From contig WPAE01000016.1 of NCBI GenBank assembly GCA_009773205.1, positions 1 to 64,000 on the forward strand: a DNA stretch of 64,000 nucleotides, read 5' to 3'. Source of the stretch: Ignavibacteria bacterium (GTDB lineage Bacteria > Bacteroidota > Ignavibacteria > Ignavibacteriales > Melioribacteraceae). Under the pieces are notes generated by a model, which saw only the letters and a list, made by a program, of their open reading frames with translations, searched no databases and was not told the origin of the DNA. The translations under genes were made by a program, and so were the position numbers. This document shows, in pieces, positions 1-64,000 of the stretch (position 1 is the first letter of the stretch; each line of letters opens with the position of its first letter).

Positions 1-7
1 GCTTGTC

Positions 8-92
8 GGGGTTAACCCCGAAAGTAAAATGTTTAGAAATAACATTTTACTTTCGGCCTTCGGCAAAAAATTCAGTTTCTAATGAATTTTTT
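8..92. repeat. cluster of three consecutive inverted repeats
   Basis: Three palindromes follow each other: GGGGTTAACCCC (8-19), a perfect 16-bp stem CCGAAAGTAAAATGTT with its complement at 41-56 around a 7-nt loop, and AAAAAATTCA/TGAATTTTTT (65-92). No ORF crosses them. The remaining bases to 289 hold a short ATCCC-TTTA-GGGAT hairpin and nothing else I can name. The cluster could be an intergenic structural repeat or part of a terminator belonging to a gene beyond the left edge. Confidence 0.6.
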
Positions 93-289
93 GGGTTTAT
101 AGAAAAACGAAACCAAAACGAATAAAAATCCCTTTAGGGATGACATAAAAAAATAGCTATATGCTCTATAAACAAAATAAATTGAACAAATTCTAAATAA
201 GAAACTTTTGTTAAGTTGATGCTAATGCGCAAAGCGGGACAAAGAAAACTAAAAGTCTGCAAAGAATATTGATATTTTTAGAGGCGCCC

Positions 290-2767
290 TTAAGTTCTTT
301 TTCTAGGAATCAATAACGAGAATGTACTTCCTTTTCCTTTCTCTGTTTCAATTCGAATTTTAATGTCATTATTATCGCAATACCGTTTGGCAATTGCAAG
401 CCCTAAGCCGTTGCCATCAAAAGTACGGTTAAGTCCTTGCTCTTCTTGAGAAAAAATATCGTATATATTTGGAAGATAGTCATTAGAAATGCCGCAGCCG
501 GTATCAATTACTTTCATAAGCAAAAAATTATCATCGTAATTATCTACTACAACTTCTACTTTTCCTGCTTTAGTAAATTTAATGGCGTTATCAATTAAGT
601 TGGCTGCAATGTTTATCATGTTGCTCTTATCGCAGAAAACTATTGTTTCATTAGTGAGCCTAATTAACTCTAGTGTAAGGTGTTTCTTTTCAGCAAGAAT
701 TGTGAACTCAACAATTAAATCTTTTAGCACATCCTTCACCAAATTAAAGTTGATGAAACTTGGTTTATAAGCGCCGCCTTGAATTTCTGCCATTTTAATT
801 ATCAACTCGATAGTTCTTGTCATTCTGTTGCTTGCGTTCTTTGCATTATCCCAATACTTTACAAGATCTTTAGTTGCATCTTCTCCAAGCAATTCCTGAA
901 TAATTGATATGTTACTTAGAATTATATGTAAAGGCGTTCTAATTTCGTGAGAGATTTGCGATAAAAATTCGGATTTGATTCTATCAGCTTTTTCTGCTTC
1001 ATTCTTTGCTTCAATTAGTTGGTGTTCGTATTGAATCCGCTCTGTAATATTACGCACAATGGCTTGTATAAAATATTTGTCTTCCAATAAAAATCTGTTG
1101 AGGCTGATTTCTGTATTAATAACGTCACCAGTTGGAGTTAATAAATCCCATTCAAAAAATTGTGAAACTCCGTTAAGTGCAGCCTCAATCTTTAGGCTAA
1201 CAACTTCCGAAGAAAGCTCTCCGTTGGTTTGCAGAGAAGGTGAGTATTCAATCACGCTTCTATTCAAAATATCTTCCCGCGTTCTTTGAAACAAATCTAG
1301 TGTTTTATTATTACAATCAATCATAACATCGCTTTCGATTATAATGATGGCATCATTCGCAGTTTCAAAAAGCGTCCTAAATTTGTATTCGCTATTGGCT
1401 AATTCGGTTTGTGTATTCCGAATATTATTTTTCATTCTATCAATAGCATTTCCTAAAATCAACACTTCATCTATTAGTTCCGGTGATGAGGCGTGATCAC
1501 TATAATCGCCTTTGCCAATTCTTTCGGTAACAATAGCTAATTTTTTTAGCGGATTTCCTACTAATATCCAAATAATTAATCCTGTAGCAAGCGAGATTAT
1601 TAGTAAGGTAATTCCCAAATTTTTTGTAATCAGGTTTGCAAATTCCCGAAGATCATTGTTGTATTTACCCGGCGGAGAAAAAGATACAATAAAAACTTTA
1701 TTTTCTTTATTGTATCTAAATGCTACAGCAAACCCGGCAATATCATCAATATGCGAACCATTTTTTTTGCTTAGAATCTGACTCTTAATTTCTTCGGTGA
1801 GCAGATTTTTATTTTGGAATTGCGTGCTAAAATATTGCTGTCCATACACTAAGTTGAAACTTTCATCTGTAAGTAAAACTAATCTCGTTCCGGCAGTATT
1901 ATTGTTTTTTATTATTGGTTTAATCCCTGTAAAATTATTTTCCGATAATTCTACCATATTTTCAATTCTATCAATACTTTCAATCTGCTGAAGTGCTTCG
2001 GCTTTTAAGAAATAATCTAAAAAATAATTTCTTGTTAGAATGCTGATAAAAACTAATGGAATAGTAAACAGTAATATAAACCAAATCGAAAGTCTCGCCG
2101 CCAAGTAGTTTATTTTAAAGCGCTTTCCCCAAAAGCTGATTTGTTTTATACCTTGGTTATCTTCTTTACTAATACTCCTTCCCCACAGCGGTTTACGAAA
2201 TCTATTAGGAAGAGCAATTATAACAAGTGAAGTGTAAATAGAAGTAAAGATGATTTCCGGCACCCAGCCTCTAAACAGTTTTAGTAAGGTCTCAACAGGA
2301 GGAAGCTCGCCTCCAACTAAAGAATGATAAACATTTGGGAAAAAAAAGTAAGTAATAAAATAGCCGGGCAGATATGTAATGAAATAATAAACGAGAATTA
2401 GAAAAAACCAGCCCAAAATAAGCTCGGGCATTTTCATTTTTTCAAAAATTAACTTTTTATATGCCCAGCCAATCCACACCGCAGATACCCAATGTTGAAA
2501 TATTATGTAAAATTTTATTTCTTCCGAAGGTGAAATTAGACATGAAATTGTTCCAATTATAAACCCGCCAACTGGTCCAGAGATTGCAGCGCCTAACGAA
2601 TTAAAAATCTCTCTTGCGTCTGATAAAACATTTGTGCCTGGTATGTAAAAATGAACATTTGCGTAAATAGAAATGAGTGAAATGCTGCCGGCAATTAATG
2701 CGATAATTAATGCATTAACAGGCAAAAGTAATTTCAATTTTTGAAAAATTAAATTTTTCGCAGGCAT
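290..2767 (-). CDS. membrane-bound sensor histidine kinase (5TM-type N-terminus, HAMP, PAS, HisKA, HATPase)
   Basis: Two-component sensor kinase in the inner membrane. Residues about 10-200 form several hydrophobic helices resembling the 5TM sensor region of LytS-type kinases (NSLGAAISGPVGGF). A second transmembrane pair near 225-245 and 385-405 brackets an extracytoplasmic domain. HAMP follows at about 405-455, then PAS at 465-575 (YKFRTLFETANDAIIII). The HisKA phosphoacceptor box is SQISHEIRTPLH near 605, and the ATPase carries N, G1 and G2 boxes (NLIDNAIKFT, DTGCGIS, GNGLGLAIAK). There is no receiver domain and no adjacent regulator; the single-domain regulator at 15.3 kb is too far away to pair with confidence. 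The gene is divergent from the pectin cluster. The stimulus is unknown. Confidence 0.9.
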   Translation of the reverse strand: MPAKNLIFQKLKLLLPVNALIIALIAGSISLISIYANVHFYIPGTNVLSDAREIFNSLGAAISGPVGGFIIGTISCLISPSEEIKFYIIFQHWVSAVWIGWAYKKLIFEKMKMPELILGWFFLILVYYFITYLPGYFITYFFFPNVYHSLVGGELPPVETLLKLFRGWVPEIIFTSIYTSLVIIALPNRFRKPLWGRSISKEDNQGIKQISFWGKRFKINYLAARLSIWFILLFTIPLVFISILTRNYFLDYFLKAEALQQIESIDRIENMVELSENNFTGIKPIIKNNNTAGTRLVLLTDESFNLVYGQQYFSTQFQNKNLLTEEIKSQILSKKNGSHIDDIAGFAVAFRYNKENKVFIVSFSPPGKYNNDLREFANLITKNLGITLLIISLATGLIIWILVGNPLKKLAIVTERIGKGDYSDHASSPELIDEVLILGNAIDRMKNNIRNTQTELANSEYKFRTLFETANDAIIIIESDVMIDCNNKTLDLFQRTREDILNRSVIEYSPSLQTNGELSSEVVSLKIEAALNGVSQFFEWDLLTPTGDVINTEISLNRFLLEDKYFIQAIVRNITERIQYEHQLIEAKNEAEKADRIKSEFLSQISHEIRTPLHIILSNISIIQELLGEDATKDLVKYWDNAKNASNRMTRTIELIIKMAEIQGGAYKPSFINFNLVKDVLKDLIVEFTILAEKKHLTLELIRLTNETIVFCDKSNMINIAANLIDNAIKFTKAGKVEVVVDNYDDNFLLMKVIDTGCGISNDYLPNIYDIFSQEEQGLNRTFDGNGLGLAIAKRYCDNNDIKIRIETEKGKGSTFSLLIPRKRT

Positions 2768-2975
2768 TGAATAGTGTCTATTTATCTAAAATTAAAATCA
2801 AAAATATTTTTAGTAATTGCAACAAAAATTTCTATCCTAAACTAAGATGATGAATATATCAGATAAATCTAATACAGAACCGAAATAAAAATCAGGACTA
2901 ATACGATTTCCCTTGAAAAAAAGAGAACAAATTTGCATTATAGTAAACGGTAAAGTAATTGATAAAGGTAAATTG

Positions 2976-4556
2976 ATGAATAAGCATTGTCTTAACATAA
3001 AACTACTTTTAATAATAATAATTTTTGCTGTAAACAGTTCCATAGGTAAAACTTATTATGTAGCACCAAATGGTTCCGATTCTAACGATGGAACGAAAAG
3101 CAATCCATTTAAAACTATTGCTTTTGCTACAGGAAAAGTAGCTGCTGGTGATTCGATCTTGCTGGCGCCTGGTACTTATTCAATTAACTCTACAATTAAT
3201 ATTACAAAAAGTGGAACTGTAGATTCAAAAATATATTTGTTAGTAAGTGAGAATGGAAGAGCTTTGTTGGATTGCTCGTCGCTTCCGTTTAGCAGCAGTA
3301 ACAGAGGCATAAATCTAAAAGCAAATTATTGGTATATGAAAGGCTTAGATATTAAAGGCGCTGGCGATAATGGAATGAATATAAGCGGCTCCAACAATGT
3401 TATAGAGTTCTGTACATTTTATGAGAATCAAGACACAGGTTTGCAGTTAGGCGGCGGAGCTTCGAACAATAGAATTATTAATTGTGATTCCTATTTTAAT
3501 GCAGACCCTTCAAATGGTAATGCCGATGGATTTGCACCCAAGTTGGATGTAGGCACAGATAATTATTTTTACGGATGCAGAGCTTGGCAGAATTCTGATG
3601 ATGGCTGGGATGGATATTTGCGCCCTTCTGATAATGTTAATACCATAATTGAAAACTGCTGGAGCTTTATGAATGGTTATTTAAAAAACCGCTCGGCATC
3701 TTCAGGAAACGGCAATGGATTTAAAATGGGAGGCGGAGATAACTCTAATAAAGACAGCCTTAGAAACAATGTTACTATTAAAAACTCTCTTTGTTTTGAT
3801 AATAGAGTTAAAGGTTACGATCAAAACAATAATTATGGAAGTATGATTCTACTCAACTGCACCGCTTTTAGAAACGGTTCGCTTAACTTTGCAATTCCCG
3901 GAAAAATTAGAGCTACAAGTGAAGTAACAGTCAAAAATTGTATTTCATATATATCTACCGGGGTTAATCTAATAAGTAAAACTGTGCAAACCACAAACTC
4001 ATGGAATTTACCAATTTCGGTAACCGATAAAGATTTTCTTTCAATTGATACAACAGGAGTCCGTGGTCCAAGAAAAAAAGATGGAAGTTTGCCAGACTTA
4101 AAATTTCTTAGACCCTCAAAGAACAGTCAGTTTATTGATAAAGGAACCGATGTTGGTATAGCTTATAAAGGAAGCGCACCGGACTTAGGCGCATATGAGT
4201 ATGATGAGTTTTTTACTTCTGTAATAAAAGATGAATCACCAACATCATTCATATTAGAACAGAATTATCCAAATCCGTTCAATCCGAATACAGTTATTAG
4301 CTATAAACTACAAGCAGCAAACCACGTAACTTTAAAAGTGTACGATGTTATTGGAAGGGAAGTAGCAACATTAGTTGATGAATTCAAGCAACCCGGAATT
4401 TATAGTTCTCAATTCTCAATTCTCAATCTGCCTGCCGGTAGGAAAGGTTTTCAATTATCTAGCAGTGTTTACTTTTACCGTTTAACAGCCGGAAATCCTT
4501 CGTCTGGCTCAGGACGTGGTTTTGTGCAAACAAGAAAAATGCTTCTTTTAAAATGA
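2976..4556 (+). CDS. secreted right-handed beta-helix protein, PL9-like pectate lyase, T9SS sorted
   Basis: Probable polygalacturonate/rhamnogalacturonan lyase exported by type IX secretion. The track starts at a TTG (2913), but ATG 2976 begins a clear signal peptide (NKHCLNIKLLLIIIIFAVNSS) and follows an AAAGG ribosome site, so I use it. The mature protein opens with YYVAPNGSDSNDGT and a DUF1565-like start, then parallel beta-helix rungs rich in Asn and Gly, as in family 9 polysaccharide lyases. The last 90 residues are a T9SS type A sorting domain (NYPNPFNPN, GREVATLVDE, KMLLLK). That domain is distorted by two extra in-frame stretches, one made of three TTCTCAA units. It is the first gene of the pectin cluster. 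The lyase call rests on fold and context; no catalytic Lys was verified. Confidence 0.78.
   Translation: MNKHCLNIKLLLIIIIFAVNSSIGKTYYVAPNGSDSNDGTKSNPFKTIAFATGKVAAGDSILLAPGTYSINSTINITKSGTVDSKIYLLVSENGRALLDCSSLPFSSSNRGINLKANYWYMKGLDIKGAGDNGMNISGSNNVIEFCTFYENQDTGLQLGGGASNNRIINCDSYFNADPSNGNADGFAPKLDVGTDNYFYGCRAWQNSDDGWDGYLRPSDNVNTIIENCWSFMNGYLKNRSASSGNGNGFKMGGGDNSNKDSLRNNVTIKNSLCFDNRVKGYDQNNNYGSMILLNCTAFRNGSLNFAIPGKIRATSEVTVKNCISYISTGVNLISKTVQTTNSWNLPISVTDKDFLSIDTTGVRGPRKKDGSLPDLKFLRPSKNSQFIDKGTDVGIAYKGSAPDLGAYEYDEFFTSVIKDESPTSFILEQNYPNPFNPNTVISYKLQAANHVTLKVYDVIGREVATLVDEFKQPGIYSSQFSILNLPAGRKGFQLSSSVYFYRLTAGNPSSGSGRGFVQTRKMLLLK
4406..4427 (+). repeat. three exact tandem TTCTCAA units inside the T9SS domain
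   Basis: The 7-mer TTCTCAA occurs three times in a row within the coding sequence of the beta-helix protein. Three units make 21 nt, so the frame is kept (SSQFSILNL). The same word (AATTCTCAATT and its complement) recurs in intergenic repeats at 17.77 and 19.08 kb. Confidence 0.85.
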
Positions 4557-4608
4557 GTACAATGTTCTAATATCTATAATTCAAATAAAGTAATAATAGG
4601 AATAGGTC

Positions 4609-5808
4609 ATGAAAATTAATCTTCAGTTGTTTTTGATGTTTGCTTTTTTATCATCAAATTTTTCTTATGCTCAGAATGCAAAAACAAATGATAGCTGGAC
4701 TAAGAAAATAGCAGAATCTTTTATTGAGAGAACTCCAAACTATATTGTGTATGATGAAAACCCGACTAAGCAAAAATGGAATTATGAGCAAGGTTTGATG
4801 CTTAACGCAATTAGGCAGATGTATTATCATACAAAGGATAAAAAATATTACGAGTACATTAAACGCAATCTCGATCAAAATGTTCAGCCGGATGGCAGCA
4901 TAACAACTTATAAAGTTGACGAATATAACATTGACCAAATTGGTCCTGGGAGAGCTTTGTTGTTTGTTTATCAAAAGACAAAAGAAGAAAGATATAGAAA
5001 AGCGGCAGATTTACTTCGCCATCAGCTTTCAACTCACCCAAGAACAAAATCTAATGGATTTTGGCACAAACAAATTTATCCTTGGCAGATGTGGTTAGAC
5101 GGTTTATACATGGGCGCACCTTTCTACTCCGAGTATTCTAAGATGTTTAATTCCTCAAAAGATTTTGATGATATAATTCATCAGTTCGAGTTGATTTACA
5201 GTAAAACAAAAAATGTAAAAAACGGGCTTCTACATCACGCTTGGGATGAAAGCAAAGAACAGAAGTGGGCAGACAAAGAAACCGGTGTTTCTCTTCATTT
5301 TTGGGGAAGATCTGTCGGCTGGTATATGATGGCTCTTGTTGATGTTCTCGATTTCATTCCGAAGGATCATCCAAAGAGAAAATTAATTCTTAATCAATTA
5401 AAAGAATTGAGCGATGCTGTTCTGAAACATAGAGATTCGAAATCAAAAGTTTGGTATCAAATTTTGGATTTACCGGACAGAACTCCAAATTATTTAGAAG
5501 CTTCTGCTTCTGCTATGTTTGTTTATTCATTTGTTAAAGGTGTAAATAAAGGCTACTTAAATAAGAAATTTTTGAAGGCTGCTAAAGAATCTTGGGACGG
5601 AATTATAAGAGAATTTGTTGTAGTTGATGAGAAAGGTTTAATCAATCTTACAAAAATTTGTTCTGTTGCCGGGCTTGGCGGCAACCCATACCGCGATGGA
5701 AGTTTTGAATACTATATGAGCGAGAAACTTCGTACTAACGATTTTAAAGGTTACGGACCATTTTTACTTGCTGCAATAGAATTAGAAAAAGCCAAGATTA
5801 AGCACTGA
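4609..5808 (+). CDS. unsaturated rhamnogalacturonyl hydrolase, GH105 (GH88 superfamily)
   Basis: Removes the 4,5-unsaturated uronic acid left at the non-reducing end by pectin or rhamnogalacturonan lyases. The (alpha/alpha)6-barrel signature GRSVGWYMMALVDVLDFIP near residue 240 is characteristic of YteR/RhiN-like enzymes, and the substrate-pocket segment WLDGLYMGAPF is also present. Length (399 aa) fits the family. An N-terminal signal peptide (LFLMFAFLSSNFSYAQ) sends it to the periplasm or beyond; no T9SS tail is seen, so periplasmic is more likely. It lies 52 nt after the lyase gene, same strand, with an AGGAATAGG ribosome site. Confidence 0.9.
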   Translation: MKINLQLFLMFAFLSSNFSYAQNAKTNDSWTKKIAESFIERTPNYIVYDENPTKQKWNYEQGLMLNAIRQMYYHTKDKKYYEYIKRNLDQNVQPDGSITTYKVDEYNIDQIGPGRALLFVYQKTKEERYRKAADLLRHQLSTHPRTKSNGFWHKQIYPWQMWLDGLYMGAPFYSEYSKMFNSSKDFDDIIHQFELIYSKTKNVKNGLLHHAWDESKEQKWADKETGVSLHFWGRSVGWYMMALVDVLDFIPKDHPKRKLILNQLKELSDAVLKHRDSKSKVWYQILDLPDRTPNYLEASASAMFVYSFVKGVNKGYLNKKFLKAAKESWDGIIREFVVVDEKGLINLTKICSVAGLGGNPYRDGSFEYYMSEKLRTNDFKGYGPFLLAAIELEKAKIKH

Positions 5809-5907
5809 GAAATAAAGATAAATTCTATGCAAATGAAATTATTTACAAGTTATAAATTAATTACCGAAGAAAATTAAAAATTAGGCTTGCTAAAATTTAG
5901 GTGACCA

Positions 5908-7578
5908 ATGAAAAAAATATTTATTGTATATCTCTTGCTTCTATGCAGCATCAGTTTATTAGCACAAAAAAAGTATGATTTTGCAAAGTATTTTAAAAAC
6001 CTTCCTTTCAAAATGGAAGCCCTTACAATTCCGAAATTTCCTAACAAGACTTTCAACATAAAACATTACGGCGCAGTTGGAGATGGAATGACATTGAACA
6101 CGGAGTCATTTACAAAGGCTATAGAAGCGTGTTCAAAAGCCGGCGGCGGAAAAGTAATTGTGCCTGCTGGAATGTGGCTTACTGGTCCAATTCACTTCAA
6201 GAGCAATGTCAATCTACATTTGGAGATTGGCGCACATATTCAATTCTCTAAAAATTATGATGACTACCCACTAATTGAAAGTAATTGGGAAGGGCTTGAT
6301 CAGTATAGATGTACTTCGCCTATAAATGGCAAGAATCTTACAAACATTGCAATTACTGGCGATGGAATTATTGACGGCAGCGGCGAAGTTTGGCGGTATG
6401 TAAAAAAAAGTAAACTTACTTCCAATCAATGGAATAAACTAGTTGCAGCTGGCGGTGTTGTAAATGCAAAAGGGGATAATTGGTATCCAACTAAAGAATC
6501 TTTAGAATATTTAGAGTTTGCAGATAAACTTAAGAAAGAGGGAAGAAAAATTACTCGCGCGGAAGCTGAAAACTATAAGACTTTCTTTCGTCCTGTTCTG
6601 TTAAGTTTTATCGAATGTAAAAATGTTTGGTTAGATGGTGTTACTTTTCAAAACTCGCCAGCGTGGAATCTTCATCCTCTTCTATGCGAAAATGTTTTAG
6701 TTACAAATGTTAATGTTCGCAACCCTTGGTACTCTCAAAACGGCGATGGAATTGATATTGACGCAAGTAAAAATGTGTTCATTTACAATTCTAAGTTTGA
6801 TGTTGGTGATGATGCAATTTGTATGAAATCTGGAAGAGATGAAGAAGGTAGAAAGCGTGGAAGAGCAACAGAAAATGTTGTTATTCAAGATTGCATTGTT
6901 TATTTCGCTCACGGCGGATTTACTATTGGCAGCGAAATGTCCGGCGGCGTTCGTAATATTAAAGTAGATAACTGTAATTTTATTGGAACTTCTATAGGAT
7001 TACGATTCAAAAGCACTCGCGGAAGAGGCGGTGTAGTAGAAAATATTTGGGTTAGCAACATTTTTATGAAAGATATAATAACTGATGCATTGAGTTTCAA
7101 TATGTATTACGGCGGATTTTCTCCTGCAGATGATAAACCTGCCGATGAAAAAGTTAAGGAAGCTAAAACCGAATCGGTTAGTGAAAGCACGCCAATATTT
7201 AGAAATATCTACATGAAAAATATTTTTTGCGATGGGGCTAAAGATGCAATTGTAATTCAAGGGCTGCCAGAAATGAGCATCAAAAATATTAAAATAGAAA
7301 ATAGCGTAATGAAAGCTGAGCGAGGTATTTCTATTTACGATGCAGATGGGATAGAGATTTCATCTACTAAAATTGCTGCTCAATCACCAGTTGTCAAAAT
7401 TCATCAAAGCAAAAATGTTTTGTTTGATAATTTTGAACCGGAAGCTGCAGGACATTGGTTTAAAATTGATGGCGCACAAAGTTCATCCATTATTTTCAAA
7501 GGGAAAAATGCTTCTGAATTAAAAGCGAAAACTCAACTTGGCGCCGGTGTTTCTCAAGATGCTGTAATTATTAAATAG
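5908..7578 (+). CDS. secreted polygalacturonase, GH28
   Basis: Hydrolyses alpha-1,4-galacturonosyl bonds in pectin; similarity is to exo-acting bacterial GH28 enzymes. A signal peptide (IFIVYLLLLCSISLLAQ) is followed by the typical opening FNIKHYGAVGDGMTLNT. The catalytic core is visible: SPAWNLHP, NGDGIDIDASKNV (first Asp), GDDAICMKSGRDEEG (Asp pair), AHGGFTIGSEMSGGV (catalytic His) and GLRFKSTRGRGG (Arg-Lys binding). Length 556 aa is slightly long for the family, with an insert around residues 165-225 before the core. A good TAGGTG ribosome site precedes the ATG. It is followed with a 2-nt gap by the pectinesterase gene, implying co-transcription. Confidence 0.94.
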   Translation: MKKIFIVYLLLLCSISLLAQKKYDFAKYFKNLPFKMEALTIPKFPNKTFNIKHYGAVGDGMTLNTESFTKAIEACSKAGGGKVIVPAGMWLTGPIHFKSNVNLHLEIGAHIQFSKNYDDYPLIESNWEGLDQYRCTSPINGKNLTNIAITGDGIIDGSGEVWRYVKKSKLTSNQWNKLVAAGGVVNAKGDNWYPTKESLEYLEFADKLKKEGRKITRAEAENYKTFFRPVLLSFIECKNVWLDGVTFQNSPAWNLHPLLCENVLVTNVNVRNPWYSQNGDGIDIDASKNVFIYNSKFDVGDDAICMKSGRDEEGRKRGRATENVVIQDCIVYFAHGGFTIGSEMSGGVRNIKVDNCNFIGTSIGLRFKSTRGRGGVVENIWVSNIFMKDIITDALSFNMYYGGFSPADDKPADEKVKEAKTESVSESTPIFRNIYMKNIFCDGAKDAIVIQGLPEMSIKNIKIENSVMKAERGISIYDADGIEISSTKIAAQSPVVKIHQSKNVLFDNFEPEAAGHWFKIDGAQSSSIIFKGKNASELKAKTQLGAGVSQDAVIIK

Positions 7579-7580
7579 CA

Positions 7581-8822
7581 TTGAAATCAATTAAACAAAT
7601 ATTGCTTATAGTATTTATTTACTCAATTTGTCTTTTTGCTACAGAAAAAAGATTTATTACTGTTGCTCAAGATGGAAGCGGAGATTACAAAACGATTACG
7701 ACTGCAATTCAATCGTTGCCTCTTTTTAACTATCAACGAACTGTTATTTATGTTAAAAATGGAGTGTACAACGAAAAAATCCGCATAGATCAAGACTATA
7801 TTACTTTGCGCGGTGAAAGCCGAGAAAATACAATTCTTCAGCATTCTCAGCTCCGAACTGATTGGGTTGCCAACAAAGATTCTATAGGCGCTGCCGTAAT
7901 AAATCTTAAAGGCGATGATTTTATTCTCGAGAATTTTACTGTAGAAAATACTCAGCCGGAAATTGGCCCGCATGCTTTTACAATTTATGGAACCGGAACA
8001 AGAACGATTTTACTGAATTGCAACTTGCTTAGTAAAGGCGGAGATACAGTTTCTCTTTGGAACTACAAAACTGGAATGTACTATCATGCCAACTGTTATT
8101 TTGTTGGTGCTGTAGATTTTGTTTGTCCGCGCGGCTGGTGCTTTATCCGTAGTTCTAAATTTTTCCAGGTAAAAAAAACTGCTTCACTTTGGCATGCAGG
8201 CGGAGATAACATCAATCAGAAATTTGTAATTGTTAATTCAGAGTTTGACGGCATTTTCGGTTTTGAACTCGCGCGCCATCATTACGAAGCACAATTCTAT
8301 TTGATTGATTGTACTTTTTCAGATAACATGAGCACACGTCCAATCTACCGTGTTACATATTCAAACGAACCAGAAAGGGACAGACCTTTTAATTGGGGAC
8401 ACAGATACTATTTCGCGGATAACAAGTCAAATGTTGCCTTAGATTGGAATGAAAACAATCTTAATTCAGCGCACGGATCGCCAACAAAAAATCAAATTAC
8501 AGCGGAATGGACTTTTGACGGAATGTGGAATCCAGAGAGCAATGAACCTGTTAAGATTCTTTCTTATTCTATAATTGATAGATACTTGTTACTAAAGTTA
8601 AGTGAAAAAGTTACAGTAGTAGAAGTACCAACTCTTATAAGCCAAACTGGGAATGAATATACTTATGTAAGTGGTGGTGGTTCAGATACATTGCGTTTTA
8701 TCAGCAGAAAAAGTATTGAAGTAAACGACCTTCGAGTGATTGACAAAGTTCAAAATGGAAGCATTTTCGCAACTTCTGCATCAATTTACGAAAGGAATCT
8801 AGAGCTGAGATTTGATAATTAA
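7581..8822 (+). CDS. secreted pectinesterase, CE8
   Basis: Demethylates pectin so that lyases and polygalacturonases can act. The family opening VAQDGSGDYKTITTAIQSLP is followed by YVKNGVYNEKIRID and by the active-site strand GAVDFVCPRG, equivalent to the canonical GTVDFIFG with its Asp; a second Asp sits in GGDTVSLWN. The Gln that usually precedes this Asp (YQDTL) is Gly here. The start is TTG only 2 nt after the GH28 stop, with no separate ribosome site and an immediate signal peptide (KSIKQILLIVFIYSICLFA), so translation is probably coupled. About 70 C-terminal residues form an extra beta-rich domain of unknown role. Confidence 0.88.
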   Translation: MKSIKQILLIVFIYSICLFATEKRFITVAQDGSGDYKTITTAIQSLPLFNYQRTVIYVKNGVYNEKIRIDQDYITLRGESRENTILQHSQLRTDWVANKDSIGAAVINLKGDDFILENFTVENTQPEIGPHAFTIYGTGTRTILLNCNLLSKGGDTVSLWNYKTGMYYHANCYFVGAVDFVCPRGWCFIRSSKFFQVKKTASLWHAGGDNINQKFVIVNSEFDGIFGFELARHHYEAQFYLIDCTFSDNMSTRPIYRVTYSNEPERDRPFNWGHRYYFADNKSNVALDWNENNLNSAHGSPTKNQITAEWTFDGMWNPESNEPVKILSYSIIDRYLLLKLSEKVTVVEVPTLISQTGNEYTYVSGGGSDTLRFISRKSIEVNDLRVIDKVQNGSIFATSASIYERNLELRFDN

Positions 8823-8961
8823 AATTTTTCCGTTCAAAAAAATTCATTCAACAAACGATTTTTCTTGGAGATTAATCAGAAATTCCGCAATTTAAGTCAG
8901 CAATAAAGTTAGCGTTTAAGTAATTGTTTATTTTTTATGTAAAATCTTTAATGAGGAGAAT

Positions 8962-11900
8962 ATGAAATCACTGTACAAGAGTAAGATTGTATTAGCGTTC
9001 TTTTTTACACTATCATCATTCACATTTGCTCAAAGTACATTAAAAGGTGTAGTAGTTGATTCACTTACACAAGAATCGTTAGTAGGTGCAACTGTGTTTT
9101 TAGTTGGTACTTCTCTCGGCTCTGCATGTGATATTGAAGGTGAATATAGAATTACAAATATTCCAGATGGCAAGTACAATGTTAGAATTTCTTACGTTGG
9201 ATATAAGACAAAATTTGTTGAGATGATTTTCAGGAACAAACAAGTTATAGATATGTTTTTCCAACTTAACACAGATGCAATTGAAGGTAAAACTATAACT
9301 GTTTCTGCGCAGGCGTTAGGTCAAGCAGCAGCTATAAATCAACAGATTTCTTCTAACACAATAGTAAATATAATTTCTGAGCAGAAGATTAAAGAACTAC
9401 CAGATGTTAATGCAGCAGAATCTATTGGGAGGCTCCCGGGAGTTTCTATTTTGAGATCTGGCGGCGAAGCTAATAAAGTAATACTCCGCGGATTAAGTGA
9501 TAAATATACCGCAGTTACAATTGATGGTGTAAGAATGGCTTCAACTGATGTTTCCAGCAGAGGATTAGATTTAAGTACTATTTCTCAAAGCTCTCTTGCA
9601 GGTATAGAATTATTTAAGGCTTTAACACCAGATAAAGATGCAGATGCAATTGCCGGCAGCATTAATTTAGTCTCAAAAAAGGCTCCATCTTTGCGGGAAC
9701 TTGATGTAATAGCAAGAGGAAATTATAATCAATTAATGAAATCTGCTTCGCAATACGATTTTTCTTTCAAATATGGAGAAAGGTTTTTTGACAATTTATT
9801 AGGGGTGCAGCTTAACGGCAATTTAGAAAACAAGATTAGAAGCAATGAAAAAATTGATCTCGATTATGACCAGACAATCAACAATCAAACGGATTATGAG
9901 ATTAACAACTTTAAACTTTTCTTCACAGAAGAAGTTAGAAAGAGAAACGGTTTTGGTGTTCTTTTAGATTACGCCACTCCAGATGAAGGATCTGTTAAAT
10001 TCAACACAGTATTCAATAGTACTTCGCGCGATTATTTAAGGCATACGAGAGATTATCCAGCCGGCGGCGGCACTGGCGGAACTGTAACTTACGGCTTTAG
10101 AGATAGAGAGCAAGAAATTACAACATTTAATACCGCACTAACGGGCGATAATAATTTATTCGAGATGAAATTTACTTGGGGACTTTCCTTTGCACAGTCT
10201 AATAGTGAATTTCCTTATGATTTTGAATTAAGTTTTCTTGAACCTTCTATTTTAAATACTGCGGGTATGAAAGTTGCCCCAAGACCTAAAACTAACCCAG
10301 AAGTACTAATACCTTTTGCATATAATAATTTTAACGCTGCTACTTTGTACGATGCAAATTATATAACTCAAGAAAACTTAGAGAAAGAAAAATCTGCTTA
10401 CCTTAATGTTACTAAAAAATATAATTTAAGCGATCTGTTTTCTGGCGAGCTTAAAGCTGGCGGTAAATATAAAAGCAAATCAAGATCAAATATCTCTAGT
10501 TTATCATTTGCGCCATATTATTTAGGCTATTGGCAGCCATATACTATGCTGGATAACGGTACAATTGTACCCAAAAATTTATCAGGAACATTATTCGATG
10601 CTTTTTTCCAGCGGTTTTTAAAAAACCCTATCAACAACTCTGTAGCTTTCAGCGAGTTTTTGGACGGCAATCCAGATGCAAGAGCTATGTACGATTTGTA
10701 CAGTATGTATCCGTTGATAAATAGGGATAAACTTCGTCAATGGTATGATTTAAATAAGAAAGGAGTAGATAGAAACGGCATAGTAAAAGAATTTAATTTT
10801 GACCCATCTGAGAAGGCAAATTACTATGATATTACTGAAGCAATCTCATCTTTTTATATAATGAATACATTAAACATTGGGCAAGAAGTTACCTTCATTG
10901 CAGGCGTTCGTATAGAAAGTGAAGATAATTTTTATAAATCAAAATACTCACCAATTCAAACTGGAGGTTTTCCAATTCCGCAAGATGCTTCAAGAGATAC
11001 TTCAGCAGCTTTTAAGCAAACTATTGTTTTACCTAACTTCCATTTGAATTTTAAACCAACAGAGTATTTAAGCATTCGTTTAGCAGCTTACAAAGCATTA
11101 TCAAGACCAGATTTTAATTACAGGCTTAACACATATTTTGCATGGCGCCCGCAAGCTACAGGCGCTACCAAGCAATTAATTTTGGGCAATCCTTTGCTTA
11201 AAACTGCACAAGGCTGGAATTTTGAAATAAATACTTCGGTCTACGGAAATGATATCGGATTAGTCTCAGTGTCTGCGTTTTACAAGCAGATCGAAGATAT
11301 GTATCATTTACTTAGCGGCTTGAATACCTCTGGAAATAAAATGATAGAAAGTTTAGGACTTAACTGGAAATCATTACATACCGGAACTTATTCATTAACA
11401 GTGCCATATAATTCGCCTAAACCTTCAAAAGTATGGGGCGTTGAATTTGAGCATCAGATCAATTTCAGATTCTTGCCTGGATTATTAAAGAATATTGTTC
11501 TTAGCTACAATGCATCTTTTGTTCGTTCAGAAACGTTTTTGATCGCATCAAAGACTGATACAATAAAATACTTTATTCAGCCATTTCCATTTCCATTTTA
11601 TAGGTATGAAGAACGCCCGATTGAAGTGAAACAACAGTTAGAAAGCCAGCCAAAGTTTTTTGGTAATGTTTCTTTAGGCTACGATATTGCAGGATTTTCA
11701 TTCAGAATTTCTGTGTTCCACCAATCAGAGTACAATATTTCATTTACTCCTTCAGGTCGTGGAGATCAAATTAGAAATCCTTACACAAGAATAGATTTAG
11801 CGCTTAAGCAGCAAATTACAGAGAATATTTCTGCAATCCTTAACATCAGCAATTTAACAGATATAAAAGAAGAGAACACAATATTTAACCGTGTTAACGG

Positions 11901-11970
11901 ATACAAAATATTGAACACCAGCGAAAGATATGGAACAACTGCTGATTTTGGCGTAAAAATCTCTTTATAA
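8962..11970 (+). CDS. TonB-dependent outer-membrane receptor with CarboxypepD-regulatory-like domain
   Basis: Likely importer of pectin oligosaccharides across the outer membrane. Order: signal peptide, then a beta-sandwich carboxypeptidase-regulatory-like domain (residues about 24-110, LKGVVVDSLTQESLVGATV). The plug spans about 125-235 (KELPDVNAAESIGRLPGVS, VILRGLSDKYTAVTIDGVR). A 22-strand barrel follows, ending in the usual aromatic-poor strand TADFGVKISL. A strong GAGGAG site precedes the ATG. The 139-nt gap upstream may carry its own promoter. SusC-type receptors normally have a SusD gene next door; none is present here. Substrate assignment is inference from the cluster. Confidence 0.9.
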   Translation: MKSLYKSKIVLAFFFTLSSFTFAQSTLKGVVVDSLTQESLVGATVFLVGTSLGSACDIEGEYRITNIPDGKYNVRISYVGYKTKFVEMIFRNKQVIDMFFQLNTDAIEGKTITVSAQALGQAAAINQQISSNTIVNIISEQKIKELPDVNAAESIGRLPGVSILRSGGEANKVILRGLSDKYTAVTIDGVRMASTDVSSRGLDLSTISQSSLAGIELFKALTPDKDADAIAGSINLVSKKAPSLRELDVIARGNYNQLMKSASQYDFSFKYGERFFDNLLGVQLNGNLENKIRSNEKIDLDYDQTINNQTDYEINNFKLFFTEEVRKRNGFGVLLDYATPDEGSVKFNTVFNSTSRDYLRHTRDYPAGGGTGGTVTYGFRDREQEITTFNTALTGDNNLFEMKFTWGLSFAQSNSEFPYDFELSFLEPSILNTAGMKVAPRPKTNPEVLIPFAYNNFNAATLYDANYITQENLEKEKSAYLNVTKKYNLSDLFSGELKAGGKYKSKSRSNISSLSFAPYYLGYWQPYTMLDNGTIVPKNLSGTLFDAFFQRFLKNPINNSVAFSEFLDGNPDARAMYDLYSMYPLINRDKLRQWYDLNKKGVDRNGIVKEFNFDPSEKANYYDITEAISSFYIMNTLNIGQEVTFIAGVRIESEDNFYKSKYSPIQTGGFPIPQDASRDTSAAFKQTIVLPNFHLNFKPTEYLSIRLAAYKALSRPDFNYRLNTYFAWRPQATGATKQLILGNPLLKTAQGWNFEINTSVYGNDIGLVSVSAFYKQIEDMYHLLSGLNTSGNKMIESLGLNWKSLHTGTYSLTVPYNSPKPSKVWGVEFEHQINFRFLPGLLKNIVLSYNASFVRSETFLIASKTDTIKYFIQPFPFPFYRYEERPIEVKQQLESQPKFFGNVSLGYDIAGFSFRISVFHQSEYNISFTPSGRGDQIRNPYTRIDLALKQQITENISAILNISNLTDIKEENTIFNRVNGYKILNTSERYGTTADFGVKISL

Positions 11971-12002
11971 ATAAACTAACAAACAACAAAGACGGAGGCA
12001 GT

Positions 12003-13700
12003 ATGCAACTAAAAAAGTACAACTTACTAATTGTATCATTAGTGCTAATTTTTACTTCCATTTCATTAGCTCAAAATGTATTAAGGCTAAAACCATACGA
12101 TGGAACGCCCGCTACATTCTTAGTAGCACAAATTAAAGCAGATACTGCTGCTAACAAAGGCATTCTTGCAACTAGAATTTACGAACTTGAAGCCGGTGGT
12201 GTTTATCTAAACACAGAAATATTTAACGTATCTTCAAGATTCACATTGAGAATTAGAGGTGCAGCAGGAGGTAAAAAACCAATAATTTATCAGCACCCAA
12301 CAGGTACAGGCTCAAGCCCGCAAAACCCTCCTGGCAACCTTTTTGTTTTAGTAGGCGGCAATTTAGAAATATCTAACATTGCAGTTTCTGGCTTTTTTGA
12401 GTTAATGCCAGAGCATCTCAATAATGTTCAAGGCGGTTTAATTAATACCACCGGAGCCGGTTCAACTATAATTGTTGACAGATGTATTTTTAATAATATC
12501 AACGGTCAGCATATTAGAACAGGAAGCGCAACTGCAAAAATTAGAGTAACAAACACAATTTTTGCAAATATGGGCGCACTAAGTACTTCAAATTTAGGCG
12601 CTGGAAAAGGTTTAGACCTTCGCGAAGCCTCTTGCGATTCTTTAGTTTTAGTTAACAACACTTTTGTTAATTATTTAGATAGACCTATACGCCATTATAA
12701 TTTTGCAAATCCATTAGCAGGTACAGGCGGCATCAAGTTTGCTCTAATTGATCATAATTCATTTATTAACGGAATGGGCTTTCATGGGTTACTTTCGTTA
12801 GGTAACGTAGGAAAGAGCATAATTATTAGAAATAATCTTTTTGTTGATGGATTTGCTTCTGGTGCAGATCCAACCGATGCAACCCGCGCAGCAGAGTGGG
12901 CAAATACTGGTGAAAAATTACCTAACGGATTGAACAGAATGATGTGGATTTTTTCGGCTCCAAATGATACTACTAAATGGATAGTAAAAAACAATGTTTA
13001 CAGCATTTCCAGTGCAGGTCAAAAATTCTTTGATGATCATAAGGCAGTTCCTATTACAGAAGGTTCACCGCTATCCTGGCACATCAATAAAAAATTAGGG
13101 CCCGATTCTACAAAAGCCTTTGCTAAAATGAATGTAACACTTGCAAATATTCCAGCATTAATGACAAACTTAATGCTCTGGTATCTTGACCCTGCTGGTG
13201 GAAACAAAACCAAAAACACACCTTCCAATCTTTGGCTTGCTGCTCTGCATGATATGGATAGAAAACCAATTACTTATTACCGCGATGAGTTTAATGCAGC
13301 TTTTACTTCTACAAATCCGGCTTTTACTGCTGCTGAAAAAAGCTTTCCGGTTGGAGACTTAAACTGGTTTCCTGCAAAGAAAACAGAATGGGAAAAAGCA
13401 GGCGGAACTGATATAGTTCCTTCTGCAGGCATTCCTGCGGATTTTAGTTTGCAGCAAAATTATCCTAATCCATTTAACCCAACTACAAGAATTACATTTA
13501 ATCTGCCAAAAAACAGTTTGGTTAATCTAAGTGTGTACAACATATTAGGCGAAAAAGTAGCCACAGTTGTTAATCAGGAATTAGTTGCAGGCGTGCACGC
13601 ATACAATTTTGATGGTTCTAGGTTAAGCTCTGGTGCATATTTTTATAAATTAGATACAGAACAAGTAAGTTTAACAAAAAAGATGATGCTCGTGAAATAA
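12003..13700 (+). CDS. secreted beta-helix protein with T9SS sorting domain
   Basis: Exported surface protein of unknown activity. A signal peptide (LLIVSLVLIFTSISLAQ) leads to a region resembling DUF4957/DUF5123-type domains found in pectin loci of Bacteroidota (LRIRGAAGGKKPIIYQHPT), then Asn-rich helix rungs (IRNNLFVDGF, VKNNVYSISS). The C-terminal 85 residues are a regular T9SS type A domain (NYPNPFNPTTRITF, YNILGEKVATV, SSGAYFYKL, KKMMLVK) without the insertions found in three other copies in this window. It follows the TonB receptor by 32 nt with a GGAGG site, so the two probably form one transcript. It might bind glycan in place of a SusD protein, but that is a guess. Confidence 0.82.
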   Translation: MQLKKYNLLIVSLVLIFTSISLAQNVLRLKPYDGTPATFLVAQIKADTAANKGILATRIYELEAGGVYLNTEIFNVSSRFTLRIRGAAGGKKPIIYQHPTGTGSSPQNPPGNLFVLVGGNLEISNIAVSGFFELMPEHLNNVQGGLINTTGAGSTIIVDRCIFNNINGQHIRTGSATAKIRVTNTIFANMGALSTSNLGAGKGLDLREASCDSLVLVNNTFVNYLDRPIRHYNFANPLAGTGGIKFALIDHNSFINGMGFHGLLSLGNVGKSIIIRNNLFVDGFASGADPTDATRAAEWANTGEKLPNGLNRMMWIFSAPNDTTKWIVKNNVYSISSAGQKFFDDHKAVPITEGSPLSWHINKKLGPDSTKAFAKMNVTLANIPALMTNLMLWYLDPAGGNKTKNTPSNLWLAALHDMDRKPITYYRDEFNAAFTSTNPAFTAAEKSFPVGDLNWFPAKKTEWEKAGGTDIVPSAGIPADFSLQQNYPNPFNPTTRITFNLPKNSLVNLSVYNILGEKVATVVNQELVAGVHAYNFDGSRLSSGAYFYKLDTEQVSLTKKMMLVK

Positions 13701-13707
13701 TCTTCTT

Positions 13708-13736
13708 AAGCGGCGGTATTGCCCGCCGCTTTCTTT
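13708..13736 (+). terminator. rho-independent terminator after the TonB receptor / beta-helix pair
   Basis: Perfect 9-bp GC-rich stem AAGCGGCGG/CCGCCGCTT with a 6-nt loop and TCTTTT tail, starting 8 nt after the stop codon. It separates the enzymes and receptor from the cupin and LacI genes. Confidence 0.85.
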
Positions 13737-13759
13737 TAAACTACTTGGAGAAGTTCTTA

Positions 13760-14164
13760 ATGAAAATCGCACTGTTAATCTTTTCGTTCCTATCCATAAC
13801 ACTACTCGCCCAAGAAAATAAAGAGTTCACTATAGATAACTGTGTTTCCATTTTTAATTTTGAAATGATAGAAAAAACTAAAGTTGGCTATCAGTATTGG
13901 TTTGTAGATAAAGATTTTTTAGATGGTAGAACAATTAAAATGAGTTCTGTTGCACCTAATTCTGCAACTCACGCACCACATGTTCATCAAGAAGATGAAT
14001 TCTTTTTTATCCTTGAAGGTAAAGCCGAAATATATCTTGAAGGCAAAACCAAAATTGTAGAAGGTTACGCAAGTTTTTACTGTCCTTCTAATGTTGAGCA
14101 TGGAATCAGAAATGTTGGCGAAAAAGAATTAAAGTACCTCGTTATAAAAAAGTATAATAAATAG
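13760..14164 (+). CDS. secreted cupin-fold protein
   Basis: Small single-domain cupin, about 134 aa, with a signal peptide (KIALLIFSFLSITLLAQ). The track uses TTG 13745, but ATG 13760 sits 9 nt after GGAG and starts the signal peptide directly, so 13760 is chosen. Metal-binding cupin motif 1 is visible as APHVHQEDEFFFILEGKAEI (two His and Glu) and motif 2 as PSNVEHGIRN. In pectin catabolism the cupin KdgF opens unsaturated galacturonate; this protein could have a comparable periplasmic role, but the match is only at fold level. It lies just past the terminator and upstream of the LacI gene. Confidence 0.75.
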   Translation: MKIALLIFSFLSITLLAQENKEFTIDNCVSIFNFEMIEKTKVGYQYWFVDKDFLDGRTIKMSSVAPNSATHAPHVHQEDEFFFILEGKAEIYLEGKTKIVEGYASFYCPSNVEHGIRNVGEKELKYLVIKKYNK

Positions 14165-14249
14165 TTTTTCTGAGTATATATCTTAAAAAATAAAAGTATT
14201 TTACAGTTATAAAGTTAAGGATAAAGTAAATTCCAAATTAAGTGGCATT

Positions 14250-15281
14250 ATGAGAGAAAAAGCAGTTACATTAAACGATATTGCTGAAAAAATGAATCTT
14301 TCTACAGTTACAATATCAAAAGCACTTCGCAACCATCCGGATATATCCCCAAAGACCACTAAGTTAATTAAGACAATAGCCGAGGAAATGGGATATACAC
14401 CGAACATAATGGCAAGAAATTTATCTGCTCGCAGGTCTAACACTATCGGTTTAGTAGTTCCTAAGATTGCTCATTTTTTCTTTGGTTCCATAATTGAGTG
14501 TGTTTATGATTTGGCGTTTCAAAAGAATTACGAAATAATACTTACTGTATCACAAGAAAGTGTTGAAAGAGAAAAGAAGCATCTGCAAACTCTTCTTGCT
14601 ATGAAGGTTGATGGAATAATTATTTCAATTACTCAAGAAACAACAGATTATTCTTACTTTGAAGTTATAGAAAGGCGCGGCGTTCCTTTGGTTTTTATGG
14701 ACAGAGTTCCTGAAATTCCTAACGGATATAATACTGTTCGTGTTGATGATAGGGGCGGCGCTTTTAAAGCTATTGAACACGCTATAAATTTAGGCTATAA
14801 AAGAATTGCTCATTTTGGCGGTTATCAAAAAATTAATATTGGAAGAGAGCGTAAAGCCGGGTTTATTGAGGCGATGCAAAAGTATGGAATTGAAATTAGC
14901 GAAAGCTGGGTAACCGAAGGCGGATTTGGCGAAAACTACGGATACGAATCTTTTATGAAGTTATACAGAGAAAACAATCTGCCCGATTTAATATTTGCAG
15001 TTACTTATCCGGTTGCACTTGGTGTTTATATGGCTGCAAATGAAGTAGGCTTAAAAATTCCTGATGATGTAGATGTTATTTGTTTTGGAAATGCTAAGGT
15101 TCAAAACTTTCTTTCTCCGCCTCTTAGTTGTGTGGATCAATCAACAGAATTAATTAGCAAGCACGCTATGGAAATGATTTTCGAGAATATTGAAAAAAGA
15201 GAGGAATATGTTGCAAAACAGATTGTAGTAGATACAAATTTAGTTTTAAGAGGAACTTGTACCCGCTTCAATAAAGGCTAA
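14250..15281 (+). CDS. LacI-family transcriptional regulator
   Basis: DNA-binding repressor probably controlling the pectin cluster. The N-terminal helix-turn-helix (residues 6-52, VTLNDIAEKMNLSTVTISKA) and hinge (NIMARNLSARRSNTIG) are typical. The remainder is a periplasmic-binding-protein-like effector domain (IGLVVPKIAHFFFGSI, DGIIISITQ, RGVPLVFMDR). Length 343 aa is standard. It is co-directional with the cupin and is the last gene of the block, facing the response regulator tail to tail with a 1-nt gap. I could not pick out a convincing CG-centred operator upstream of the cluster genes, so the target sites are unknown. The effector is presumably a uronate derivative. Confidence 0.92.
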   Translation: MREKAVTLNDIAEKMNLSTVTISKALRNHPDISPKTTKLIKTIAEEMGYTPNIMARNLSARRSNTIGLVVPKIAHFFFGSIIECVYDLAFQKNYEIILTVSQESVEREKKHLQTLLAMKVDGIIISITQETTDYSYFEVIERRGVPLVFMDRVPEIPNGYNTVRVDDRGGAFKAIEHAINLGYKRIAHFGGYQKINIGRERKAGFIEAMQKYGIEISESWVTEGGFGENYGYESFMKLYRENNLPDLIFAVTYPVALGVYMAANEVGLKIPDDVDVICFGNAKVQNFLSPPLSCVDQSTELISKHAMEMIFENIEKREEYVAKQIVVDTNLVLRGTCTRFNKG

Positions 15282-15282
15282 C

Positions 15283-15669
15283 TTAGAACTGTTTGTTTTC
15301 TAAAACTTTTTTCACTTCGTTTACTAAGTATTTATTCTCTGTTGGTTTTCTAATATATTTTGTTGCTCCGGCTGCTAAAGCTAATTTTTCGTCTCTAATG
15401 TATGAATGAGCGCTAACTACAACAATTGGTGTGTTGTTGTGTTCTTCCGAATTTCGCAATTCCTTAATTAAATCTATACCGTTTTTGTGCGAACCTAATG
15501 CCATATCTAAAAGAAAAAGATTCACTTTAGAACTCTTTAGGTAACTATAAAACGATTCGATACTTAAACAAGGTATAACATTAAATTCATTTTGGAAAAT
15601 TCTAGTAAAAATGTCCAGAATGATTTCATCATCTTCAAGAATTAAAATTGTATGTCTCTTATTGTTCAT
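15283..15669 (-). CDS. single-domain response regulator (receiver only)
   Basis: CheY-like receiver of 128 aa with no output domain. Acidic pocket LEDDE (about 11-15), phosphoacceptor Asp in NLFLLDMALG (about 55), Ser/Thr position VVVSAHS and Lys in YIRKPT (about 110) are all present. Without an output domain it must act through protein contact or phosphorelay. No kinase gene is adjacent; the kinases at 0.3-2.8 and 56.9-59.2 kb are candidates only in principle. The ribosome site is weak. Confidence 0.9.
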   Translation of the reverse strand: MNNKRHTILILEDDEIILDIFTRIFQNEFNVIPCLSIESFYSYLKSSKVNLFLLDMALGSHKNGIDLIKELRNSEEHNNTPIVVVSAHSYIRDEKLALAAGATKYIRKPTENKYLVNEVKKVLENKQF

Positions 15670-15782
15670 ATCTATTTACTTAGCAATTTTTCTTTAGGAT
15701 GTTATTTCTGATTCTAATTTACAAGTTTTAAAATTTGAAAACTTAGTATAAGCCGAAAGATTACAGAACATTAATATGCCGA

Positions 15783-16835
15783 CTATTTTTTCTCCTTTTC
15801 AATTTTACGCTGATATGCAAGATCAATTAACATCTTCAACATTTTTCTGTATGAGTAACCTGCATATTTTGCAGAACGCATAAATCCTGCTCCTTCTTGT
15901 AAATCGGGATTAGGGTTTACTTCCAGTACATACAATTTACTGTCGTTTTTAGATAAGCGCATATCAACCCGAGCGTAATCTCTTACTCCAACTGCACGGT
16001 AACATTGAAGAGCCAGGTTTTCTGCTTCTGAGCGCACTTTTTTGGTTATTTGCGCGGGGCAAATAGGAACAGTTTTATGATAAGCTTCGTGTAACGGGTC
16101 CCATTTTGCGTGAAAACTAACAATCGGATGAAGGTAATTTGGCATTGCAGAAAAATCAATCTCACTTATAGGAAGTACTTTCAGTTCTTTATCGCCAAAT
16201 ACAGCTACATTAAATTCTCTTCCAACAATAAATTCTTCTACTAACGCTGCCTGATTGAAGGAATTTAAAACATATTCAACTCTATTTTTAAGAGCTTTTA
16301 CATCGTAAACAATCGAGTTATCATCTATACCAACACTTGCATCTTCCCAAGCCGGTTTAACAATAAGAGGATAGTGTAAGCCCAGCCTAAATGAATCTTT
16401 CATATCATTCAAAATTTTATAATGCGGCGTTCTAATACCAAGCGTACTAAGTATTCTTTTTGTTAATGTTTTATTTTGACAAGTACCAAGTGCCATTGGA
16501 GGCGCGCCAGTAAATGCGACTCCCATCAGCTCCATCAATCCTGTAAAGTGCATTTCTAAACGGGGCTGGTCGTTAAATATTTCTACCAAGTTGAAAACAA
16601 CATCGGGCTTGTTTTTATCGTAATCCTTTATAAAAGTATTTAAACTATCCTTAATATTTAAGGTATATGCCTCGTAACCAATTTTTTGTATTGATTTGGC
16701 AATTAACTCAAACTCGGAGATTGGGTCTGGTGAAGCCAAAGTAAAGAGAGGTTTAAAATCTATGTCTTTGTTAATGCCGAGAGTTTTATTGTAAATCTCA
16801 GGCATAGTTTCGTTGTAAACGACTGCAACTTTCAT
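15783..16835 (-). CDS. ATP-grasp ligase, D-alanine-D-alanine ligase-like
   Basis: Carboxylate-amine or peptide ligase of the ATP-grasp fold. It resembles Ddl in layout: N-terminal Rossmann region with DVVFNLVEIF, Gly-rich GVAFTGAPPMALG, ATP-binding strand YPLIVKPAWEDASVGI, hinge EEFIVGREFNVAVF and the Mg-binding end YVLEVNPNPDL. ATG 16835 is preferred over the track's upstream TTG, which adds only three residues. It is divergent from a C39-like peptidase 91 nt away, so a shared promoter region is likely. No mur, fts or ddl-partner genes are nearby, so a cell-wall role is doubtful. It may build or tag a small peptide. The substrate is unknown. Confidence 0.85.
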   Translation of the reverse strand: MKVAVVYNETMPEIYNKTLGINKDIDFKPLFTLASPDPISEFELIAKSIQKIGYEAYTLNIKDSLNTFIKDYDKNKPDVVFNLVEIFNDQPRLEMHFTGLMELMGVAFTGAPPMALGTCQNKTLTKRILSTLGIRTPHYKILNDMKDSFRLGLHYPLIVKPAWEDASVGIDDNSIVYDVKALKNRVEYVLNSFNQAALVEEFIVGREFNVAVFGDKELKVLPISEIDFSAMPNYLHPIVSFHAKWDPLHEAYHKTVPICPAQITKKVRSEAENLALQCYRAVGVRDYARVDMRLSKNDSKLYVLEVNPNPDLQEGAGFMRSAKYAGYSYRKMLKMLIDLAYQRKIEKEKK

Positions 16836-16926
16836 AATTCTCAAAATTTTTGTGCCAAACTAAACAAAATCGTTTTGCTATTCAAAACTTTTGTTATTTT
16901 TGTCTAAAGTGAACTCGAGTAAGAAA

Positions 16927-17763
16927 ATGAGTTTTTATCCTCAACCAAATAAATATCAATGCGGTCCATTCGCATTAAAATATGCCTTAGTAATGCTTGG
17001 TGTATTTAAAGATGAAAACCAGATTGGTCAAATTTCCGGAAGCACTTGGTGGGCAGGCACAGATGAATTTGGATTAACAAGAGCAGCAAGAAGGTTTAAC
17101 TGCAGCTTGAAACATTTTCAATCCAGCAATCCGGATGATGCACGCAAAATGTTAATTCAACTTCTTAAAAAAGGTTATCCTTGCATTTTGAGTGTAAAGA
17201 ATTGGGAACATTGGTGTACAGTCGTAAGCTATCAAAAAGGAAAGTTTGTTGTTATTGACAGCGAACTTGATAAAGTAGTTTCTGTCTTTACTACTACAAA
17301 ATTTTTAAAACGCTGGAAATATGTTGAGGATGAAACAAAAATTGTAAGCTTCGATGGCTATGTGCTTGTTCCAAAATTTAAATCTTACACACATGCACAG
17401 TTTACACCAGAAAAAGCAAAACTGCTTATGTATGATAAAAATGATGATCTTGCTAATAAATGGGATCAATACACAAATGATTTGATTACTATTTGCAAGC
17501 CGAGAACCAAGCTAAGCCTAAACATTATTTCATTTTCAGAGTTTATGAGAAGAAACGAGCAAAATTTAGTAAAGCGTACTGCTAACTGGCATGGCGAACC
17601 AACTTACAGCGAATTGAAAAAGATTATTAGTAATATGAAGTTTGTTGCAGAGGTTTATGATTTAATTATTCCTGAAGATGAAGAAAAAAGAGCCGCAATT
17701 GATGTTGCTTCTTTGCTTATGATGTACGCTTGCGGCAAGTACGGAATGAACAGGATTTATTAA
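16927..17763 (+). CDS. C39-like papain-fold cysteine peptidase / transpeptidase protein
   Basis: Cytoplasmic protein (no signal peptide, no membrane helix) with a papain-like core. The Cys motif is KYQCGPFALKYALVMLG near the N-terminus, the His is in NWEHWCTVVSY, and the Asp is in FVVIDSELD, in that order and spacing as in C39-like domains. The C-terminal 140 residues are not recognised and contain charged helices. The track begins at TTG 16891; ATG 16927 is the first good Met and leaves the Cys motif about 13 residues in. A GTG at 16909 is the alternative. Opposite-strand pairing with an ATP-grasp ligase suggests the two act on the same peptide, one making and one cleaving or transferring. 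That link is inference. Confidence 0.72.
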   Translation: MSFYPQPNKYQCGPFALKYALVMLGVFKDENQIGQISGSTWWAGTDEFGLTRAARRFNCSLKHFQSSNPDDARKMLIQLLKKGYPCILSVKNWEHWCTVVSYQKGKFVVIDSELDKVVSVFTTTKFLKRWKYVEDETKIVSFDGYVLVPKFKSYTHAQFTPEKAKLLMYDKNDDLANKWDQYTNDLITICKPRTKLSLNIISFSEFMRRNEQNLVKRTANWHGEPTYSELKKIISNMKFVAEVYDLIIPEDEEKRAAIDVASLLMMYACGKYGMNRIY

Positions 17764-17917
17764 TTGAGAATTGACCCGCTCCGATGAGTCGGAGACGAGG
17801 CGAGGAATTGCGAACTTGTCCGCCATCTTGTCCGCACGCCGTTTTATGGAGGGTTGGGCGGGTAAGTCGAAAACAACATTTTTTAATAATGATCTTGGAT
17901 TTTTAGAGTAGGCTCAT
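17764..17917 (+). repeat. composite of two interspersed repeats, including a truncated copy of the inverted-terminus element
   Basis: The left part (17764-17812, GAATTGACCCGCTC ... GACGAGGCGAGG with an inner CTCCGA-TGAG-TCGGAG hairpin) recurs inverted at 19026-19090. The right part (about 17815-17917, TTGTCCGCCATCTTG ... AGAGTAGGCTCAT) matches the right half of the elements at 53.7 and 60.6 kb, but its left terminus is missing. Its AGAGTAGGCTCAT end lies 22 nt before the start of the next gene. Confidence 0.8.
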
Positions 17918-17939
17918 AAATTACTTTTAATTGTTTTTA

Positions 17940-18250
17940 ATGAAAAAGCGGAAAACAGAATTAGAATTATCACTGATAGACCAGCAACAAAAAATGAAAG
18001 AAAAGATTCTGAAAAAAACAAAAATAAGTTCTAACACTATAATTAAAGAAATGCCGGTTGAGTATACTTTTAATTATTCTAAATCGAAACCAAATAGATT
18101 TGCTTCGCTGAGTATGGTATTGTAGTGCAGCTTGATAAAGATGTCGCAAAAGTTTTTGATTCATCGGAGAAAGTTAATTCTGCTCTTAGAGCAATAATTT
18201 CAGCTTTTCCAAAACAAACTAAAAAGAAAAAATCAATCAATTCATTATGA
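17940..18250 (+). pseudogene. frameshifted small basic protein, antitoxin-like
   Basis: Frame one runs from ATG 17940 (MKKRKTELELSLIDQQQK ... KPNRFA) and stops at 18123. The next frame, from about 18110, reads EYGIVVQLDKDVAKVF, then DSSEKVNSALRAII, and ends at TGA 18250. That stop overlaps the ATG of the isochorismatase gene in an ATGA, the hallmark of a coupled upstream gene. Joining the two by one inserted base near 18105 gives a protein of about 103 aa. The pattern NRFA ... VVxLDxDVAxVF ... S-VN-ALR resembles small antitoxin-like proteins I recall from cyanobacteria and other phyla. That likeness is weak, and no toxin gene is adjacent. It could be a genuine mutation or a single-base sequencing error. 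Confidence 0.65.
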
Positions 18251-18804
18251 AACGTCATCCACAAATCTTAAAGAAAGAAAAAACAGCTTTGCTTGTTATT
18301 GATATTCAAGAAAGGATTCTTCCCGTAATTCATGAATGGGAAACCGTAGTTGCTAATACTTTAAAGCTTATCAACGGATTCCAAATTATGAACGTTCCAA
18401 TTTTCTATACTGAACAATATCCTAAAGGTTTAGGCGGAACAGAATCAAGAATTAAAGAAGCGTTAAGTGAAGCTAAGTTCTACGAGAAGATAACTTTTAG
18501 CTGTATTGGCGCAGGCAATTTATTTGATGATCTTAAAAGCGCTGGTATTGTACAAGTTGTTGTCTGCGGAGTTGAATCTCATGTTTGCGTTCAGCAAACA
18601 GTTTTGGATTTATTAGCTAACGGCTTTCAAGTTAATTTGGCTGCTGATGCAGTTTCATCCCGCAGAAAATTTGACTTCGAAACTTCACTTAATAGAATGC
18701 ATTCGAACGGCGCTGAAGTAACTGTAACTGAATCAATCTTGTTTGAGCTTCTTGAAGTTTGCGGAACTGTTGAGTTCAAATCTGTTTCTAAATTGGTCAA
18801 GTGA
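18247..18804 (+). CDS. isochorismatase-family cysteine hydrolase
   Basis: Cytoplasmic 185-aa hydrolase of the nicotinamidase/isochorismatase fold, closest in style to YcaC-like enzymes. The triad is visible: Asp in LLVIDIQERILP, Lys in TEQYPKGLGGT, and Cys in CGVESHVCVQQTVLDLL. The cis-peptide segment CGVESH replaces the nicotinamidase metal-site pattern, so nicotinamidase is unlikely. The substrate is unknown. Its ATG overlaps the stop of the preceding small gene (ATGA), and its own stop overlaps a following short ORF (TGATG), so three genes look translationally coupled. Confidence 0.88.
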   Translation: MKRHPQILKKEKTALLVIDIQERILPVIHEWETVVANTLKLINGFQIMNVPIFYTEQYPKGLGGTESRIKEALSEAKFYEKITFSCIGAGNLFDDLKSAGIVQVVVCGVESHVCVQQTVLDLLANGFQVNLAADAVSSRRKFDFETSLNRMHSNGAEVTVTESILFELLEVCGTVEFKSVSKLVK

Positions 18805-18962
18805 TGTTTGACAATCCGTATGCATTCATAAGATGGATTGTAATTCTTAGCGGAATAGCGCTACTCATTTACCGATTCGAGTTAATAAGGGTTTTTATGG
18901 ATTTATTTACCGGAAAGAAACGACTAACGATGAGATTCAAAATAAAGTTGATGAACTATTGA
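18804..18962 (+). CDS. small single-pass membrane protein (52 aa), possibly frameshifted
   Basis: Too short for the ORF track. The ATG shares its A with the isochorismatase stop (TGATG). The product has one hydrophobic helix (IRWIVILSGIALLIY) followed by a basic tail. After residue 38 another frame continues with a charged, coiled-coil-like stretch (KETTNDEIQNKVDELLNKR) that looks more protein-like than the basic tail. A second single-base frameshift is therefore possible. I do not recognise a family. Confidence 0.4.
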   Translation: MFDNPYAFIRWIVILSGIALLIYRFELIRVFMDLFTGKKRLTMRFKIKLMNY

Positions 18963-19025
18963 ATAAGAGACAAAAACGATAGAACGCGGATAACGCGGAT
19001 TCAACTGATTTACACGGATAATTTT

Positions 19026-19090
19026 CCATTTTCAATTTCTCGCCTCGTCCCCGACAAGGCTGAGCGGGTCAATTCTCCATTCTCAATTTC
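19026..19090 (-). repeat. interspersed repeat overlapping the end of the SixA-like gene
   Basis: Inverted relative to the copy at 17764-17812; shared words are CTCGCCTCGTC and GAGCGGGTCAATTCTC. It is preceded by GAACGCGGATAACGCGGATT, itself repeat-like. The stop codon and last residues (LRMEN) of the neighbouring gene fall inside it. Confidence 0.7.
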
Positions 19091-19572
19091 TTTGGGTATT
19101 CTTGCAGAATAAGCCTGCCGCAAAATCTTTCTGCGTTACTCCAATTTTCAATATTTAGCTCAAGTGCAACAATTGCGCAGGTAGGCATATCAACAATAGG
19201 TTTATATGAAAGAAGGTTTGCAAAGTTTGTAATACCTGGATTATGCCCAAAGAGAAAAACTGTTTTGTAATTATCGCTGATTTGCTGAACAACTTCTAAT
19301 AGTTCACGAGTCGAAGATTCATAAATTCTTGCATCGCTAATAATCTTTTCAACAGAATAACCAAATTCTTCTGCAAAAATTTCGGCAGTTGAAAATGCTC
19401 GAGTTGCTGGACTGCTGATCATTAATTCCGGAAAGATATTTTTCGAATAAACAAGTCTAGCCATCTTGGGTGCATCTTTTTCGCCGCGCTCGTTTAGTGT
19501 TCTTTCGAAGTCTGTTTGTGTTGGATCAGCCCAACTGGATTTTGCATGGCGGATTAGGCAAATGTATTTCAT
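19069..19572 (-). CDS. SixA-like phosphohistidine phosphatase
   Basis: Histidine phosphatase superfamily, 167 aa, cytoplasmic. The phosphoacceptor motif is LIRHAKSSW at residue 7, and the second catalytic His is in FLFGHNPGITNF. The DFERTLNERGEKDAPKMA segment is typical of SixA, which removes phosphate from histidine phosphotransfer domains. The target here is not known. The final LRMEN and stop codon lie within an interspersed repeat, so the native C-terminus may have been altered. It lies 14 nt after the HD-domain gene on the same strand. Confidence 0.88.
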   Translation of the reverse strand: MKYICLIRHAKSSWADPTQTDFERTLNERGEKDAPKMARLVYSKNIFPELMISSPATRAFSTAEIFAEEFGYSVEKIISDARIYESSTRELLEVVQQISDNYKTVFLFGHNPGITNFANLLSYKPIVDMPTCAIVALELNIENWSNAERFCGRLILQEYPKKLRMEN

Positions 19573-19586
19573 GAAATTTGCTTTGT

Positions 19587-20177
19587 TTAGTTAAGCGAAT
19601 CGAGCTGCAGTTGAAGCAGTGCTAAGTTCGCGTTACGAATTTCGGAAAAAGTTTTCTGAGCGTAATCTGTAAAGAAATTATGCTGTGAAACAAACTCAAT
19701 AGATTTAATCAGCCACTCGCTTTCGGTTAATCTTCGTTTAAAATAAAATTCAAATTCGGTTCTAAATAGATTGTTTCTGCCAATAAAAGATTTTTTCCCT
19801 AAGTGATTTAAGTCAGCATCGCACATAATTTTTTCGAGATGATTTTTAGGGCGCTGCGGAACCTTAGTAGCCATAATGCAGCCAACTACCTTTTCGATCT
19901 TGGATTCATCGTAATTTTGATTTAACAAAAAATTGCTTGCAAACATTGCGCTAATCTCTTCATGCCCGGCAGTTTTTTCAACGTAACCAAGGTCATGAAA
20001 CCAAGCGGCAAGTGTAACAATCTCTATATCTTCTTCCGAAACAGATTCTCCTTTTGCAATTTCGATTGCTGCATTTACAACTTCTTTAGTGTGTTCAATG
20101 CTATGATACAAGTTTTGTTTTGGAGATCGTTCCAGAATTATTTTAACTGCATATTCTTCTGCAAGCTGAAGTAACAT
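19587..20177 (-). CDS. HD-domain phosphohydrolase
   Basis: Predicted metal-dependent phosphohydrolase of 196 aa. HD-fold ligands are visible in order: His in YHSIEHTKEVV, the HD pair in AAWFHDLGYVE, His in AGHEEISAMF and Asp in MCDADLNHLG. No regulatory or nucleotide-synthesis domain is attached. The substrate, probably a nucleotide, is unknown. It is likely co-transcribed with the SixA-like gene downstream; the 82-nt gap to the SafE-like gene upstream makes linkage to the oxidase operon uncertain. Confidence 0.82.
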   Translation of the reverse strand: MLLQLAEEYAVKIILERSPKQNLYHSIEHTKEVVNAAIEIAKGESVSEEDIEIVTLAAWFHDLGYVEKTAGHEEISAMFASNFLLNQNYDESKIEKVVGCIMATKVPQRPKNHLEKIMCDADLNHLGKKSFIGRNNLFRTEFEFYFKRRLTESEWLIKSIEFVSQHNFFTDYAQKTFSEIRNANLALLQLQLDSLN

Positions 20178-20259
20178 ATCCTAAAACTTTCGTTTATTAA
20201 ATAAAAGATTAAGAATTATTTGCTCAGATTCTACACTAAGTATTTTATGTAATAAAACA

Positions 20260-20976
20260 TCAAGGGCAACACTCAACCTCTTGAACTTCGGTCTTTGTAG
20301 TTGGGTATTCAAACTTAGGACTGATATAAGGAATACCGAGATTTAATCCTCTGAGAATAAATAAGAGAGCAAAAATTGCTGCAAATGCCGGAATTAGTTT
20401 GTTAATTTTTGCACGAATGTTAAAGTTGATAACTTTACCAAGCATTGCAGCAGCTAACATAATTGGTGTAGTTCCTAAGCCAAACAAAGCCATATAAACT
20501 GCGCCTTCACTCCACCCGCTTGTAGATACTGCGCCGGCAATGCCTACATAAACAAAACCACACGGAAGCAAGCCGTTTAGCAATCCAATTGTAAACAAAG
20601 AGTTGTTAGTTCTCTTGTTAATGAGTTTCGAAAAGTTTGATTTGAGAAACATTACTATAGCTGCGTAAAATTTTAATTTGGAAACGCGGGTTTTAATTTT
20701 ACGCGGAGTTAAAACATACAGCAAAATTGCTGCGCCAATTGCAATTGATAGATGCTGCTGCAATCCAAAAAGAACTAAACTGCTTCCAAACAAGCCAAAG
20801 ACTGCGCCTAAGATAGAGTATGTAACAATTCTTCCTAAGTTGTAAAGAAGCCGTCCGGCAAAAACGCTTAGGTTGTTTTCTCCAAAGACCGGAAGTGCTA
20901 ATACAATTGGTCCGCACATTCCAACACAATGTAAACTGCCAACTAAGCCAACTACAAAGCCTGTCCAAACTTCCAT
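20260..20976 (-). CDS. SafE/TauE-like integral membrane protein of the cbb3 maturation cluster
   Basis: Six-helix membrane protein with the hallmark GSLHCVGMCGPIVLAL near the N-terminus, whose two Cys are thought to handle copper or thiols, and a second half-repeat containing GLLNGLLPCGFVYVG. Proteins of this type (often annotated sulfite exporter TauE/SafE or UreH-domain) are found beside ccoGHIS and are associated with copper supply to cytochrome oxidase. It abuts ccoH with no gap, supporting that role. The C-terminus ends in ECCP, a further Cys pair. Confidence 0.83.
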   Translation of the reverse strand: MEVWTGFVVGLVGSLHCVGMCGPIVLALPVFGENNLSVFAGRLLYNLGRIVTYSILGAVFGLFGSSLVLFGLQQHLSIAIGAAILLYVLTPRKIKTRVSKLKFYAAIVMFLKSNFSKLINKRTNNSLFTIGLLNGLLPCGFVYVGIAGAVSTSGWSEGAVYMALFGLGTTPIMLAAAMLGKVINFNIRAKINKLIPAFAAIFALLFILRGLNLGIPYISPKFEYPTTKTEVQEVECCP

Positions 20977-21426
20977 TTAGTTTACCATTATAAGTTTTTC
21001 GTTATAGTAATTGTTTTCTTTGGCGCTCCAATCAACTTTTACTTTCCATAAGCCTTTGTCTAAAGTTTCTATAGATATAGTTTGAGAATGAGAAGTATCT
21101 GGCAATAGATCAATGTTAAAATCTTTCTTTTCATCATTTGGGCGGTAAAAAGAAATGATGCCCGAATAATCTTTTACATCAAACATCTTAGGAAAAGAAA
21201 AAGTAATTCCTGTTTGAGCAAGTGAAATTTCCAATTGCTCCGGCAGATTTTGCGTCCTGTTTACTTTATCAATCTGTTCTTGGTACTTAATTCCTTTTGC
21301 ATAATAGTTCTCCGTTTCAAGACTAACATCTTGATTCATAAATATTACAACGCCTGTTAAAGCAACAATTACAAAAACAATGTATGTGGCAGCAATTCCA
21401 AATCCCCAATTAAATTTTAATTTCAT
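20977..21426 (-). CDS. ccoH: FixH/CcoH family cbb3 oxidase assembly protein
   Basis: Membrane-anchored protein of 149 aa: one N-terminal helix (IAATYIVFVIVALTGVVIFM), the conserved segment ENYYAKGIKYQEQID, and a periplasmic beta-sandwich ending GLWKVKVDWSAKENNYY. FixH/CcoH interacts with cbb3 subunits and is needed for assembly. Its start overlaps the ccoG stop by 4 nt, and it abuts the SafE-like gene, giving a tight ccoG-ccoH-safE unit. Confidence 0.9.
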   Translation of the reverse strand: MKLKFNWGFGIAATYIVFVIVALTGVVIFMNQDVSLETENYYAKGIKYQEQIDKVNRTQNLPEQLEISLAQTGITFSFPKMFDVKDYSGIISFYRPNDEKKDFNIDLLPDTSHSQTISIETLDKGLWKVKVDWSAKENNYYNEKLIMVN

Positions 21427-22829
21427 TTTATAACCTTTCCTAAAAAAGCTGTGTTAATTACATCAAGTGTTCTATTGCCTGATTTTACTGCAATCTTGAT
21501 TGGAGTTTTCAACAATTTAATTTCTGCTTTAGGCAAAATTACGAGAAACTTAGCTTCAGTAACGCCTTGTGGTTCAACGCTAAGCTCTTTGCCAATAATT
21601 TTAATTTCTCCTTTTATGTTCTCAAGTTCTAGCCTAACACTAAACTTATCAAACGATTTGTTAATCAGTTTAAGATCGTAAAAATTACTTAGCTTCTCAC
21701 CAGGCTGCTCATGGAATAACATACCTGGAGTTCTGAGAATGCTAAGCTCTACTTGGTTTCGGTTAATAAATAATATAGAAATTAAAACAGTAAGCAAAAC
21801 TAAAACTATTGTATAACCGATAGAGCGTGCTGTAAATAAAGGCTGCTTGCCGGTTTCTATTTGTGTTTTTGAAGCAAACCGTATCAAACCTTTGGGCTTG
21901 CTTATTTTTGTCATAACAGAATCGCAAACGTCTATGCAAGCCGTACAGTTTACGCATTCTAACTGCGTTCCGTTTCTTATATCAATGCCGGTCGGACAAA
22001 CATCAACACACAAATGGCAATCTATACAGTCTCCATTTGTGCTGAGTGCATCTTTTTTAAGTTTTCCTCTCGGCTCGCCTCGTTTGTAATCGTAATGAAT
22101 AACCACCGAGTTTTGATCCAGCATAACGCCTTGCAATCTTCCGTAGGGACAAACTAAAGTACACGCTTGCTCGCGGAAGCTGCTGAATACGAAGTAGAAC
22201 AAACCGGAAAAAATTACTATTGCTAAAAAGGTGCCAAAATGTTTTCCGGGGCCATCGGTAATAAATATGTAAAGCTTATCAACACCAATAATATATGATA
22301 GAAATGTGTTGGCTATTAAAAATGAAATGGCAAAAAATATTATTTGCTTAGAAGTCTTTTTAAATATTTTTTCTCCGTTCCACGCAGCAGATTTTAATAT
22401 TTTTTGTTTTTGCCGGTCACCTTCAATCAAATACTCAATTTTACGGAAAACCAGTTCCATAAAAACTGTTTGCGGGCAAATCCAGCCGCAGAAAAGTCTT
22501 CCGTAAACAACAGTAAAAAGAAAAATTGACACAATTATTGCAATCATGATAAGTGCAAACAAGTGCAGATCATGCGGACCGAATGGGACACCTAAGATTA
22601 CAAAATGCCTTTCAACAACATTTAATAATAGAAGCGGGTGCCCGGCAATTTTTACAAATGGAGCGCCAAATAAAAATAAGAGCAGAAATATGCTAAGGAT
22701 GCTTCTGGCGGAATAAAATTTTCCCGATGGCTTTTTAGGAAATATCCATTTTCTTTTTCCTTCTTGTGTAACTGTAGCAAGTGAATCTCGGAAATCTTCT
22801 TTATTATAGTTTGTATTTATTTTTGCCAT
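21423..22829 (-). CDS. ccoG: CcoG/FixG, iron-sulfur cbb3 oxidase accessory protein
   Basis: Polytopic membrane ferredoxin-like protein, 468 aa, associated with copper reduction for cbb3 biogenesis. The motif YGRLFCGWICPQTVFMELV (NapH/FixG type) is followed by CTLVCPYGRLQG. Two 4Fe-4S clusters are encoded by CIDCHLCVDVCPTGI and CVNCTACIDVCDSVM. The C-terminal 130 residues form the periplasmic Ig-like domain of this family. It is separated from ccoP by a terminator-like hairpin, so it may be transcribed at a lower level than the oxidase subunits. Confidence 0.96.
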   Translation of the reverse strand: MAKINTNYNKEDFRDSLATVTQEGKRKWIFPKKPSGKFYSARSILSIFLLLFLFGAPFVKIAGHPLLLLNVVERHFVILGVPFGPHDLHLFALIMIAIIVSIFLFTVVYGRLFCGWICPQTVFMELVFRKIEYLIEGDRQKQKILKSAAWNGEKIFKKTSKQIIFFAISFLIANTFLSYIIGVDKLYIFITDGPGKHFGTFLAIVIFSGLFYFVFSSFREQACTLVCPYGRLQGVMLDQNSVVIHYDYKRGEPRGKLKKDALSTNGDCIDCHLCVDVCPTGIDIRNGTQLECVNCTACIDVCDSVMTKISKPKGLIRFASKTQIETGKQPLFTARSIGYTIVLVLLTVLISILFINRNQVELSILRTPGMLFHEQPGEKLSNFYDLKLINKSFDKFSVRLELENIKGEIKIIGKELSVEPQGVTEAKFLVILPKAEIKLLKTPIKIAVKSGNRTLDVINTAFLGKVIK

Positions 22830-22872
22830 AGTTGGGCAGTTCTTGTTATCGCTTTCTTAGGATAAAGAACAT

Positions 22873-22909
22873 TAAAAAATGAGACGCCCCTCTGCAAATA
22901 GACGTCTCT
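22873..22909 (-). terminator. terminator between ccoP and ccoG (minus strand)
   Basis: On the minus strand GAGACG pairs with CGTCTC around a GC-containing loop and is followed by ATTTTTTAAT, 8 nt after the ccoP stop. Likely attenuates transcription into ccoG. Confidence 0.7.
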
Positions 22910-22916
22910 TACAATG

Positions 22917-23771
22917 TTAGCTTTTCTTTACAGAGATGGAATCGGTTTTAGATTCTTCCCATTTAGGTCCTTCAGGTGCTTTTGGGTTCGCAGGTTTAGT
23001 TCCCTGGAAGGAAAGAACATAGCTTGACACGGCTTGCATCTTTTTAGAATCTAATTGAGATTGCCATGCAATCATTCCTTTTGCAGGTACACCATCCTTA
23101 ATTATTTTAAAGACGTTCTTTATTCCACCTCCGTGAATCCAGTATTCGTCTGCTAAGTTTGGGCCTACTAATCCGCCGCCATCTGCAAGGTGGCAAGAAA
23201 CACAGTTTTTATCATAAATGTCTTTCCCTTCTGAAAGCGAAGCGGCATCATTTACAAATTTTACAGTTTCTTCATTAATAAAGGCGCCTGTCTTTATCAA
23301 ATAATCTTTTTCTACTTTTGCATGATTCATTTCTGCTAAATACTCTTTGTGCTGAATCTGTCCGTCATCAAAAACATGAAAAACCATGAGATAGATAACA
23401 GCCCAGATTATTGTTCCGTAGAACAAAAAGTTGAACCAAGGCGGGATGCGGTTATCTAACTCACGAATTCCGTCAAACTCATGGTGGAACAATAAATCCT
23501 TTTCTTTTTCCATCGGTTGTAAACGTACTAAGTATTTAGCAACTAATCTAACAGGGCGCAAGAAATCATCCCCTTCATTATCATTTTTTTCGCTGTAAAC
23601 TATGGCAAGCCAAAGTACGGCAAGAATAACAATGATTGTTAGCACTAACATTGTTCTCATTACTGCTTCCATATCAACAGAACTTTCTGTTGCAGCAACG
23701 GCTTGAGAATATCCGAGCAATGAAATAGCAGCAAATAAAGCTTTGAACAAAAATTTATTAATTGACTTCAT
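22917..23771 (-). CDS. ccoP: cbb3 oxidase cytochrome c subunit CcoP, monoheme type
   Basis: Subunit III of cytochrome cbb3 oxidase. Two hydrophobic segments near the N-terminus precede the CcoP N-domain signature (IRELDNRIPPWFNFLFYGTI), which is followed by a third helix and a cytochrome c domain. Only one heme site is present (NCVSCHLADGGGLVGPNL); classical proteobacterial CcoP has two. The axial Met is probably in KGMIAWQ. It overlaps ccoQ by 14 nt. The reduced heme count agrees with Bacteroidota-type oxidases but was not checked by search. Confidence 0.92.
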   Translation of the reverse strand: MKSINKFLFKALFAAISLLGYSQAVAATESSVDMEAVMRTMLVLTIIVILAVLWLAIVYSEKNDNEGDDFLRPVRLVAKYLVRLQPMEKEKDLLFHHEFDGIRELDNRIPPWFNFLFYGTIIWAVIYLMVFHVFDDGQIQHKEYLAEMNHAKVEKDYLIKTGAFINEETVKFVNDAASLSEGKDIYDKNCVSCHLADGGGLVGPNLADEYWIHGGGIKNVFKIIKDGVPAKGMIAWQSQLDSKKMQAVSSYVLSFQGTKPANPKAPEGPKWEESKTDSISVKKS

Positions 23772-23961
23772 TTTTCATCTCAAAATTTTTTTTGTTTTCT
23801 GAGTTTGAATCCAATGGAAGATTTTCCATATGGTTGATATAGCCTTTCTTTAGTCTTATTGCCCATACTGTTGTAATTACAAATAAAGCAAAAAATACTA
23901 CCAAAGAAATTAAAGGTATAATTGAGCCGTTACTTACAGTTTTAAAATATTCAGAGATCAT
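23758..23961 (-). CDS. ccoQ: CcoQ/FixQ-like small cbb3 subunit
   Basis: 67-aa single-helix protein (IIPLISLVVFFALFVITTVWAI) followed by a charged tail, in the exact ccoQ position between ccoNO and ccoP. Its start overlaps the ccoNO stop by 1 nt and its end overlaps ccoP. Sequence conservation in CcoQ is low, so the call rests mainly on position, size and topology. Confidence 0.82.
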   Translation of the reverse strand: MISEYFKTVSNGSIIPLISLVVFFALFVITTVWAIRLKKGYINHMENLPLDSNSENKKNFEMKNEVN

Positions 23962-26087
23962 TATTTACCTGCCGCTTTATTACCTTTAATATCTGTCCCT
24001 AATCTCTGCATATAAGCGATTAGAGCAATAATCTCTTTATCCGATTCTGCAGGAACGCCATTGTTTAGCAAGTCTTTTGCTATCTCATCGGCTTGTTTTT
24101 GCAAGTCTTGTTCTGCAATGTCTTCGTAACCATCGGCATAAGGAACACCTAAAGAACGCATAGCATTAATTTTAGTTCTTGTAGTAGATACATCAAGAGT
24201 TTGCGTAAACAACCAAGGATATGGCGGCATAATAGAACCGGGCGACATAGAGCGAGGATCTTCCATGTGCATATAATGCCATAAGTTTCCATACTTTCCT
24301 CCTAAGCGCTGCAAGTCTGGTCCGGTTCGTTTTGAACCCCACAAAAAGGGATGTTCGTAAACGTGTTCGCCGGCTTTTGTGTATTCCCCATATCGCTCTG
24401 TTTCGGATCTAAAAGGACGAATTAATTGAGAGTGACATGAAACGCAACCTTCGCGAATGTAAATATCTCTTCCTTGTAGTTCTAAAGGCGTGTAAGGTTT
24501 AATGCTTGAAATTGTAGGAACATTCGATTCGATTGCGAACATTGGAATTATTTGAACCATTCCGCCGATTAATATTGCAACTAAAGATAGCAGTGCAAAC
24601 TTAACAGGTCGTTTTTCTAACCAACGGTGGAACATTCCACGTTTAATTTTATCGGTCGCTTTATCTATTGGCGCTGCTTCTGCTTCTTCATTCTTAATGA
24701 AAGAACCATGTTTAGCAGTTACAAGCAAATTATACATCATCAAGAAAACACCAAGCAAATACAACAACCCTCCAAACGAACGTATAACGTACATTGGAAG
24801 AATTTGAAGTACAGTTTCTAAGAAGTTTGGATATTGCAAAACGCCGAGCGGAGTAAATTGTTTCCACATTAAAGCTTGTGCAATTCCAGCCCAATACAAT
24901 GGTACTGCATAAAAAACGATTCCAAGTGTAGCCACCCAAAAATGTAAGTTCGCTAATTTCTTAGAGAACAGTTCTGTTCCCCACATTTTTGGTATTAACC
25001 AGTAAAGAATTCCAAAAGACATTAATCCGTTCCAGCCTAAAGCTCCAATGTGTGCGTGTCCTACTGTCCAATCTGTAAAGTGAGAGATCGCATTAACATT
25101 CTTAAGAGACATCATTGGTCCTTCGAATGTTGCCATACCGTAAGCAGTAACTGCAGCTACCATAAATTTCAAAACAGGGTTATCGCGTACACGGTCCCAA
25201 GCACCGCGAAGTGTTAATAATCCGTTTAGCATTCCGCCCCAAGATGGAGCTATAAGCATAATTGAAAAAACAGTTCCTAATGATTGAGCCCAATCCGGTA
25301 ACGCAGTGTATAGCAAGTGATGCGGTCCAGCCCAGATGTACAAAAATATTAATGCCCAAAAGTGAAGAATAGAAAGGCGATAGGAATATACGGGTCTGTT
25401 TGCTGCTTTGGGTAAAAAGTAATACATCAAACCTAAATATGGCGTTGTTAGGAAAAAAGCCACAGCATTATGCCCGTACCACCATTGAACAAGTGCATCT
25501 TGAACGCCGGCGTAAACAGAATAGCTCTTAAATAAACTAACAGGAAGTTCGATTGAGTTTACAACGTGCAAGACAGTAATTGTTACAAAAGTAGCAATGT
25601 AAAACCAAGCTGCAACGTAAATATGTTCTTCTCGTCGTTTAATAATTGTACCTAACAAATTTGCGCCGAACGCTAACCAAACAATAGCAATTGCAATATC
25701 TATAGGCCATTCAAGTTCTGCATACTCTTTACTTGTTGTAATTCCAAGCGGAAGAGTTATAGCAGCAGCTACAATAATTAATTGCCATCCCCAAAAGTGA
25801 AATTTGCTTAAGAAATCGCTGTACATTCTGGCTTTCATCACTCGCTGGAGTGAATAATAAACTCCGCCGAAAATGATGTTGCCTACAAAGGCAAAAATAA
25901 CAGCGTTAGTGTGAAGTGGTCTCAATCTACCATAGGTTAAGTATTGAATACCAAAATTTAGCTCAGGTATATAGAGCTGAACGGCAATGATAAGACCGAC
26001 AAGCATTCCAACGATAGAAAAAATTACTGCTGCAATCATAAACTGCTTAACGATCTGGTTGTCGTAACTGAATTTCTCTAACTGCAT
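23961..26087 (-). CDS. ccoNO: fused cbb3 cytochrome c oxidase subunits I and II (CcoNO)
   Basis: Catalytic heme-copper oxidase reducing O2 at low concentration. Residues about 1-480 are CcoN with twelve helices and metal ligands: LRPLHTNAVIFAF, WWYGHNAVAFFLT (CuB), GPHHLLYTALPDW (CuB pair) and VGHAHIGALGWNG (hemes). Residues about 505-708 are CcoO, a membrane-anchored monoheme cytochrome c with EGCVSCHSQLIRPF and the axial Met region MSPGSIMPPYPW. The two are separate genes in Proteobacteria; here there is a single 708-aa reading frame without stop or internal frameshift. A good AAGGAG site precedes the ATG. Confidence 0.96.
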   Translation of the reverse strand: MQLEKFSYDNQIVKQFMIAAVIFSIVGMLVGLIIAVQLYIPELNFGIQYLTYGRLRPLHTNAVIFAFVGNIIFGGVYYSLQRVMKARMYSDFLSKFHFWGWQLIIVAAAITLPLGITTSKEYAELEWPIDIAIAIVWLAFGANLLGTIIKRREEHIYVAAWFYIATFVTITVLHVVNSIELPVSLFKSYSVYAGVQDALVQWWYGHNAVAFFLTTPYLGLMYYFLPKAANRPVYSYRLSILHFWALIFLYIWAGPHHLLYTALPDWAQSLGTVFSIMLIAPSWGGMLNGLLTLRGAWDRVRDNPVLKFMVAAVTAYGMATFEGPMMSLKNVNAISHFTDWTVGHAHIGALGWNGLMSFGILYWLIPKMWGTELFSKKLANLHFWVATLGIVFYAVPLYWAGIAQALMWKQFTPLGVLQYPNFLETVLQILPMYVIRSFGGLLYLLGVFLMMYNLLVTAKHGSFIKNEEAEAAPIDKATDKIKRGMFHRWLEKRPVKFALLSLVAILIGGMVQIIPMFAIESNVPTISSIKPYTPLELQGRDIYIREGCVSCHSQLIRPFRSETERYGEYTKAGEHVYEHPFLWGSKRTGPDLQRLGGKYGNLWHYMHMEDPRSMSPGSIMPPYPWLFTQTLDVSTTRTKINAMRSLGVPYADGYEDIAEQDLQKQADEIAKDLLNNGVPAESDKEIIALIAYMQRLGTDIKGNKAAGK

Positions 26088-26129
26088 TCAGAGAACTCCT
26101 TGTTTTATTTTTAGTTTAAGGGAAGGACA

Positions 26130-26303
26130 TCAAGAAGATTTCTTGCCGGTGTCCTTTGCTTTTTTATTTTCGTCAAAAAGAATTCTTATAGATGGTGTGT
26201 ATTTATCATCGTACTGCCCGCTTTTTACAGCCCACAGATATGCAGCTAAAAACCCAAGCGCAACCAAAAGACTTGCTGCAATAAGTACAATTATTACCTG
26301 CAT
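26130..26303 (-). CDS. ccoS: CcoS, cbb3 oxidase assembly protein
   Basis: 57-aa ORF missing from the track. It reads MQVIIVLIAASLLVALGFL, then AAYLWAVKSGQYDD and a polar tail ending KKSS. The single N-terminal helix followed by W-A-V-K-SGQ-DD is the CcoS signature (helix, then G-Q-DD). Its ATG overlaps the ccoI stop (TAATG), indicating coupling, and ccoNO follows after 42 nt. CcoS is required for cofactor insertion into the catalytic subunit. Confidence 0.93.
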   Translation of the reverse strand: MQVIIVLIAASLLVALGFLAAYLWAVKSGQYDDKYTPSIRILFDENKKAKDTGKKSS

Positions 26304-28726
26304 TATAATAGTCCTTTCTTTTTTGCAGTAATATTAACAGATAATGTTGTAAATACAACTGCAGTTATTGAGCTAACAGGCATTAGGATTGCCGCTACTA
26401 ACGGAGAAAGAGTTCCGCTGAAAGCATAAGCTAAACCAATTACATTATAAATTAACGACAAAATAAAACCTGCTACAATAATTTTTTTGCTTGTTTTTGA
26501 AAATGTAATAAAATCTTTTATACGGTTGAACGACTTTGAGTCTAAAATCCCATCGCACGCGGGCGAAAAATTATTAGTGTTATCGGAAATTGATAATCCG
26601 ATATTGCTTTGCTTTAATGCACCTGCGTCGTTTAAACCATCGCCAAACATCAAAACTTTTTTGCCTTTCTTCTGCAAAAATTCAATAAAGTTAAGTTTAT
26701 CGTGTGGTGATTGGTGGAAATGAAGCTCTGCCATACTGCCGAAAAGCTTTCTAAGATTTTCTTTTTCCCCTTCGTTATCGCCGGAAAGGAGAACAAGATT
26801 ATAATTTTTTTCTAATGACGATATTAAACCTGCGAAGCCTTCTCTATATTTATTTGCAATTTCAAAGTACCCAAGAAACTTACTGTTAATTGATACAAAG
26901 ACTTGTGTAGATAATATTTCATCGGAATATTTTGCATCAACAAAATTTTTTGAGCCGATTTTTACAACAGAGCCATTAATTTCTGCCTCAATTCCTTTGC
27001 CTGTTTCTTCTTTGAAGTTAGTTGGAACTAAGAATCTTTCCGCACTCAAGAATTTGGAAATTGATATGCTTAAAGGATGAGCTGAGTTTCTTACGGCAGA
27101 TTTGATAATTATTTTTTCTTCTTCGGATAATTCTTTGCCCACAAAACTAACATTAGCAGTTCCATTTTCTGTAATAGTGCCGGTTTTATCGAAAACAATA
27201 GTATCAATAGATGCAAGCGCTTCCGCTACGTGAGTGTGTTTTAAGTAAAGTTTATTCTTCCCGAAAACTCTAAGCGTGTTGCCAAGTGTAAATGGTGATG
27301 TTAATGCCAGAGCGCAAGGACATGCAATAATAAGAACCGCCGTAACAGCGTTAAACGCTAATGTTGAATCAGAAGACCAGATAATACCTGCAATAATAGA
27401 AAGAGCAATAATTGCATAAGTAAAATGCTTGCTAACTAAGTTCGAGAATGCTGTAATTCCAGATTCTTCGCTTAGGCTTTCTTTTTTAAATGCTTTACTG
27501 TTCCAAAGCTGAGTTAAGTAGCTCTGAGAAACTTCTTTTATAGTTTCAATCTCAATAACGCTTCCTACTTGCTTGCCGCCTGCGTAAATCATTTCGCCGT
27601 TTTTTCTTTCAACTGGAATTGCTTCGCCGGTTACGAAGCTGTAATCAATGTTGGCGTTTCCTTTTATTAGAATTGAATCTGCTGGAATCAATTCGTTATT
27701 GCGTACAATTATTCTTTCGCCAACTTTAAGCTTCTCTACCGGAATAGTTGTTTCTTTATTCTCTTTGTGAACTGTAACTGCAATAGGGAAGTAAGATTTG
27801 TAGTTGCGCTCGAAGTTAAGTGTTTCGTATGTCTTGTTTTGGAAAAGCTTTCCAATAAGCAAGAAGAAAATCAATCCGGCAAGTGAATCAAGAAAACCAG
27901 CACCGTTTAAAAAAGCTATATCAATTATACTTCGTAGAAATAGAACTAAAATTCCGAGAGCTAATGGAACATCAAGATTAATTATCTTTTTGCGCAAACC
28001 TTTCCAAGCAGAAGTAAAATAATCAATAGAACTATAGAAGAATACCGGAAGCGAGAGAATAATATTTAGTACCGCAAAAATCTTTTTTAACTCTTCATGC
28101 TGGGCAACGTTAATAGAAAGATATTCCGGAAAACTTAATAACATAATATTGCCGAAGCAAAACCCGGCTATGCCAATTTTATAGTAAAGACTTTTGTAGT
28201 GGCTCTTTGCTTTTTCTTCTTTCTTATCTTCAAGATTTAGAAGTGGCTCGTAGCCTATAGAATCTAACAGTTCTACAATTCTTTTAAGCGAAGTTGTTTT
28301 TTCTAAGTAGGTGATAAATAATTTCTTCTGAAGAAAATTTACTTTTGAAGAAATTATGCCGCTGTTGAGGCTGTAAAGATTTTCCAAAATCCATATACAA
28401 GAACTGCAGTGTATCTGTGGAATATCGAAAGTAACGTTTGTTTTAACTCCGTTGGAAAAATCAATTAATTTTTGGCGAAGGTCAGCATCATCAAGAAAAT
28501 CATAATTGCGTTTAGTGTGATATTTTCTTGTTGTACCTGGATTTTTATCAATCGAATAGTAATTGCAAAGATTGTTTTCATCAAGAAGTTCAAAAACAGT
28601 TTTGCATCCATTGCAGCAAAAGACTTTTTCGATAAGTCTTATAGAATTGTCGGGGCATTCATCACCGCAATGGTAACAATTCTCTTTTGTTTCAACCAAT
28701 CTTTCTAATAGTTCTTTCTGTTCCAA
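26303..28726 (-). CDS. ccoI: CcoI/CopA2-type copper-exporting P-type ATPase for cbb3 assembly
   Basis: Heavy-metal P1B ATPase of 807 aa supplying copper to the oxidase. A Cys-rich N-terminal module (CYHCGDECP ... CCNGCKTVFELL, residues 17-48) typical of CcoI precedes an HMA domain with CSSC at 107-110. Then come eight helices with the metal channel CPCALALTSPFTLG, phosphorylation site DKTGTITENG, SAHPLS (HP motif) and GDGLNDAGAL. It is the first gene of the minus-strand oxidase operon and divergent from an SDR gene; a 19-nt palindrome lies in the shared upstream region. Confidence 0.95.
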   Translation of the reverse strand: MEQKELLERLVETKENCYHCGDECPDNSIRLIEKVFCCNGCKTVFELLDENNLCNYYSIDKNPGTTRKYHTKRNYDFLDDADLRQKLIDFSNGVKTNVTFDIPQIHCSSCIWILENLYSLNSGIISSKVNFLQKKLFITYLEKTTSLKRIVELLDSIGYEPLLNLEDKKEEKAKSHYKSLYYKIGIAGFCFGNIMLLSFPEYLSINVAQHEELKKIFAVLNIILSLPVFFYSSIDYFTSAWKGLRKKIINLDVPLALGILVLFLRSIIDIAFLNGAGFLDSLAGLIFFLLIGKLFQNKTYETLNFERNYKSYFPIAVTVHKENKETTIPVEKLKVGERIIVRNNELIPADSILIKGNANIDYSFVTGEAIPVERKNGEMIYAGGKQVGSVIEIETIKEVSQSYLTQLWNSKAFKKESLSEESGITAFSNLVSKHFTYAIIALSIIAGIIWSSDSTLAFNAVTAVLIIACPCALALTSPFTLGNTLRVFGKNKLYLKHTHVAEALASIDTIVFDKTGTITENGTANVSFVGKELSEEEKIIIKSAVRNSAHPLSISISKFLSAERFLVPTNFKEETGKGIEAEINGSVVKIGSKNFVDAKYSDEILSTQVFVSINSKFLGYFEIANKYREGFAGLISSLEKNYNLVLLSGDNEGEKENLRKLFGSMAELHFHQSPHDKLNFIEFLQKKGKKVLMFGDGLNDAGALKQSNIGLSISDNTNNFSPACDGILDSKSFNRIKDFITFSKTSKKIIVAGFILSLIYNVIGLAYAFSGTLSPLVAAILMPVSSITAVVFTTLSVNITAKKKGLL

Positions 28727-28771
28727 TCGTATAGTTTTGGTAAGTTCAATTTTCTATTCCAAGTTAATAAT

Positions 28772-28790
28772 TTTCGATATTATATCGAAA
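28772..28790. promoter_or_regulatory. palindrome in the ccoI / SDR divergent promoter region
   Basis: TTTCGATAT-T-ATATCGAAA is a perfect 9-bp inverted repeat with a 1-nt centre, 46 nt upstream of ccoI and 61 nt upstream of the SDR start. The size and location suit a dimeric regulator. It does not match the FNR consensus TTGAT-N4-ATCAA. Confidence 0.45.
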
Positions 28791-28850
28791 TATAATTGGA
28801 CTTTAATAACCGAGATTAAGAACTTTCCAGCAAAAAATTTTGAGGAAATT

Positions 28851-29618
28851 GTGGAATCGCTAAAAGGAAAAATAGTTTTTATTACCGGAGTTTCATCTGG
28901 TATTGGAAAATCCTGTGCTTATGCTTTTGCAGCAAAAGGCGCTAACGTAATTATTAGCGCACGAAGATTAGAAATAGTGGAAAAAGTTGCTCAAGATATA
29001 CGCGCCAAGTTTGGAGTAAAAGTTTTTGCATTAAAACTTGATGTTCGCAGCAGAGAAGAAATTGATAAAGCCGTTTTTTCACTGTCTGATGAATGGAAAG
29101 CAATTGATATTTTAATTAACAATGCCGGGCTCGCAAAAGGAATGAATAAATTTTACGAAGATGATGCAGACAACTGGGATGAGATGATTGATACTAACGT
29201 AAAGGGATTGCTCTTTGTAACAAAGGCAATACTTCCGGGAATGATAGAAAGAAAGTTTGGTCACATAATAAACATCGGTTCAATTGCCGGACACGAAGCT
29301 TATCCCAAAGGTGCGGTTTATTGCGCCACCAAGCATGCAGTTGATGCAATTACACGCTCGTTAAGAATGGATACAATTGATAAAAACATTTTAGTAAGTA
29401 CGATAGATGCCGGACTTGTTGAAACTAACTTTAGCAATATTCGTTTTGGAGATGCTGAGAAAGCAAAGAATGTTTACAAAGGTTTAACTCCACTAACCGG
29501 AGATGATGTAGCAGATGCAGTAGTATTCTGCGCTAGCCGTCCGGCTCATGTAAACATAGCAGAAATTACTTTGTTGGCTGCCCGCCAAGCTTCGGCAACA
29601 ATTTCTTATCGAGAATAA
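28851..29618 (+). CDS. short-chain dehydrogenase/reductase (SDR)
   Basis: NAD(P)-dependent oxidoreductase of about 255 aa. Cofactor loop TGVSSGIGKS, NNAG motif (DILINNAGLA), catalytic Ser in INIGSIAG and the YxxxK pair in VYCATKHAV are present, as in classical SDRs of the YdfG/serine dehydrogenase type. The track starts at TTG 28737 and adds 38 residues with no homology feel. GTG 28851 lies 5 nt after a GAGG ribosome site and begins VESLKGKIVFITG, so I use it. The substrate is unknown. Confidence 0.9.
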   Translation: MESLKGKIVFITGVSSGIGKSCAYAFAAKGANVIISARRLEIVEKVAQDIRAKFGVKVFALKLDVRSREEIDKAVFSLSDEWKAIDILINNAGLAKGMNKFYEDDADNWDEMIDTNVKGLLFVTKAILPGMIERKFGHIINIGSIAGHEAYPKGAVYCATKHAVDAITRSLRMDTIDKNILVSTIDAGLVETNFSNIRFGDAEKAKNVYKGLTPLTGDDVADAVVFCASRPAHVNIAEITLLAARQASATISYRE

Positions 29619-29621
29619 AAA

Positions 29622-29641
29622 AAGCCGGCTAATACCGGCTT
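29622..29641 (-). terminator. terminator of the YrdC/YciO gene (possibly bidirectional)
   Basis: AAGCCGG-CTAATA-CCGGCTT hairpin. Read on the minus strand it is followed by a run of T (CTTTTTTTATTC) 27 nt after the YrdC stop. It also begins 3 nt after the SDR stop, so it may serve both convergent genes, although the plus-strand tail is poor in T. Confidence 0.75.
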
Positions 29642-29667
29642 AATCCTAATGCCAAACTACTAACCGC

Positions 29668-30279
29668 TTAATAGAATATGCTTACATCACCTGCGCCAAC
29701 ACGCAAAACTTCCGGTTCTTCTCGGCTAAGATCAACTATACTTGATAGTTCGCCATCTAACGTTCCGGCAGCAAGCATTAAATCAACTTGGTTTTCAAAG
29801 AGCAATTTTATTTCTTCGGGGTTATGTAATGGTTCGCCGTTTCGTTTAGTAACACTTGTGCTAATAATTGGGTAGCCCAATTCTTTTGTTAGTTCTAAAG
29901 CTATGTTATGGTCCGGCACGCGGATACCAACCGTTTCTCTTTTCGACCATAGCTTTTTAGGAACTTCTTTTGCAGCGGGCAAAACAAATGTATAAGGACC
30001 AGGTAAGAGTTTCTTCATTGTTTTATAGGCATAATCAGAAACACGCGCATACTTGGCAATGTCTTTTAAGTTATGGCATATAAAACTAAATAACTTTGTG
30101 CCCGCATCTTGTTTAATATAATAAACGCGTTCAAGCGCTTCTTTGTTAAAGATGTCACAGCCAATTCCATAAACTGTATCGGTGGGATAAATTATAACGC
30201 CACCATTCTTTAGTACTTCAACAGCTTTGTTGATAAATCTTAACTGCGGTGTAACGGGATGAAGTTCGTAGTATTCCAT
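29668..30279 (-). CDS. YrdC/YciO-family (Sua5-like) threonylcarbamoyl-AMP synthase-type protein
   Basis: 203-aa YrdC-fold protein. GGVIIYPTDTVYGIGCD at residue about 27 is the family hallmark; LLPGPYTFVLPA, VGIRVPDHNIA and IISTSVTKRNGEPLHNPEEI follow. The length and absence of a Sua5 C-terminal domain fit the short YrdC/YciO branch. True TsaC activity (tRNA t6A) is possible but cannot be told from YciO by eye. A strong GGAAGGAG site precedes the ATG. Confidence 0.88.
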   Translation of the reverse strand: MEYYELHPVTPQLRFINKAVEVLKNGGVIIYPTDTVYGIGCDIFNKEALERVYYIKQDAGTKLFSFICHNLKDIAKYARVSDYAYKTMKKLLPGPYTFVLPAAKEVPKKLWSKRETVGIRVPDHNIALELTKELGYPIISTSVTKRNGEPLHNPEEIKLLFENQVDLMLAAGTLDGELSSIVDLSREEPEVLRVGAGDVSIFY

Positions 30280-30756
30280 AAAATACTCCTTCCTTAATAG
30301 ATTAATATGCTGAACAGCTTAGGTAGAAATTTTGCTGCGGTTTAACAATGCAGCTTTACACACACTTTTCCCTTTTTGGAATAAACATATTTATTGTAGA
30401 TATAGTTCGGGTAAGAATTTGGAACAACTTTTATCTCCATTTCGTGGTCTTTGAAATGTTCTACCTTAAATAAACAAGTTAAAGTCAAATTGTCAATAGC
30501 AATTTTTTGTTTTTTGGAATTTGAACTTTTGTATCACTTCTTTTGATTGCGCTCATGCCTGTAGCTTGCAGGTTAGCGAGAGAATTAGTTTCTGGCAATG
30601 TTGCAAATATGTTTCTCGCAGTTGCGCAAAAAATGCTTAAATAAAATCTTTTCTTTGCGTTCTTGGTCCTTAGCAAGAATATGTTTCTTGTAAAACAAAC
30701 GATTTTCATTCTCAAACTCAATTTTGCTATTTTTCAACAGTTATTAAAAGAGATTT
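30280..30756. other. 477-bp intergenic stretch without a recognisable gene
   Basis: Holds the upstream regions of the YrdC gene (minus) and queC (plus). The track's 78-aa minus ORF has no ribosome site, a Thr/Asn/Lys-rich sequence and no recognisable family, so I do not call it. I found no riboswitch-like preQ1 aptamer by eye. Confidence 0.5.
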
Positions 30757-31443
30757 ATGACAGACAAAAAATTAGCGGTTGTTGCGGTAAGCGGCGGAAT
30801 GGATAGCTGTGTTACTGCTGCAATTGCAAATCAAAATTACAATTTGGCTTTTATTCATATTAACTATGGGCAGCGTACCCAAGAACGTGAGTTGAAATCA
30901 TTTTACGAAATTGCTGCTTTCTACAATGCAGAAAAGAGATTAGTGATTGACCTTGCACATTTTGCAAAGATTGGCGGCTCATCGCTTACTGATAATACGA
31001 TTGAAATTACAAAAGCAGATTTGAACAATACAGAAATACCAAGTTCTTACGTTCCCTTTAGAAATGCGAACATTTTAAGTTCATGCACAAGCTGGGCAGA
31101 AGTTATTGGCGCGTGTGCAATATTTATCGGTGCAGTTTACGAAGATGCGAGCGGTTACCCGGATTGCCGTCCGGAGTTCTTTTCTGCTTACGAAAAAATG
31201 ATTGATCTTGGCACTAAGCCGGAAACTAAAATAAAAATTGAAACACCAATTATTCATTTTTCCAAAGCTGAGATTGTTAAAAAAGGAATTGAACTTGGCG
31301 CGCCGCTTCACTTAACTTGGTCTTGCTACCAAAGTGAAGATGAAGCCTGCGGCGTTTGCGATAGCTGTGCTTTCCGTTTGCGCGGATTTCAGCAAGCCGG
31401 AGTTGAAGACCCGATTCCCTACAAAATAAAACCTAAGTATTGA
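30757..31443 (+). CDS. queC: QueC, 7-cyano-7-deazaguanine synthase
   Basis: Converts 7-carboxy-7-deazaguanine to preQ0 with ammonia and ATP, a queuosine-precursor step. The PP-loop AVSGGMDSCVTA at residue 8, HINYGQRT, and the zinc site near the C-terminus (CYQSEDEACGVCDSCAFRL) are diagnostic. Length 228 aa is normal. queF, which reduces preQ0, lies 2.85 kb downstream on the same strand, with a restriction-modification cassette in between. An AAGAGA ribosome site precedes the ATG. Confidence 0.96.
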   Translation: MTDKKLAVVAVSGGMDSCVTAAIANQNYNLAFIHINYGQRTQERELKSFYEIAAFYNAEKRLVIDLAHFAKIGGSSLTDNTIEITKADLNNTEIPSSYVPFRNANILSSCTSWAEVIGACAIFIGAVYEDASGYPDCRPEFFSAYEKMIDLGTKPETKIKIETPIIHFSKAEIVKKGIELGAPLHLTWSCYQSEDEACGVCDSCAFRLRGFQQAGVEDPIPYKIKPKY

Positions 31444-31462
31444 GCTTGCCCGCCTTTGCGGG

Positions 31463-31523
31463 TGAAGGACGTAGAACTAAGAGTGAAGAACGTAGAGAGT
31501 AGAACGAAGAATGCAGAGTGAAT
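31463..31523 (+). repeat. degenerate GAAGAACGTAGA mini-repeat array
   Basis: Variants of GTGAAGAACGTAGA occur about four times in a row between queC and the methyltransferase, and the methyltransferase ATG (31511) falls inside the last variant. The 17-mer AGAGTGAAGAACGTAGA occurs again after murI at 39.67 kb, marking a dispersed repeat. Confidence 0.65.
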
Positions 31524-33091
31524 TAATTACCATAAAAGAAGCTAGTGAATGGATAAGCATTCAATACAAAAAGAATGTTACTCCATCAAATATTTCTTAT
31601 CTAGTGAACTACGGACGGATTACAAAGTTTGGAAGTAATGGCTCAACACTTGTAAGTCGAGAAGAAGTGGCTAAGTATTATGATTCATACTATGGAAATA
31701 GGAAGATAAATTGGAAAGAGAAATTAGGCGAGGATATTGATTGGCATTTGTCGTTTGAACAGTATAAGGAGGCTGAGACAACAAAACATGTACATCGGCT
31801 TCATCCTTATAAGGGGAAATTTATTCCGCAGTTGGTAGAGTATTTTTTGGATGAACACTTTGATGAATTTAAGAAGGCAGTTTATTTCAGAAAGGGAGAC
31901 ATAGTTTTAGATCCATTCTGTGGAAGTGGGACAACGCTTGTTCAAGCAAATGAACTTGGAATAAATGCACTTGGAATTGACATTTCAGTATTTAATTCTT
32001 TGATCAGCAATGTAAAGGTGGGGAAATATGATTTGTTGGATTTGACAAATGAATTAAAAAAGATAAGCAAAAAACTTAACGAGTTTGTTGTTTATTCAAA
32101 TACTATCAAGTTCGAACAAGAGCTGCTTGAAAAACTTTCTGAATTCAACAACGAATTTTTTCCTTCTCCAGCCTTTAAGGTTGAAGTGAAGAATAAAAGG
32201 GTTGATGAAAATAAGTATGGCAGTGAAAAAGAAAAACAGTTCTTGCCTATCTATAAGAAACTTGTTGATGAATATTGGATAGAGCTAAGGCAAGAAAGCG
32301 AGGGAAATTTTATTGACAAGTGGTTTCTAAAACATGTTAGGACTGAGATTGATTTTGTATTCGAACAAATAAAAAAAATTAAAAATCAAAACACTAAGAA
32401 AGCTGCAACTATAATATTAAGTAGGACGATTAGATCTTGCCGAGCAACCACTCATTCAGATTTGGCAACTTTACTTGAACCTGTAACAACAACATATTAT
32501 TGTTCTAAACACGGCAAGATTTGTAAGCCGCTTTTTTCAATACTCGGCTGGTGGGAAAGGTATTCAAAAGACACTATCAAGCGTCTGGCTGAATTTAACA
32601 CATTAAGGACTTCTACATACCAACACTGTTTTACCTCTGATGGAAGAGTTATAGATTTATTTTGTGAATCCGAGAAAGTAAATTCAAACTTTACTGCATT
32701 GCTTAAAAAGCAAAAGATTGCCGGAATTTTTTCAAGTCCGCCTTATGTTGGTTTGATTGATTATCATGAACAACACGCATATGCATACGATTTATTCGGC
32801 TTTAAACGAAAGGATGAATTAGAAATTGGGCCACTAAGCAAAGGACAAGGAAAAGAGGCAAAAGAATCGTATGTAAACGGAATTGCTGATGTATTGATTA
32901 ATTGCAAAAGATTTCTTGCTGATGATTACAATATTCTTCTTGTTGCAAACGATAAATATAATTTATACCCAGCTATTGCAGAAAAAGCTGGAATGAAAAT
33001 AGTACAACAGTACAATCGCCCTGTATTAAACAGAACCGAAAAAGATAAAGGTGCGTATTCGGAAAGCATTTTTCATTTAAAAACAAAATAA
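31511..33091 (+). CDS. type II DNA methyltransferase (N4-cytosine/N6-adenine class)
   Basis: Modification enzyme of a restriction-modification pair. Residues 1-60 look like a winged-helix DNA-binding head (LITIKEASEWISIQYK ... VSREEVAKYYD). Next is HRLHPYKGKFIPQLVEYFL, common in SPPY methyltransferases, then SAM motif I DPFCGSGTTLVQAN at 134-147. The catalytic motif IV SPPYVGLIDYHEQ is near 410, about 270 residues later. Motif order is I then IV. SPPY favours N4-cytosine, but this is not proof. The ATG lies in a mini-repeat. A small ORF and the endonuclease gene follow at 12- and 8-nt gaps, so the three form an operon. Confidence 0.9.
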   Translation: MQSELITIKEASEWISIQYKKNVTPSNISYLVNYGRITKFGSNGSTLVSREEVAKYYDSYYGNRKINWKEKLGEDIDWHLSFEQYKEAETTKHVHRLHPYKGKFIPQLVEYFLDEHFDEFKKAVYFRKGDIVLDPFCGSGTTLVQANELGINALGIDISVFNSLISNVKVGKYDLLDLTNELKKISKKLNEFVVYSNTIKFEQELLEKLSEFNNEFFPSPAFKVEVKNKRVDENKYGSEKEKQFLPIYKKLVDEYWIELRQESEGNFIDKWFLKHVRTEIDFVFEQIKKIKNQNTKKAATIILSRTIRSCRATTHSDLATLLEPVTTTYYCSKHGKICKPLFSILGWWERYSKDTIKRLAEFNTLRTSTYQHCFTSDGRVIDLFCESEKVNSNFTALLKKQKIAGIFSSPPYVGLIDYHEQHAYAYDLFGFKRKDELEIGPLSKGQGKEAKESYVNGIADVLINCKRFLADDYNILLVANDKYNLYPAIAEKAGMKIVQQYNRPVLNRTEKDKGAYSESIFHLKTK

Positions 33092-33103
33092 AGAAATACT
33101 GAA

Positions 33104-33364
33104 ATGGAAAAGTTATTTGCTGTTAATTATAAGCTTAGATATGTAGAAACAAGTGACTGGGGAGCCGAATACATAAAAGCCGAAAATAAAAATCAAGCTC
33201 TTGCAGTTTTTGCTAAATTGAAGAAGATAAAAACAAACAAGTTCAAGAATGCCAATAAGTGGGAATGGGAAGAAGGTGTTTGGACTGGAGAAATTCACAG
33301 TATAAACGTAGTTAAGACAATAACATGTTCTCATTGTAATGGCGCTGGAATTATTCATTTATAG
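33104..33364 (+). CDS. small protein between methyltransferase and endonuclease, CxxCxGxG C-terminus
   Basis: 86-aa protein of unknown function. Its position inside a tight three-gene operon (12 nt after the methyltransferase, 8 nt before the endonuclease) supports reality. The body is basic and aromatic (LRYVETSDWGAEYIKAENK, NKWEWEEGVWTGEI), resembling phage-type DUFs with a W-rich beta sheet. It ends in CSHCNGAGIIHL, one CxxCxGxG unit as found in DnaJ zinc-binding repeats. Alone it gives half a zinc site, so dimerisation or pairing with another protein would be needed. A controller (C) protein role is conceivable, but no helix-turn-helix is visible. Confidence 0.65.
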   Translation: MEKLFAVNYKLRYVETSDWGAEYIKAENKNQALAVFAKLKKIKTNKFKNANKWEWEEGVWTGEIHSINVVKTITCSHCNGAGIIHL

Positions 33365-33372
33365 GAAATAGT

Positions 33373-34155
33373 ATGGCATTAACTAAAGAGCAAAGGGAAA
33401 AAATAAAGGTTCTTCTCGTCAGAAAAATTGAGAATAAACTCAAGAAGTATGGAAGAGAAACATCAGCCATGCCATTCTTAGCAAGATTGATTCAAGATAA
33501 TGAGAAAATCGCTTCTTATTCTTTCTTACATTCAATGGCAACAACGCTTGGTATGTCAATATATGAAGAGGTTTCCGTAATATTATGTCAACCATATACC
33601 ACTGAAGTGTTTAGAAATTATGGAATTGGAGGTGTGATTTCTAAATCTCAAAAAATTGTCATAAATAGTATTGTAAATGATTTAATTAACACTAAAGGTC
33701 CCAGCTCAATTTCAAGAGAGATTGAACATATTCTGAAAGCATCTTCATCCGGTGGAACTTTTCAAAAATCAGGAAATATAGCGGGCTTATATTTTCTTAA
33801 AAATGGTATTGAGCATTATTTTGAAATAAAAACCGTGAAGCCCAATAATGATGTTTTTGAAAAAAGTAAATCTAAATTGCTAGAATGGGTCGCAAGAAAA
33901 AGGAAAAATATTAAAGTATTTCTAGTATTTCCTTATAACCCATATCATCCAGAACCATACTCACGATTTACTGAAAATGGATTAATGGATTATGGTAATG
34001 ATTTCTTAGTCGGTAAAGATTACTGGAATTATATTGGAGGGAAAAATACTTTTCCACAATTACTTGAAGTGTTTGACGAAGTTGGGAAAGAATTCAAAGC
34101 AAGACTTCGTAAAAAATTCAAAGAAATTGCAAAACAAAAAATTGATAGCTATTAG
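33373..34155 (+). CDS. type II restriction endonuclease, TdeIII/MjaII-like
   Basis: Probable restriction enzyme partner of the upstream methyltransferase. The PD-(D/E)xK-type core is visible as EHYFEIKTVKPNNDVF near residue 155, preceded by a Gly/Ser-rich loop (SSSGGTFQKSGNIAGLYFL) and followed by IKVFLVFPYNPYHPEPY. This layout resembles the TdeIII family; known members of that family recognise GGNCC as far as I recall, but specificity here is untested. Length 260 aa fits. The stop is followed by about 140 nt before queF with no further gene of note. Confidence 0.78.
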   Translation: MALTKEQREKIKVLLVRKIENKLKKYGRETSAMPFLARLIQDNEKIASYSFLHSMATTLGMSIYEEVSVILCQPYTTEVFRNYGIGGVISKSQKIVINSIVNDLINTKGPSSISREIEHILKASSSGGTFQKSGNIAGLYFLKNGIEHYFEIKTVKPNNDVFEKSKSKLLEWVARKRKNIKVFLVFPYNPYHPEPYSRFTENGLMDYGNDFLVGKDYWNYIGGKNTFPQLLEVFDEVGKEFKARLRKKFKEIAKQKIDSY

Positions 34156-34295
34156 TATTATGGAACCACGGCTCATCATGAACATAAAAGAAATTATATA
34201 CCGCGAATTCAAAGTTGATCATGGATAATTACCTTTCACCTTGCTTCCACATTTTTGCTCCAAAGAATTTTTTTTAATTAATTTAGGTAAAGTAT

Positions 34296-34652
34296 ATGCA
34301 AGATAAAACTAAAATATTAGTTACGTTCCCAAATCCAAATCCGGGAAGAGATTACACAATTATTCATTACGCGCCGGAGTTCACTTCTGTTTGTCCTGTT
34401 ACCGGTCAGCCGGATTACGCTACAATTATACTTGAATATGTTGCTGATAAAATTTGCGTAGAATTAAAATCTTACAAGTTCTACTTGCAGTCTTACCGAA
34501 ATGATGGGATCTACTTTGAAGCAGTTACAAACAAAATTGCCAACGATTTAATTAAAGTAATGAAACCGCGTTATTTAAAGATTACGGCTAAATTTAACAC
34601 GCGCGGCGGAATTTCTTCGGATGTAATTGTTGAGCACAAAAAAAGAAAATGA
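34296..34652 (+). CDS. queF: QueF, NADPH-dependent preQ0 reductase
   Basis: Reduces the nitrile of 7-cyano-7-deazaguanine to preQ1. Short unimodular QueF (118 aa). The catalytic Cys lies in EFTSVCPVTGQPDYA, the catalytic Asp is in the same segment, and the QueF motif is ICVELKSYKFYLQSYRNDGIY. KITAKFNTRGGI near the C-terminus is also typical. It belongs functionally with queC but is separated from it by the restriction-modification operon. A repeat element starts directly at its stop codon. Confidence 0.96.
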   Translation: MQDKTKILVTFPNPNPGRDYTIIHYAPEFTSVCPVTGQPDYATIILEYVADKICVELKSYKFYLQSYRNDGIYFEAVTNKIANDLIKVMKPRYLKITAKFNTRGGISSDVIVEHKKRK

Positions 34653-34786
34653 GGTCATCTCAAAAGTCCAATTGTCATTTCGAGCTTGCCCCATATTTGC
34701 TGGGCGTGGTCGAGAAAAGAAAATTTTCGCTGCATTCACACTTCTACTTTACTCAGTGTGACGCTGAAAATAACTTTTGAGGTAGC
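34653..34786. repeat. MITE-like repeat with imperfect terminal inverted repeats
   Basis: Ends are GAGGTCATCTCAAAAGT on the left and ACTTTTGAGGTAGCC on the right, inverted copies sharing CTCAAAAGT plus a partly conserved outer half. The interior holds TGTCATTTCGAGC, a word typical of dispersed repeats in this group, and a CACACT/AGTGTG inverted pair. It begins at the queF stop codon. Only one copy is seen in this window. Confidence 0.6.
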
Positions 34787-34849
34787 CGATCAACAAATTT
34801 TAACTGACGAATTTCAATGAACTTCTTAAGTGATTAAAAAGGAGAGACT

Positions 34850-36167
34850 ATGGCAAAGATTATAAAACACAGTTGGGCTGAACCATACAAAATTAAAATG
34901 GTTGAGCCGATAAAAGTTACAGACCGTCCTTACAGAGAAAAAGCGGCTAAAGAAGCCGGCTACAATACATTCTTATTAAAAAGCGAAGATGTTTACATAG
35001 ACCTACTTACAGACAGCGGCACAAATGCAATGAGCGATTATCAATGGGCTGGTTTAATGATGGGCGATGAAGCTTACGCCGGGAGCAAAAATTTCTATGC
35101 TCTTTGGGATAATGTAAAGAAGTATTACGGAATGCCATACTTTGTTCCAACGCATCAGGGGCGCGCTGCCGAACACATGATTTCTAAAATTATGATTAAG
35201 CCGGGCGATTACATTCCCGGCAACATGTACTTTACAACTACCCGCGTTCATCAAGAATTAGCCGGCGGAACTTTTGTTGATGTAATTATTGATGAAGCAC
35301 ACGATGCAAAAAACACTCATCCTTTCAAAGGAAACATTGATCCAAACAAATTAGAAGCGCTCATCCATAAAGTTGGCGCAAAGAAAATTCCTTACGTATG
35401 TATGGCTGGTCCGGTAAACATGGCTGGCGGGCAGCCTTTTTCTATGGCTAACCTAAAAGAAATTTCTGCACTTACTAAAAAATATGGAATCAAACTTTGG
35501 TTCGACGCAACACGCGCAACTGAAAACGCATATTTTATCCAACAAAAAGAAAAAGGTTACGAAAAGAAAACAGTTGCTCAGCTTCTAAAAGAAATATGTT
35601 CTTACTTTGATGGAATTTGGGTAAGCGCAAAGAAAGATGGTTTTATAGCAACAAGAAACAAAAAAGTTTTTGAAGAAGCTCGCAACATGGTTGTTATTTA
35701 CGAAGGACTTCATAGCTATGGAGGTTTAGCCGGACGCGATATGGAAGCTATGGCTCGCGGAATTGAAGAAATGGTTAAGCCGGAAAACATTAGTATGCGC
35801 GTTAAGCAGGTTGAGTATTGCGGCAAGCAGCTTGAAAGCTACGGTATTCCGTTGGTTAAACCATACGGCGGACACGCAATTTTTCTTGATGCAAAACAAT
35901 TTTTGTCTCACTTAAAACAAGATTTATTTCCTGCACAATCGCTAGCTTCAGAAATTTATGAAGACAGCGGCGTGCGTGGAATGGAACGCGGTTTGGTTTC
36001 TTCCGGGCGCGATCCTAAAACCGGCGAGCAGCGCTATCCTAAACTTGAACTCGTTCGTTTAACTTTTCCCAGAAGTTTACGACAAGAGAAAGAAAATTAA
36101 AGGATTGAAGATGGTTTACGAGCCGAAGTATTTGAGATTCTTCCAAGCACGTTTTGTAAAGCTATAA
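34850..36167 (+). pseudogene. tpl: tyrosine phenol-lyase (beta-tyrosinase) with C-terminal deletion and frameshift
   Basis: PLP-dependent beta-eliminating lyase (tyrosine to phenol, pyruvate, ammonia). Tryptophanase is the close relative, but SGVRGMERG carries the Arg of TPL and the end LRFFQARF has the TPL Phe pair, not the tryptophanase His. The PLP segment is WVSAKKDGF. The frame stops at 36100 as LTFPRSLRQEKEN (416 aa against about 456 usual). The lost end continues in another frame: YDKRKKIKGLKMVYEPKYLR to TAA 36167. About 20 residues between FPR and VYDKRKK are missing, so a short deletion plus frameshift is the simplest reading. The protein lacks its small-domain C-terminus and is probably impaired. 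Confidence 0.85.
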
Positions 36168-36199
36168 TCGCTTACTCACTTTATTATTCTTATCTTCGC

Positions 36200-36237
36200 A
36201 GAGCCGGACATCTAATTTGTTAGTCCGGCTCTACTTT
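36200..36237 (+). terminator. terminator after the tpl locus
   Basis: 10-bp stem AGAGCCGGAC/GTCCGGCTCT with a 13-nt loop and a short ACTTTATG tail, 32 nt after the restored tpl stop. It stands just before the glnD-like gene. Confidence 0.65.
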
Positions 36238-36272
36238 ATGTTTTATTCACAACAAGAAAGAACTTATTTTTT

Positions 36273-38828
36273 ATGTCGCCGCTCAAATTAAAAGAAAATT
36301 TTCTTCTGGATAGAGATAAGCTCTTTCGTGATTTCGAATTAATTAAAGATCCATTTAAATTTTCTGTTAGTTGGAGTCTGCTTGTTGAAGAATATATTTT
36401 TCGTGTATTAAGCGGAGTGAAATTAGATTGCGCGGTAGCTTCTGTTGGAAGTTTTAGCAGAAGAGAGCTTTCACCCTTTTCCGATATTGATTTGATGTTC
36501 ATATTTGAAAACGTGAATGGTAATGAAAAACTTATACAAAACTGCGTTACAAATCTTTGGGATTCTGGGATAGAGGTCTCGCATACTATTCGTGAGTTTT
36601 CAGACATTTCAAAATTTTTAGCAGAAGACCTTGAAGCATTCACTCAATTTTTTGACACACGCTTTATAATTGGAAATGATAAGCTGTATAAAAAATGGAA
36701 CAAGGCAGTTACTTCTTCATTGAATACAGAAGTAAAAAAGAACCTAATAGAAGAATATTTTTTTGATATACGTGAGCGTTATAAAAAGTATGGCGATTCT
36801 GCAAAAGTTCTTGAGCCAAATGTGAAATATACTGCCGGCGGTTTGCGCGATTTACAAGTTATCGAATGGATGTATTGTTTAAAGAACGAAACTCTGTTAA
36901 CTGTTCAAGAAGAGATTACACAATCGGAGCACTTCTTTCACATTCTAAAATCAGATAAGCTGCTAGCAGTTCGTGCTGTTGTAAGACTTAGCGAAGCCTA
37001 CAAAATGGTCTTGAATGCACGCAATCTTCTTCACCTTATTTCCAACCATAAAAACGATAGATTCGAGTTTGAGTACCAAGAAAAAGCTGCAATTCTTCTT
37101 GGTTACTCTGCAGGCAATTGGCATTCTTACATGAAGAAGTATTTCGAATCAACTAACATCATCAAACGTTTTTGCAGAACAATGCGTAAACGATTTGAAG
37201 AAGAAATTACTCCGCCCGTAAGCGATTACCTTACAATTGTGCTTGATGATGATTTTGTTCTTAAGAACAGAAATGTTTGTCTCGCAAGAGAAATTAAACT
37301 TGGCATGAGCGGGATTCTGCGTGCTTTTTATTACCGTGGGTTACAGAATGCTCGCTTTGAAGAAAATCTTCGCTCACAAATTATTGAAGAAGTGTATGAT
37401 CTTGAAGAATACCGTATCCACGAGAATAAGTCTTCTGTTTTCTTCCGCGAGATTTTAAAACTTCCTAGAAATGTTGGCGCACTGTTAATTCTTATGGACG
37501 AGTTGGGAGTTTTAGCTGCATTTTTACCAGAGTTCAAAGACTTGGCAGGATTTTTTCAGCCTGGTGTTTATCATTGTTACACAGCAGACGAGCATACACT
37601 AATTGCACTTGCAAATCTTGAAAAACTTAGCGAAGAAGCTTCTATTTTGGGAAAACTTTTTCAAAGTGTACGTGAAAGAGATATTTTGTTTCTTGCTGTT
37701 TTATTCCATGACATAGCTAAACCGATTAGTGTTTCCGGGCACGAGATAATTGGCAGCGAAATTGCAAACTCTGTAATGGAACGGCTTGGTTATTCTTCTG
37801 AAGAAATCGAGACTGTTCAGTTTTTGGTTCATCATCATTTAACTATGGAACAAATAGCTTTCCGCAGAAACCTTAACGATCCTTCAACCCTTGATAATTT
37901 TGCTCAACTCTTCCCTTCATCGGAACATCTCGATCTTCTTTACTTAGTAACTTATGCGGATCTTTCCGCTGTTTCTCCAGCAGTATGGACACAATGGAAA
38001 AGTGATTTACTGTTTGAGCTTTATAGAAAAACAAAAACGATGTTAGAAGAACGAGTTAGCGGGCAAGAGATGCTCTCAGGCAATCTCAAAGAAATTTTGA
38101 ACGGCTCTGAAGTTTATTGGGAAGACAACATTAAAGATCATATCGAATCTATTGATGATCTTGGTTACTTACATCATTTCTCAGTCGAAGAAATTAATCA
38201 GCACATAGAGGAAATAGAAAAAGGTTTACATGTATCTGTGTTTTTCAAAGAAGATGAAACATTTACGAACATTACAGTAATTACTCGCGATAGAGATGCG
38301 CTGCTTTCGAGATTATGTGGAGCGCTTGCAATAAACGATCTGAACATTCACGATGCAAAAATCTTTACACGCAAAGATGGTATTGTGATAGATAGTTTTA
38401 ATGTAACAGATTTTAGAACTGGAAATAAAGCAGAAACAGAACGTAACAAAAAGATTTCTCACGATTTGGAATTAGCAGTACAGAATGAACTTCAGATTAC
38501 TAAAGAGTTTAACAATATTAAATCCAAATGGTGGCGTATTGAAAACAAACTATTTAAGCGCAAAGGGAAAGTCAAAATTAAGTTTGAAAAACATGACCGT
38601 TATACAATAGTAGATGTTTTTTCTCCCGATAGACTTGGGCTGCTTTATCAAATAACTAAAAAAATAAACGAGCTTGGCTTATCAATTTACTTTGCAAAAA
38701 TTTCTACTAAAGGCGATGATATAATTGATGCATTTTATATTCTGGACCGTTACAGAAAAAAAGTACCAGCAAATCAGTACGAGCTTATTACTCACGAACT
38801 AACACAAACAATTGAAGAAATGTTATAG
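36273..38828 (+). CDS. glnD: GlnD-like [protein-PII] uridylyltransferase/uridylyl-removing enzyme
   Basis: Nitrogen sensor that modifies PII. Order matches GlnD: nucleotidyltransferase motif SFSRRELSPFSDIDLMFIF (about 65), helical linker with AGGLRDLQVIEWM, HD domain (AVLFHDIAKPISVSGHE about 480, then VHHHLTMEQIAFRR), and two ACT domains at the end (SRLCGALAINDLNIHDAKIF; DRLGLLYQITKKINELGLS). At 851 aa it is near full length. The first Gly of the usual GGYGRGE motif is replaced (GSFSRRE), so activity is likely but not certain. No glnB is in the window. murI follows after 8 nt, probably in the same transcript. Confidence 0.88.
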   Translation: MSPLKLKENFLLDRDKLFRDFELIKDPFKFSVSWSLLVEEYIFRVLSGVKLDCAVASVGSFSRRELSPFSDIDLMFIFENVNGNEKLIQNCVTNLWDSGIEVSHTIREFSDISKFLAEDLEAFTQFFDTRFIIGNDKLYKKWNKAVTSSLNTEVKKNLIEEYFFDIRERYKKYGDSAKVLEPNVKYTAGGLRDLQVIEWMYCLKNETLLTVQEEITQSEHFFHILKSDKLLAVRAVVRLSEAYKMVLNARNLLHLISNHKNDRFEFEYQEKAAILLGYSAGNWHSYMKKYFESTNIIKRFCRTMRKRFEEEITPPVSDYLTIVLDDDFVLKNRNVCLAREIKLGMSGILRAFYYRGLQNARFEENLRSQIIEEVYDLEEYRIHENKSSVFFREILKLPRNVGALLILMDELGVLAAFLPEFKDLAGFFQPGVYHCYTADEHTLIALANLEKLSEEASILGKLFQSVRERDILFLAVLFHDIAKPISVSGHEIIGSEIANSVMERLGYSSEEIETVQFLVHHHLTMEQIAFRRNLNDPSTLDNFAQLFPSSEHLDLLYLVTYADLSAVSPAVWTQWKSDLLFELYRKTKTMLEERVSGQEMLSGNLKEILNGSEVYWEDNIKDHIESIDDLGYLHHFSVEEINQHIEEIEKGLHVSVFFKEDETFTNITVITRDRDALLSRLCGALAINDLNIHDAKIFTRKDGIVIDSFNVTDFRTGNKAETERNKKISHDLELAVQNELQITKEFNNIKSKWWRIENKLFKRKGKVKIKFEKHDRYTIVDVFSPDRLGLLYQITKKINELGLSIYFAKISTKGDDIIDAFYILDRYRKKVPANQYELITHELTQTIEEML

Positions 38829-38836
38829 GTGTAAAA

Positions 38837-39667
38837 TTGAATTTCATGAACAAAACAAATCCAATCGGTTTTTTTGATTCTGGTATTGGAGGCTTAACTG
38901 TAGTAAAAGCAGTTACAAGTTTATTGCCAAACGAAAACATTGTTTACTTTGGAGATACTGCACGCGTTCCTTACGGCTCTAAATCAAACGATACAGTTAT
39001 TGAATATTCCATTCAAGCTGCAAATTTTTTATTGAGAAAGAACATAAAACTTTTGGTAGTCGCTTGTAATACGGCTTCTTCGGTTGCGCTTACAGAGCTT
39101 CGTAAATTTTTAACTGTGCCGGTAATTGGAATGATTGAACCAGGCGCTAAAATGGCTTTAAGTGACTCCAAGAACAAACATATTGGTGTTATTGGAACGC
39201 GAGCTACTATAAACAACAAAGCTTATGCTTATGAACTAAAAAAACTTAACCCGAAAGTGAAAGTTTTTGAGCAAGCGTGCCCGCTCTTTGTCCCTCTTGC
39301 CGAAGAAGGATGGCTGGACCATAAAGCAACAGAGTTGATTGCCAAAACTTATCTATCTGAAATGAAAGAACTTAAAATTGACAGCTTAATTTTAGGCTGC
39401 ACGCATTACCCAATTCTGAAAGAAGTAATTCAAAAAGTAGTTGGCAAAAGTGTTAAACTTGTTGATAGCGGTTCACCTGCAGCGAGATTAGTAGAAGATT
39501 ACTTAAACGGAAGAGGGTTAAGAAATCAATCTGTGCATCACGGGCAGAGCGAGTTTTACGTAAGCGACTTGCCGGCAAAGTTTAGAGAAGTAGCAGAAAT
39601 ATTTTTAGGAAAGAAAATAGCGCACTTGCATAAAGTTGAATTAGAAGAACTTACCAACGAAAGATGA
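38837..39667 (+). CDS. murI: glutamate racemase
   Basis: Makes D-glutamate for peptidoglycan. Signature FFDSGIGGLTVVKAV (Asp-Ser), catalytic Cys pair in VVACNTASSVALTEL and LGCTHYPILK, and GDTARVPYGSKS are all present. The start is probably TTG 38837, placed 5 nt after AGGTG; the alternative ATG 38846 is 15 nt away from that site. The same AGGTGTAAA leader precedes the ATG at 45670. Co-directional with the glnD-like gene with an 8-nt gap. Confidence 0.95.
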   Translation: MNFMNKTNPIGFFDSGIGGLTVVKAVTSLLPNENIVYFGDTARVPYGSKSNDTVIEYSIQAANFLLRKNIKLLVVACNTASSVALTELRKFLTVPVIGMIEPGAKMALSDSKNKHIGVIGTRATINNKAYAYELKKLNPKVKVFEQACPLFVPLAEEGWLDHKATELIAKTYLSEMKELKIDSLILGCTHYPILKEVIQKVVGKSVKLVDSGSPAARLVEDYLNGRGLRNQSVHHGQSEFYVSDLPAKFREVAEIFLGKKIAHLHKVELEELTNER

Positions 39668-39685
39668 GTGTAGAGTGAAGAACGT

Positions 39686-39711
39686 AGAACGAAGAGTTTA
39701 AACTTCGTTCT
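39686..39711. repeat. inverted repeat between murI and the NUDIX gene
   Basis: AGAACGAAG-AGTTTAAA-CTTCGTTCT, perfect 9-bp arms, built from the same GAACGTAGAACGAAG mini-repeat seen at 31.47 kb. It lies between convergent genes and could help terminate, but lacks a T run. Confidence 0.6.
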
Positions 39712-39721
39712 TAGCTCTTCG

Positions 39722-40252
39722 TTATATTCTCAATCTGTACATCTGAATGCCACAAATAGTTTTTGCATCGCAAATTTCGTTAGTGCGGATTTTTTCATCA
39801 ATCTCATTAAGCGTTAACTCAACTAATTCAATTCCTTCTTCACCTTCTTCTCTTGCATGATCTCCAAATACTAATCCATTTGCTAAATAAATATGCAAGA
39901 CCTCATTACAGAATCCGGAAGTTGTAATTATTTCTCCCAAACGAGAAATGTTAGAAGCAGAATAACCTGTTTCTTCTTTTAGTTCTCGTGAAGCGCAAAT
40001 TTGCGGTTCTTCGCCTTTATCCAATTTACCTGCCGGCAGTTCGAACAATACTTTTTTATGAGGCCAGCGGAATTGCTTAATCAAAACAATCGTGCCATCA
40101 TCTTTTACCGGAACAATAACAGCGCCGCCGGGATGAATTACTGTTTCGCGGCAGACAGTTTTTTCTTTCCCCTCAAATTTTACTTCATCAACTCTTATAT
40201 CAACTACTTTTCCTTTAAATGGAGTTTCGCTTTTTAGTATTTCGTAATTCAC
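39722..40252 (-). CDS. NUDIX hydrolase, ADP-ribose pyrophosphatase-like
   Basis: 176-aa NUDIX protein. The box GKLDKGEEPQICASRELKEETGY fits GX5EX7REUXEEXGU. Preceding LIKQFRWPHKKVLFELPAG is typical of ADP-ribose pyrophosphatases (NudF type). It follows glnA on the minus strand but is separated by a terminator. Confidence 0.9.
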   Translation of the reverse strand: MNYEILKSETPFKGKVVDIRVDEVKFEGKEKTVCRETVIHPGGAVIVPVKDDGTIVLIKQFRWPHKKVLFELPAGKLDKGEEPQICASRELKEETGYSASNISRLGEIITTSGFCNEVLHIYLANGLVFGDHAREEGEEGIELVELTLNEIDEKIRTNEICDAKTICGIQMYRLRI

Positions 40253-40324
40253 AAAGTACCTTTTCTTGAAAACTAACTACACAAATTTAAGCCCAAATAG
40301 TGCTAAAGAAAAATTTGGTAAATA

Positions 40325-40348
40325 AAAGGCGAGCTAACACTCGCCTTT
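40325..40348 (-). terminator. terminator of glnA (minus strand)
   Basis: AAAGGCGAG-CTAACA-CTCGCCTTT, 9-bp stem; on the minus strand it is followed by a T-rich tail (CTTTTATTTACC), 39 nt after the glnA stop. Confidence 0.82.
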
Positions 40349-40386
40349 CCTAAAAGCTAATTGCTAACACCTAAATTCTTAACAAC

Positions 40387-41811
40387 TTAAACATCAAAAT
40401 ACTGCTCAAACTCAAAAGGAGTTGGGCGCAAAGCTGCAGGTTTAACTTCTTTTGCAGTTTTGTAGTTAATCCAAGTGTTGATTACATCTTCGGTAAACAC
40501 TCCGCCTTTAAGCAAGAACTCATGATCATCAGCTAAAGCTTTAAGAGCATGCCCAAGAGACTCAGGAGTAGATGGAACATCTTTCAGTTCCTCAGGAGAC
40601 ATATCATAAATATCTTTATCAAGTGGTTCTCCTGGTTCAATTCTGTTTTGAATGCCATCAAGTCCAGCCATTAAAACAGCGGAGAATGCAAGGTAAGGAT
40701 TTGCAGAAGGATCGGGGCATCGGAACTCGATACGTTTTGCTTTAGGAGAGTTACCAAAAGGAATTCTGATTGATGCGCTTCTATTGTTAGATGAATAAGC
40801 CAAGTTAACAGGCGCTTCAAATCCAGGAACTAAACGCTTGTAAGAATTTGTAGTTGGGTTTGTAATAGCCAATAATGCCGGTGCGTGTTTAAGAAGTCCG
40901 CCAATAAAGTATAACGCCATTTCGCTTAATCCGGCATATGCGCCTCCTGCAAAAAGAGGTTTATCTTTTAACCACAAACTAACGTGAACATGCATACCGC
41001 TTCCGTTATCGCCAAAAATTGGTTTGGGCATATAGGTTACAGTTTTACCGTTTGCTTTAGCTGTGTTTTTTACTACATACTTAAACATCAACAATTGATC
41101 GGCAGCTTTTAGAAGAGGCGCAAACTTCATATCAATTTCGCATTGACCGCCGCTTGCTACTTCGTGATGCTGAGCTTCTACTTCGATACCAAGGCTTTCA
41201 AGATTAAGAACCATATCATTTCTTAAATCCATCAGAGAATCTGTTGGCGGAACAGGGAAGTAACCTTCCTTAAACCGCGGTTTGTAACCAAGGTTTGGGT
41301 TTTCATCACGACCGCTGTTCCATTTGCCCTCGATGGAATCAAGCGAATAGAAAGCAAAGTTTGGACCGCTGTCGAAACGAACATCATCGAATACGAAAAA
41401 TTCGGCTTCAGGACCAAAATATGCAACGTCTGCAAGTCCTGTAGATTTTAAGTAAGCATCAGCTTTTTGAGCAATGTTACGCGGGCAGCGGCTGTACTTC
41501 TCTTTTGTGGCTGGTTCATAAACATCGCATATTAAAGAAATTGTTGGAGCCTTTATAAATGGATCTAAAAACATTGTATTTGGATCCGGAATGAGCAGCA
41601 TATCGCTTTCATTTATTGCTTTCCAACCGCGGATTGATGAGCCATCGAACCCGTAACCGTTTTCAAAAGAATTTTCGCCGAATTGGCTAACCGGTACTGT
41701 AAAATGCTGCCACTGTCCCGGAAAATCCATAAACTTAAAATCAACGAACTGAATTTTGTTTGCTTTAACGTACAATAATATATCCCCAACAGTAGAAGTA
41801 GATTTACCCAT
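40387..41811 (-). CDS. glnA: glutamine synthetase type I
   Basis: Assimilates ammonia into glutamine in the cytoplasm. GS signatures are clear: [17 protein letters not shown] (beta-grasp), [64 protein letters not shown] and [17 protein letters not shown]. At 474 aa it is the classic bacterial length. An adenylylation-type Tyr segment (DIYDMSPEE) is present near residue 405, suggesting but not proving GlnE control. It is 5 nt downstream of the Lrp gene on the same strand, so that regulator is a likely controller. Confidence 0.97.
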
Positions 41812-41816
41812 TTTTT

Positions 41817-42278
41817 TTACTCCTTTTTAAATTGAATGTTTAAACTTGTCGTCTCTTTTATGGTAGAAAGAACATAACTAGTAACAGTTTTAGTTACACC
41901 ATGCCAAGATTGAATTTTAGAAAGCAATGCTTCTAAATCTTTTGTTTCTTTAACTACAACTTTTAGAATGTGAGAACCTTCGCCAAGAATTGAATGGCAT
42001 TCCAGAATTTCGCCTGTTTTACGAACCTGCTCGGCAAATTTTTCATAACTTTTTGAAGATTCCATTACTACAAGCACAAATGCCATAATATCATAATGAA
42101 AAATTTGTCTGTTTAGCTTTGCGTAATAACCTTGAATAACTCCTCGGTCTTCAAGCTTATTTAGTCTTTCGCTGAGCGAAGGAACTGATAAACCTACAAT
42201 TTCGGCTAACTCGTTTCGTTTCATTCTGCCGTTCTCTTGTAGCTTTTTCAGCACGGTAATATCTAAGTCATCCAACAT
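41817..42278 (-). CDS. Lrp/AsnC-family transcriptional regulator
   Basis: About 153 aa when started at ATG 42278 ([20 protein letters not shown]). The track's longer start adds 32 residues absent from the family and I reject it. Helix-turn-helix: [22 protein letters not shown]. The C-terminal RAM effector domain has [16 protein letters not shown] and [15 protein letters not shown]. Such proteins sense amino acids; glnA directly downstream (5-nt gap) makes nitrogen or glutamine control likely. The ribosome site is weak. Confidence 0.93.
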
Positions 42279-42439
42279 AATAACACTTATTTTATTAGGA
42301 AAAACATTATTCTTGACTGAAAATATAAGGTCGTGATTTCTTAATAGCAAATTTTCGGCAAGAATAAATAACATTTTGTGTAATTATTAATGGATTGATT
42401 GAATTTGTATCTTTACCGCATATTATTAAAAGGTGAGAA

Positions 42440-43654
42440 ATGAAAAAGCTATGTACAATTTTTGCACTCATACTATTTACAATAAATATAACAGCTCAAA
42501 CCGATCCAACTATCCAAACAATTATTAATAAAGTAAGCATAGATACATTGATGAGTTATCTTGGCGAGATTTGCGGAGATAAACAAATAACAATCAATAA
42601 TTCACCTACAAGAATTTTATCAAGAAACCGTTACAGTACAGGCAATGCATATATGCCATATTATCTTATAGAAAAATTTGAAAAATTTGGCTTGGTAGCA
42701 CTTCAGCAAAATTTTATGACTGACGGTCAAAATGTTTATGCAATACAAAACGGAAGGAAGTCAGATCAATATGTAATTATTTGTGCTCACTATGATAATA
42801 TGCCATCTTCTGGAATTGCACCGGGCGCTGATGATAATGGAAGCGGAACAGTTGCTGTTTTAGAGGCAGCAAGAATTTTATCTAAATATAAATTCGATTT
42901 TACAATAATTTATGCGCTTTGGGATTTAGAAGAGTATGGGCTGCACGGGAGTAATTATTATGCGCAAGAAGCCAGCTTTAGGGGCGATAAAATTGCTGCT
43001 GTAATTAATTTAGATATGATTGCTTGGGACAGCAATAATGATTTTAAGGCAGAAGTTCATTCGAGAAATGTTTCTACAACACTTGAGCTTGGCAACTTAG
43101 TGCAAGATGTAAATAGAAATTATTCTGTTGGTCTTAACATGTTTACTTCTACACCCGGCACCAACGCAAGCGATCACGCATCGTTTTGGAGATACAATTA
43201 TCCGGCAGTTTTATTAATTGAAAGTATGGGTGATTTTAATCCTTATTATCATAAAGTAACCGATGATATTTCGAAAATTAACAAACCATATTTCGAAAGA
43301 ATGTCGAAATTAGCTATTGCAGTTACAGCGGTTTCTGCTGTGCCAGTTTCGGCTGCTTCGGTTGCGCAAAACTTACCAAGTGAATTTAAATTGAACCAAA
43401 ATTATCCCAACCCGTTTAATCCAAGTACAGTAATCAGTTACCGTATTTCAGAACCAAGCCACGTAACTCTTAAAGTGTATGATGTTTTAGGAAGGGAAGT
43501 TGCAACATTAGTAGATGAACACAAACAGCCCGGCAGTTATAAAATTGTTTTTAATCCAGCATCAAGTATCAAGAATCCAGCATCTGGAATTTATTTCTAC
43601 CGGTTGGTAACACCAACAGCTACGATAACAAAGAAGATGGTCTTAACAAAATAG
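42440..43654 (+). CDS. M28-family metallopeptidase with T9SS sorting domain
   Basis: Secreted zinc aminopeptidase. Signal peptide (KKLCTIFALILFTINITAQ), then the di-zinc site: His in VIICAHYDNM, Asp in APGADDNGSGTVA, Glu in LWDLEEYGLHGS, Asp in VINLDMIAWD and His in SDHASFWRY. The last 85 residues are a T9SS type A domain (NYPNPFNPST, GREVATLVDE, SGIYFYRLV, KKMVLTK). The loop before SGIYFYR is expanded by a 21-nt duplication. Three hairpins follow the gene. Confidence 0.93.
   Translation: MKKLCTIFALILFTINITAQTDPTIQTIINKVSIDTLMSYLGEICGDKQITINNSPTRILSRNRYSTGNAYMPYYLIEKFEKFGLVALQQNFMTDGQNVYAIQNGRKSDQYVIICAHYDNMPSSGIAPGADDNGSGTVAVLEAARILSKYKFDFTIIYALWDLEEYGLHGSNYYAQEASFRGDKIAAVINLDMIAWDSNNDFKAEVHSRNVSTTLELGNLVQDVNRNYSVGLNMFTSTPGTNASDHASFWRYNYPAVLLIESMGDFNPYYHKVTDDISKINKPYFERMSKLAIAVTAVSAVPVSAASVAQNLPSEFKLNQNYPNPFNPSTVISYRISEPSHVTLKVYDVLGREVATLVDEHKQPGSYKIVFNPASSIKNPASGIYFYRLVTPTATITKKMVLTK
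43553..43584 (+). repeat. direct repeat inside the T9SS domain of the M28 peptidase
   Basis: AATCCAGCATC occurs at 43553-43563 and again at 43574-43584. The spacing is exactly 21 nt, so the reading frame is kept (NPASSIK then NPASGIY). It sits in the same loop as the repeats at 4.4 and 49.97 kb. Confidence 0.85.
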
Positions 43655-43664
43655 CGGTTTCCGT

Positions 43665-43725
43665 AGGGAATGGTCTGCGACCATTCCTTAATAAATATTT
43701 AGGATCGGTCTAAGACCGATCCTAA
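43665..43725. repeat. two consecutive strong hairpins
   Basis: GGAATGGTC-TGC-GACCATTCC (9-bp stem) and TTAGGATCGGTC-TAA-GACCGATCCTAA (12-bp stem) lie in tandem just after the M28 stop codon, ahead of a third, T-tailed hairpin. Neither has its own T run; they resemble REP-type palindromic units. Confidence 0.75.
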
Positions 43726-43739
43726 CAAAAATTGAAAAG

Positions 43740-43776
43740 CCCGGCAATCCGTCTGCTGACGGAGCCGGGATTTTTT
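43740..43776 (+). terminator. rho-independent terminator downstream of the M28 peptidase
   Basis: Compound stem CCCGGC-AAT-CCGTC with GACGG-A-GCCGGG and tail ATTTTTT. Third hairpin of the series after this gene. Confidence 0.85.
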
Positions 43777-44189
43777 GTGCCCAAATTTTGCACTTGCCTT
43801 TCGCATTTAGTTTTATTTAATTGAGTTCAGATTAAAAAAGAGTAACAAACGAGCGGACTCTTCTTCTAAATTATCGGGGTCTAAATTGAAAACACACTTA
43901 AAGTTCTCTACAAAAACAAAAAGCACATAGTAAAAATAGATTGCAATAAGCACTACAATTTTTGGTAAGTATTTCTAATGCCGAAATAGTTCAACGATTT
44001 CGAAGGATGTGAAAGATGAAAAGAAATTGCTGAGTGGTTTATGATAGTTGTGGAAATTAATAACAAATACTATGCTATTGCTTGTCCCTTGCTGCTTGCA
44101 ACTTGTACCTAAAAAGGGAGGTTCAGAATGAAAAAGAAGTTTATAGATTAATACTTATTACGAAAGAAATAAAAGAAAAGGTAATTGTT
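43777..44189. other. 413-bp intergenic region before the Kelch genes
   Basis: No recognisable gene. It contains a repeat-like stretch (CTTGCTGCTTGCAACTTG). The track extends the next ORF back into this region as MSLAACNLYLKRE, but that part is translated repeat, with the true signal peptide starting at 44190. A GGGAGG site near 44117 has no convincing ORF behind it. Confidence 0.55.
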
Positions 44190-45569
44190 ATGAAAACAAA
44201 GCTCGTCGTCAGCTTTATTTTGTTGATGTGTTTTAACCAAGTACTTTTAGCTCAGAATTATGGCAATTGGCGGAATGTTGATACGATGAAATATAAAATT
44301 AGAGATCATGCAAGCATACTGTTACCAGATGGAAATGTTCTAGTTACTGGTGGATTAATGGTTGGTGGAATAAGTAAGAATTCTGAAATATTTAATGTTG
44401 CTAAAGAAAAGTGGGAATCAGCACTTGAATTTAACAAGCCTAGGGCAAGCCATAACCTAGTAATGCTAAATAGTGGTAAAATTATGGCAATCGGAGGGTA
44501 CTTTGAGAATAGCTGCGAAATACTTTACGATAGTAAGTGGGTAATTACAGACACTTTTACAACAAAAAGAAATTATGGACAATCTTCTATAGTTTTAGAT
44601 AATGGCGATGTTCTGTTGATTGGAGGATTAACCGACTATCCTGTAACCAAAACAATAACGATACTGGATGATTGCCAGGTATTTGATTCAAACAAATTGA
44701 AATGGAAATCAACCGGAACACTGAATATAGCCAGATATTATCATTCGACAACTAAACTTTTAGACGGCCGAGTTTTAGCAACGGGAGGATTTATTAGAGG
44801 TGGAATATTTACCAATACATGTGAAATATATGACCCGATTCTTGGAAAATGGACTATTACAGACACGTTGAAGGAAAATCGCGCAAAGCATGAAGCAATA
44901 TTACTAAACGATGGTAAAGTCTTTGTATTTGGCGGATATCGAACGACAACGGAACTGTTTGATCCGGTAAAAGAGAAATGGTCAACTGTTGGATATGCAC
45001 CTGCTGAAGATGTAAAGGGAGCGTTAATTAATAATGGTGAAAGTATACTGTATATTAATGGACCAACAAAATATTCATGTGGGTGGGGAATAATTTCTCT
45101 CAAAGATTACTCAAGAAAGTATTTCAAATTATTTGGAAAGTGGGTATATGCTCAATCAATTACAAAGATTAATGAAGAAAAAGCATTAATTGCAGGTGGT
45201 ATGGAAATAAAAGGCGATGGACTTTACTATACACTAGTAAACGAAGCAAAGTTGTTTGACTATAATTTGACTGGTATCAAAGCAAAAAACGCAAATGTAA
45301 TGTCTACAGAGGACGTTATAGTAAGCTCATATCCTAATCCGTTTAATGAATTAACAAATTTGAGCGTTAACTCGCCGAGTAAAAGCCAAGTACAAATAGA
45401 ACTTTTTAATATGCTTGGGGAGAAAATGGCAGACATTTTTAACGGTGAACTGGTTCCGGGCGCTAACAATTTCCCTATAGTATCAAACAAGCTGAATAGT
45501 GGAATTTATCTAGTTGCCATTAAAGCAAATAATAAAGTTAACAGGATTAAAATAGTTCTTTTAAGATAA
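44190..45569 (+). CDS. secreted Kelch/beta-propeller protein with T9SS domain (copy 1)
   Basis: 459 aa from ATG 44190, which begins the signal peptide (KTKLVVSFILLMCFNQVLLAQ) after an AAAAGG site. About six Kelch-like blades follow, each with G-VLVTGG or a similar double-Gly strand and a W about 20 residues later (NVLVTGGLMVGG, KIMAIGGYFEN, DVLLIGGLTD, RVLATGGFIRGG, KVFVFGGYRTT). The tail SSYPNPFNELTN ... LFNMLGEKMAD ... SGIYLVAIK is a more divergent T9SS sorting domain. No enzyme motif is visible; surface binding is the likely role. The next gene is a paralogue of the same length. Confidence 0.85.
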   Translation: MKTKLVVSFILLMCFNQVLLAQNYGNWRNVDTMKYKIRDHASILLPDGNVLVTGGLMVGGISKNSEIFNVAKEKWESALEFNKPRASHNLVMLNSGKIMAIGGYFENSCEILYDSKWVITDTFTTKRNYGQSSIVLDNGDVLLIGGLTDYPVTKTITILDDCQVFDSNKLKWKSTGTLNIARYYHSTTKLLDGRVLATGGFIRGGIFTNTCEIYDPILGKWTITDTLKENRAKHEAILLNDGKVFVFGGYRTTTELFDPVKEKWSTVGYAPAEDVKGALINNGESILYINGPTKYSCGWGIISLKDYSRKYFKLFGKWVYAQSITKINEEKALIAGGMEIKGDGLYYTLVNEAKLFDYNLTGIKAKNANVMSTEDVIVSSYPNPFNELTNLSVNSPSKSQVQIELFNMLGEKMADIFNGELVPGANNFPIVSNKLNSGIYLVAIKANNKVNRIKIVLLR

Positions 45570-45580
45570 TGGGAGTAGTT

Positions 45581-45630
45581 AAAGTGGTAACACTTCAAAA
45601 ATAAACAGCTTACGCCACTTTTTCTTTTTT
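45581..45630 (+). terminator. possible terminator between the two Kelch genes
   Basis: AAAGTGGTAA pairs with TTACGCCACTTT (one CG bulge) across a long loop and ends in TTTTTCTTTTTT. The long loop lowers certainty. Confidence 0.45.
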
Positions 45631-45669
45631 AGTTTTAGAATTTTAAGATAAATAATAGATAGGTGTAAA

Positions 45670-47049
45670 ATGAAATTCAATTTTTATTTGAAAGCGCTGG
45701 TCCTAATTGGAATCAATTGTTCTGTATTTGCACAAAACTATGGATGGTGGGTTACATGTGACACAACTAATGTCAGAAGAGTTGGACATCGTGGAATACA
45801 GCTTGATAATGGGACAGTTTTGATATCAGGTGGCGGATACATAAGTAACGGACAAAAATATGAATATGAGGGAAAATCATGTGAAATATTTGACCCCAAG
45901 ACAAATAATTGGCGTTTAACCACACCTATGAATATAAGTCGCCAATATCACCAGATAATTAAACTTAATGATGGTAGAGTTGTTGTAACAGGAGGAAATA
46001 AAACTAAGAGCGTCGAAATTTATGACCCAACGAATGAAACTTGGACTCTGTTAGATAGTTTGAAAAGATTTCACGGCTCATCTGCAACTTTATCAAGATT
46101 GCCTAACGGCAGTTTATTAATTGCTGGAGGTGGGAAAACAAAAGAAATTTCAACTTGCGAGTTGTATGATTTTAATATTGCAAAATGGGCAATCGTAGAT
46201 AGTATGAATAAACCTAGAGCAAACCATACTGCTACAGCGTTATTGAATGGTTTGATTCTTGTTTCAGGTGGATCAAGTGCTACTGGAAAAATTGAAAAAT
46301 CTTGTGAATTTTTCGACGTTAGAACTATGAAATGGAGTATTGCTGATTCACTTAAATATCCACGCTATTTACATTCAGCAATTCTGCTTTCAAATGGTAA
46401 TGTTTTGGTCTTGGGAGATGCAATTGATTCAGTTGAGGTTTATAATCCACATATTAATAAATGGGATGTTAATGGCGAATGGAAAATAAGAGATGCAACG
46501 GATGTAGTATTAATTAATAATGGCGATCAAATATTATGCATATTCAAAGGTTCTTCGTATTGGTCCCTTTACGATACTAAATTAAATAAAGCTGTGTTTA
46601 CGAAAAAACTTGGTGGGCAGGACGATAATGCAATTCTAGTTAAATTAAACGAAAAAAATGCAATACGTGTTGGTGGAAGAAAATGGATAAATGATTTTTC
46701 TGCAATTCCAAGCAATCTGTGTTATTTATATGATTATAGTATGACTAATATTAATAGAAGAGAAGAAAATCCGATGAATAATGAAGTCGTTAATATTAAC
46801 TGTTATCCTAATCCTTTCAACAGCAGTACAAGAGTAAATGTAAACATTTATTCACAAAACAAAGGGAAATATAGTTTAGCAGTTTATAATTCATTGGGAT
46901 GTAAAGTTAAGACTCTATTTGAAAATAAATATCTAAATAATTCTTGTAGTTTCAATCTTGATTTATCAAATATGTCAACTGGAGTTTATTTTGTTCAGTT
47001 AGTAGGTGAAAAACTAATTAAAAATATTAAAATATTATATGTAAAATGA
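45670..47049 (+). CDS. secreted Kelch/beta-propeller protein with T9SS domain (copy 2)
   Basis: 459 aa, the same length and plan as the preceding gene: signal peptide ending SVFAQ, the shared mature start QNYGxW, and Kelch blades (TVLISGGGYIS, RVVVTGGNKTK, SLLIAGGGKTK, LILVSGGSSATG, NVLVLGDAID). The T9SS tail is NCYPNPFNSSTRVNV ... YNSLGCKVKTL ... STGVYFVQLV. A good AGGTG site precedes the ATG. The pair is a tandem duplication that has diverged strongly. It ends 7 nt before the broken protease gene and may share its transcript. Confidence 0.85.
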   Translation: MKFNFYLKALVLIGINCSVFAQNYGWWVTCDTTNVRRVGHRGIQLDNGTVLISGGGYISNGQKYEYEGKSCEIFDPKTNNWRLTTPMNISRQYHQIIKLNDGRVVVTGGNKTKSVEIYDPTNETWTLLDSLKRFHGSSATLSRLPNGSLLIAGGGKTKEISTCELYDFNIAKWAIVDSMNKPRANHTATALLNGLILVSGGSSATGKIEKSCEFFDVRTMKWSIADSLKYPRYLHSAILLSNGNVLVLGDAIDSVEVYNPHINKWDVNGEWKIRDATDVVLINNGDQILCIFKGSSYWSLYDTKLNKAVFTKKLGGQDDNAILVKLNEKNAIRVGGRKWINDFSAIPSNLCYLYDYSMTNINRREENPMNNEVVNINCYPNPFNSSTRVNVNIYSQNKGKYSLAVYNSLGCKVKTLFENKYLNNSCSFNLDLSNMSTGVYFVQLVGEKLIKNIKILYVK

Positions 47050-47056
47050 GGTGAAA

Positions 47057-50000
47057 ATGAAGAAGGCATTTTTCGTTGTATTACTGGCTTTATTCACAGT
47101 TAATGTTTCGGCACAATTAAAGAAAATTGAGGGGAAAGGAATCTATACGGAGAGAGATATTTATCTTGACTCTAATGGAAAAAGATACTCAAACCAAGTT
47201 TCTTTTCATTTTTTTAAGCAAACGCTTACAGAAAATAGTTATAACCTTGAAAAATTGAACAACTCGAAACTAAAACAGATATTAACCGCTATTGAAAAAG
47301 ACTTTGGCAGCTTCACAATACGTAAGGCGTATACAGATAAACATTGGGGCGATTCTATAAGCACAAATATCATTACGAAAAAACCAGTTTTTGTAAGAGA
47401 TCTATCACAATTCTATCGCCTTGAATTTGACAAGATAATTTGTGTAGATGAGGTAATTAACAAACTTAAAGAAACAAAAATATTTAGATCAGTTTGGGGT
47501 CCTGTTTGTAAGGTGGATATGTATTCTCCAAGTGATTACATACCAACAGCTCAGTGGGCAATGAATAATACTGATGCAACAAAAGCATGAGATATCACAA
47601 AAGGAAGTTCGCAAATAAAACTTGCAGGGTGTGAAAGTTCAAAATGGGATTTAAATGATCCAGGTCCTTTGCACATGGAATTACAAAATGGAAAAATAAG
47701 CATTAATTTTGGTCAGTATGCCGGAGGTCATGGTCAACAGGTGCTAGGCGTAGCAGGCGCACTGACAGATAATAATAGTTCTAGTATAGCTAGTATTGGG
47801 TTTAATACGAGTTTGATGTGGTTTAACAAAGGTTATAATGATATCCAACGGGCACGCATTGCTAATGCTGATATAATTAATACAAGTTGGGAATATTGGT
47901 GGGAAGACGGTGATACAGATGCACAGATTTATGGGGCATTACAAGAGGGAAGAATTGTTGTAGCTGCTGCAGGAAACGCCAAAAGATATATAACGGAACC
48001 AGAGCGACCATATGTAACTTATCCTGCTGCACATAACTTTGGTTCTGTTGGACAAGTTATTGCTGTAAGCGCAACTGGTAAGAATAGTTCTGGGATTGAA
48101 CAGTTTGCAGATACTCCCATTTCAATTCCAACTTTTAATTATAGCCCTGGCAGTAATCCTATAGATTCAGCAAATGCATTTATTGATTTTGCTGCTCCAG
48201 GTCTAGGAATCAGAGTGTTACATGATAGTCTTGAGTCTGAATATGCAACAGCAAATGGTACATCATTGTCGTCACCATTTGTAGCCGGTGTTGTAGCTTT
48301 AGTTAAATCAATTTATCCAAGTCTTACACCTCAAACAGCTTATACAATATTGAAGAATTCTGTTGATAAAGTTGACCAATCAAGACATCCAGATTCTTAC
48401 ACAGACGCAAATGGATATGGTTGGAACCAATATACAGGTTGGGGTCGTGTAAATGCTTATAAGGCATTAAAATATACGATTGAACATTATGGAGGTACAT
48501 TTAACCAGAATGTGATATTACCAGCCGGAGACACATGGAACTTGCAGCCTGGTGTTACTCTTTCGTTTGCTTCTGGTTGCGCGTTAATTGTTAATGGTAC
48601 ATTAAATGCTGTTGGCAACTCATCAAATCCAATAACATTCACAAAAAGCGGTTCAAGTAATTGGGGTGGTATTCAATTTAACAATGGCAGCGGAGGGAGC
48701 TTACAGCATTGTAATATCAGTTACGCTACTAATGGTGTTTATTCATATAATTCATCTCCCACTATTAAATACAGTACAATAGAAAATAATTCAAGTAGAG
48801 GTTTATATTGCGATTATTATTCAAGCCCAGTACTTGTTGGCAATAACTTAAGAAGCAATACTAATTACGGAATTAGGCTGAATTATTATAGTTCTCCAAA
48901 TCTAACAGACAATGGATACCCGGGTACTAATGTTATAAGAAGTAATGGATCAGGTATGTTGACATCATATTATTCAAATCCGAACTTGAACGGATATATG
49001 ACATATGGAAATAGTGTGTTTGATAATACAGGATATGAAATAGAAGCCTACTATGGCTGTACCGTAAGCGCACAAAGAGTATTCTGGGGAAGCGGTGGAA
49101 CGGTATATGCAACAAGCGGTTCAACAATTGATAATTCAAATCCTCTTCCTAACAATCCAAATCTCGGCAGAAAACTGGTAGCAGACAATTTGTCAAACCC
49201 GTATAGCAATGCCGTAAACCTAAAAATTGCAGCAGACGACCTAACACCTGCTCTTGATAAACAGAAAGAAAAGAAATATGATGAAGCAATACCATTGTTT
49301 TTAAATGTGTTCAAGAATAATAAAGATGTTCTTCTTGGCAGATATGCACTCATTAAAATAGAAGAATGTTTTACTCAGGGCGGAAAGAAAAATTATTTGG
49401 ATTATTCTAAGAAAGAAATAAAACCATTGCTAAAAGAAGGAAGCGAAGTATATGTAGTTGCCTTAGAACTTGAAACACATCAAATGGTAAATCTTGGTTT
49501 GTATAAAGAAGCAATTGCAACGCTTCAAACGATACTCAAGAAATACAACTTAAACGAAGCTATTGAGAAGAATACACTTTTTAGTTTGGGAGTTTTCCAT
49601 ACCATATTCTTAGGAGATAAAGCAAACTCTGATAAATATTTTGAAGAACTAAAGAATAAATATCCCAAAGATGATTTGGTGAATCAGATTGAAATAGTAA
49701 GAGGATTAGGACTTGCTTCAAGAAATACACTTCAAGGCGGCAGCGAGTCCATTCCGGTTGAGGTAACTTCTCAAACTGTAACTGCGGCTAATCAAGAAGT
49801 TGAGGTAGCAAACTATCCGAATCCATTCAACCCAAGTACAGTTATAAATTACAAGCTGCAAGAAGCAAGCCACATAACTCTTAAAGTGTATGATGTTTTA
49901 GGAAGAGAAGTTGCAACATTAGTAGATGAATACAAACAGCCCGGCAGTTATAAAGCAACATTTGATACACGTCATGCTGAACTGAGCCGAAGCATACCAA

Positions 50001-50071
50001 GCGGAATTTATTTTTACAGAATTAGTGCTGGTGATTATACTGCTGTGCGTAAAATGATTTTGCTAAAATAA
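47057..50071 (+). pseudogene. subtilisin-like S8 protease with beta-helix and T9SS domain, split by in-frame TGA
   Basis: ATG 47057 follows a GAGGTG site. The N-part (signal peptide, propeptide-like region, IPTAQWAMNNTDATKA) stops at TGA 47588-47590. The same frame resumes with DITKGSSQIKLAG and stays open to 50071. In S8 proteases this point normally reads A-W-DIT, so a TGG-to-TGA change explains the break. His (GGHGQQVLGVAG) and Ser (NGTSLSSPFVAGV) are present, but the usual Asp of the D-S/T-G motif aligns with Glu in AGCESSKWD. Downstream are a parallel beta-helix (YYSSP repeats, about 440-640), a TPR-like helical part and a T9SS tail. It is most likely an inactivated gene; readthrough or a sequencing error cannot be excluded. 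Confidence 0.85.
49971..49995 (+). repeat. dispersed repeat unit inside the T9SS domain of the S8 protease gene
   Basis: GTCATGCTGAAC ... GAAGCAT resembles the common dispersed word GTCATGCTGAGCGAAG found in many Bacteroidota-type genomes. In frame it encodes RHAELSRSI between KATFD and PSGIYFYR, exactly the loop that is expanded in two other sorting domains here. Confidence 0.7.
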
Positions 50072-50160
50072 GGATAAATGTCTGTACAGCAAGTAGTATA
50101 ATAATTTCTCCACTGCCGTCTTAGGCATAGGAGAACCTTGTATTAACACTTAGAGGAAAA

Positions 50161-50277
50161 ATGGCTGAAGTAATTCTTAAAAATATAAGCAAAGTTTACG
50201 AAGGTGAAAACAGAGCCGCGCAATCTGAAAATCTTGAAGTAAAAGACAAAAAAATTGTCGTACTTTTCGTAAAGTAA
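50161..50277 (+). pseudogene. N-terminal fragment of a MalK/UgpC-type ABC ATPase
   Basis: A 38-codon ORF with a strong AGAGGAAAA site: MAEVILKNISKVYEGENRA then NLEVKDKKIVVLFVK and TAA. This is the opening of a MalK/UgpC-type ATPase, which would continue KDKEFVVLVGPSGCGKST; the Walker A and everything after it are gone. In a second frame FRKVNEKNLPLEV runs to a stop at 50306, possibly the residue of a C-terminus. It ends just before the permease gene. A relic left by a large internal deletion is the best reading. Confidence 0.7.
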
Positions 50278-50309
50278 ATGAGAAAAATCTACCACTTGAG
50301 GTATGAATA

Positions 50310-51533
50310 ATGCAAATATTAGAAAGTATAAAACTTGCGTTTAGTTCAATTAGGGCAAGCAAACTAAGATCGGTTTTAACACTACTTGGCATTGCCGTTG
50401 GACTTTTCTCTATCATAATTGTAATGACAGCCATCAGCGCCATTCAGCAAAGCGTTGTAGATACTTTTAATTCTATCGGTACGAATAATTTTGTAGTACA
50501 AAAATGGCCGGCAATTCAAATGGGCCCGCACGATAGAAGCAGACGCAACAGAAAAAACTTAACGATTAAAGAAGGTGAGAAGTTAATAGAAATTACTTCG
50601 CTGCCAAGCGTAATTGGAATTTCAGTTGGCAGAGGAGGAAGAACAATTAAATACAAGAATGAAAAAACAAATCCAAACGTATCTGTAGCAGGAGTTAATT
50701 TCGATTACTTTATTGCACGAGATCTTAAAATTGCCGATGGCAGAAACTTTTCTAAAGCAGATATTGATGCGGCAAAAGAAGTTGCAGTAATTGGTTCAGA
50801 TGTTGCCGATAGATTATTCAAAAGAATATCGCCTATTGGACAAACAATTAAAATCGAAAACATAAATGTAGAAGTTATAGGCATTTTTGAAAAAATGGGA
50901 AGTGTGCTTGGGCAGTCTCAAGATAACTTTGTTTGCATTCCTCTTCCGGTTTTTGAAAGAAGTTTTGGATCCGAAAGAAGCGCTAATTTTACTGTAATGG
51001 CAAAAAGCAAAGAGCAAATTCAAGAAACTATGGATGAAGTAATTGGGGCGCTCCGTAAAATTAGAAAAGTTGAGCCAGGTTCAGATAATGATTTTGAACT
51101 TGTTACAAACGAGCAATTAGTCGAACAGTTTAACGATATTACAAAGTATTTTAAGATAGGCGCCGGTGTTGTTGCTTTTATTGCTTTGCTTGCTGCGGGT
51201 ATTGGTATTATGAATATTATGCTTGTAAGCGTTACAGAACGCACACGCGAAATCGGTATTCGTAAAGCTATAGGCGCTCGCAAACAAAACATAATGGCAC
51301 AGTTTGTTATTGAAGCTGTTTCTCTTAGCTGGTTTGGTGGATTAATAGGAATTCTGCTTGGCTTAATCGGCGGTAATATTGTGGCTGTTGTTCTTGGCGT
51401 TAATGTAGTTATTCCAATTGATTGGGTCTTGATCGGGTTGTTTGTAACTACTTTTGTTGGTGTTGTGTTTGGAGTTTACCCGGCTCAAAAAGCTGCTAAC
51501 CTAGACCCCATAGAAGCATTAAGATATGAGTAG
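50310..51533 (+). CDS. MacB/FtsX-like ABC transporter permease
   Basis: Inner-membrane permease of 407 aa: an N-terminal helix (LRSVLTLLGIAVGLFSIIIV), a large periplasmic MacB-type domain (about 45-270), then three helices of the FtsX domain with AAGIGIMNIMLVSVTERTREIGIRKAIGA and the C-terminal PAQKAANLDPIEALRYE. Such permeases export peptides, antibiotics or lipoproteins with a separate ATPase of the LolD/MacB type. None is adjacent; only an ATPase fragment of a different subclass lies upstream. The partner must be elsewhere or lost. The start follows GAGGTATGAATA. Confidence 0.93.
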   Translation: MQILESIKLAFSSIRASKLRSVLTLLGIAVGLFSIIIVMTAISAIQQSVVDTFNSIGTNNFVVQKWPAIQMGPHDRSRRNRKNLTIKEGEKLIEITSLPSVIGISVGRGGRTIKYKNEKTNPNVSVAGVNFDYFIARDLKIADGRNFSKADIDAAKEVAVIGSDVADRLFKRISPIGQTIKIENINVEVIGIFEKMGSVLGQSQDNFVCIPLPVFERSFGSERSANFTVMAKSKEQIQETMDEVIGALRKIRKVEPGSDNDFELVTNEQLVEQFNDITKYFKIGAGVVAFIALLAAGIGIMNIMLVSVTERTREIGIRKAIGARKQNIMAQFVIEAVSLSWFGGLIGILLGLIGGNIVAVVLGVNVVIPIDWVLIGLFVTTFVGVVFGVYPAQKAANLDPIEALRYE

Positions 51534-51595
51534 CTTTTTCTTAACATCAACGATTAAATCTAACAAAGTCAATTTATATCGGAAATGAGATATGA

Positions 51596-52138
51596 TCAAA
51601 AATGATACTTAGCTGCAATTTCAAAGGTTGAATATCCAGCGCTTGTAGAGCTTATTGTAATACCGTAGCTTGTACTTAATCCAACTATAAAACCCTTCGT
51701 ATCTAAATCTCGGAAATCTAATCCGGCAAGAAGTGAAAAAGTGCCTCCAAATCCCCAAACATTTGTATCAACAAAAGTTCTGTCATTCAGAATAAGAATT
51801 CCCGCAGATTCTTCAATAAAAAGTTTTTTGAATAATGGTTGATAGATTACAGCTTTTAGTGTGTAATAGTTAAGAAAAGGATAATATTTATTTGTTCTGT
51901 TTTCAGGAAGAAAATAATCGGTCATTCTTGAGTGAGAATAACTTAGGCGAAAAGAAACAACCTCGCTGAACCTAAGTCTAAAGTCTGTAGAAAGAGAACC
52001 GCTTAGCGCAGAAACACTTGGAGAGTTTCCGTGTATAGATCCGGTACCTAAAGATGCGCCAACATTTGTAAATTTTATCTGCGCAAAACAAATGCTGGTT
52101 AATGTAACTGATAAAAGTAATATTCTAATTGTTTTCAT
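51596..52138 (-). CDS. secreted outer-membrane beta-barrel-like protein
   Basis: About 180 aa starting at ATG 52138 (KTIRILLLSVTLTSICFAQ signal peptide); the track's upstream start adds seven residues only. The mature part is alternating, aromatic-rich strands (VSFRLSYSHSRM, NYYTLKAVIYQPL) ending in a terminal Phe (EIAAKYHF), which suits an outer-membrane barrel. No family is recognised. Its ATG overlaps the stop of the cupin gene (ATGA), so both are coupled. Confidence 0.7.
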   Translation of the reverse strand: MKTIRILLLSVTLTSICFAQIKFTNVGASLGTGSIHGNSPSVSALSGSLSTDFRLRFSEVVSFRLSYSHSRMTDYFLPENRTNKYYPFLNYYTLKAVIYQPLFKKLFIEESAGILILNDRTFVDTNVWGFGGTFSLLAGLDFRDLDTKGFIVGLSTSYGITISSTSAGYSTFEIAAKYHF

Positions 52139-52461
52139 TTGTAGTGTAATGCAAACCAAATTGTTTTTTGATTCTTATCTGTCTCTTCAACTCTATGCTT
52201 TTGATGAGCTGGAATGATAAAATAATCTCCTGGCAAAAGGAAAAAAGAAGTTCCGTCATCATAAAGAATTTTTGCGCTTCCGCTCAGCAGCATAACAAAT
52301 TCATTTTTATTATCGTCATACCAAAAATTTGGCGCAGAAGAATGTCCATCGGATATTATTCTTTCCAAAAGTAAATCTTTGCATTCAATAATTTTCTCAA
52401 AGATTTCTTCCGGCAGTTCTTTAGGAAGTTCTGCAAATATATTTTTCTTGTGAGATATCAT
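52135..52461 (-). CDS. small cytoplasmic cupin protein
   Basis: 108-aa single cupin without signal peptide. Motifs: NEFVMLLSGSAKILYDDGT and GDYFIIPAHQKHRVEET. The first motif lacks the usual HxH pair (APNFWYDDNKNEF), which weakens the case for a standard metal site; SDGHSSAP just before supplies one His. Function unknown. It lies between the MscS channel and the barrel protein on the same strand. Confidence 0.8.
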   Translation of the reverse strand: MISHKKNIFAELPKELPEEIFEKIIECKDLLLERIISDGHSSAPNFWYDDNKNEFVMLLSGSAKILYDDGTSFFLLPGDYFIIPAHQKHRVEETDKNQKTIWFALHYK

Positions 52462-52481
52462 TGTTCTAAAGTGCTAATGTT

Positions 52482-53684
52482 TTATTTCTGAATATTTACG
52501 CCGGAAGGATTTTGGAATAAACGCAAGTCAAACTCCGGCACAATTGCAAGAATATGATCAAATATATCTGCCTGCGCATCTTCATAATCAACAAAATTTG
52601 TTTTAGTAGCATAAGCATAAATTTCTATTGGCAGCCCATCTGGACTTGCTGGCATTTGCCTAACTTGAAAACTAAAATCTTTGCTGATATCATTTCTTTG
52701 ACGGAGATATTCGATTAAATATGCTCTAAAAGTTCCGATGTTTGTAAGCCTTCTTCCATTAACAAGATTGTTTAGATCAAATCCACTTTCAAAATTAGCT
52801 TTTTCTGTTTCCGCTCTTTTATCTTTTATATAATTAGAAATGATATTTATTTTTTCAAAACGGTCGAGCATATCTTTGGTACAAAAACGGATAGAGGTTT
52901 GATCTATGTAAACAGAGCGTTTAATTCTTCTAACGCCGGATTGCTGCATTCCGCGCCAGTTCTTAAATGTTTCTTCAATCAATTTATAAGTTGGTATTAT
53001 TGTAATGGTTTTATCAAAGTTCTGAACTTTAACAATCATCAAAGAAATATCAATTACATCGCCATCAGCGCCAAATTTTGGCACTTCAATCCAATCTCCA
53101 ACACGAACCAAATCGTAAGAAGAAATCTGCATGCTCGCGATAAAGTTAAGTATTGTATCTCGGAAAATTAAAATTAGTATCGCAGTAAACGCTCCAAGTC
53201 CGGTAACTATTGACCAAACAGTCTGTCCGAAAATTATACCTACTATAAGGACAACCATAAAAGAATAAAGAATAATCTTGATTATTTGAATATATCCTTT
53301 GATAGGTCTTTCCTTAAACTTTTCAAGCCTGTCGTGCAGTTCGATAACCGCACTTAAAATTGCGCCGATAGAAAGAAAAATTGCCAAAACAAAAAGTATG
53401 GAAAGAAGCTTATCCAGCTCTTTCTCTGCAATAGGGATGAGACCTGTTGAGTGATAAATGATGAACAATGGAGCTAAATAAGAAATCCTTCTTAAGAAAG
53501 TTTTTGAAAAAAGTATATCATCAATCTGAGTAGAAGTTTTTTTGACGATACTTTTTAGCGATGCAAAAATAATTCCGCGTAAAACTATGTAAGAGAACAA
53601 CGCTAATGCGAGTATAATAAAGAAAAGCAATGTATCGTTAATCCACGGTAAAGCATTAAGCCACTTGGTAAATTTTTGAAACAT
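52482..53684 (-). CDS. MscS-family mechanosensitive channel (YbdG/MscM-like)
   Basis: Inner-membrane channel releasing solutes on osmotic downshock. About five helices end with a pore-lining segment (IVTGLGAFTAILILIFRDTILNFIASMQ), followed by the MscS beta domain (VRVGDWIEVPKFGADGDVIDISLMIVKVQNFDKT, IPTYKLIEETFKNWRGMQ) and an alpha/beta cytoplasmic end. The inserted cytoplasmic portion and 400-aa length resemble E. coli YbdG. A copy of the inverted-terminus element begins 42 nt upstream of its start. Confidence 0.92.
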   Translation of the reverse strand: MFQKFTKWLNALPWINDTLLFFIILALALFSYIVLRGIIFASLKSIVKKTSTQIDDILFSKTFLRRISYLAPLFIIYHSTGLIPIAEKELDKLLSILFVLAIFLSIGAILSAVIELHDRLEKFKERPIKGYIQIIKIILYSFMVVLIVGIIFGQTVWSIVTGLGAFTAILILIFRDTILNFIASMQISSYDLVRVGDWIEVPKFGADGDVIDISLMIVKVQNFDKTITIIPTYKLIEETFKNWRGMQQSGVRRIKRSVYIDQTSIRFCTKDMLDRFEKINIISNYIKDKRAETEKANFESGFDLNNLVNGRRLTNIGTFRAYLIEYLRQRNDISKDFSFQVRQMPASPDGLPIEIYAYATKTNFVDYEDAQADIFDHILAIVPEFDLRLFQNPSGVNIQK

Positions 53685-53726
53685 ATTGCCTGAATTGTTA
53701 TTTGGTTGAATCTAATTTACAAAAAA

Positions 53727-53922
53727 GATTAATGAGCCTACTCTAAAAAGCCACGATCATTATAAAAAACGTTATTTTCGACTTACCCGCCCAACCCTCC
53801 ATAAAACGGCGGGCGGGCAAGATGGCGGACAAGCCCGCCTGCCTCATCAGCTAATCTTGGCAGGCAGGAAATCGTAACCAGAAACTGTCAAAATGACCTT
53901 TCTAGATTCGGCTCATTAATCA
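53727..53922 (-). mobile_element. MITE-like element with 12-bp terminal inverted repeats (copy 2)
   Basis: Exactly inverted ends GATTAATGAGCC and GGCTCATTAATC enclose 196 bp without an ORF. The interior carries GC-rich words (GGCGGGCGGGCAAGATGG, GGCAGGCAGG) shared with the copies at 17.8 and 60.6 kb. Orientation is given so that the AGAGTAGGCTCAT end is the right-hand end; here that end faces the mscS start. There is no transposase, so it would be non-autonomous. Confidence 0.8.
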
Positions 53923-53978
53923 AGTAGTGTCAACAGCTTTTTCAGTTTTGTTATCTTTGCAATAATAAAGGAAAGACT

Positions 53979-54869
53979 ATGACCGAGAATAAAAATATTT
54001 TTGCTTATTTGGCTTTATTTTCTATTTACATTATTTGGGGAACAACTTACTTAGCAATTAAAATTGGTGTGCAGGAGCTTCCGCCAGCTTTGTTTACCGG
54101 ATTAAGATGGCTTGCTGCCGGACCTCTTTTAATGGGAATACTTTTACTTCGCAAATACAAATTGCCTAACAAGCAAGATTGGATTCATTTAGGAATAAGC
54201 GGTTTACTTTTAATTGGCGGCGGTAATGGATTAGTAGTTTTTGCCGAACAATGGGTGCCAAGCGGTTTAACTGCTTTACTAATAACAACTGTTCCTTTTT
54301 GGATTGTTGGGATTGAAGCTCTTCTTCCTAATGGGAAGAAAATAAACATATTTGTTGCGCTTGGCTTAATTTTAGGTTTAGCAGGAACTGCAATGATCTT
54401 CGGCGGAGATTTTCACAAACTATTCGAGCCTTCTTATTTACGAGGCGTTATTGGTTTAATGGTTGCTGTAGCAAGCTGGTCTGTTGGTACTATTTATTCT
54501 AAATACAAAAAAGTTTCTGTTCATCCGTTAATGGGTGCAGCGGGACAAATGATATTTGCCGGAGTTGTAATTACGATATTCGGTTTACTGATAGGTGAAA
54601 GCAGACATTTTCATTTTACTAATTCCAGCTTACTTGCCTATTTATACTTAGTTATTTTTGGTTCTTTGCTTGGTTATGGATCTTATATTTATGCAATAGC
54701 ACATTTGCCGGTTTCGCTTGTTTCAACTTATGCTTATGTAAACCCAATTATTGCCTTGTTTCTTGGCTGGCTTATTTTAAATGAGCCAATAACAATATGG
54801 ATTGTAGCAGCCTCGGCAGTAATATTAGTAGGAGTAACTTTTGTAAAGAAGGGAAGCGAGCAGAAATAA
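53979..54869 (+). CDS. EamA/DMT-superfamily transporter
   Basis: 296-aa inner-membrane transporter with ten helices in two EamA halves. IYIIWGTTYLAIKIGVQELPP at the N-terminus and LRWLAAGPLLMG, then PVSLVSTYAYVNPIIALFLGW and NEPITIWIVAASAVIL in the second half, are typical of YedA/RhaT-type metabolite exporters. The substrate is unknown. An AAGGAAAGA site precedes the ATG. Confidence 0.92.
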   Translation: MTENKNIFAYLALFSIYIIWGTTYLAIKIGVQELPPALFTGLRWLAAGPLLMGILLLRKYKLPNKQDWIHLGISGLLLIGGGNGLVVFAEQWVPSGLTALLITTVPFWIVGIEALLPNGKKINIFVALGLILGLAGTAMIFGGDFHKLFEPSYLRGVIGLMVAVASWSVGTIYSKYKKVSVHPLMGAAGQMIFAGVVITIFGLLIGESRHFHFTNSSLLAYLYLVIFGSLLGYGSYIYAIAHLPVSLVSTYAYVNPIIALFLGWLILNEPITIWIVAASAVILVGVTFVKKGSEQK

Positions 54870-54889
54870 TCTGCCCGCTTTCAAGCATA

Positions 54890-55318
54890 CTAATTCATAT
54901 TAAAAAGTAAGAGCCCTTTTTCTGTTTTTATAAATGAAAACTCAGTAACTAACTTCTGATCTCCGCTTACAAAACTAACATCAATTGTTTGAATTTCTTT
55001 ATCGCCATCTTGTTTAACAACTGGCGTACTAAAATCGTATTTTGACGATAGCTCGATCAAAGCAGAAATCTTTTTGCATATTCTTTTCACTTGTGCAATT
55101 TCATCTTTATTTGCCGCATTAAAAGATTCCATTTGAATGCGTGCTTTATCTTCGCCATCATAGGCAATTAACTCTGCCGCCTTTTCAAAGGATTTTGCTT
55201 TGCTAAACTCAAACAAGTTTTTCAAATTGGTAGTAACATCGCTCACTTGTGCGAATGCTAAGTTGCTTGATAAACCAATTAGAAACACAAACACAAACCA
55301 ATATTTTATTCTATTCAT
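54890..55318 (-). CDS. secreted protein of unknown function
   Basis: 142 aa with a clear signal peptide (KYWFVFVFLIGLSSNLAFAQ). The mature part is a small alpha+beta domain (LFEFSKAKSFEKAAELIAYDGEDKAR ... EIQTIDVSFVSGDQKLVTEFSFIKTEKGLLLFNM) that resembles NTF2-like lipoprotein folds (DUF4878 type). No motif proves it. Good AAGGAGA ribosome site. Confidence 0.7.
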   Translation of the reverse strand: MNRIKYWFVFVFLIGLSSNLAFAQVSDVTTNLKNLFEFSKAKSFEKAAELIAYDGEDKARIQMESFNAANKDEIAQVKRICKKISALIELSSKYDFSTPVVKQDGDKEIQTIDVSFVSGDQKLVTEFSFIKTEKGLLLFNMN

Positions 55319-55407
55319 TTTTGTCTCCTTAATCGCTTTGTTGTTTCTTAGAAAAATCTAACTTCACTTTTGTTCCACAGTTAAAAATGGTTGTGATTTT
55401 AACAACA

Positions 55408-56181
55408 TCAATAAGTGAAATGTTTTATCTGCTCACCTTTGTCGTCAATTTCCGTCATAGCTTCAATACCAATTTGCAAATGAAGATCAACAAATTTTTG
55501 AGTTACTTTTTGATCGGATTCTTCAGTTTTAACGCCTTCTGGAATCATTGGTAAATCGGAAACAAGAAGCAATGCCCCGCGTGCAATCTGGTTAGCATAA
55601 CCAACTATAAACATTGTAGCAGTTTCCATATCAATACCAATTGCTCCAATTTTGTTTAAGTATTTTTTGAATTCATTATCCCATTCCCAAACGCGGCGGT
55701 TTGTAGTATAAATTACTCCCGTTCTGTACTCGGTTTCTTTTTCAATAATCTTTTCTGAAACAAATTTGTGCAGTTTGAAAGAAGGAAGAGCAGGCACTTC
55801 CGGCGGAAAATAATCATTGCTTGTTCCTTCTCCGCGTATAGCAGCAGTTGGTAAAATAAAATGTCCAATTTCTGTAGAGTCTTTTAGCCCGCCGCATTTA
55901 CCTAAGAACAAAACTCCTTTTGGCTGTCTTGCGCTCAGTAAATCCATTATTGTAGCGGCGTTAGCAGAGCCAATACCAAAATTAATAATCGAAAGCCCGC
56001 TGCTGTTTGTCGCTGTTTTCATTGGTCTTCCTTCGCCTTTTATATCGCATCCAAACTGATTGGCAAACTTTGCAACATAATTTTGGAAATTAGTAAGCAG
56101 CATATAATCGCCAAACTCATCAATTTGAGCGCCTGTATAACGCGGGAGCCAATTTTTTGCAATTTCTAATTTTGTTTTCAT
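55408..56181 (-). CDS. amn: AMP nucleosidase, short form
   Basis: Purine salvage enzyme of the PNP/UDP phosphorylase superfamily, 257 aa. The short form common in Bacteroidota opens KNWLPRYTGAQIDEFGDYMLLTNFQNYV. Nucleosidase motifs follow: IINFGIGSANAATIMDLL, VLFLGKCGGLKDS, GIDMETATMFIVGYAN and LLLVSDLPMIPEG. It is 1 nt downstream of the PAP2 gene on the same strand. Confidence 0.92.
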   Translation of the reverse strand: MKTKLEIAKNWLPRYTGAQIDEFGDYMLLTNFQNYVAKFANQFGCDIKGEGRPMKTATNSSGLSIINFGIGSANAATIMDLLSARQPKGVLFLGKCGGLKDSTEIGHFILPTAAIRGEGTSNDYFPPEVPALPSFKLHKFVSEKIIEKETEYRTGVIYTTNRRVWEWDNEFKKYLNKIGAIGIDMETATMFIVGYANQIARGALLLVSDLPMIPEGVKTEESDQKVTQKFVDLHLQIGIEAMTEIDDKGEQIKHFTY

Positions 56182-56182
56182 G

Positions 56183-56773
56183 TTATTTAAACTCTATTCT
56201 CTGATATTTATCTGTAATATGTGTTTTCTTTTCGGTGAAAAAGGAATTTATTTTTAAAGTTAGCCATCCAAAAAAATAACCTAAAGCAGAGCCAATCAAA
56301 GCACCTGCAACAACATCGCTCGGATAATGAACTCCAACGTATGGGCGAGAAAAAGCTTGTAATACTGCAACAGTAAAAAACCAAAACCTATATTTAGGAA
56401 AAATCATCGTAAAAAATAGTGCGGCAGCAAAATTATTTACGGCGTGAGAAGATGGAAATGAAAACGATTCTGTACAAGTAACCAGAATATTTACATGCTC
56501 CAGCACATTACACGGTCTTACTCTCTCGAACAAACTTTTAAGTAGCGAGCTGCTAATCTGATCGCTTGCGGTTATTAGAAGCGCAAGCATAACTGCGGCT
56601 ATTCTTCCTAACCTTCCTCCTTTGATAAGCAGTAACAGAAACAAAATAAAATAAGTAATTAACCAGTTTTTAGGTTCAGTTAAGAAAGGAAAAATTTTAT
56701 CAAAAGCAGGATTTGATAACGTATCGTTAATAAAGTAGAAGATTGTAACATCAAGTTGATAAAGGAAATCCAA
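56183..56773 (-). CDS. PAP2-family membrane phosphatase
   Basis: 196-aa integral membrane phosphatase, probably for undecaprenyl pyrophosphate or phosphatidate. The tripartite signature is complete: KSLFERVRPCNV, SFPSSHAVNNFAAAL and RPYVGVHYPSDVVAGALIG. About five helices. Directly followed by amn with a 1-nt gap. Confidence 0.94.
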   Translation of the reverse strand: MDFLYQLDVTIFYFINDTLSNPAFDKIFPFLTEPKNWLITYFILFLLLLIKGGRLGRIAAVMLALLITASDQISSSLLKSLFERVRPCNVLEHVNILVTCTESFSFPSSHAVNNFAAALFFTMIFPKYRFWFFTVAVLQAFSRPYVGVHYPSDVVAGALIGSALGYFFGWLTLKINSFFTEKKTHITDKYQRIEFK

Positions 56774-56929
56774 ATAACCTCTTTGTGGCTTTAATTGATA
56801 TTTGATTCAAATTTCTTTATCTAAGCTCGGAAAAATTTACAATATTAGCGAGTACTTTTTTAGCATAAATTGCTCTAAATTAAAACTACAAATTTTCGAT
56901 TATTAACCGATTATTAGCAAAAAGAATAA

Positions 56930-59182
56930 GTGGCTCTTCAAAAAACTAAAAATAGTGCAGAAATTAGAAAATATGCTTTCTTTGCGGAAGAGAGCAAGAA
57001 ATCTTTGCTTGCTCCTTTTCAGGCTTTAGCAAAGTTTACTTCTGTTGCCGGTCTAATAGCTATGGTTTTTGAAATACGCCACTTTACGCAATTTCAAAAT
57101 GATAAGTGGATGGGACCATGGATTTACGGTAACAGGCTTTCAGCTATTCTTATCGCATTTATTCTTCTAATTTTCTCTTATACTAAATTTGGCAAAAAGC
57201 ATCCGGTTGTTTTAGTTCATATTTTGCTTTTGGCTATTGTTAGCTCTTTTGGTTTGATGATCTATTTAATTCCCGAAACAATCATATTTAATTCTCAACT
57301 CATTAGTTTAATAATTTTTGTTGCAGCGTTATTTCTTAGCTGGGATGTTGCAAATCAAATTATTGTAGCTATTTATTACAACTTAGTTTTTGCCGTATCA
57401 ATTTTAATGAGCACTAGAGAGATATTTATAATGCCTAACATGGTGGAATCTGTTGTGCTTGTTATTACAATAAGCGTTCTGGCAATAGTTGCAAGTTATA
57501 TTAATTACAAACTCCGCCACGAAGCAGTAATCAAAAATTTTGAAATATCTATATCCGAGAAAAAGTATAGAACTTTGGTGGAAAACTCTGCAGAAGGGAT
57601 ATTTCAATTTAATTCGGAAGGAAGATTTTTAACTGTAAATCCTACTTTAGTTAAGCTGCTTGGCTTTTCTGCTGAAGATGAAATTAAAAATTTTTCTCTT
57701 AAAAAAGATTTATTCAAGCGAAGCGGCGATTGGGAACTTCTAAACAAACTTTTAGAAAAACAGGGCAAAGTCCGCAACTACCGCGTTCCTTTTTTGAAGA
57801 AAGATGGAAACGAAATTACAGTAAGAATGAATGTACGTATAAACGATGATGATGAGAATGTTCAAAATATTTATGAGGGAAGTCTGCATGATATTACACA
57901 GCAGGTGCATGCAGAAGTTGAAAAACAAAAAGCCCTAGATGCTTTGCGCCTGGAAAAAATGAAAGCTGATACTCTGGCTAAAAAGGCTCAGCAGGAAAGT
58001 CATTTCAAAACTAAATTTCTTGCCAGCATGAGCCACGAAGTCCGAACACCGATGAACTCTGTAATGGGATTTCTTACGCTTATAGAAAACGATTTGTTTG
58101 AAAGCAAAGAAGAACTAAAGGGATTTTCCCGCGACGCACGCTTAGCTGCAGAATCTTTGTTGGATATAATTAACAGCATTCTCGATATATCTAAGGTAGA
58201 AGCAGGTAAAATGGAGCTTGATGAAGTGGGTTTTGATGTTAGGCACGAAGTTAACAAAGCTCTTTCCATAATTGGTCAATCTGTTAAAACTAAGGGACTT
58301 AGTTTAGAAAGCCATTTAGACGAAACTATTCCAGAAACAATTTATGGAGATCCTACTCGCTTTAGACAAATTCTAATCAACCTGCTAAATAATGCTATTA
58401 AGTTTACAGATTATGGAAAAGTAGTTGTCGAGATCAAAACAAAAGCTAAGGATAGTAATTTCATAGAACTTCTAGTAACGATTTCAGATACAGGCGCAGG
58501 GATACCAAGTGATAAATTAAACCTATTGTTTGAACCGTTTACGCAGATTAAAGGAAAAAAGTCTGCCAAAGAAGGTTCCGGCTTAGGTTTAATGATAGTA
58601 AAAGAGTTTGTTCGATTAATGAATGGAGATATTAAAGTTGAAAGTAAAGTTGGTTTTGGAAGCAAGTTTATTTTTACATTGAAAATGAAATTATATCCCT
58701 CTAATTTTACTCATGTTGAAGAAGGTGGTGAATCAAAACACTTAGAGGAATCTTTAGAAATACAAGACCAGAATGCTCATAAAAAAATTATTGAAGAAGT
58801 TAAGAAGAAAAGACTTTTACTTGTAGAAGACAATCCTATCAGCCAAAACCTTGAAGCCAAAATTTTACGAGAAGTTGGCTACGAAGTTGAAGCTGTATCT
58901 TCTGGTATAGAAGCAATTGAATGTGTTAAAACAGGTTCGTTTAATTTAGTGTTGATGGATGTTGAAATGACAGAGATGGATGGGATTACTGCTACACAGA
59001 AAATTAGAGAGCTACCTGCTCCATATTCCAAAATTCCAATAATTGCTGTTACAGCTCGCTCAAGCATGAAAGACCGCGAACGCTGCTTAAACTCTGGTAT
59101 GGATGATTATATTGCCAAACCAATAAACATACACTTCTTAAAAATTACTATTGATCAGTGGCTTAACGCTAAACATCAATAA
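56930..59182 (+). CDS. hybrid sensor histidine kinase / response regulator
   Basis: 750 aa. Six membrane helices (about 35-195), a PAS domain (YRTLVENSAEGIFQFNSEGR, about 213-330), a short coiled coil, HisKA (KFLASMSHEVRTPMNSVMGF), HATPase (NLLNNAIKFT, DTGAGIP, GSGLGLMIVK) and a C-terminal receiver (LLLVEDNPISQNLEAK, phosphoacceptor in LVLMDVEMTEMDG, Lys in YIAKPI). The start is GTG 56930 with no obvious ribosome site. No HPt or output protein is adjacent. Confidence 0.93.
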   Translation: MALQKTKNSAEIRKYAFFAEESKKSLLAPFQALAKFTSVAGLIAMVFEIRHFTQFQNDKWMGPWIYGNRLSAILIAFILLIFSYTKFGKKHPVVLVHILLLAIVSSFGLMIYLIPETIIFNSQLISLIIFVAALFLSWDVANQIIVAIYYNLVFAVSILMSTREIFIMPNMVESVVLVITISVLAIVASYINYKLRHEAVIKNFEISISEKKYRTLVENSAEGIFQFNSEGRFLTVNPTLVKLLGFSAEDEIKNFSLKKDLFKRSGDWELLNKLLEKQGKVRNYRVPFLKKDGNEITVRMNVRINDDDENVQNIYEGSLHDITQQVHAEVEKQKALDALRLEKMKADTLAKKAQQESHFKTKFLASMSHEVRTPMNSVMGFLTLIENDLFESKEELKGFSRDARLAAESLLDIINSILDISKVEAGKMELDEVGFDVRHEVNKALSIIGQSVKTKGLSLESHLDETIPETIYGDPTRFRQILINLLNNAIKFTDYGKVVVEIKTKAKDSNFIELLVTISDTGAGIPSDKLNLLFEPFTQIKGKKSAKEGSGLGLMIVKEFVRLMNGDIKVESKVGFGSKFIFTLKMKLYPSNFTHVEEGGESKHLEESLEIQDQNAHKKIIEEVKKKRLLLVEDNPISQNLEAKILREVGYEVEAVSSGIEAIECVKTGSFNLVLMDVEMTEMDGITATQKIRELPAPYSKIPIIAVTARSSMKDRERCLNSGMDDYIAKPINIHFLKITIDQWLNAKHQ

Positions 59183-59249
59183 TGGCATTTTTTCTCCCAG
59201 CTTCTTTTTGATAAATTAGAGTACACTATAATCAAAAAAAAGGTGAAAG

Positions 59250-60467
59250 ATGCATTCAAATGATTTTATTGAATTAGAAGAAAAGTATGGAGCTCACAAC
59301 TATCATCCGCTACCGGTTGTGTTAGCCAAAGGGGAAGGTATTTATTTATGGGATGTTGAAGGGAATAAATATTACGATTTTCTTTCGGCATACTCGGCAG
59401 TAAACCAAGGACATTGCCATCCCAAAATTATTAATGTGTTGATCGAACAAGCTAAAACTCTCACACTAACTTCGAGAGCATTTTACAATAACTGCCTTGG
59501 ACCTTATGAAAAATACATTACAGAATATTTTGGGTACGATAAAATGCTCCCTATGAATTCTGGAGCAGAAGCTGATGAAACAGCTCTCAAACTTTGCAGA
59601 AAATGGGCTTATGAGAAAAAGGGTATTCCCGAAAACGAAGCAAAAATAATTGTATGCCTTGGCAATTTTCATGGAAGAACTATAACTGTAATTTCTATGT
59701 CGAACGATCCAGATTCTTATAAAGGTTTTGGTCCTTTCACACCGGGTTTTGTAAAAATTCCTTACAATGATTTAACTGAGCTTGAGAAAGCTTTGGAAGA
59801 TCCTACAGTTGCCGGATTTTTAGTAGAGCCGATTCAAGGGGAAGCAGGTGTAATGGTACCTGATGAAGGATATTTGAAAAAAGCTTACGAGATGTGCAAA
59901 GCAAAAAATGTTTTGTTCATTGCAGATGAAGTTCAAACCGGGTTATGCAGAACTGGAAAAATGCTTGCATGCGATCATGAAGAGATAAAGCCGGATATTG
60001 TAATTTTAGGAAAGGCATTAAGCGGCGGAACAATGCCTATTAGCGCAGTGCTTGCAGATGATGAAGTTATGCTGGTTATCAAACCTGGTGAGCATGGCTC
60101 TACATTCGGCGGTAATCCGCTTGCCTCTAAAGTAGCTGTTGCATCGCTCGAAGTTTTAAAAGAAGAAAATCTTGCGGATAACGCCGAAAATATGGGCAAA
60201 ATTTTTAGAGAAGAAGTTGGTAAGATTAAATCGGAAATGATTGAGCTGATTAGAGGAAAAGGTTTACTTAATGGAATTGTAATTAAACCAAAGAATGGAA
60301 AAGAAGCGTGGGATGTATGCGTTAAGATGAAAGAGAATGGATTACTTGCCAAACCAACTCATAAACACATAATTCGTTTTGCACCGCCTCTTGTTATAAA
60401 CGAAGAGCAAATTAGAGAAGCTGTTAAGATTATTGAGAAATCACTTAAACAAGTAGAAGAATCTTAA
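59250..60467 (+). CDS. rocD: ornithine--oxo-acid aminotransferase
   Basis: PLP enzyme converting ornithine and 2-oxoglutarate to glutamate semialdehyde. RocD-type start [21 protein letters not shown], substrate and cofactor motifs [62 protein letters not shown], and the PLP Lys in [12 protein letters not shown]. Length 405 aa is typical. Followed by a palindrome and a terminator. Confidence 0.95.
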
Positions 60468-60495
60468 CTCATTTTCTCTTTACTTTTTAACTTTG

Positions 60496-60564
60496 TTACG
60501 CAATAGAGTAATTATTTGTCATTCTGATTTCGCTTTAGCGAATGAAGAATGACAAACTGCGTAA
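60496..60564. repeat. nested palindromic repeat after rocD
   Basis: Outer arms TTACGCA/TGCGTAA and inner arms TTTGTCATTCT/AGAATGACAAA around TTTCGCTTTAGCGAA. The inner word TGTCATTCTG belongs to dispersed repeats common in related genomes. No ORF. Confidence 0.7.
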
Positions 60565-60585
60565 TGTGAGTTTCTAAATAACTTT

Positions 60586-60613
60586 ATGCCCGCAGAAAAG
60601 CGGGCATAGTTTT
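60586..60613 (+). terminator. terminator downstream of rocD
   Basis: ATGCCCGC-AGAAAA-GCGGGCAT followed by AGTTTTAG; 8-bp perfect stem. Confidence 0.75.
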
Positions 60614-60630
60614 AGAATCTTTCCAAAAGG

Positions 60631-60833
60631 CATTTATGAGCCGAATATCTAACCCACCTGCCTATTTAGACCAAACATGGCGGGCAGGAAAGGTCATTTT
60701 GACAATTTCTGGTTACGATTTCCTGCCCGCCAAGATTAGACTGATGAGGCAGGCGGGCTTGTCCGCCATCTTGCCCGCCCGCCGCAATGTTTTTTAATAA
60801 TGATCATGGGTTTTTAGAGTAGGCTCATTTATG
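60631..60833 (+). mobile_element. MITE-like element with inverted termini (copy 3)
   Basis: About 200 bp bounded by ATGAGCC on the left and GGCTCAT on the right, with looser symmetry beyond them (CATTTATGAGCC against GGCTCATTTATG). The interior shares long words with copy 2, such as GTTACGATTTCCTGCC and GGCGGGCTTGTCCGCCATC, and ends in TTTTTAGAGTAGGCTCAT as in copies 1 and 2. It has an extra GC-rich block near its left end. The right edge runs into the start codon of the LOG gene. Confidence 0.8.
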
Positions 60834-61367
60834 TATAATAACAAAAAATGTGTAACTGTATTCGGAAGTTCGATCCCTAAACAAGGCGAAGATGAATACG
60901 AAACAGCTTATAAGCTTGGAAGCATTTTTGCAAAAGCGGGATTGAATGTTTGTTCCGGCGGCTACCACGGTATTATGGATGCTGTCTCTAAAGGATGTAA
61001 AGAAAATGGAGGAGAAGCGCTTGGCGTTACATTTGATATTTACAATGCTATTCCTTCACAATATTTATCTCAAGAATTAAAATGTTACACACTTTTAGAA
61101 CGGCTCAAAAACTTAATAGAGTTTGGCGATGCGTATGTTGTTCTTCAAGGCGGTACCGGAACTCTTGTAGAGCTTGCTTTAGTTTGGGAATACATGAACA
61201 AAAATATGATTGAAGAAAAACCGTTTGCCGCTCACGGCAGTATATGGAAAGAGATTGTACCTATTGTAGAAAAACAAATTGCTAAGGAAAAAAGAAAAAA
61301 CGGTTTAGTTGATTGTTTTAATGATATTGAAATGTGTGGTGAGTTTATTATCCAACGTTTGTTATAA
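60831..61367 (+). CDS. LOG-family protein (lysine decarboxylase-like fold)
   Basis: 178-aa Rossmann-like nucleotide-binding protein. Motifs GGYHGIMDAVSKGCKENGG and QGGTGTLVELALVWEYMNK correspond to the GGxxGxM and PGGxGT signatures of LOG phosphoribohydrolases, which release bases from nucleoside monophosphates. The Pro of PGGxGT is Gln here. The ATG lies at the very end of a repeat element, and no clear ribosome site is visible. The C-terminus overlaps the convergent GT9 gene by 6 nt. Confidence 0.87.
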   Translation: MYNNKKCVTVFGSSIPKQGEDEYETAYKLGSIFAKAGLNVCSGGYHGIMDAVSKGCKENGGEALGVTFDIYNAIPSQYLSQELKCYTLLERLKNLIEFGDAYVVLQGGTGTLVELALVWEYMNKNMIEEKPFAAHGSIWKEIVPIVEKQIAKEKRKNGLVDCFNDIEMCGEFIIQRLL

Positions 61368-62417
61368 CAATCTTAATGTTTTTTCGTAAACGAGCTTTAC
61401 CGGAAGCTCTTTGATGCACTTAAACTTAATATCTTTTCTGCTGCAAGAAAGAATTTTAGGAGAATAAAAGAAACAAGGGGAACATTCCAGATTTAATGAA
61501 GCAATTTCATGGTTCGTTTTCCACGGAGAAATATATTTTTCATTTGTTGGACCTATAATAGAGACAACTTTTAACTGAAGAGCGGCGGCAATGTGCATAA
61601 GGCTTGAATCGTTGGAAACAAATATATTGCAGCGTTTCATAATTGCGGCAGTGTTGGTTAAGCTAAACGTTTGTACAGAAATTATACGGTTCGAGTTTAC
61701 AATTGAAACAATACCTTCTTTAAGATGCTCTTCTTCACCGCCGCCAAAAACTAAAATCTTTGCATTATGTTTTTCAATAAGAAGTTTTGCTAACTCTGCA
61801 AATTTTTCAACTTCCCACCGCCGTTTATCATGATTCTTTAGCGTGTTGCAGCCCGGATGAAAGCCAATTACCAAGTCATCGCTAGAAATATTTTTTTCTT
61901 TCAAAAAATCGGAAGAGTAAATTAGGTCATCTTGTTGAAAGCAAAATTTCAAAGACGGAATATTGTTGAATTGTTCTGCTAATAGCTTTTCCACCATCAT
62001 AAAGTTTGTTTCTACATTATGAGAATTATCATTCTCTTCGCATCTTATATTGTTAAGAAATCCAAAATTTAGGAAATCGCTGCGTTTGTATTTAATACCG
62101 AATCTATACTTTGCACCAATTAAAAAGCTCATCAAGTTATACTCTTTTCGGTTAGAAGGATAAACACTGAAAGTTGTATCATACTTTTTCCATAAAGAAA
62201 GTATATAGAAAAGTGATGCAGCTTTACGCGCATTCATAAAATCGAAGAAGTGAACTTGATTTAAATATGGCAGTTTGTCAAAAATATCTTTAACTCCATT
62301 GAACATAACTAATGCATCAATTTTTGCGCTGGGCATTGCTTCTCTAAGTTTTGCAAGAGCAGGCGTAAACATTAATGCATCTCCAATACCCGAAAGTGCT
62401 ATAATTAATATTTTCAT
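61362..62417 (-). CDS. glycosyltransferase family 9 (heptosyltransferase-like)
   Basis: 351-aa GT-B enzyme of the ADP-heptose:LPS heptosyltransferase family. N-terminus KILIIALSGIGDALMFTPAL, donor-site region LVIGFHPGCNTLKNHDKRRW, VFGGGEEEH and CNIFVSNDSSLMHIAAALQLKVVSIIGPT are diagnostic. It probably builds LPS core or a surface glycan. It lies downstream of the DUF2723 gene, separated by a terminator. Confidence 0.92.
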   Translation of the reverse strand: MKILIIALSGIGDALMFTPALAKLREAMPSAKIDALVMFNGVKDIFDKLPYLNQVHFFDFMNARKAASLFYILSLWKKYDTTFSVYPSNRKEYNLMSFLIGAKYRFGIKYKRSDFLNFGFLNNIRCEENDNSHNVETNFMMVEKLLAEQFNNIPSLKFCFQQDDLIYSSDFLKEKNISSDDLVIGFHPGCNTLKNHDKRRWEVEKFAELAKLLIEKHNAKILVFGGGEEEHLKEGIVSIVNSNRIISVQTFSLTNTAAIMKRCNIFVSNDSSLMHIAAALQLKVVSIIGPTNEKYISPWKTNHEIASLNLECSPCFFYSPKILSCSRKDIKFKCIKELPVKLVYEKTLRLL

Positions 62418-62433
62418 TTGTGTTTGGAATTAA

Positions 62434-62459
62434 AAACGGCAAGAATAATCTTGCCGTTT
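62434..62459 (-). terminator. terminator of the DUF2723 gene (minus strand)
   Basis: AAACGGCAAGA-ATAA-TCTTGCCGTTT, 11-bp stem; the minus strand continues TTTTTAATTCC. It starts 6 nt after the stop codon. Confidence 0.85.
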
Positions 62460-62464
62460 AATAT

Positions 62465-64000
62465 TTAGTTATTTTGTTCAAGGTTGTGCAGAGTGATTTC
62501 GTTTTTTTTGCCATTAGCTAACATCTGGAATCGAGATTCTAATTCAATAAGACTTGGCTCATTTGGTACTAATGTTTTTAATTGCTGAACAAGTGCAAGA
62601 GCATCTTTATACATACCTAGATTTTCATAGTGTGTAAGCAATAAATCGTACGAATTATACCAGCTGTTAAAATCTGTTGGGTCGAGCGCTAATCTCTCTT
62701 TTGCTGCTTCAATCACTTCTTTAGAATATTCTTTATACAGATCTATTGCTCCGGCATTGAACAAAATTTTAGAAACATCATGTTTAATTCTGTAATCCAT
62801 AGGTATTACAGCTCTCGGAACTTTTGATTCCATCTTGGTTAATACTTCTACTGTTTTTGTATTGCTCCTTTCAGCATATAAATATTCTAAGGCTAATCTG
62901 ATGTATGCGTTTCGGTAGTTTTGCACTAATCTTTCATGATTTTCATCATAGAAAATTGTTGAGTCATTTAATCCTCGGAATTTGAAACCGGGTTGATATG
63001 AATGGCTGAAGCCTTCTGGTTCATCCATTAACTGCGTGCGCATTATTTTTTTATCAATGTACTCTAGCTGTTCTGAAGGATTTTTCTTTGGAACAACACG
63101 CCAAGCCATTCCTTCCATAACCATATATTTATCCAAACTAACTTTTGAATCATCGGAAACAGTTACGGCAAAGTAAATAGGTCGTTTCCATTCAGATTGA
63201 ATAATGATATCGAGCACAACTAAATCTTGAATTCGCGCGGCTTGAACGTCACCAAATTGTGCTGGTGGCTGCATTGTCCATTTTAGCATTCCAGATTTTA
63301 CCACAGAAGTATCTGTTACTCCATATTGTTTTATAATTTCTTGAGAGACCGGAATAGAAACATCTTGTGCTTCCCATCGAACAGGAGTGAGTTGATCTAT
63401 TTCTTCATCAAGAAAACTGATTTTAATTTTGTCTGTACCGAATGGCATATTATTTTTTAACTGCTTAACATACCAAGGAGTGTTCAGCAAACTTAAATTT
63501 GCAATTCTAACATCTCGCCTTACACCTTGAACTTCCTGCAAATACCAAAGCGGGAAGGTATCGTTATCGCCATTAGTAAAGATTACAGCATTAGGCGCAA
63601 CACTTTGAAGCATGTTGTAGGCATAATCCCATGGTACATAATTTCTTGATCTATCGTGCCAGAACCATCCGCCTTTTGCCATATTAAACGGAACGGCTAT
63701 AAAGGCGAACACAAACACAACAATTATAACGGGCTTCAAGAAATTTTGCGTAGAAAATTTTTCTTGAAGAAGTTCAATTAATCCTCGAACGCCAAGTCCG
63801 ATCCAAAGTGAGAAAACGAAAAAAGCGCCTACGTAGAAGTAATCTCGCTCGCGCGGCTGAGGTTCTTGTTGGTTTTGATAAAATGCTGTTAGATATCCAA
63901 GAAGAATAAACATTACAATAAAGACAGATGCCATCTTCCAATCTTTTCTGAAGTGGAAATACAAACCGAACAAGCCAAGCAAGAATGGTAATCCTAAAAA
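62465..64000 (-). CDS. DUF2723-family membrane glycosyltransferase-like protein with TPR tail (5' end outside window)
   Basis: The reading frame is open through the right edge (the bases to 64000 read FLGLPFLLG in frame), so only the C-terminal part is here. Visible parts: membrane helices, the segment NQQEPQPRERDYFYVGAFFVFS typical of DUF2723 proteins of Bacteroidota, a periplasmic domain (VIFTNGDNDTFPLWYLQEVQGVRRDV), and a helical TPR-like end (LDPTDFNSWYNSYDLLLTHYENLGMYKDAL). DUF2723 members are predicted protein O-mannosyltransferase-like enzymes. The track's internal Met is not the true start. Confidence 0.88.
   Translation of the reverse strand, partial: FLGLPFLLGLFGLYFHFRKDWKMASVFIVMFILLGYLTAFYQNQQEPQPRERDYFYVGAFFVFSLWIGLGVRGLIELLQEKFSTQNFLKPVIIVVFVFAFIAVPFNMAKGGWFWHDRSRNYVPWDYAYNMLQSVAPNAVIFTNGDNDTFPLWYLQEVQGVRRDVRIANLSLLNTPWYVKQLKNNMPFGTDKIKISFLDEEIDQLTPVRWEAQDVSIPVSQEIIKQYGVTDTSVVKSGMLKWTMQPPAQFGDVQAARIQDLVVLDIIIQSEWKRPIYFAVTVSDDSKVSLDKYMVMEGMAWRVVPKKNPSEQLEYIDKKIMRTQLMDEPEGFSHSYQPGFKFRGLNDSTIFYDENHERLVQNYRNAYIRLALEYLYAERSNTKTVEVLTKMESKVPRAVIPMDYRIKHDVSKILFNAGAIDLYKEYSKEVIEAAKERLALDPTDFNSWYNSYDLLLTHYENLGMYKDALALVQQLKTLVPNEPSLIELESRFQMLANGKKNEITLHNLEQNN

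Follow-up and report, generated by a model that had tools for sequence, protein, structure and literature searches.

Three genes in one stretch of Ignavibacteriales DNA carry different small repeats within the same loop of a T9SS sorting domain. The question raised by this locus is whether the loop is a tolerant landing site for repeats found elsewhere in the genome, or a place where variation is selected. The window, that is the whole stretch of 64,000 nucleotides analysed, belongs to a genome of 4.14 Mb in 476 contigs and encodes six T9SS type A sorting domains (CTDs; PF18962, 80 amino acids in the canonical form), three of which are without an insert. Three places in the domain are named here: LA, between YKL and VTLKVYD; LC, between F and SGIYFY; and LD, after YRLxAG. 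The features concerned are the following.

2913 to 4556, plus strand: ORF for a PL9-like beta-helix protein (PF22842) with a T9SS CTD (PF18962) at 4263-4553
4406 to 4442, plus strand: PL9 insert in LC, three TTCTCAA units (4406-4427) followed by CTGCCTGCCGGTAGG (4428-4442)
4493 to 4519, minus strand: second PL9 insert, the reverse complement of CCACGTCCTGAGCCAGACGAAGGATTT, in the predicted beta5-beta6 turn (LD)
13458 to 13697, plus strand: insert-free CTD of 80 amino acids (control)
42440 to 43654, plus strand: ORF for an M28 peptidase (PF04389) with a T9SS CTD (PF18962) at 43400-43651
43553 to 43584, plus strand: heptad-like M28 insert AATCCAGCATCAAGTATCAAGAATCCAGCATC in LC
47669 to 50071, plus strand: ORF for an S8 protease (subtilase; PF00082) with a beta-helix region (PF13229) and a C-terminal T9SS sorting domain (PF18962)
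49811 to 50068, plus strand: S8 CTD, 86 amino acids against the usual 80 (AF2 model, pLDDT 85.5)
49971 to 49995, plus strand: REP-like S8 insert GTCATGCTGAACTGAGCCGAAGCAT, in frame, in the predicted beta4-beta5 turn (LC)

As the preliminary description had claimed, the sorting domains of the S8, PL9-like and M28 proteins are expanded at one common place. All three inserts are observed between the strand ending in F and SGIYFYR or SSVYFYR, and every carrier reads through in frame. The domain at 13.4-13.7 kb is short-looped, as expected, and PF18962 matches of normal length are obtained for the two CTDs at 45.3 and 46.8 kb. With a PF18962 cut-off of 27 bits, the S8 and M28 domains score above threshold (36.4 and 31.0, respectively); the PL9 domain alone falls below it, at 22.5 bits with a match that stops at the insert, and reaches 27.6 bits with its in-frame neighbours. 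The three PL9 TTCTCAA units are present with a period of 7 (TRF), and the genome has 16 heptad dimers in all. The S8 repeat is dispersed, the same element being found in six further CTDs of the window genome, with related GTCAT..GAGC copies outside ORFs.

Other parts of that description need amendment. In the M28 insert, which recurs in identical form in two further CTDs of the genome (L038 and L051), AATCCAGCATC does occur twice with a spacing of 21 nt, but degenerate heptads, ATC[CA]AG[CTA], are a better description than the supposed duplication. Nor is there a single landing loop: the beta4-beta5 loop is indeed used, but three turns take inserts, and the PL9 insert at 4493-4519 had been overlooked. 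This insert, which can also be described as the reverse complement of a CCTGAGCC...GAAGGAT element, lies in the next hairpin, and LD inserts like it are found in about nine further CTDs of the window genome. A paralogue of the window S8 gene (G000:C297:8825-10335) has internal stop codons and is probably a pseudogene.

The turns used were read from a wider survey of the domain. The window genome has about 98 matches to PF18962, some of them weak, and 71 complete CTDs were read; a further 49 from a relative (G001) and 31 from three other genomes of the family or order bring the total to 151. The relatives' CTDs were drawn from matches to insert-bearing queries, so their percentages are not unbiased. 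Long alignment gaps are observed at LA, LC and LD only. LC holds an insert in 73 of the 151 domains (31/71 in the window genome, 26/49 in G001 and 16/31 in the other three), LD in 27 (12/71, 7/49 and 8/31) and LA in 21 (5/71, 11/49 and 5/31). LC reaches 29 residues against the usual 6, and all three turns are filled in some G001 CTDs, for example L302. No inserts were found in the other two of the five turns among the 71 window-genome CTDs; the DVLG turn has 10 amino acids in 151 of 151 domains and the KQPG turn 13 in 147 of 151. A set of 80 loci taken from named genomes, MAGs of Ignavibacteria and other phyla, likewise includes CTDs with LA and LC expansions. FlgD-like 11-residue turns were excluded from the insert counts, and the automatic list contains a few parsing errors (e.g. 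L032, the LD of L068 and the LC of L327) whose effect on the totals is no more than a few. Repeated CTDs may be wrongly joined in MAG assemblies; a wholesale artefact is unlikely, because the CTDs diverge by 10-20% and several independent assemblies agree. Three contigs of the window genome, C248, C106 and C369 (L056, L076 and L074), stop within CTD copies, which indicates that the assembly breaks at CTDs.

AF2 models of the S8 and PL9 domains (pLDDT 85.5 and 83.7) agree in their six strands, with the inserts extruded. In these models LA corresponds to the beta1-beta2 turn, LC to beta4-beta5 and LD to beta5-beta6; the PL9 inserts merely extend the latter two and leave the flanking strands in place. 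Searching the PDB by fold gave only weak matches, to FlgD and T9SS CTDs (best E 4.6e-3), so the AF2 secondary structure served to assign the turns. The F. johnsoniae translocon has a plastic CTD-binding pocket, and a beta4-beta5 loop of the CTD is variable there (PMC10994853). By analogy this would fit tolerance of longer turns; the strand numbering is unmatched between the two.

The inserts were found to comprise several unrelated families, namely GTCAT...GAGC-type REPs, GTAG...CTAC palindromes, CTGCC-type palindromes and heptads (TTCTCAA, ATCCAGC), and a single turn may be occupied by different families.

Window genome, 7 CTDs: GTCATGCTGAGCTGAGCCGAAGCAT
Window genome, 3 CTDs: GTCATCTCGAGC...GTCGAGAGAT
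Window genome, 1 CTD: GTCATTCCGAGCGGAGTCGAGGAAT
Window genome, 1 CTD: GTAAAGACGCGCCGTGGCGCGTCTCTAC
Window genome, 4-5 CTDs: CTGCCTCGACTGGCGCAAGGCAAGGCGGGCGTTCT and variants
Window genome, about 10 CTDs: heptads, alone or flanking a palindrome
Window genome, 3 CTDs: ATCCAGC heptads
Window genome, 2 CTDs: CTGCCGACAAGGCAG in LA
Window genome, about 10 CTDs: reverse REP, or a degenerate form of it, in LD
G001: GTAAAGACGCCATATATGGCGTCTCTAC and variants
G001: GTCATCTCGAGCGNAGTCGAGAGAT in LC, in both orientations (RHLERSREM, RHLSTPLEM)
G001: GTAGTGGACGCAAATTTTGCGTCCACTAC in LA

One genome holds at least about a dozen family-by-turn combinations, although the minimum of 12 founders is our own grouping and not a phylogenetic inference. 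In G001 a GTTGCATGCAAC palindrome mostly begins just past G-x-Y and replaces strand beta4 and the loop with no change in length; length alone thus undercounts inserts. Rfam gave no match for the window, L291, L296 or L380.

The idea of a tolerant landing site would have been refuted had the loop sequences failed to match intergenic repeats, or had similar insertions been equally common elsewhere. Both outcomes favour it. Inserts match DNA outside CTDs, mostly intergenic, while shuffled inserts do not. Such copies include the following.

17760 to 17810 of the window, minus strand: intergenic copy of a heptad-flanked palindrome as found in CTD LC loops
19032 to 19084 of the window, plus strand: second copy of the heptad-flanked palindrome, almost wholly between ORFs
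34674 to 34715 of the window, plus strand: intergenic element, GTCATTTCGAGC...GTCGAGA, with related LC inserts in L024 and L057
L079:2448-2508: copy of an insert repeat outside a CTD

Genome-wide counts rest on pattern searches and on retrieved sequence stretches, and some non-CTD matches, L056:47-100 and L076 among them, probably represent CTDs cut off where a contig ends. Four of the seven copies of GTCATGCTGA in the 4.14-Mb genome are in CTDs. For TTCTCAATTCTCAA there are 16 sites, with none for the reversed-pattern control: ten in CTDs, where 0.09 would be expected from CTD length, four outside ORFs and two in one other ORF. GTCATNNYGAGC has 39 sites (control 3), nine of them in CTDs, most others outside ORFs and few in other genes. 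GTAG palindromes of the form GTARAGAC..GTCTYTAC occur at 48 sites in G001 (control 0), with 28 in CTDs (five placed by CTD-match coordinates and not read), 17 outside ORFs of at least 90 amino acids and three in other ORFs. The REPs of G001 have 31 sites, with 14 in CTDs, 11 of those inspected outside ORFs and six uninspected. CTDs make up some 0.6-0.8% of these genomes (about 0.8% in G001), and the repeats are enriched in them 39-106 fold relative to the genome. Other coding DNA is sparser by roughly 270-1000 fold or more, or has none that were found, and two CTD turns are essentially invariant across the 151 domains. Compared with intergenic DNA, the density in CTDs is 8-24 fold higher. These figures were calculated with 250 nt per CTD and 12% intergenic DNA and as though copies were independent, although they are not; they do not count separate insertions.

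Several repeats of the window genome that lie outside CTDs were noted individually. A UDP-glucose/GDP-mannose dehydrogenase ORF (L132:576-2084, C460) has a tandem REP-like coding stretch at about residue 178, which separates the N-terminal from the central Pfam domain. An SNF2-type helicase ORF (L078:8966-11863, C459) carries an in-frame GTCATGCTGA repeat at about residue 810, and a 485-amino-acid ORF without a Pfam match (L138:1267-2724, C454) an in-frame heptad-flanked composite repeat at about residues 371-411. Outside ORFs, GTCATGGTGAGC occurs in tandem with a spacing of 39 nt at L130:1650-1760 (C448), with single copies at several further sites, and an intergenic hairpin-like repeat, GTCATTCTGATTTCGCTTTAGCGAATGAAGAATGAC, lies at 60518-60553 of the window.

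The probable explanation is that repeats insert widely, are purged from most coding DNA and survive in tolerant CTD turns, where recombination then multiplies and shuffles them. In this Ignavibacteriales lineage, several short palindromic (REP-like) and heptad families would insert around the genome, and such insertions would be lost from most coding DNA, a purging that is inferred. They could survive in frame in the length-tolerant beta1-beta2, beta4-beta5 and beta5-beta6 hairpin turns of the type A domain; that the lengthened signals still work in secretion is likewise an inference. Recombination would spread and shuffle the inserts across unrelated cargo proteins because the CTD is present in roughly 100-150 similar copies per genome. 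The presence of the repeats in a few other genes too counts against this explanation.

Mobility of the repeats is also inferred, perhaps by a RAYT-like Y1 transposase in the case of the GTAG family. In G001 a Y1_Tnp (IS200-like) transposase gene at L380:1316-1837 carries one GTAG palindrome in frame (VETRHASSLQ) and is followed, just 3' of its stop codon, by a second palindrome, an arrangement which resembles REP-associated transposase loci and is suggestive only. The window genome has three Y1_Tnp matches.

The 8-24 fold excess over intergenic density is more than tolerance alone predicts. Copying between CTDs would be sufficient to account for it but is unproven as its source, and a density above that of intergenic DNA means that biased insertion or selection is not excluded and cannot be separated here from such copying. 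The CTD turns might thus be preferred or selected capture sites, either through biased insertion or because changed loops are favoured, for example in carrier or sorting interactions or surface exposure. The dozen or so family-by-turn combinations in one genome and the G001 domains with all three turns filled would agree with this. However, the non-CTD copies have no obvious common flanking target, the counts are inflated by copying between CTDs, and there are no fitness or export data; capture of this kind remains unlikely, though not negligible. We advance only tentatively the broader proposal that the three turns capture mobile palindromes and heptads, by preferential insertion or retention, and that shuffling between cargo genes yields ever-new versions of a secretion signal, the G001 palindrome even encoding a core beta4 stretch with domain length unchanged.

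The explanation by insertion, purging and recombination draws for its last step on CTDs that are observed to be mosaic. CTDs with the same insert occur in seven unrelated genes, with 77-90% CTD identity. Between the window S8 gene and the other six in its genome, similarity is confined to the stretch from the CTD start to about its end, with background levels outside; two of the six diverge just past the insert and one ahead of it. CTD pairs with the same insert have an identity of 0.90 at the loop, compared with 0.55 for pairs with different inserts, in which the 5' half retains 0.72-0.83 in the bins before the loop. L008, L011 and L056 have a common 3' end: L008 lacks an insert, L011 has heptads, and in L056 a net 30-nt palindrome breaks up the heptads. 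On sequence grounds alone, these patterns may be read as repeat insertion followed by recombination between CTDs, and much of the repeat copy number probably results from recombination between CTD cassettes and not from separate insertions. The landing-site idea must be qualified to this extent, as well as in the number of turns. Relatives of the S8 gene in G001, G003 and G008 share its body (51-65%) but end in another CTD, one without an insert; in G001 the PL9 orthologue carries other inserts, a palindrome in LA and a GTAG palindrome in LC. No clean orthologous pair of an empty and a filled CTD site was found. The M28 orthologue L261 was considered as an empty site and rejected, its loop resembling a degenerate GTAG palindrome; L263 and L264 have slightly different loops and no repeat-like insert.

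An identical insert in seven unrelated genes would also be expected if a single ancestral insert-bearing CTD had spread by duplication and conversion only, with little or no new insertion. However, many unrelated families, in both orientations, occupy one turn, identical palindromes exist outside CTDs, and PL9 orthologues carry different inserts. This account is very improbable, being largely contradicted already. Also very improbable is retention of the repeats as RNA elements, with REPs acting near gene ends and the CTD being merely such an end. REPs are known near the 3' ends of genes (PMC3733652), CTDs are C-terminal, and palindromic inserts fold, inserts as a whole exceeding control windows (mean z -1.86 vs -0.09, p 1e-10). 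This excess is driven by the LA and LC palindromes; heptads and LD inserts fold unremarkably (weak fold z-scores), and palindromicity is claimed for neither. Furthermore, other genes lack in-frame repeats near their ends, bar one C-terminal case (L395), and the inserts are positioned exactly at turns. Ordinary variation in protein loops that resembles repeats by chance, to which the FlgD-like 11-residue turn (SRNNTGSRVTSG type), found also in distant phyla, does contribute some length variation, is already contradicted by DNA matches outside CTDs (perfect 28-nt palindromes identical to non-CTD copies, heptads common to intergenic DNA, and reversed-pattern controls of 0-3) and can be virtually discounted.

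Parallels with known repeats are evident, as are differences. Cyanobacterial STRRs (short tandemly repeated heptamers) are 7-nt tandem units dispersed in the genome, as are the heptads of the window genome, but the units here are TTCTCAA and ATCCAGC and often lie in CTD turns. The palindromic families resemble Rickettsia palindromic elements (RPEs) in being short and in occurring both between genes and in frame within proteins; RPEs, however, tag many unrelated proteins, whereas the inserts here cluster in a single sorting domain, at three of its turns. The REP, GTAG- and CGTC-tagged palindromes associated with RAYTs are likewise small and lie between genes, in some cases within them; in G001 the family has GTAG ends and, as no more than a suggestive parallel, one Y1_Tnp gene carries such a palindrome and is followed by another. 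By contrast, the G001 family has GTAG or GTAA at both ends, is not mainly intergenic (28 of 48 copies in CTDs, more than between genes), and is accompanied here by heptads. The domain itself is a type A CTD in family and beta-sandwich fold, judged by profile and weak structural matches, and differs in a beta4-beta5 turn of up to 29 residues instead of 6. Intragenic CGTC repeats of R. conorii have been equated with RPE-4 and RPE-6, and Di Nocera et al. discussed neutral placement in linkers and loops together with an apparent excess in DNA repair genes (PMC3733652).

The open-access papers searched do not describe repeats in T9SS CTDs or a concentration of them in a secretion signal. Intragenic insertion of REPs and RPEs is already known, and its concentration in a secretion signal, whose function here is inferred, is a new form of it. 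Small non-coding repeats can become a source of protein sequence at a recurrent and predictable position, and more than 100 insertions in one domain provide a natural series from which rules of tolerance may be read, indicating at which turns the T9SS signal could accept tags. Whether intragenic REPs are neutral leftovers or useful raw material thereby becomes a testable question.
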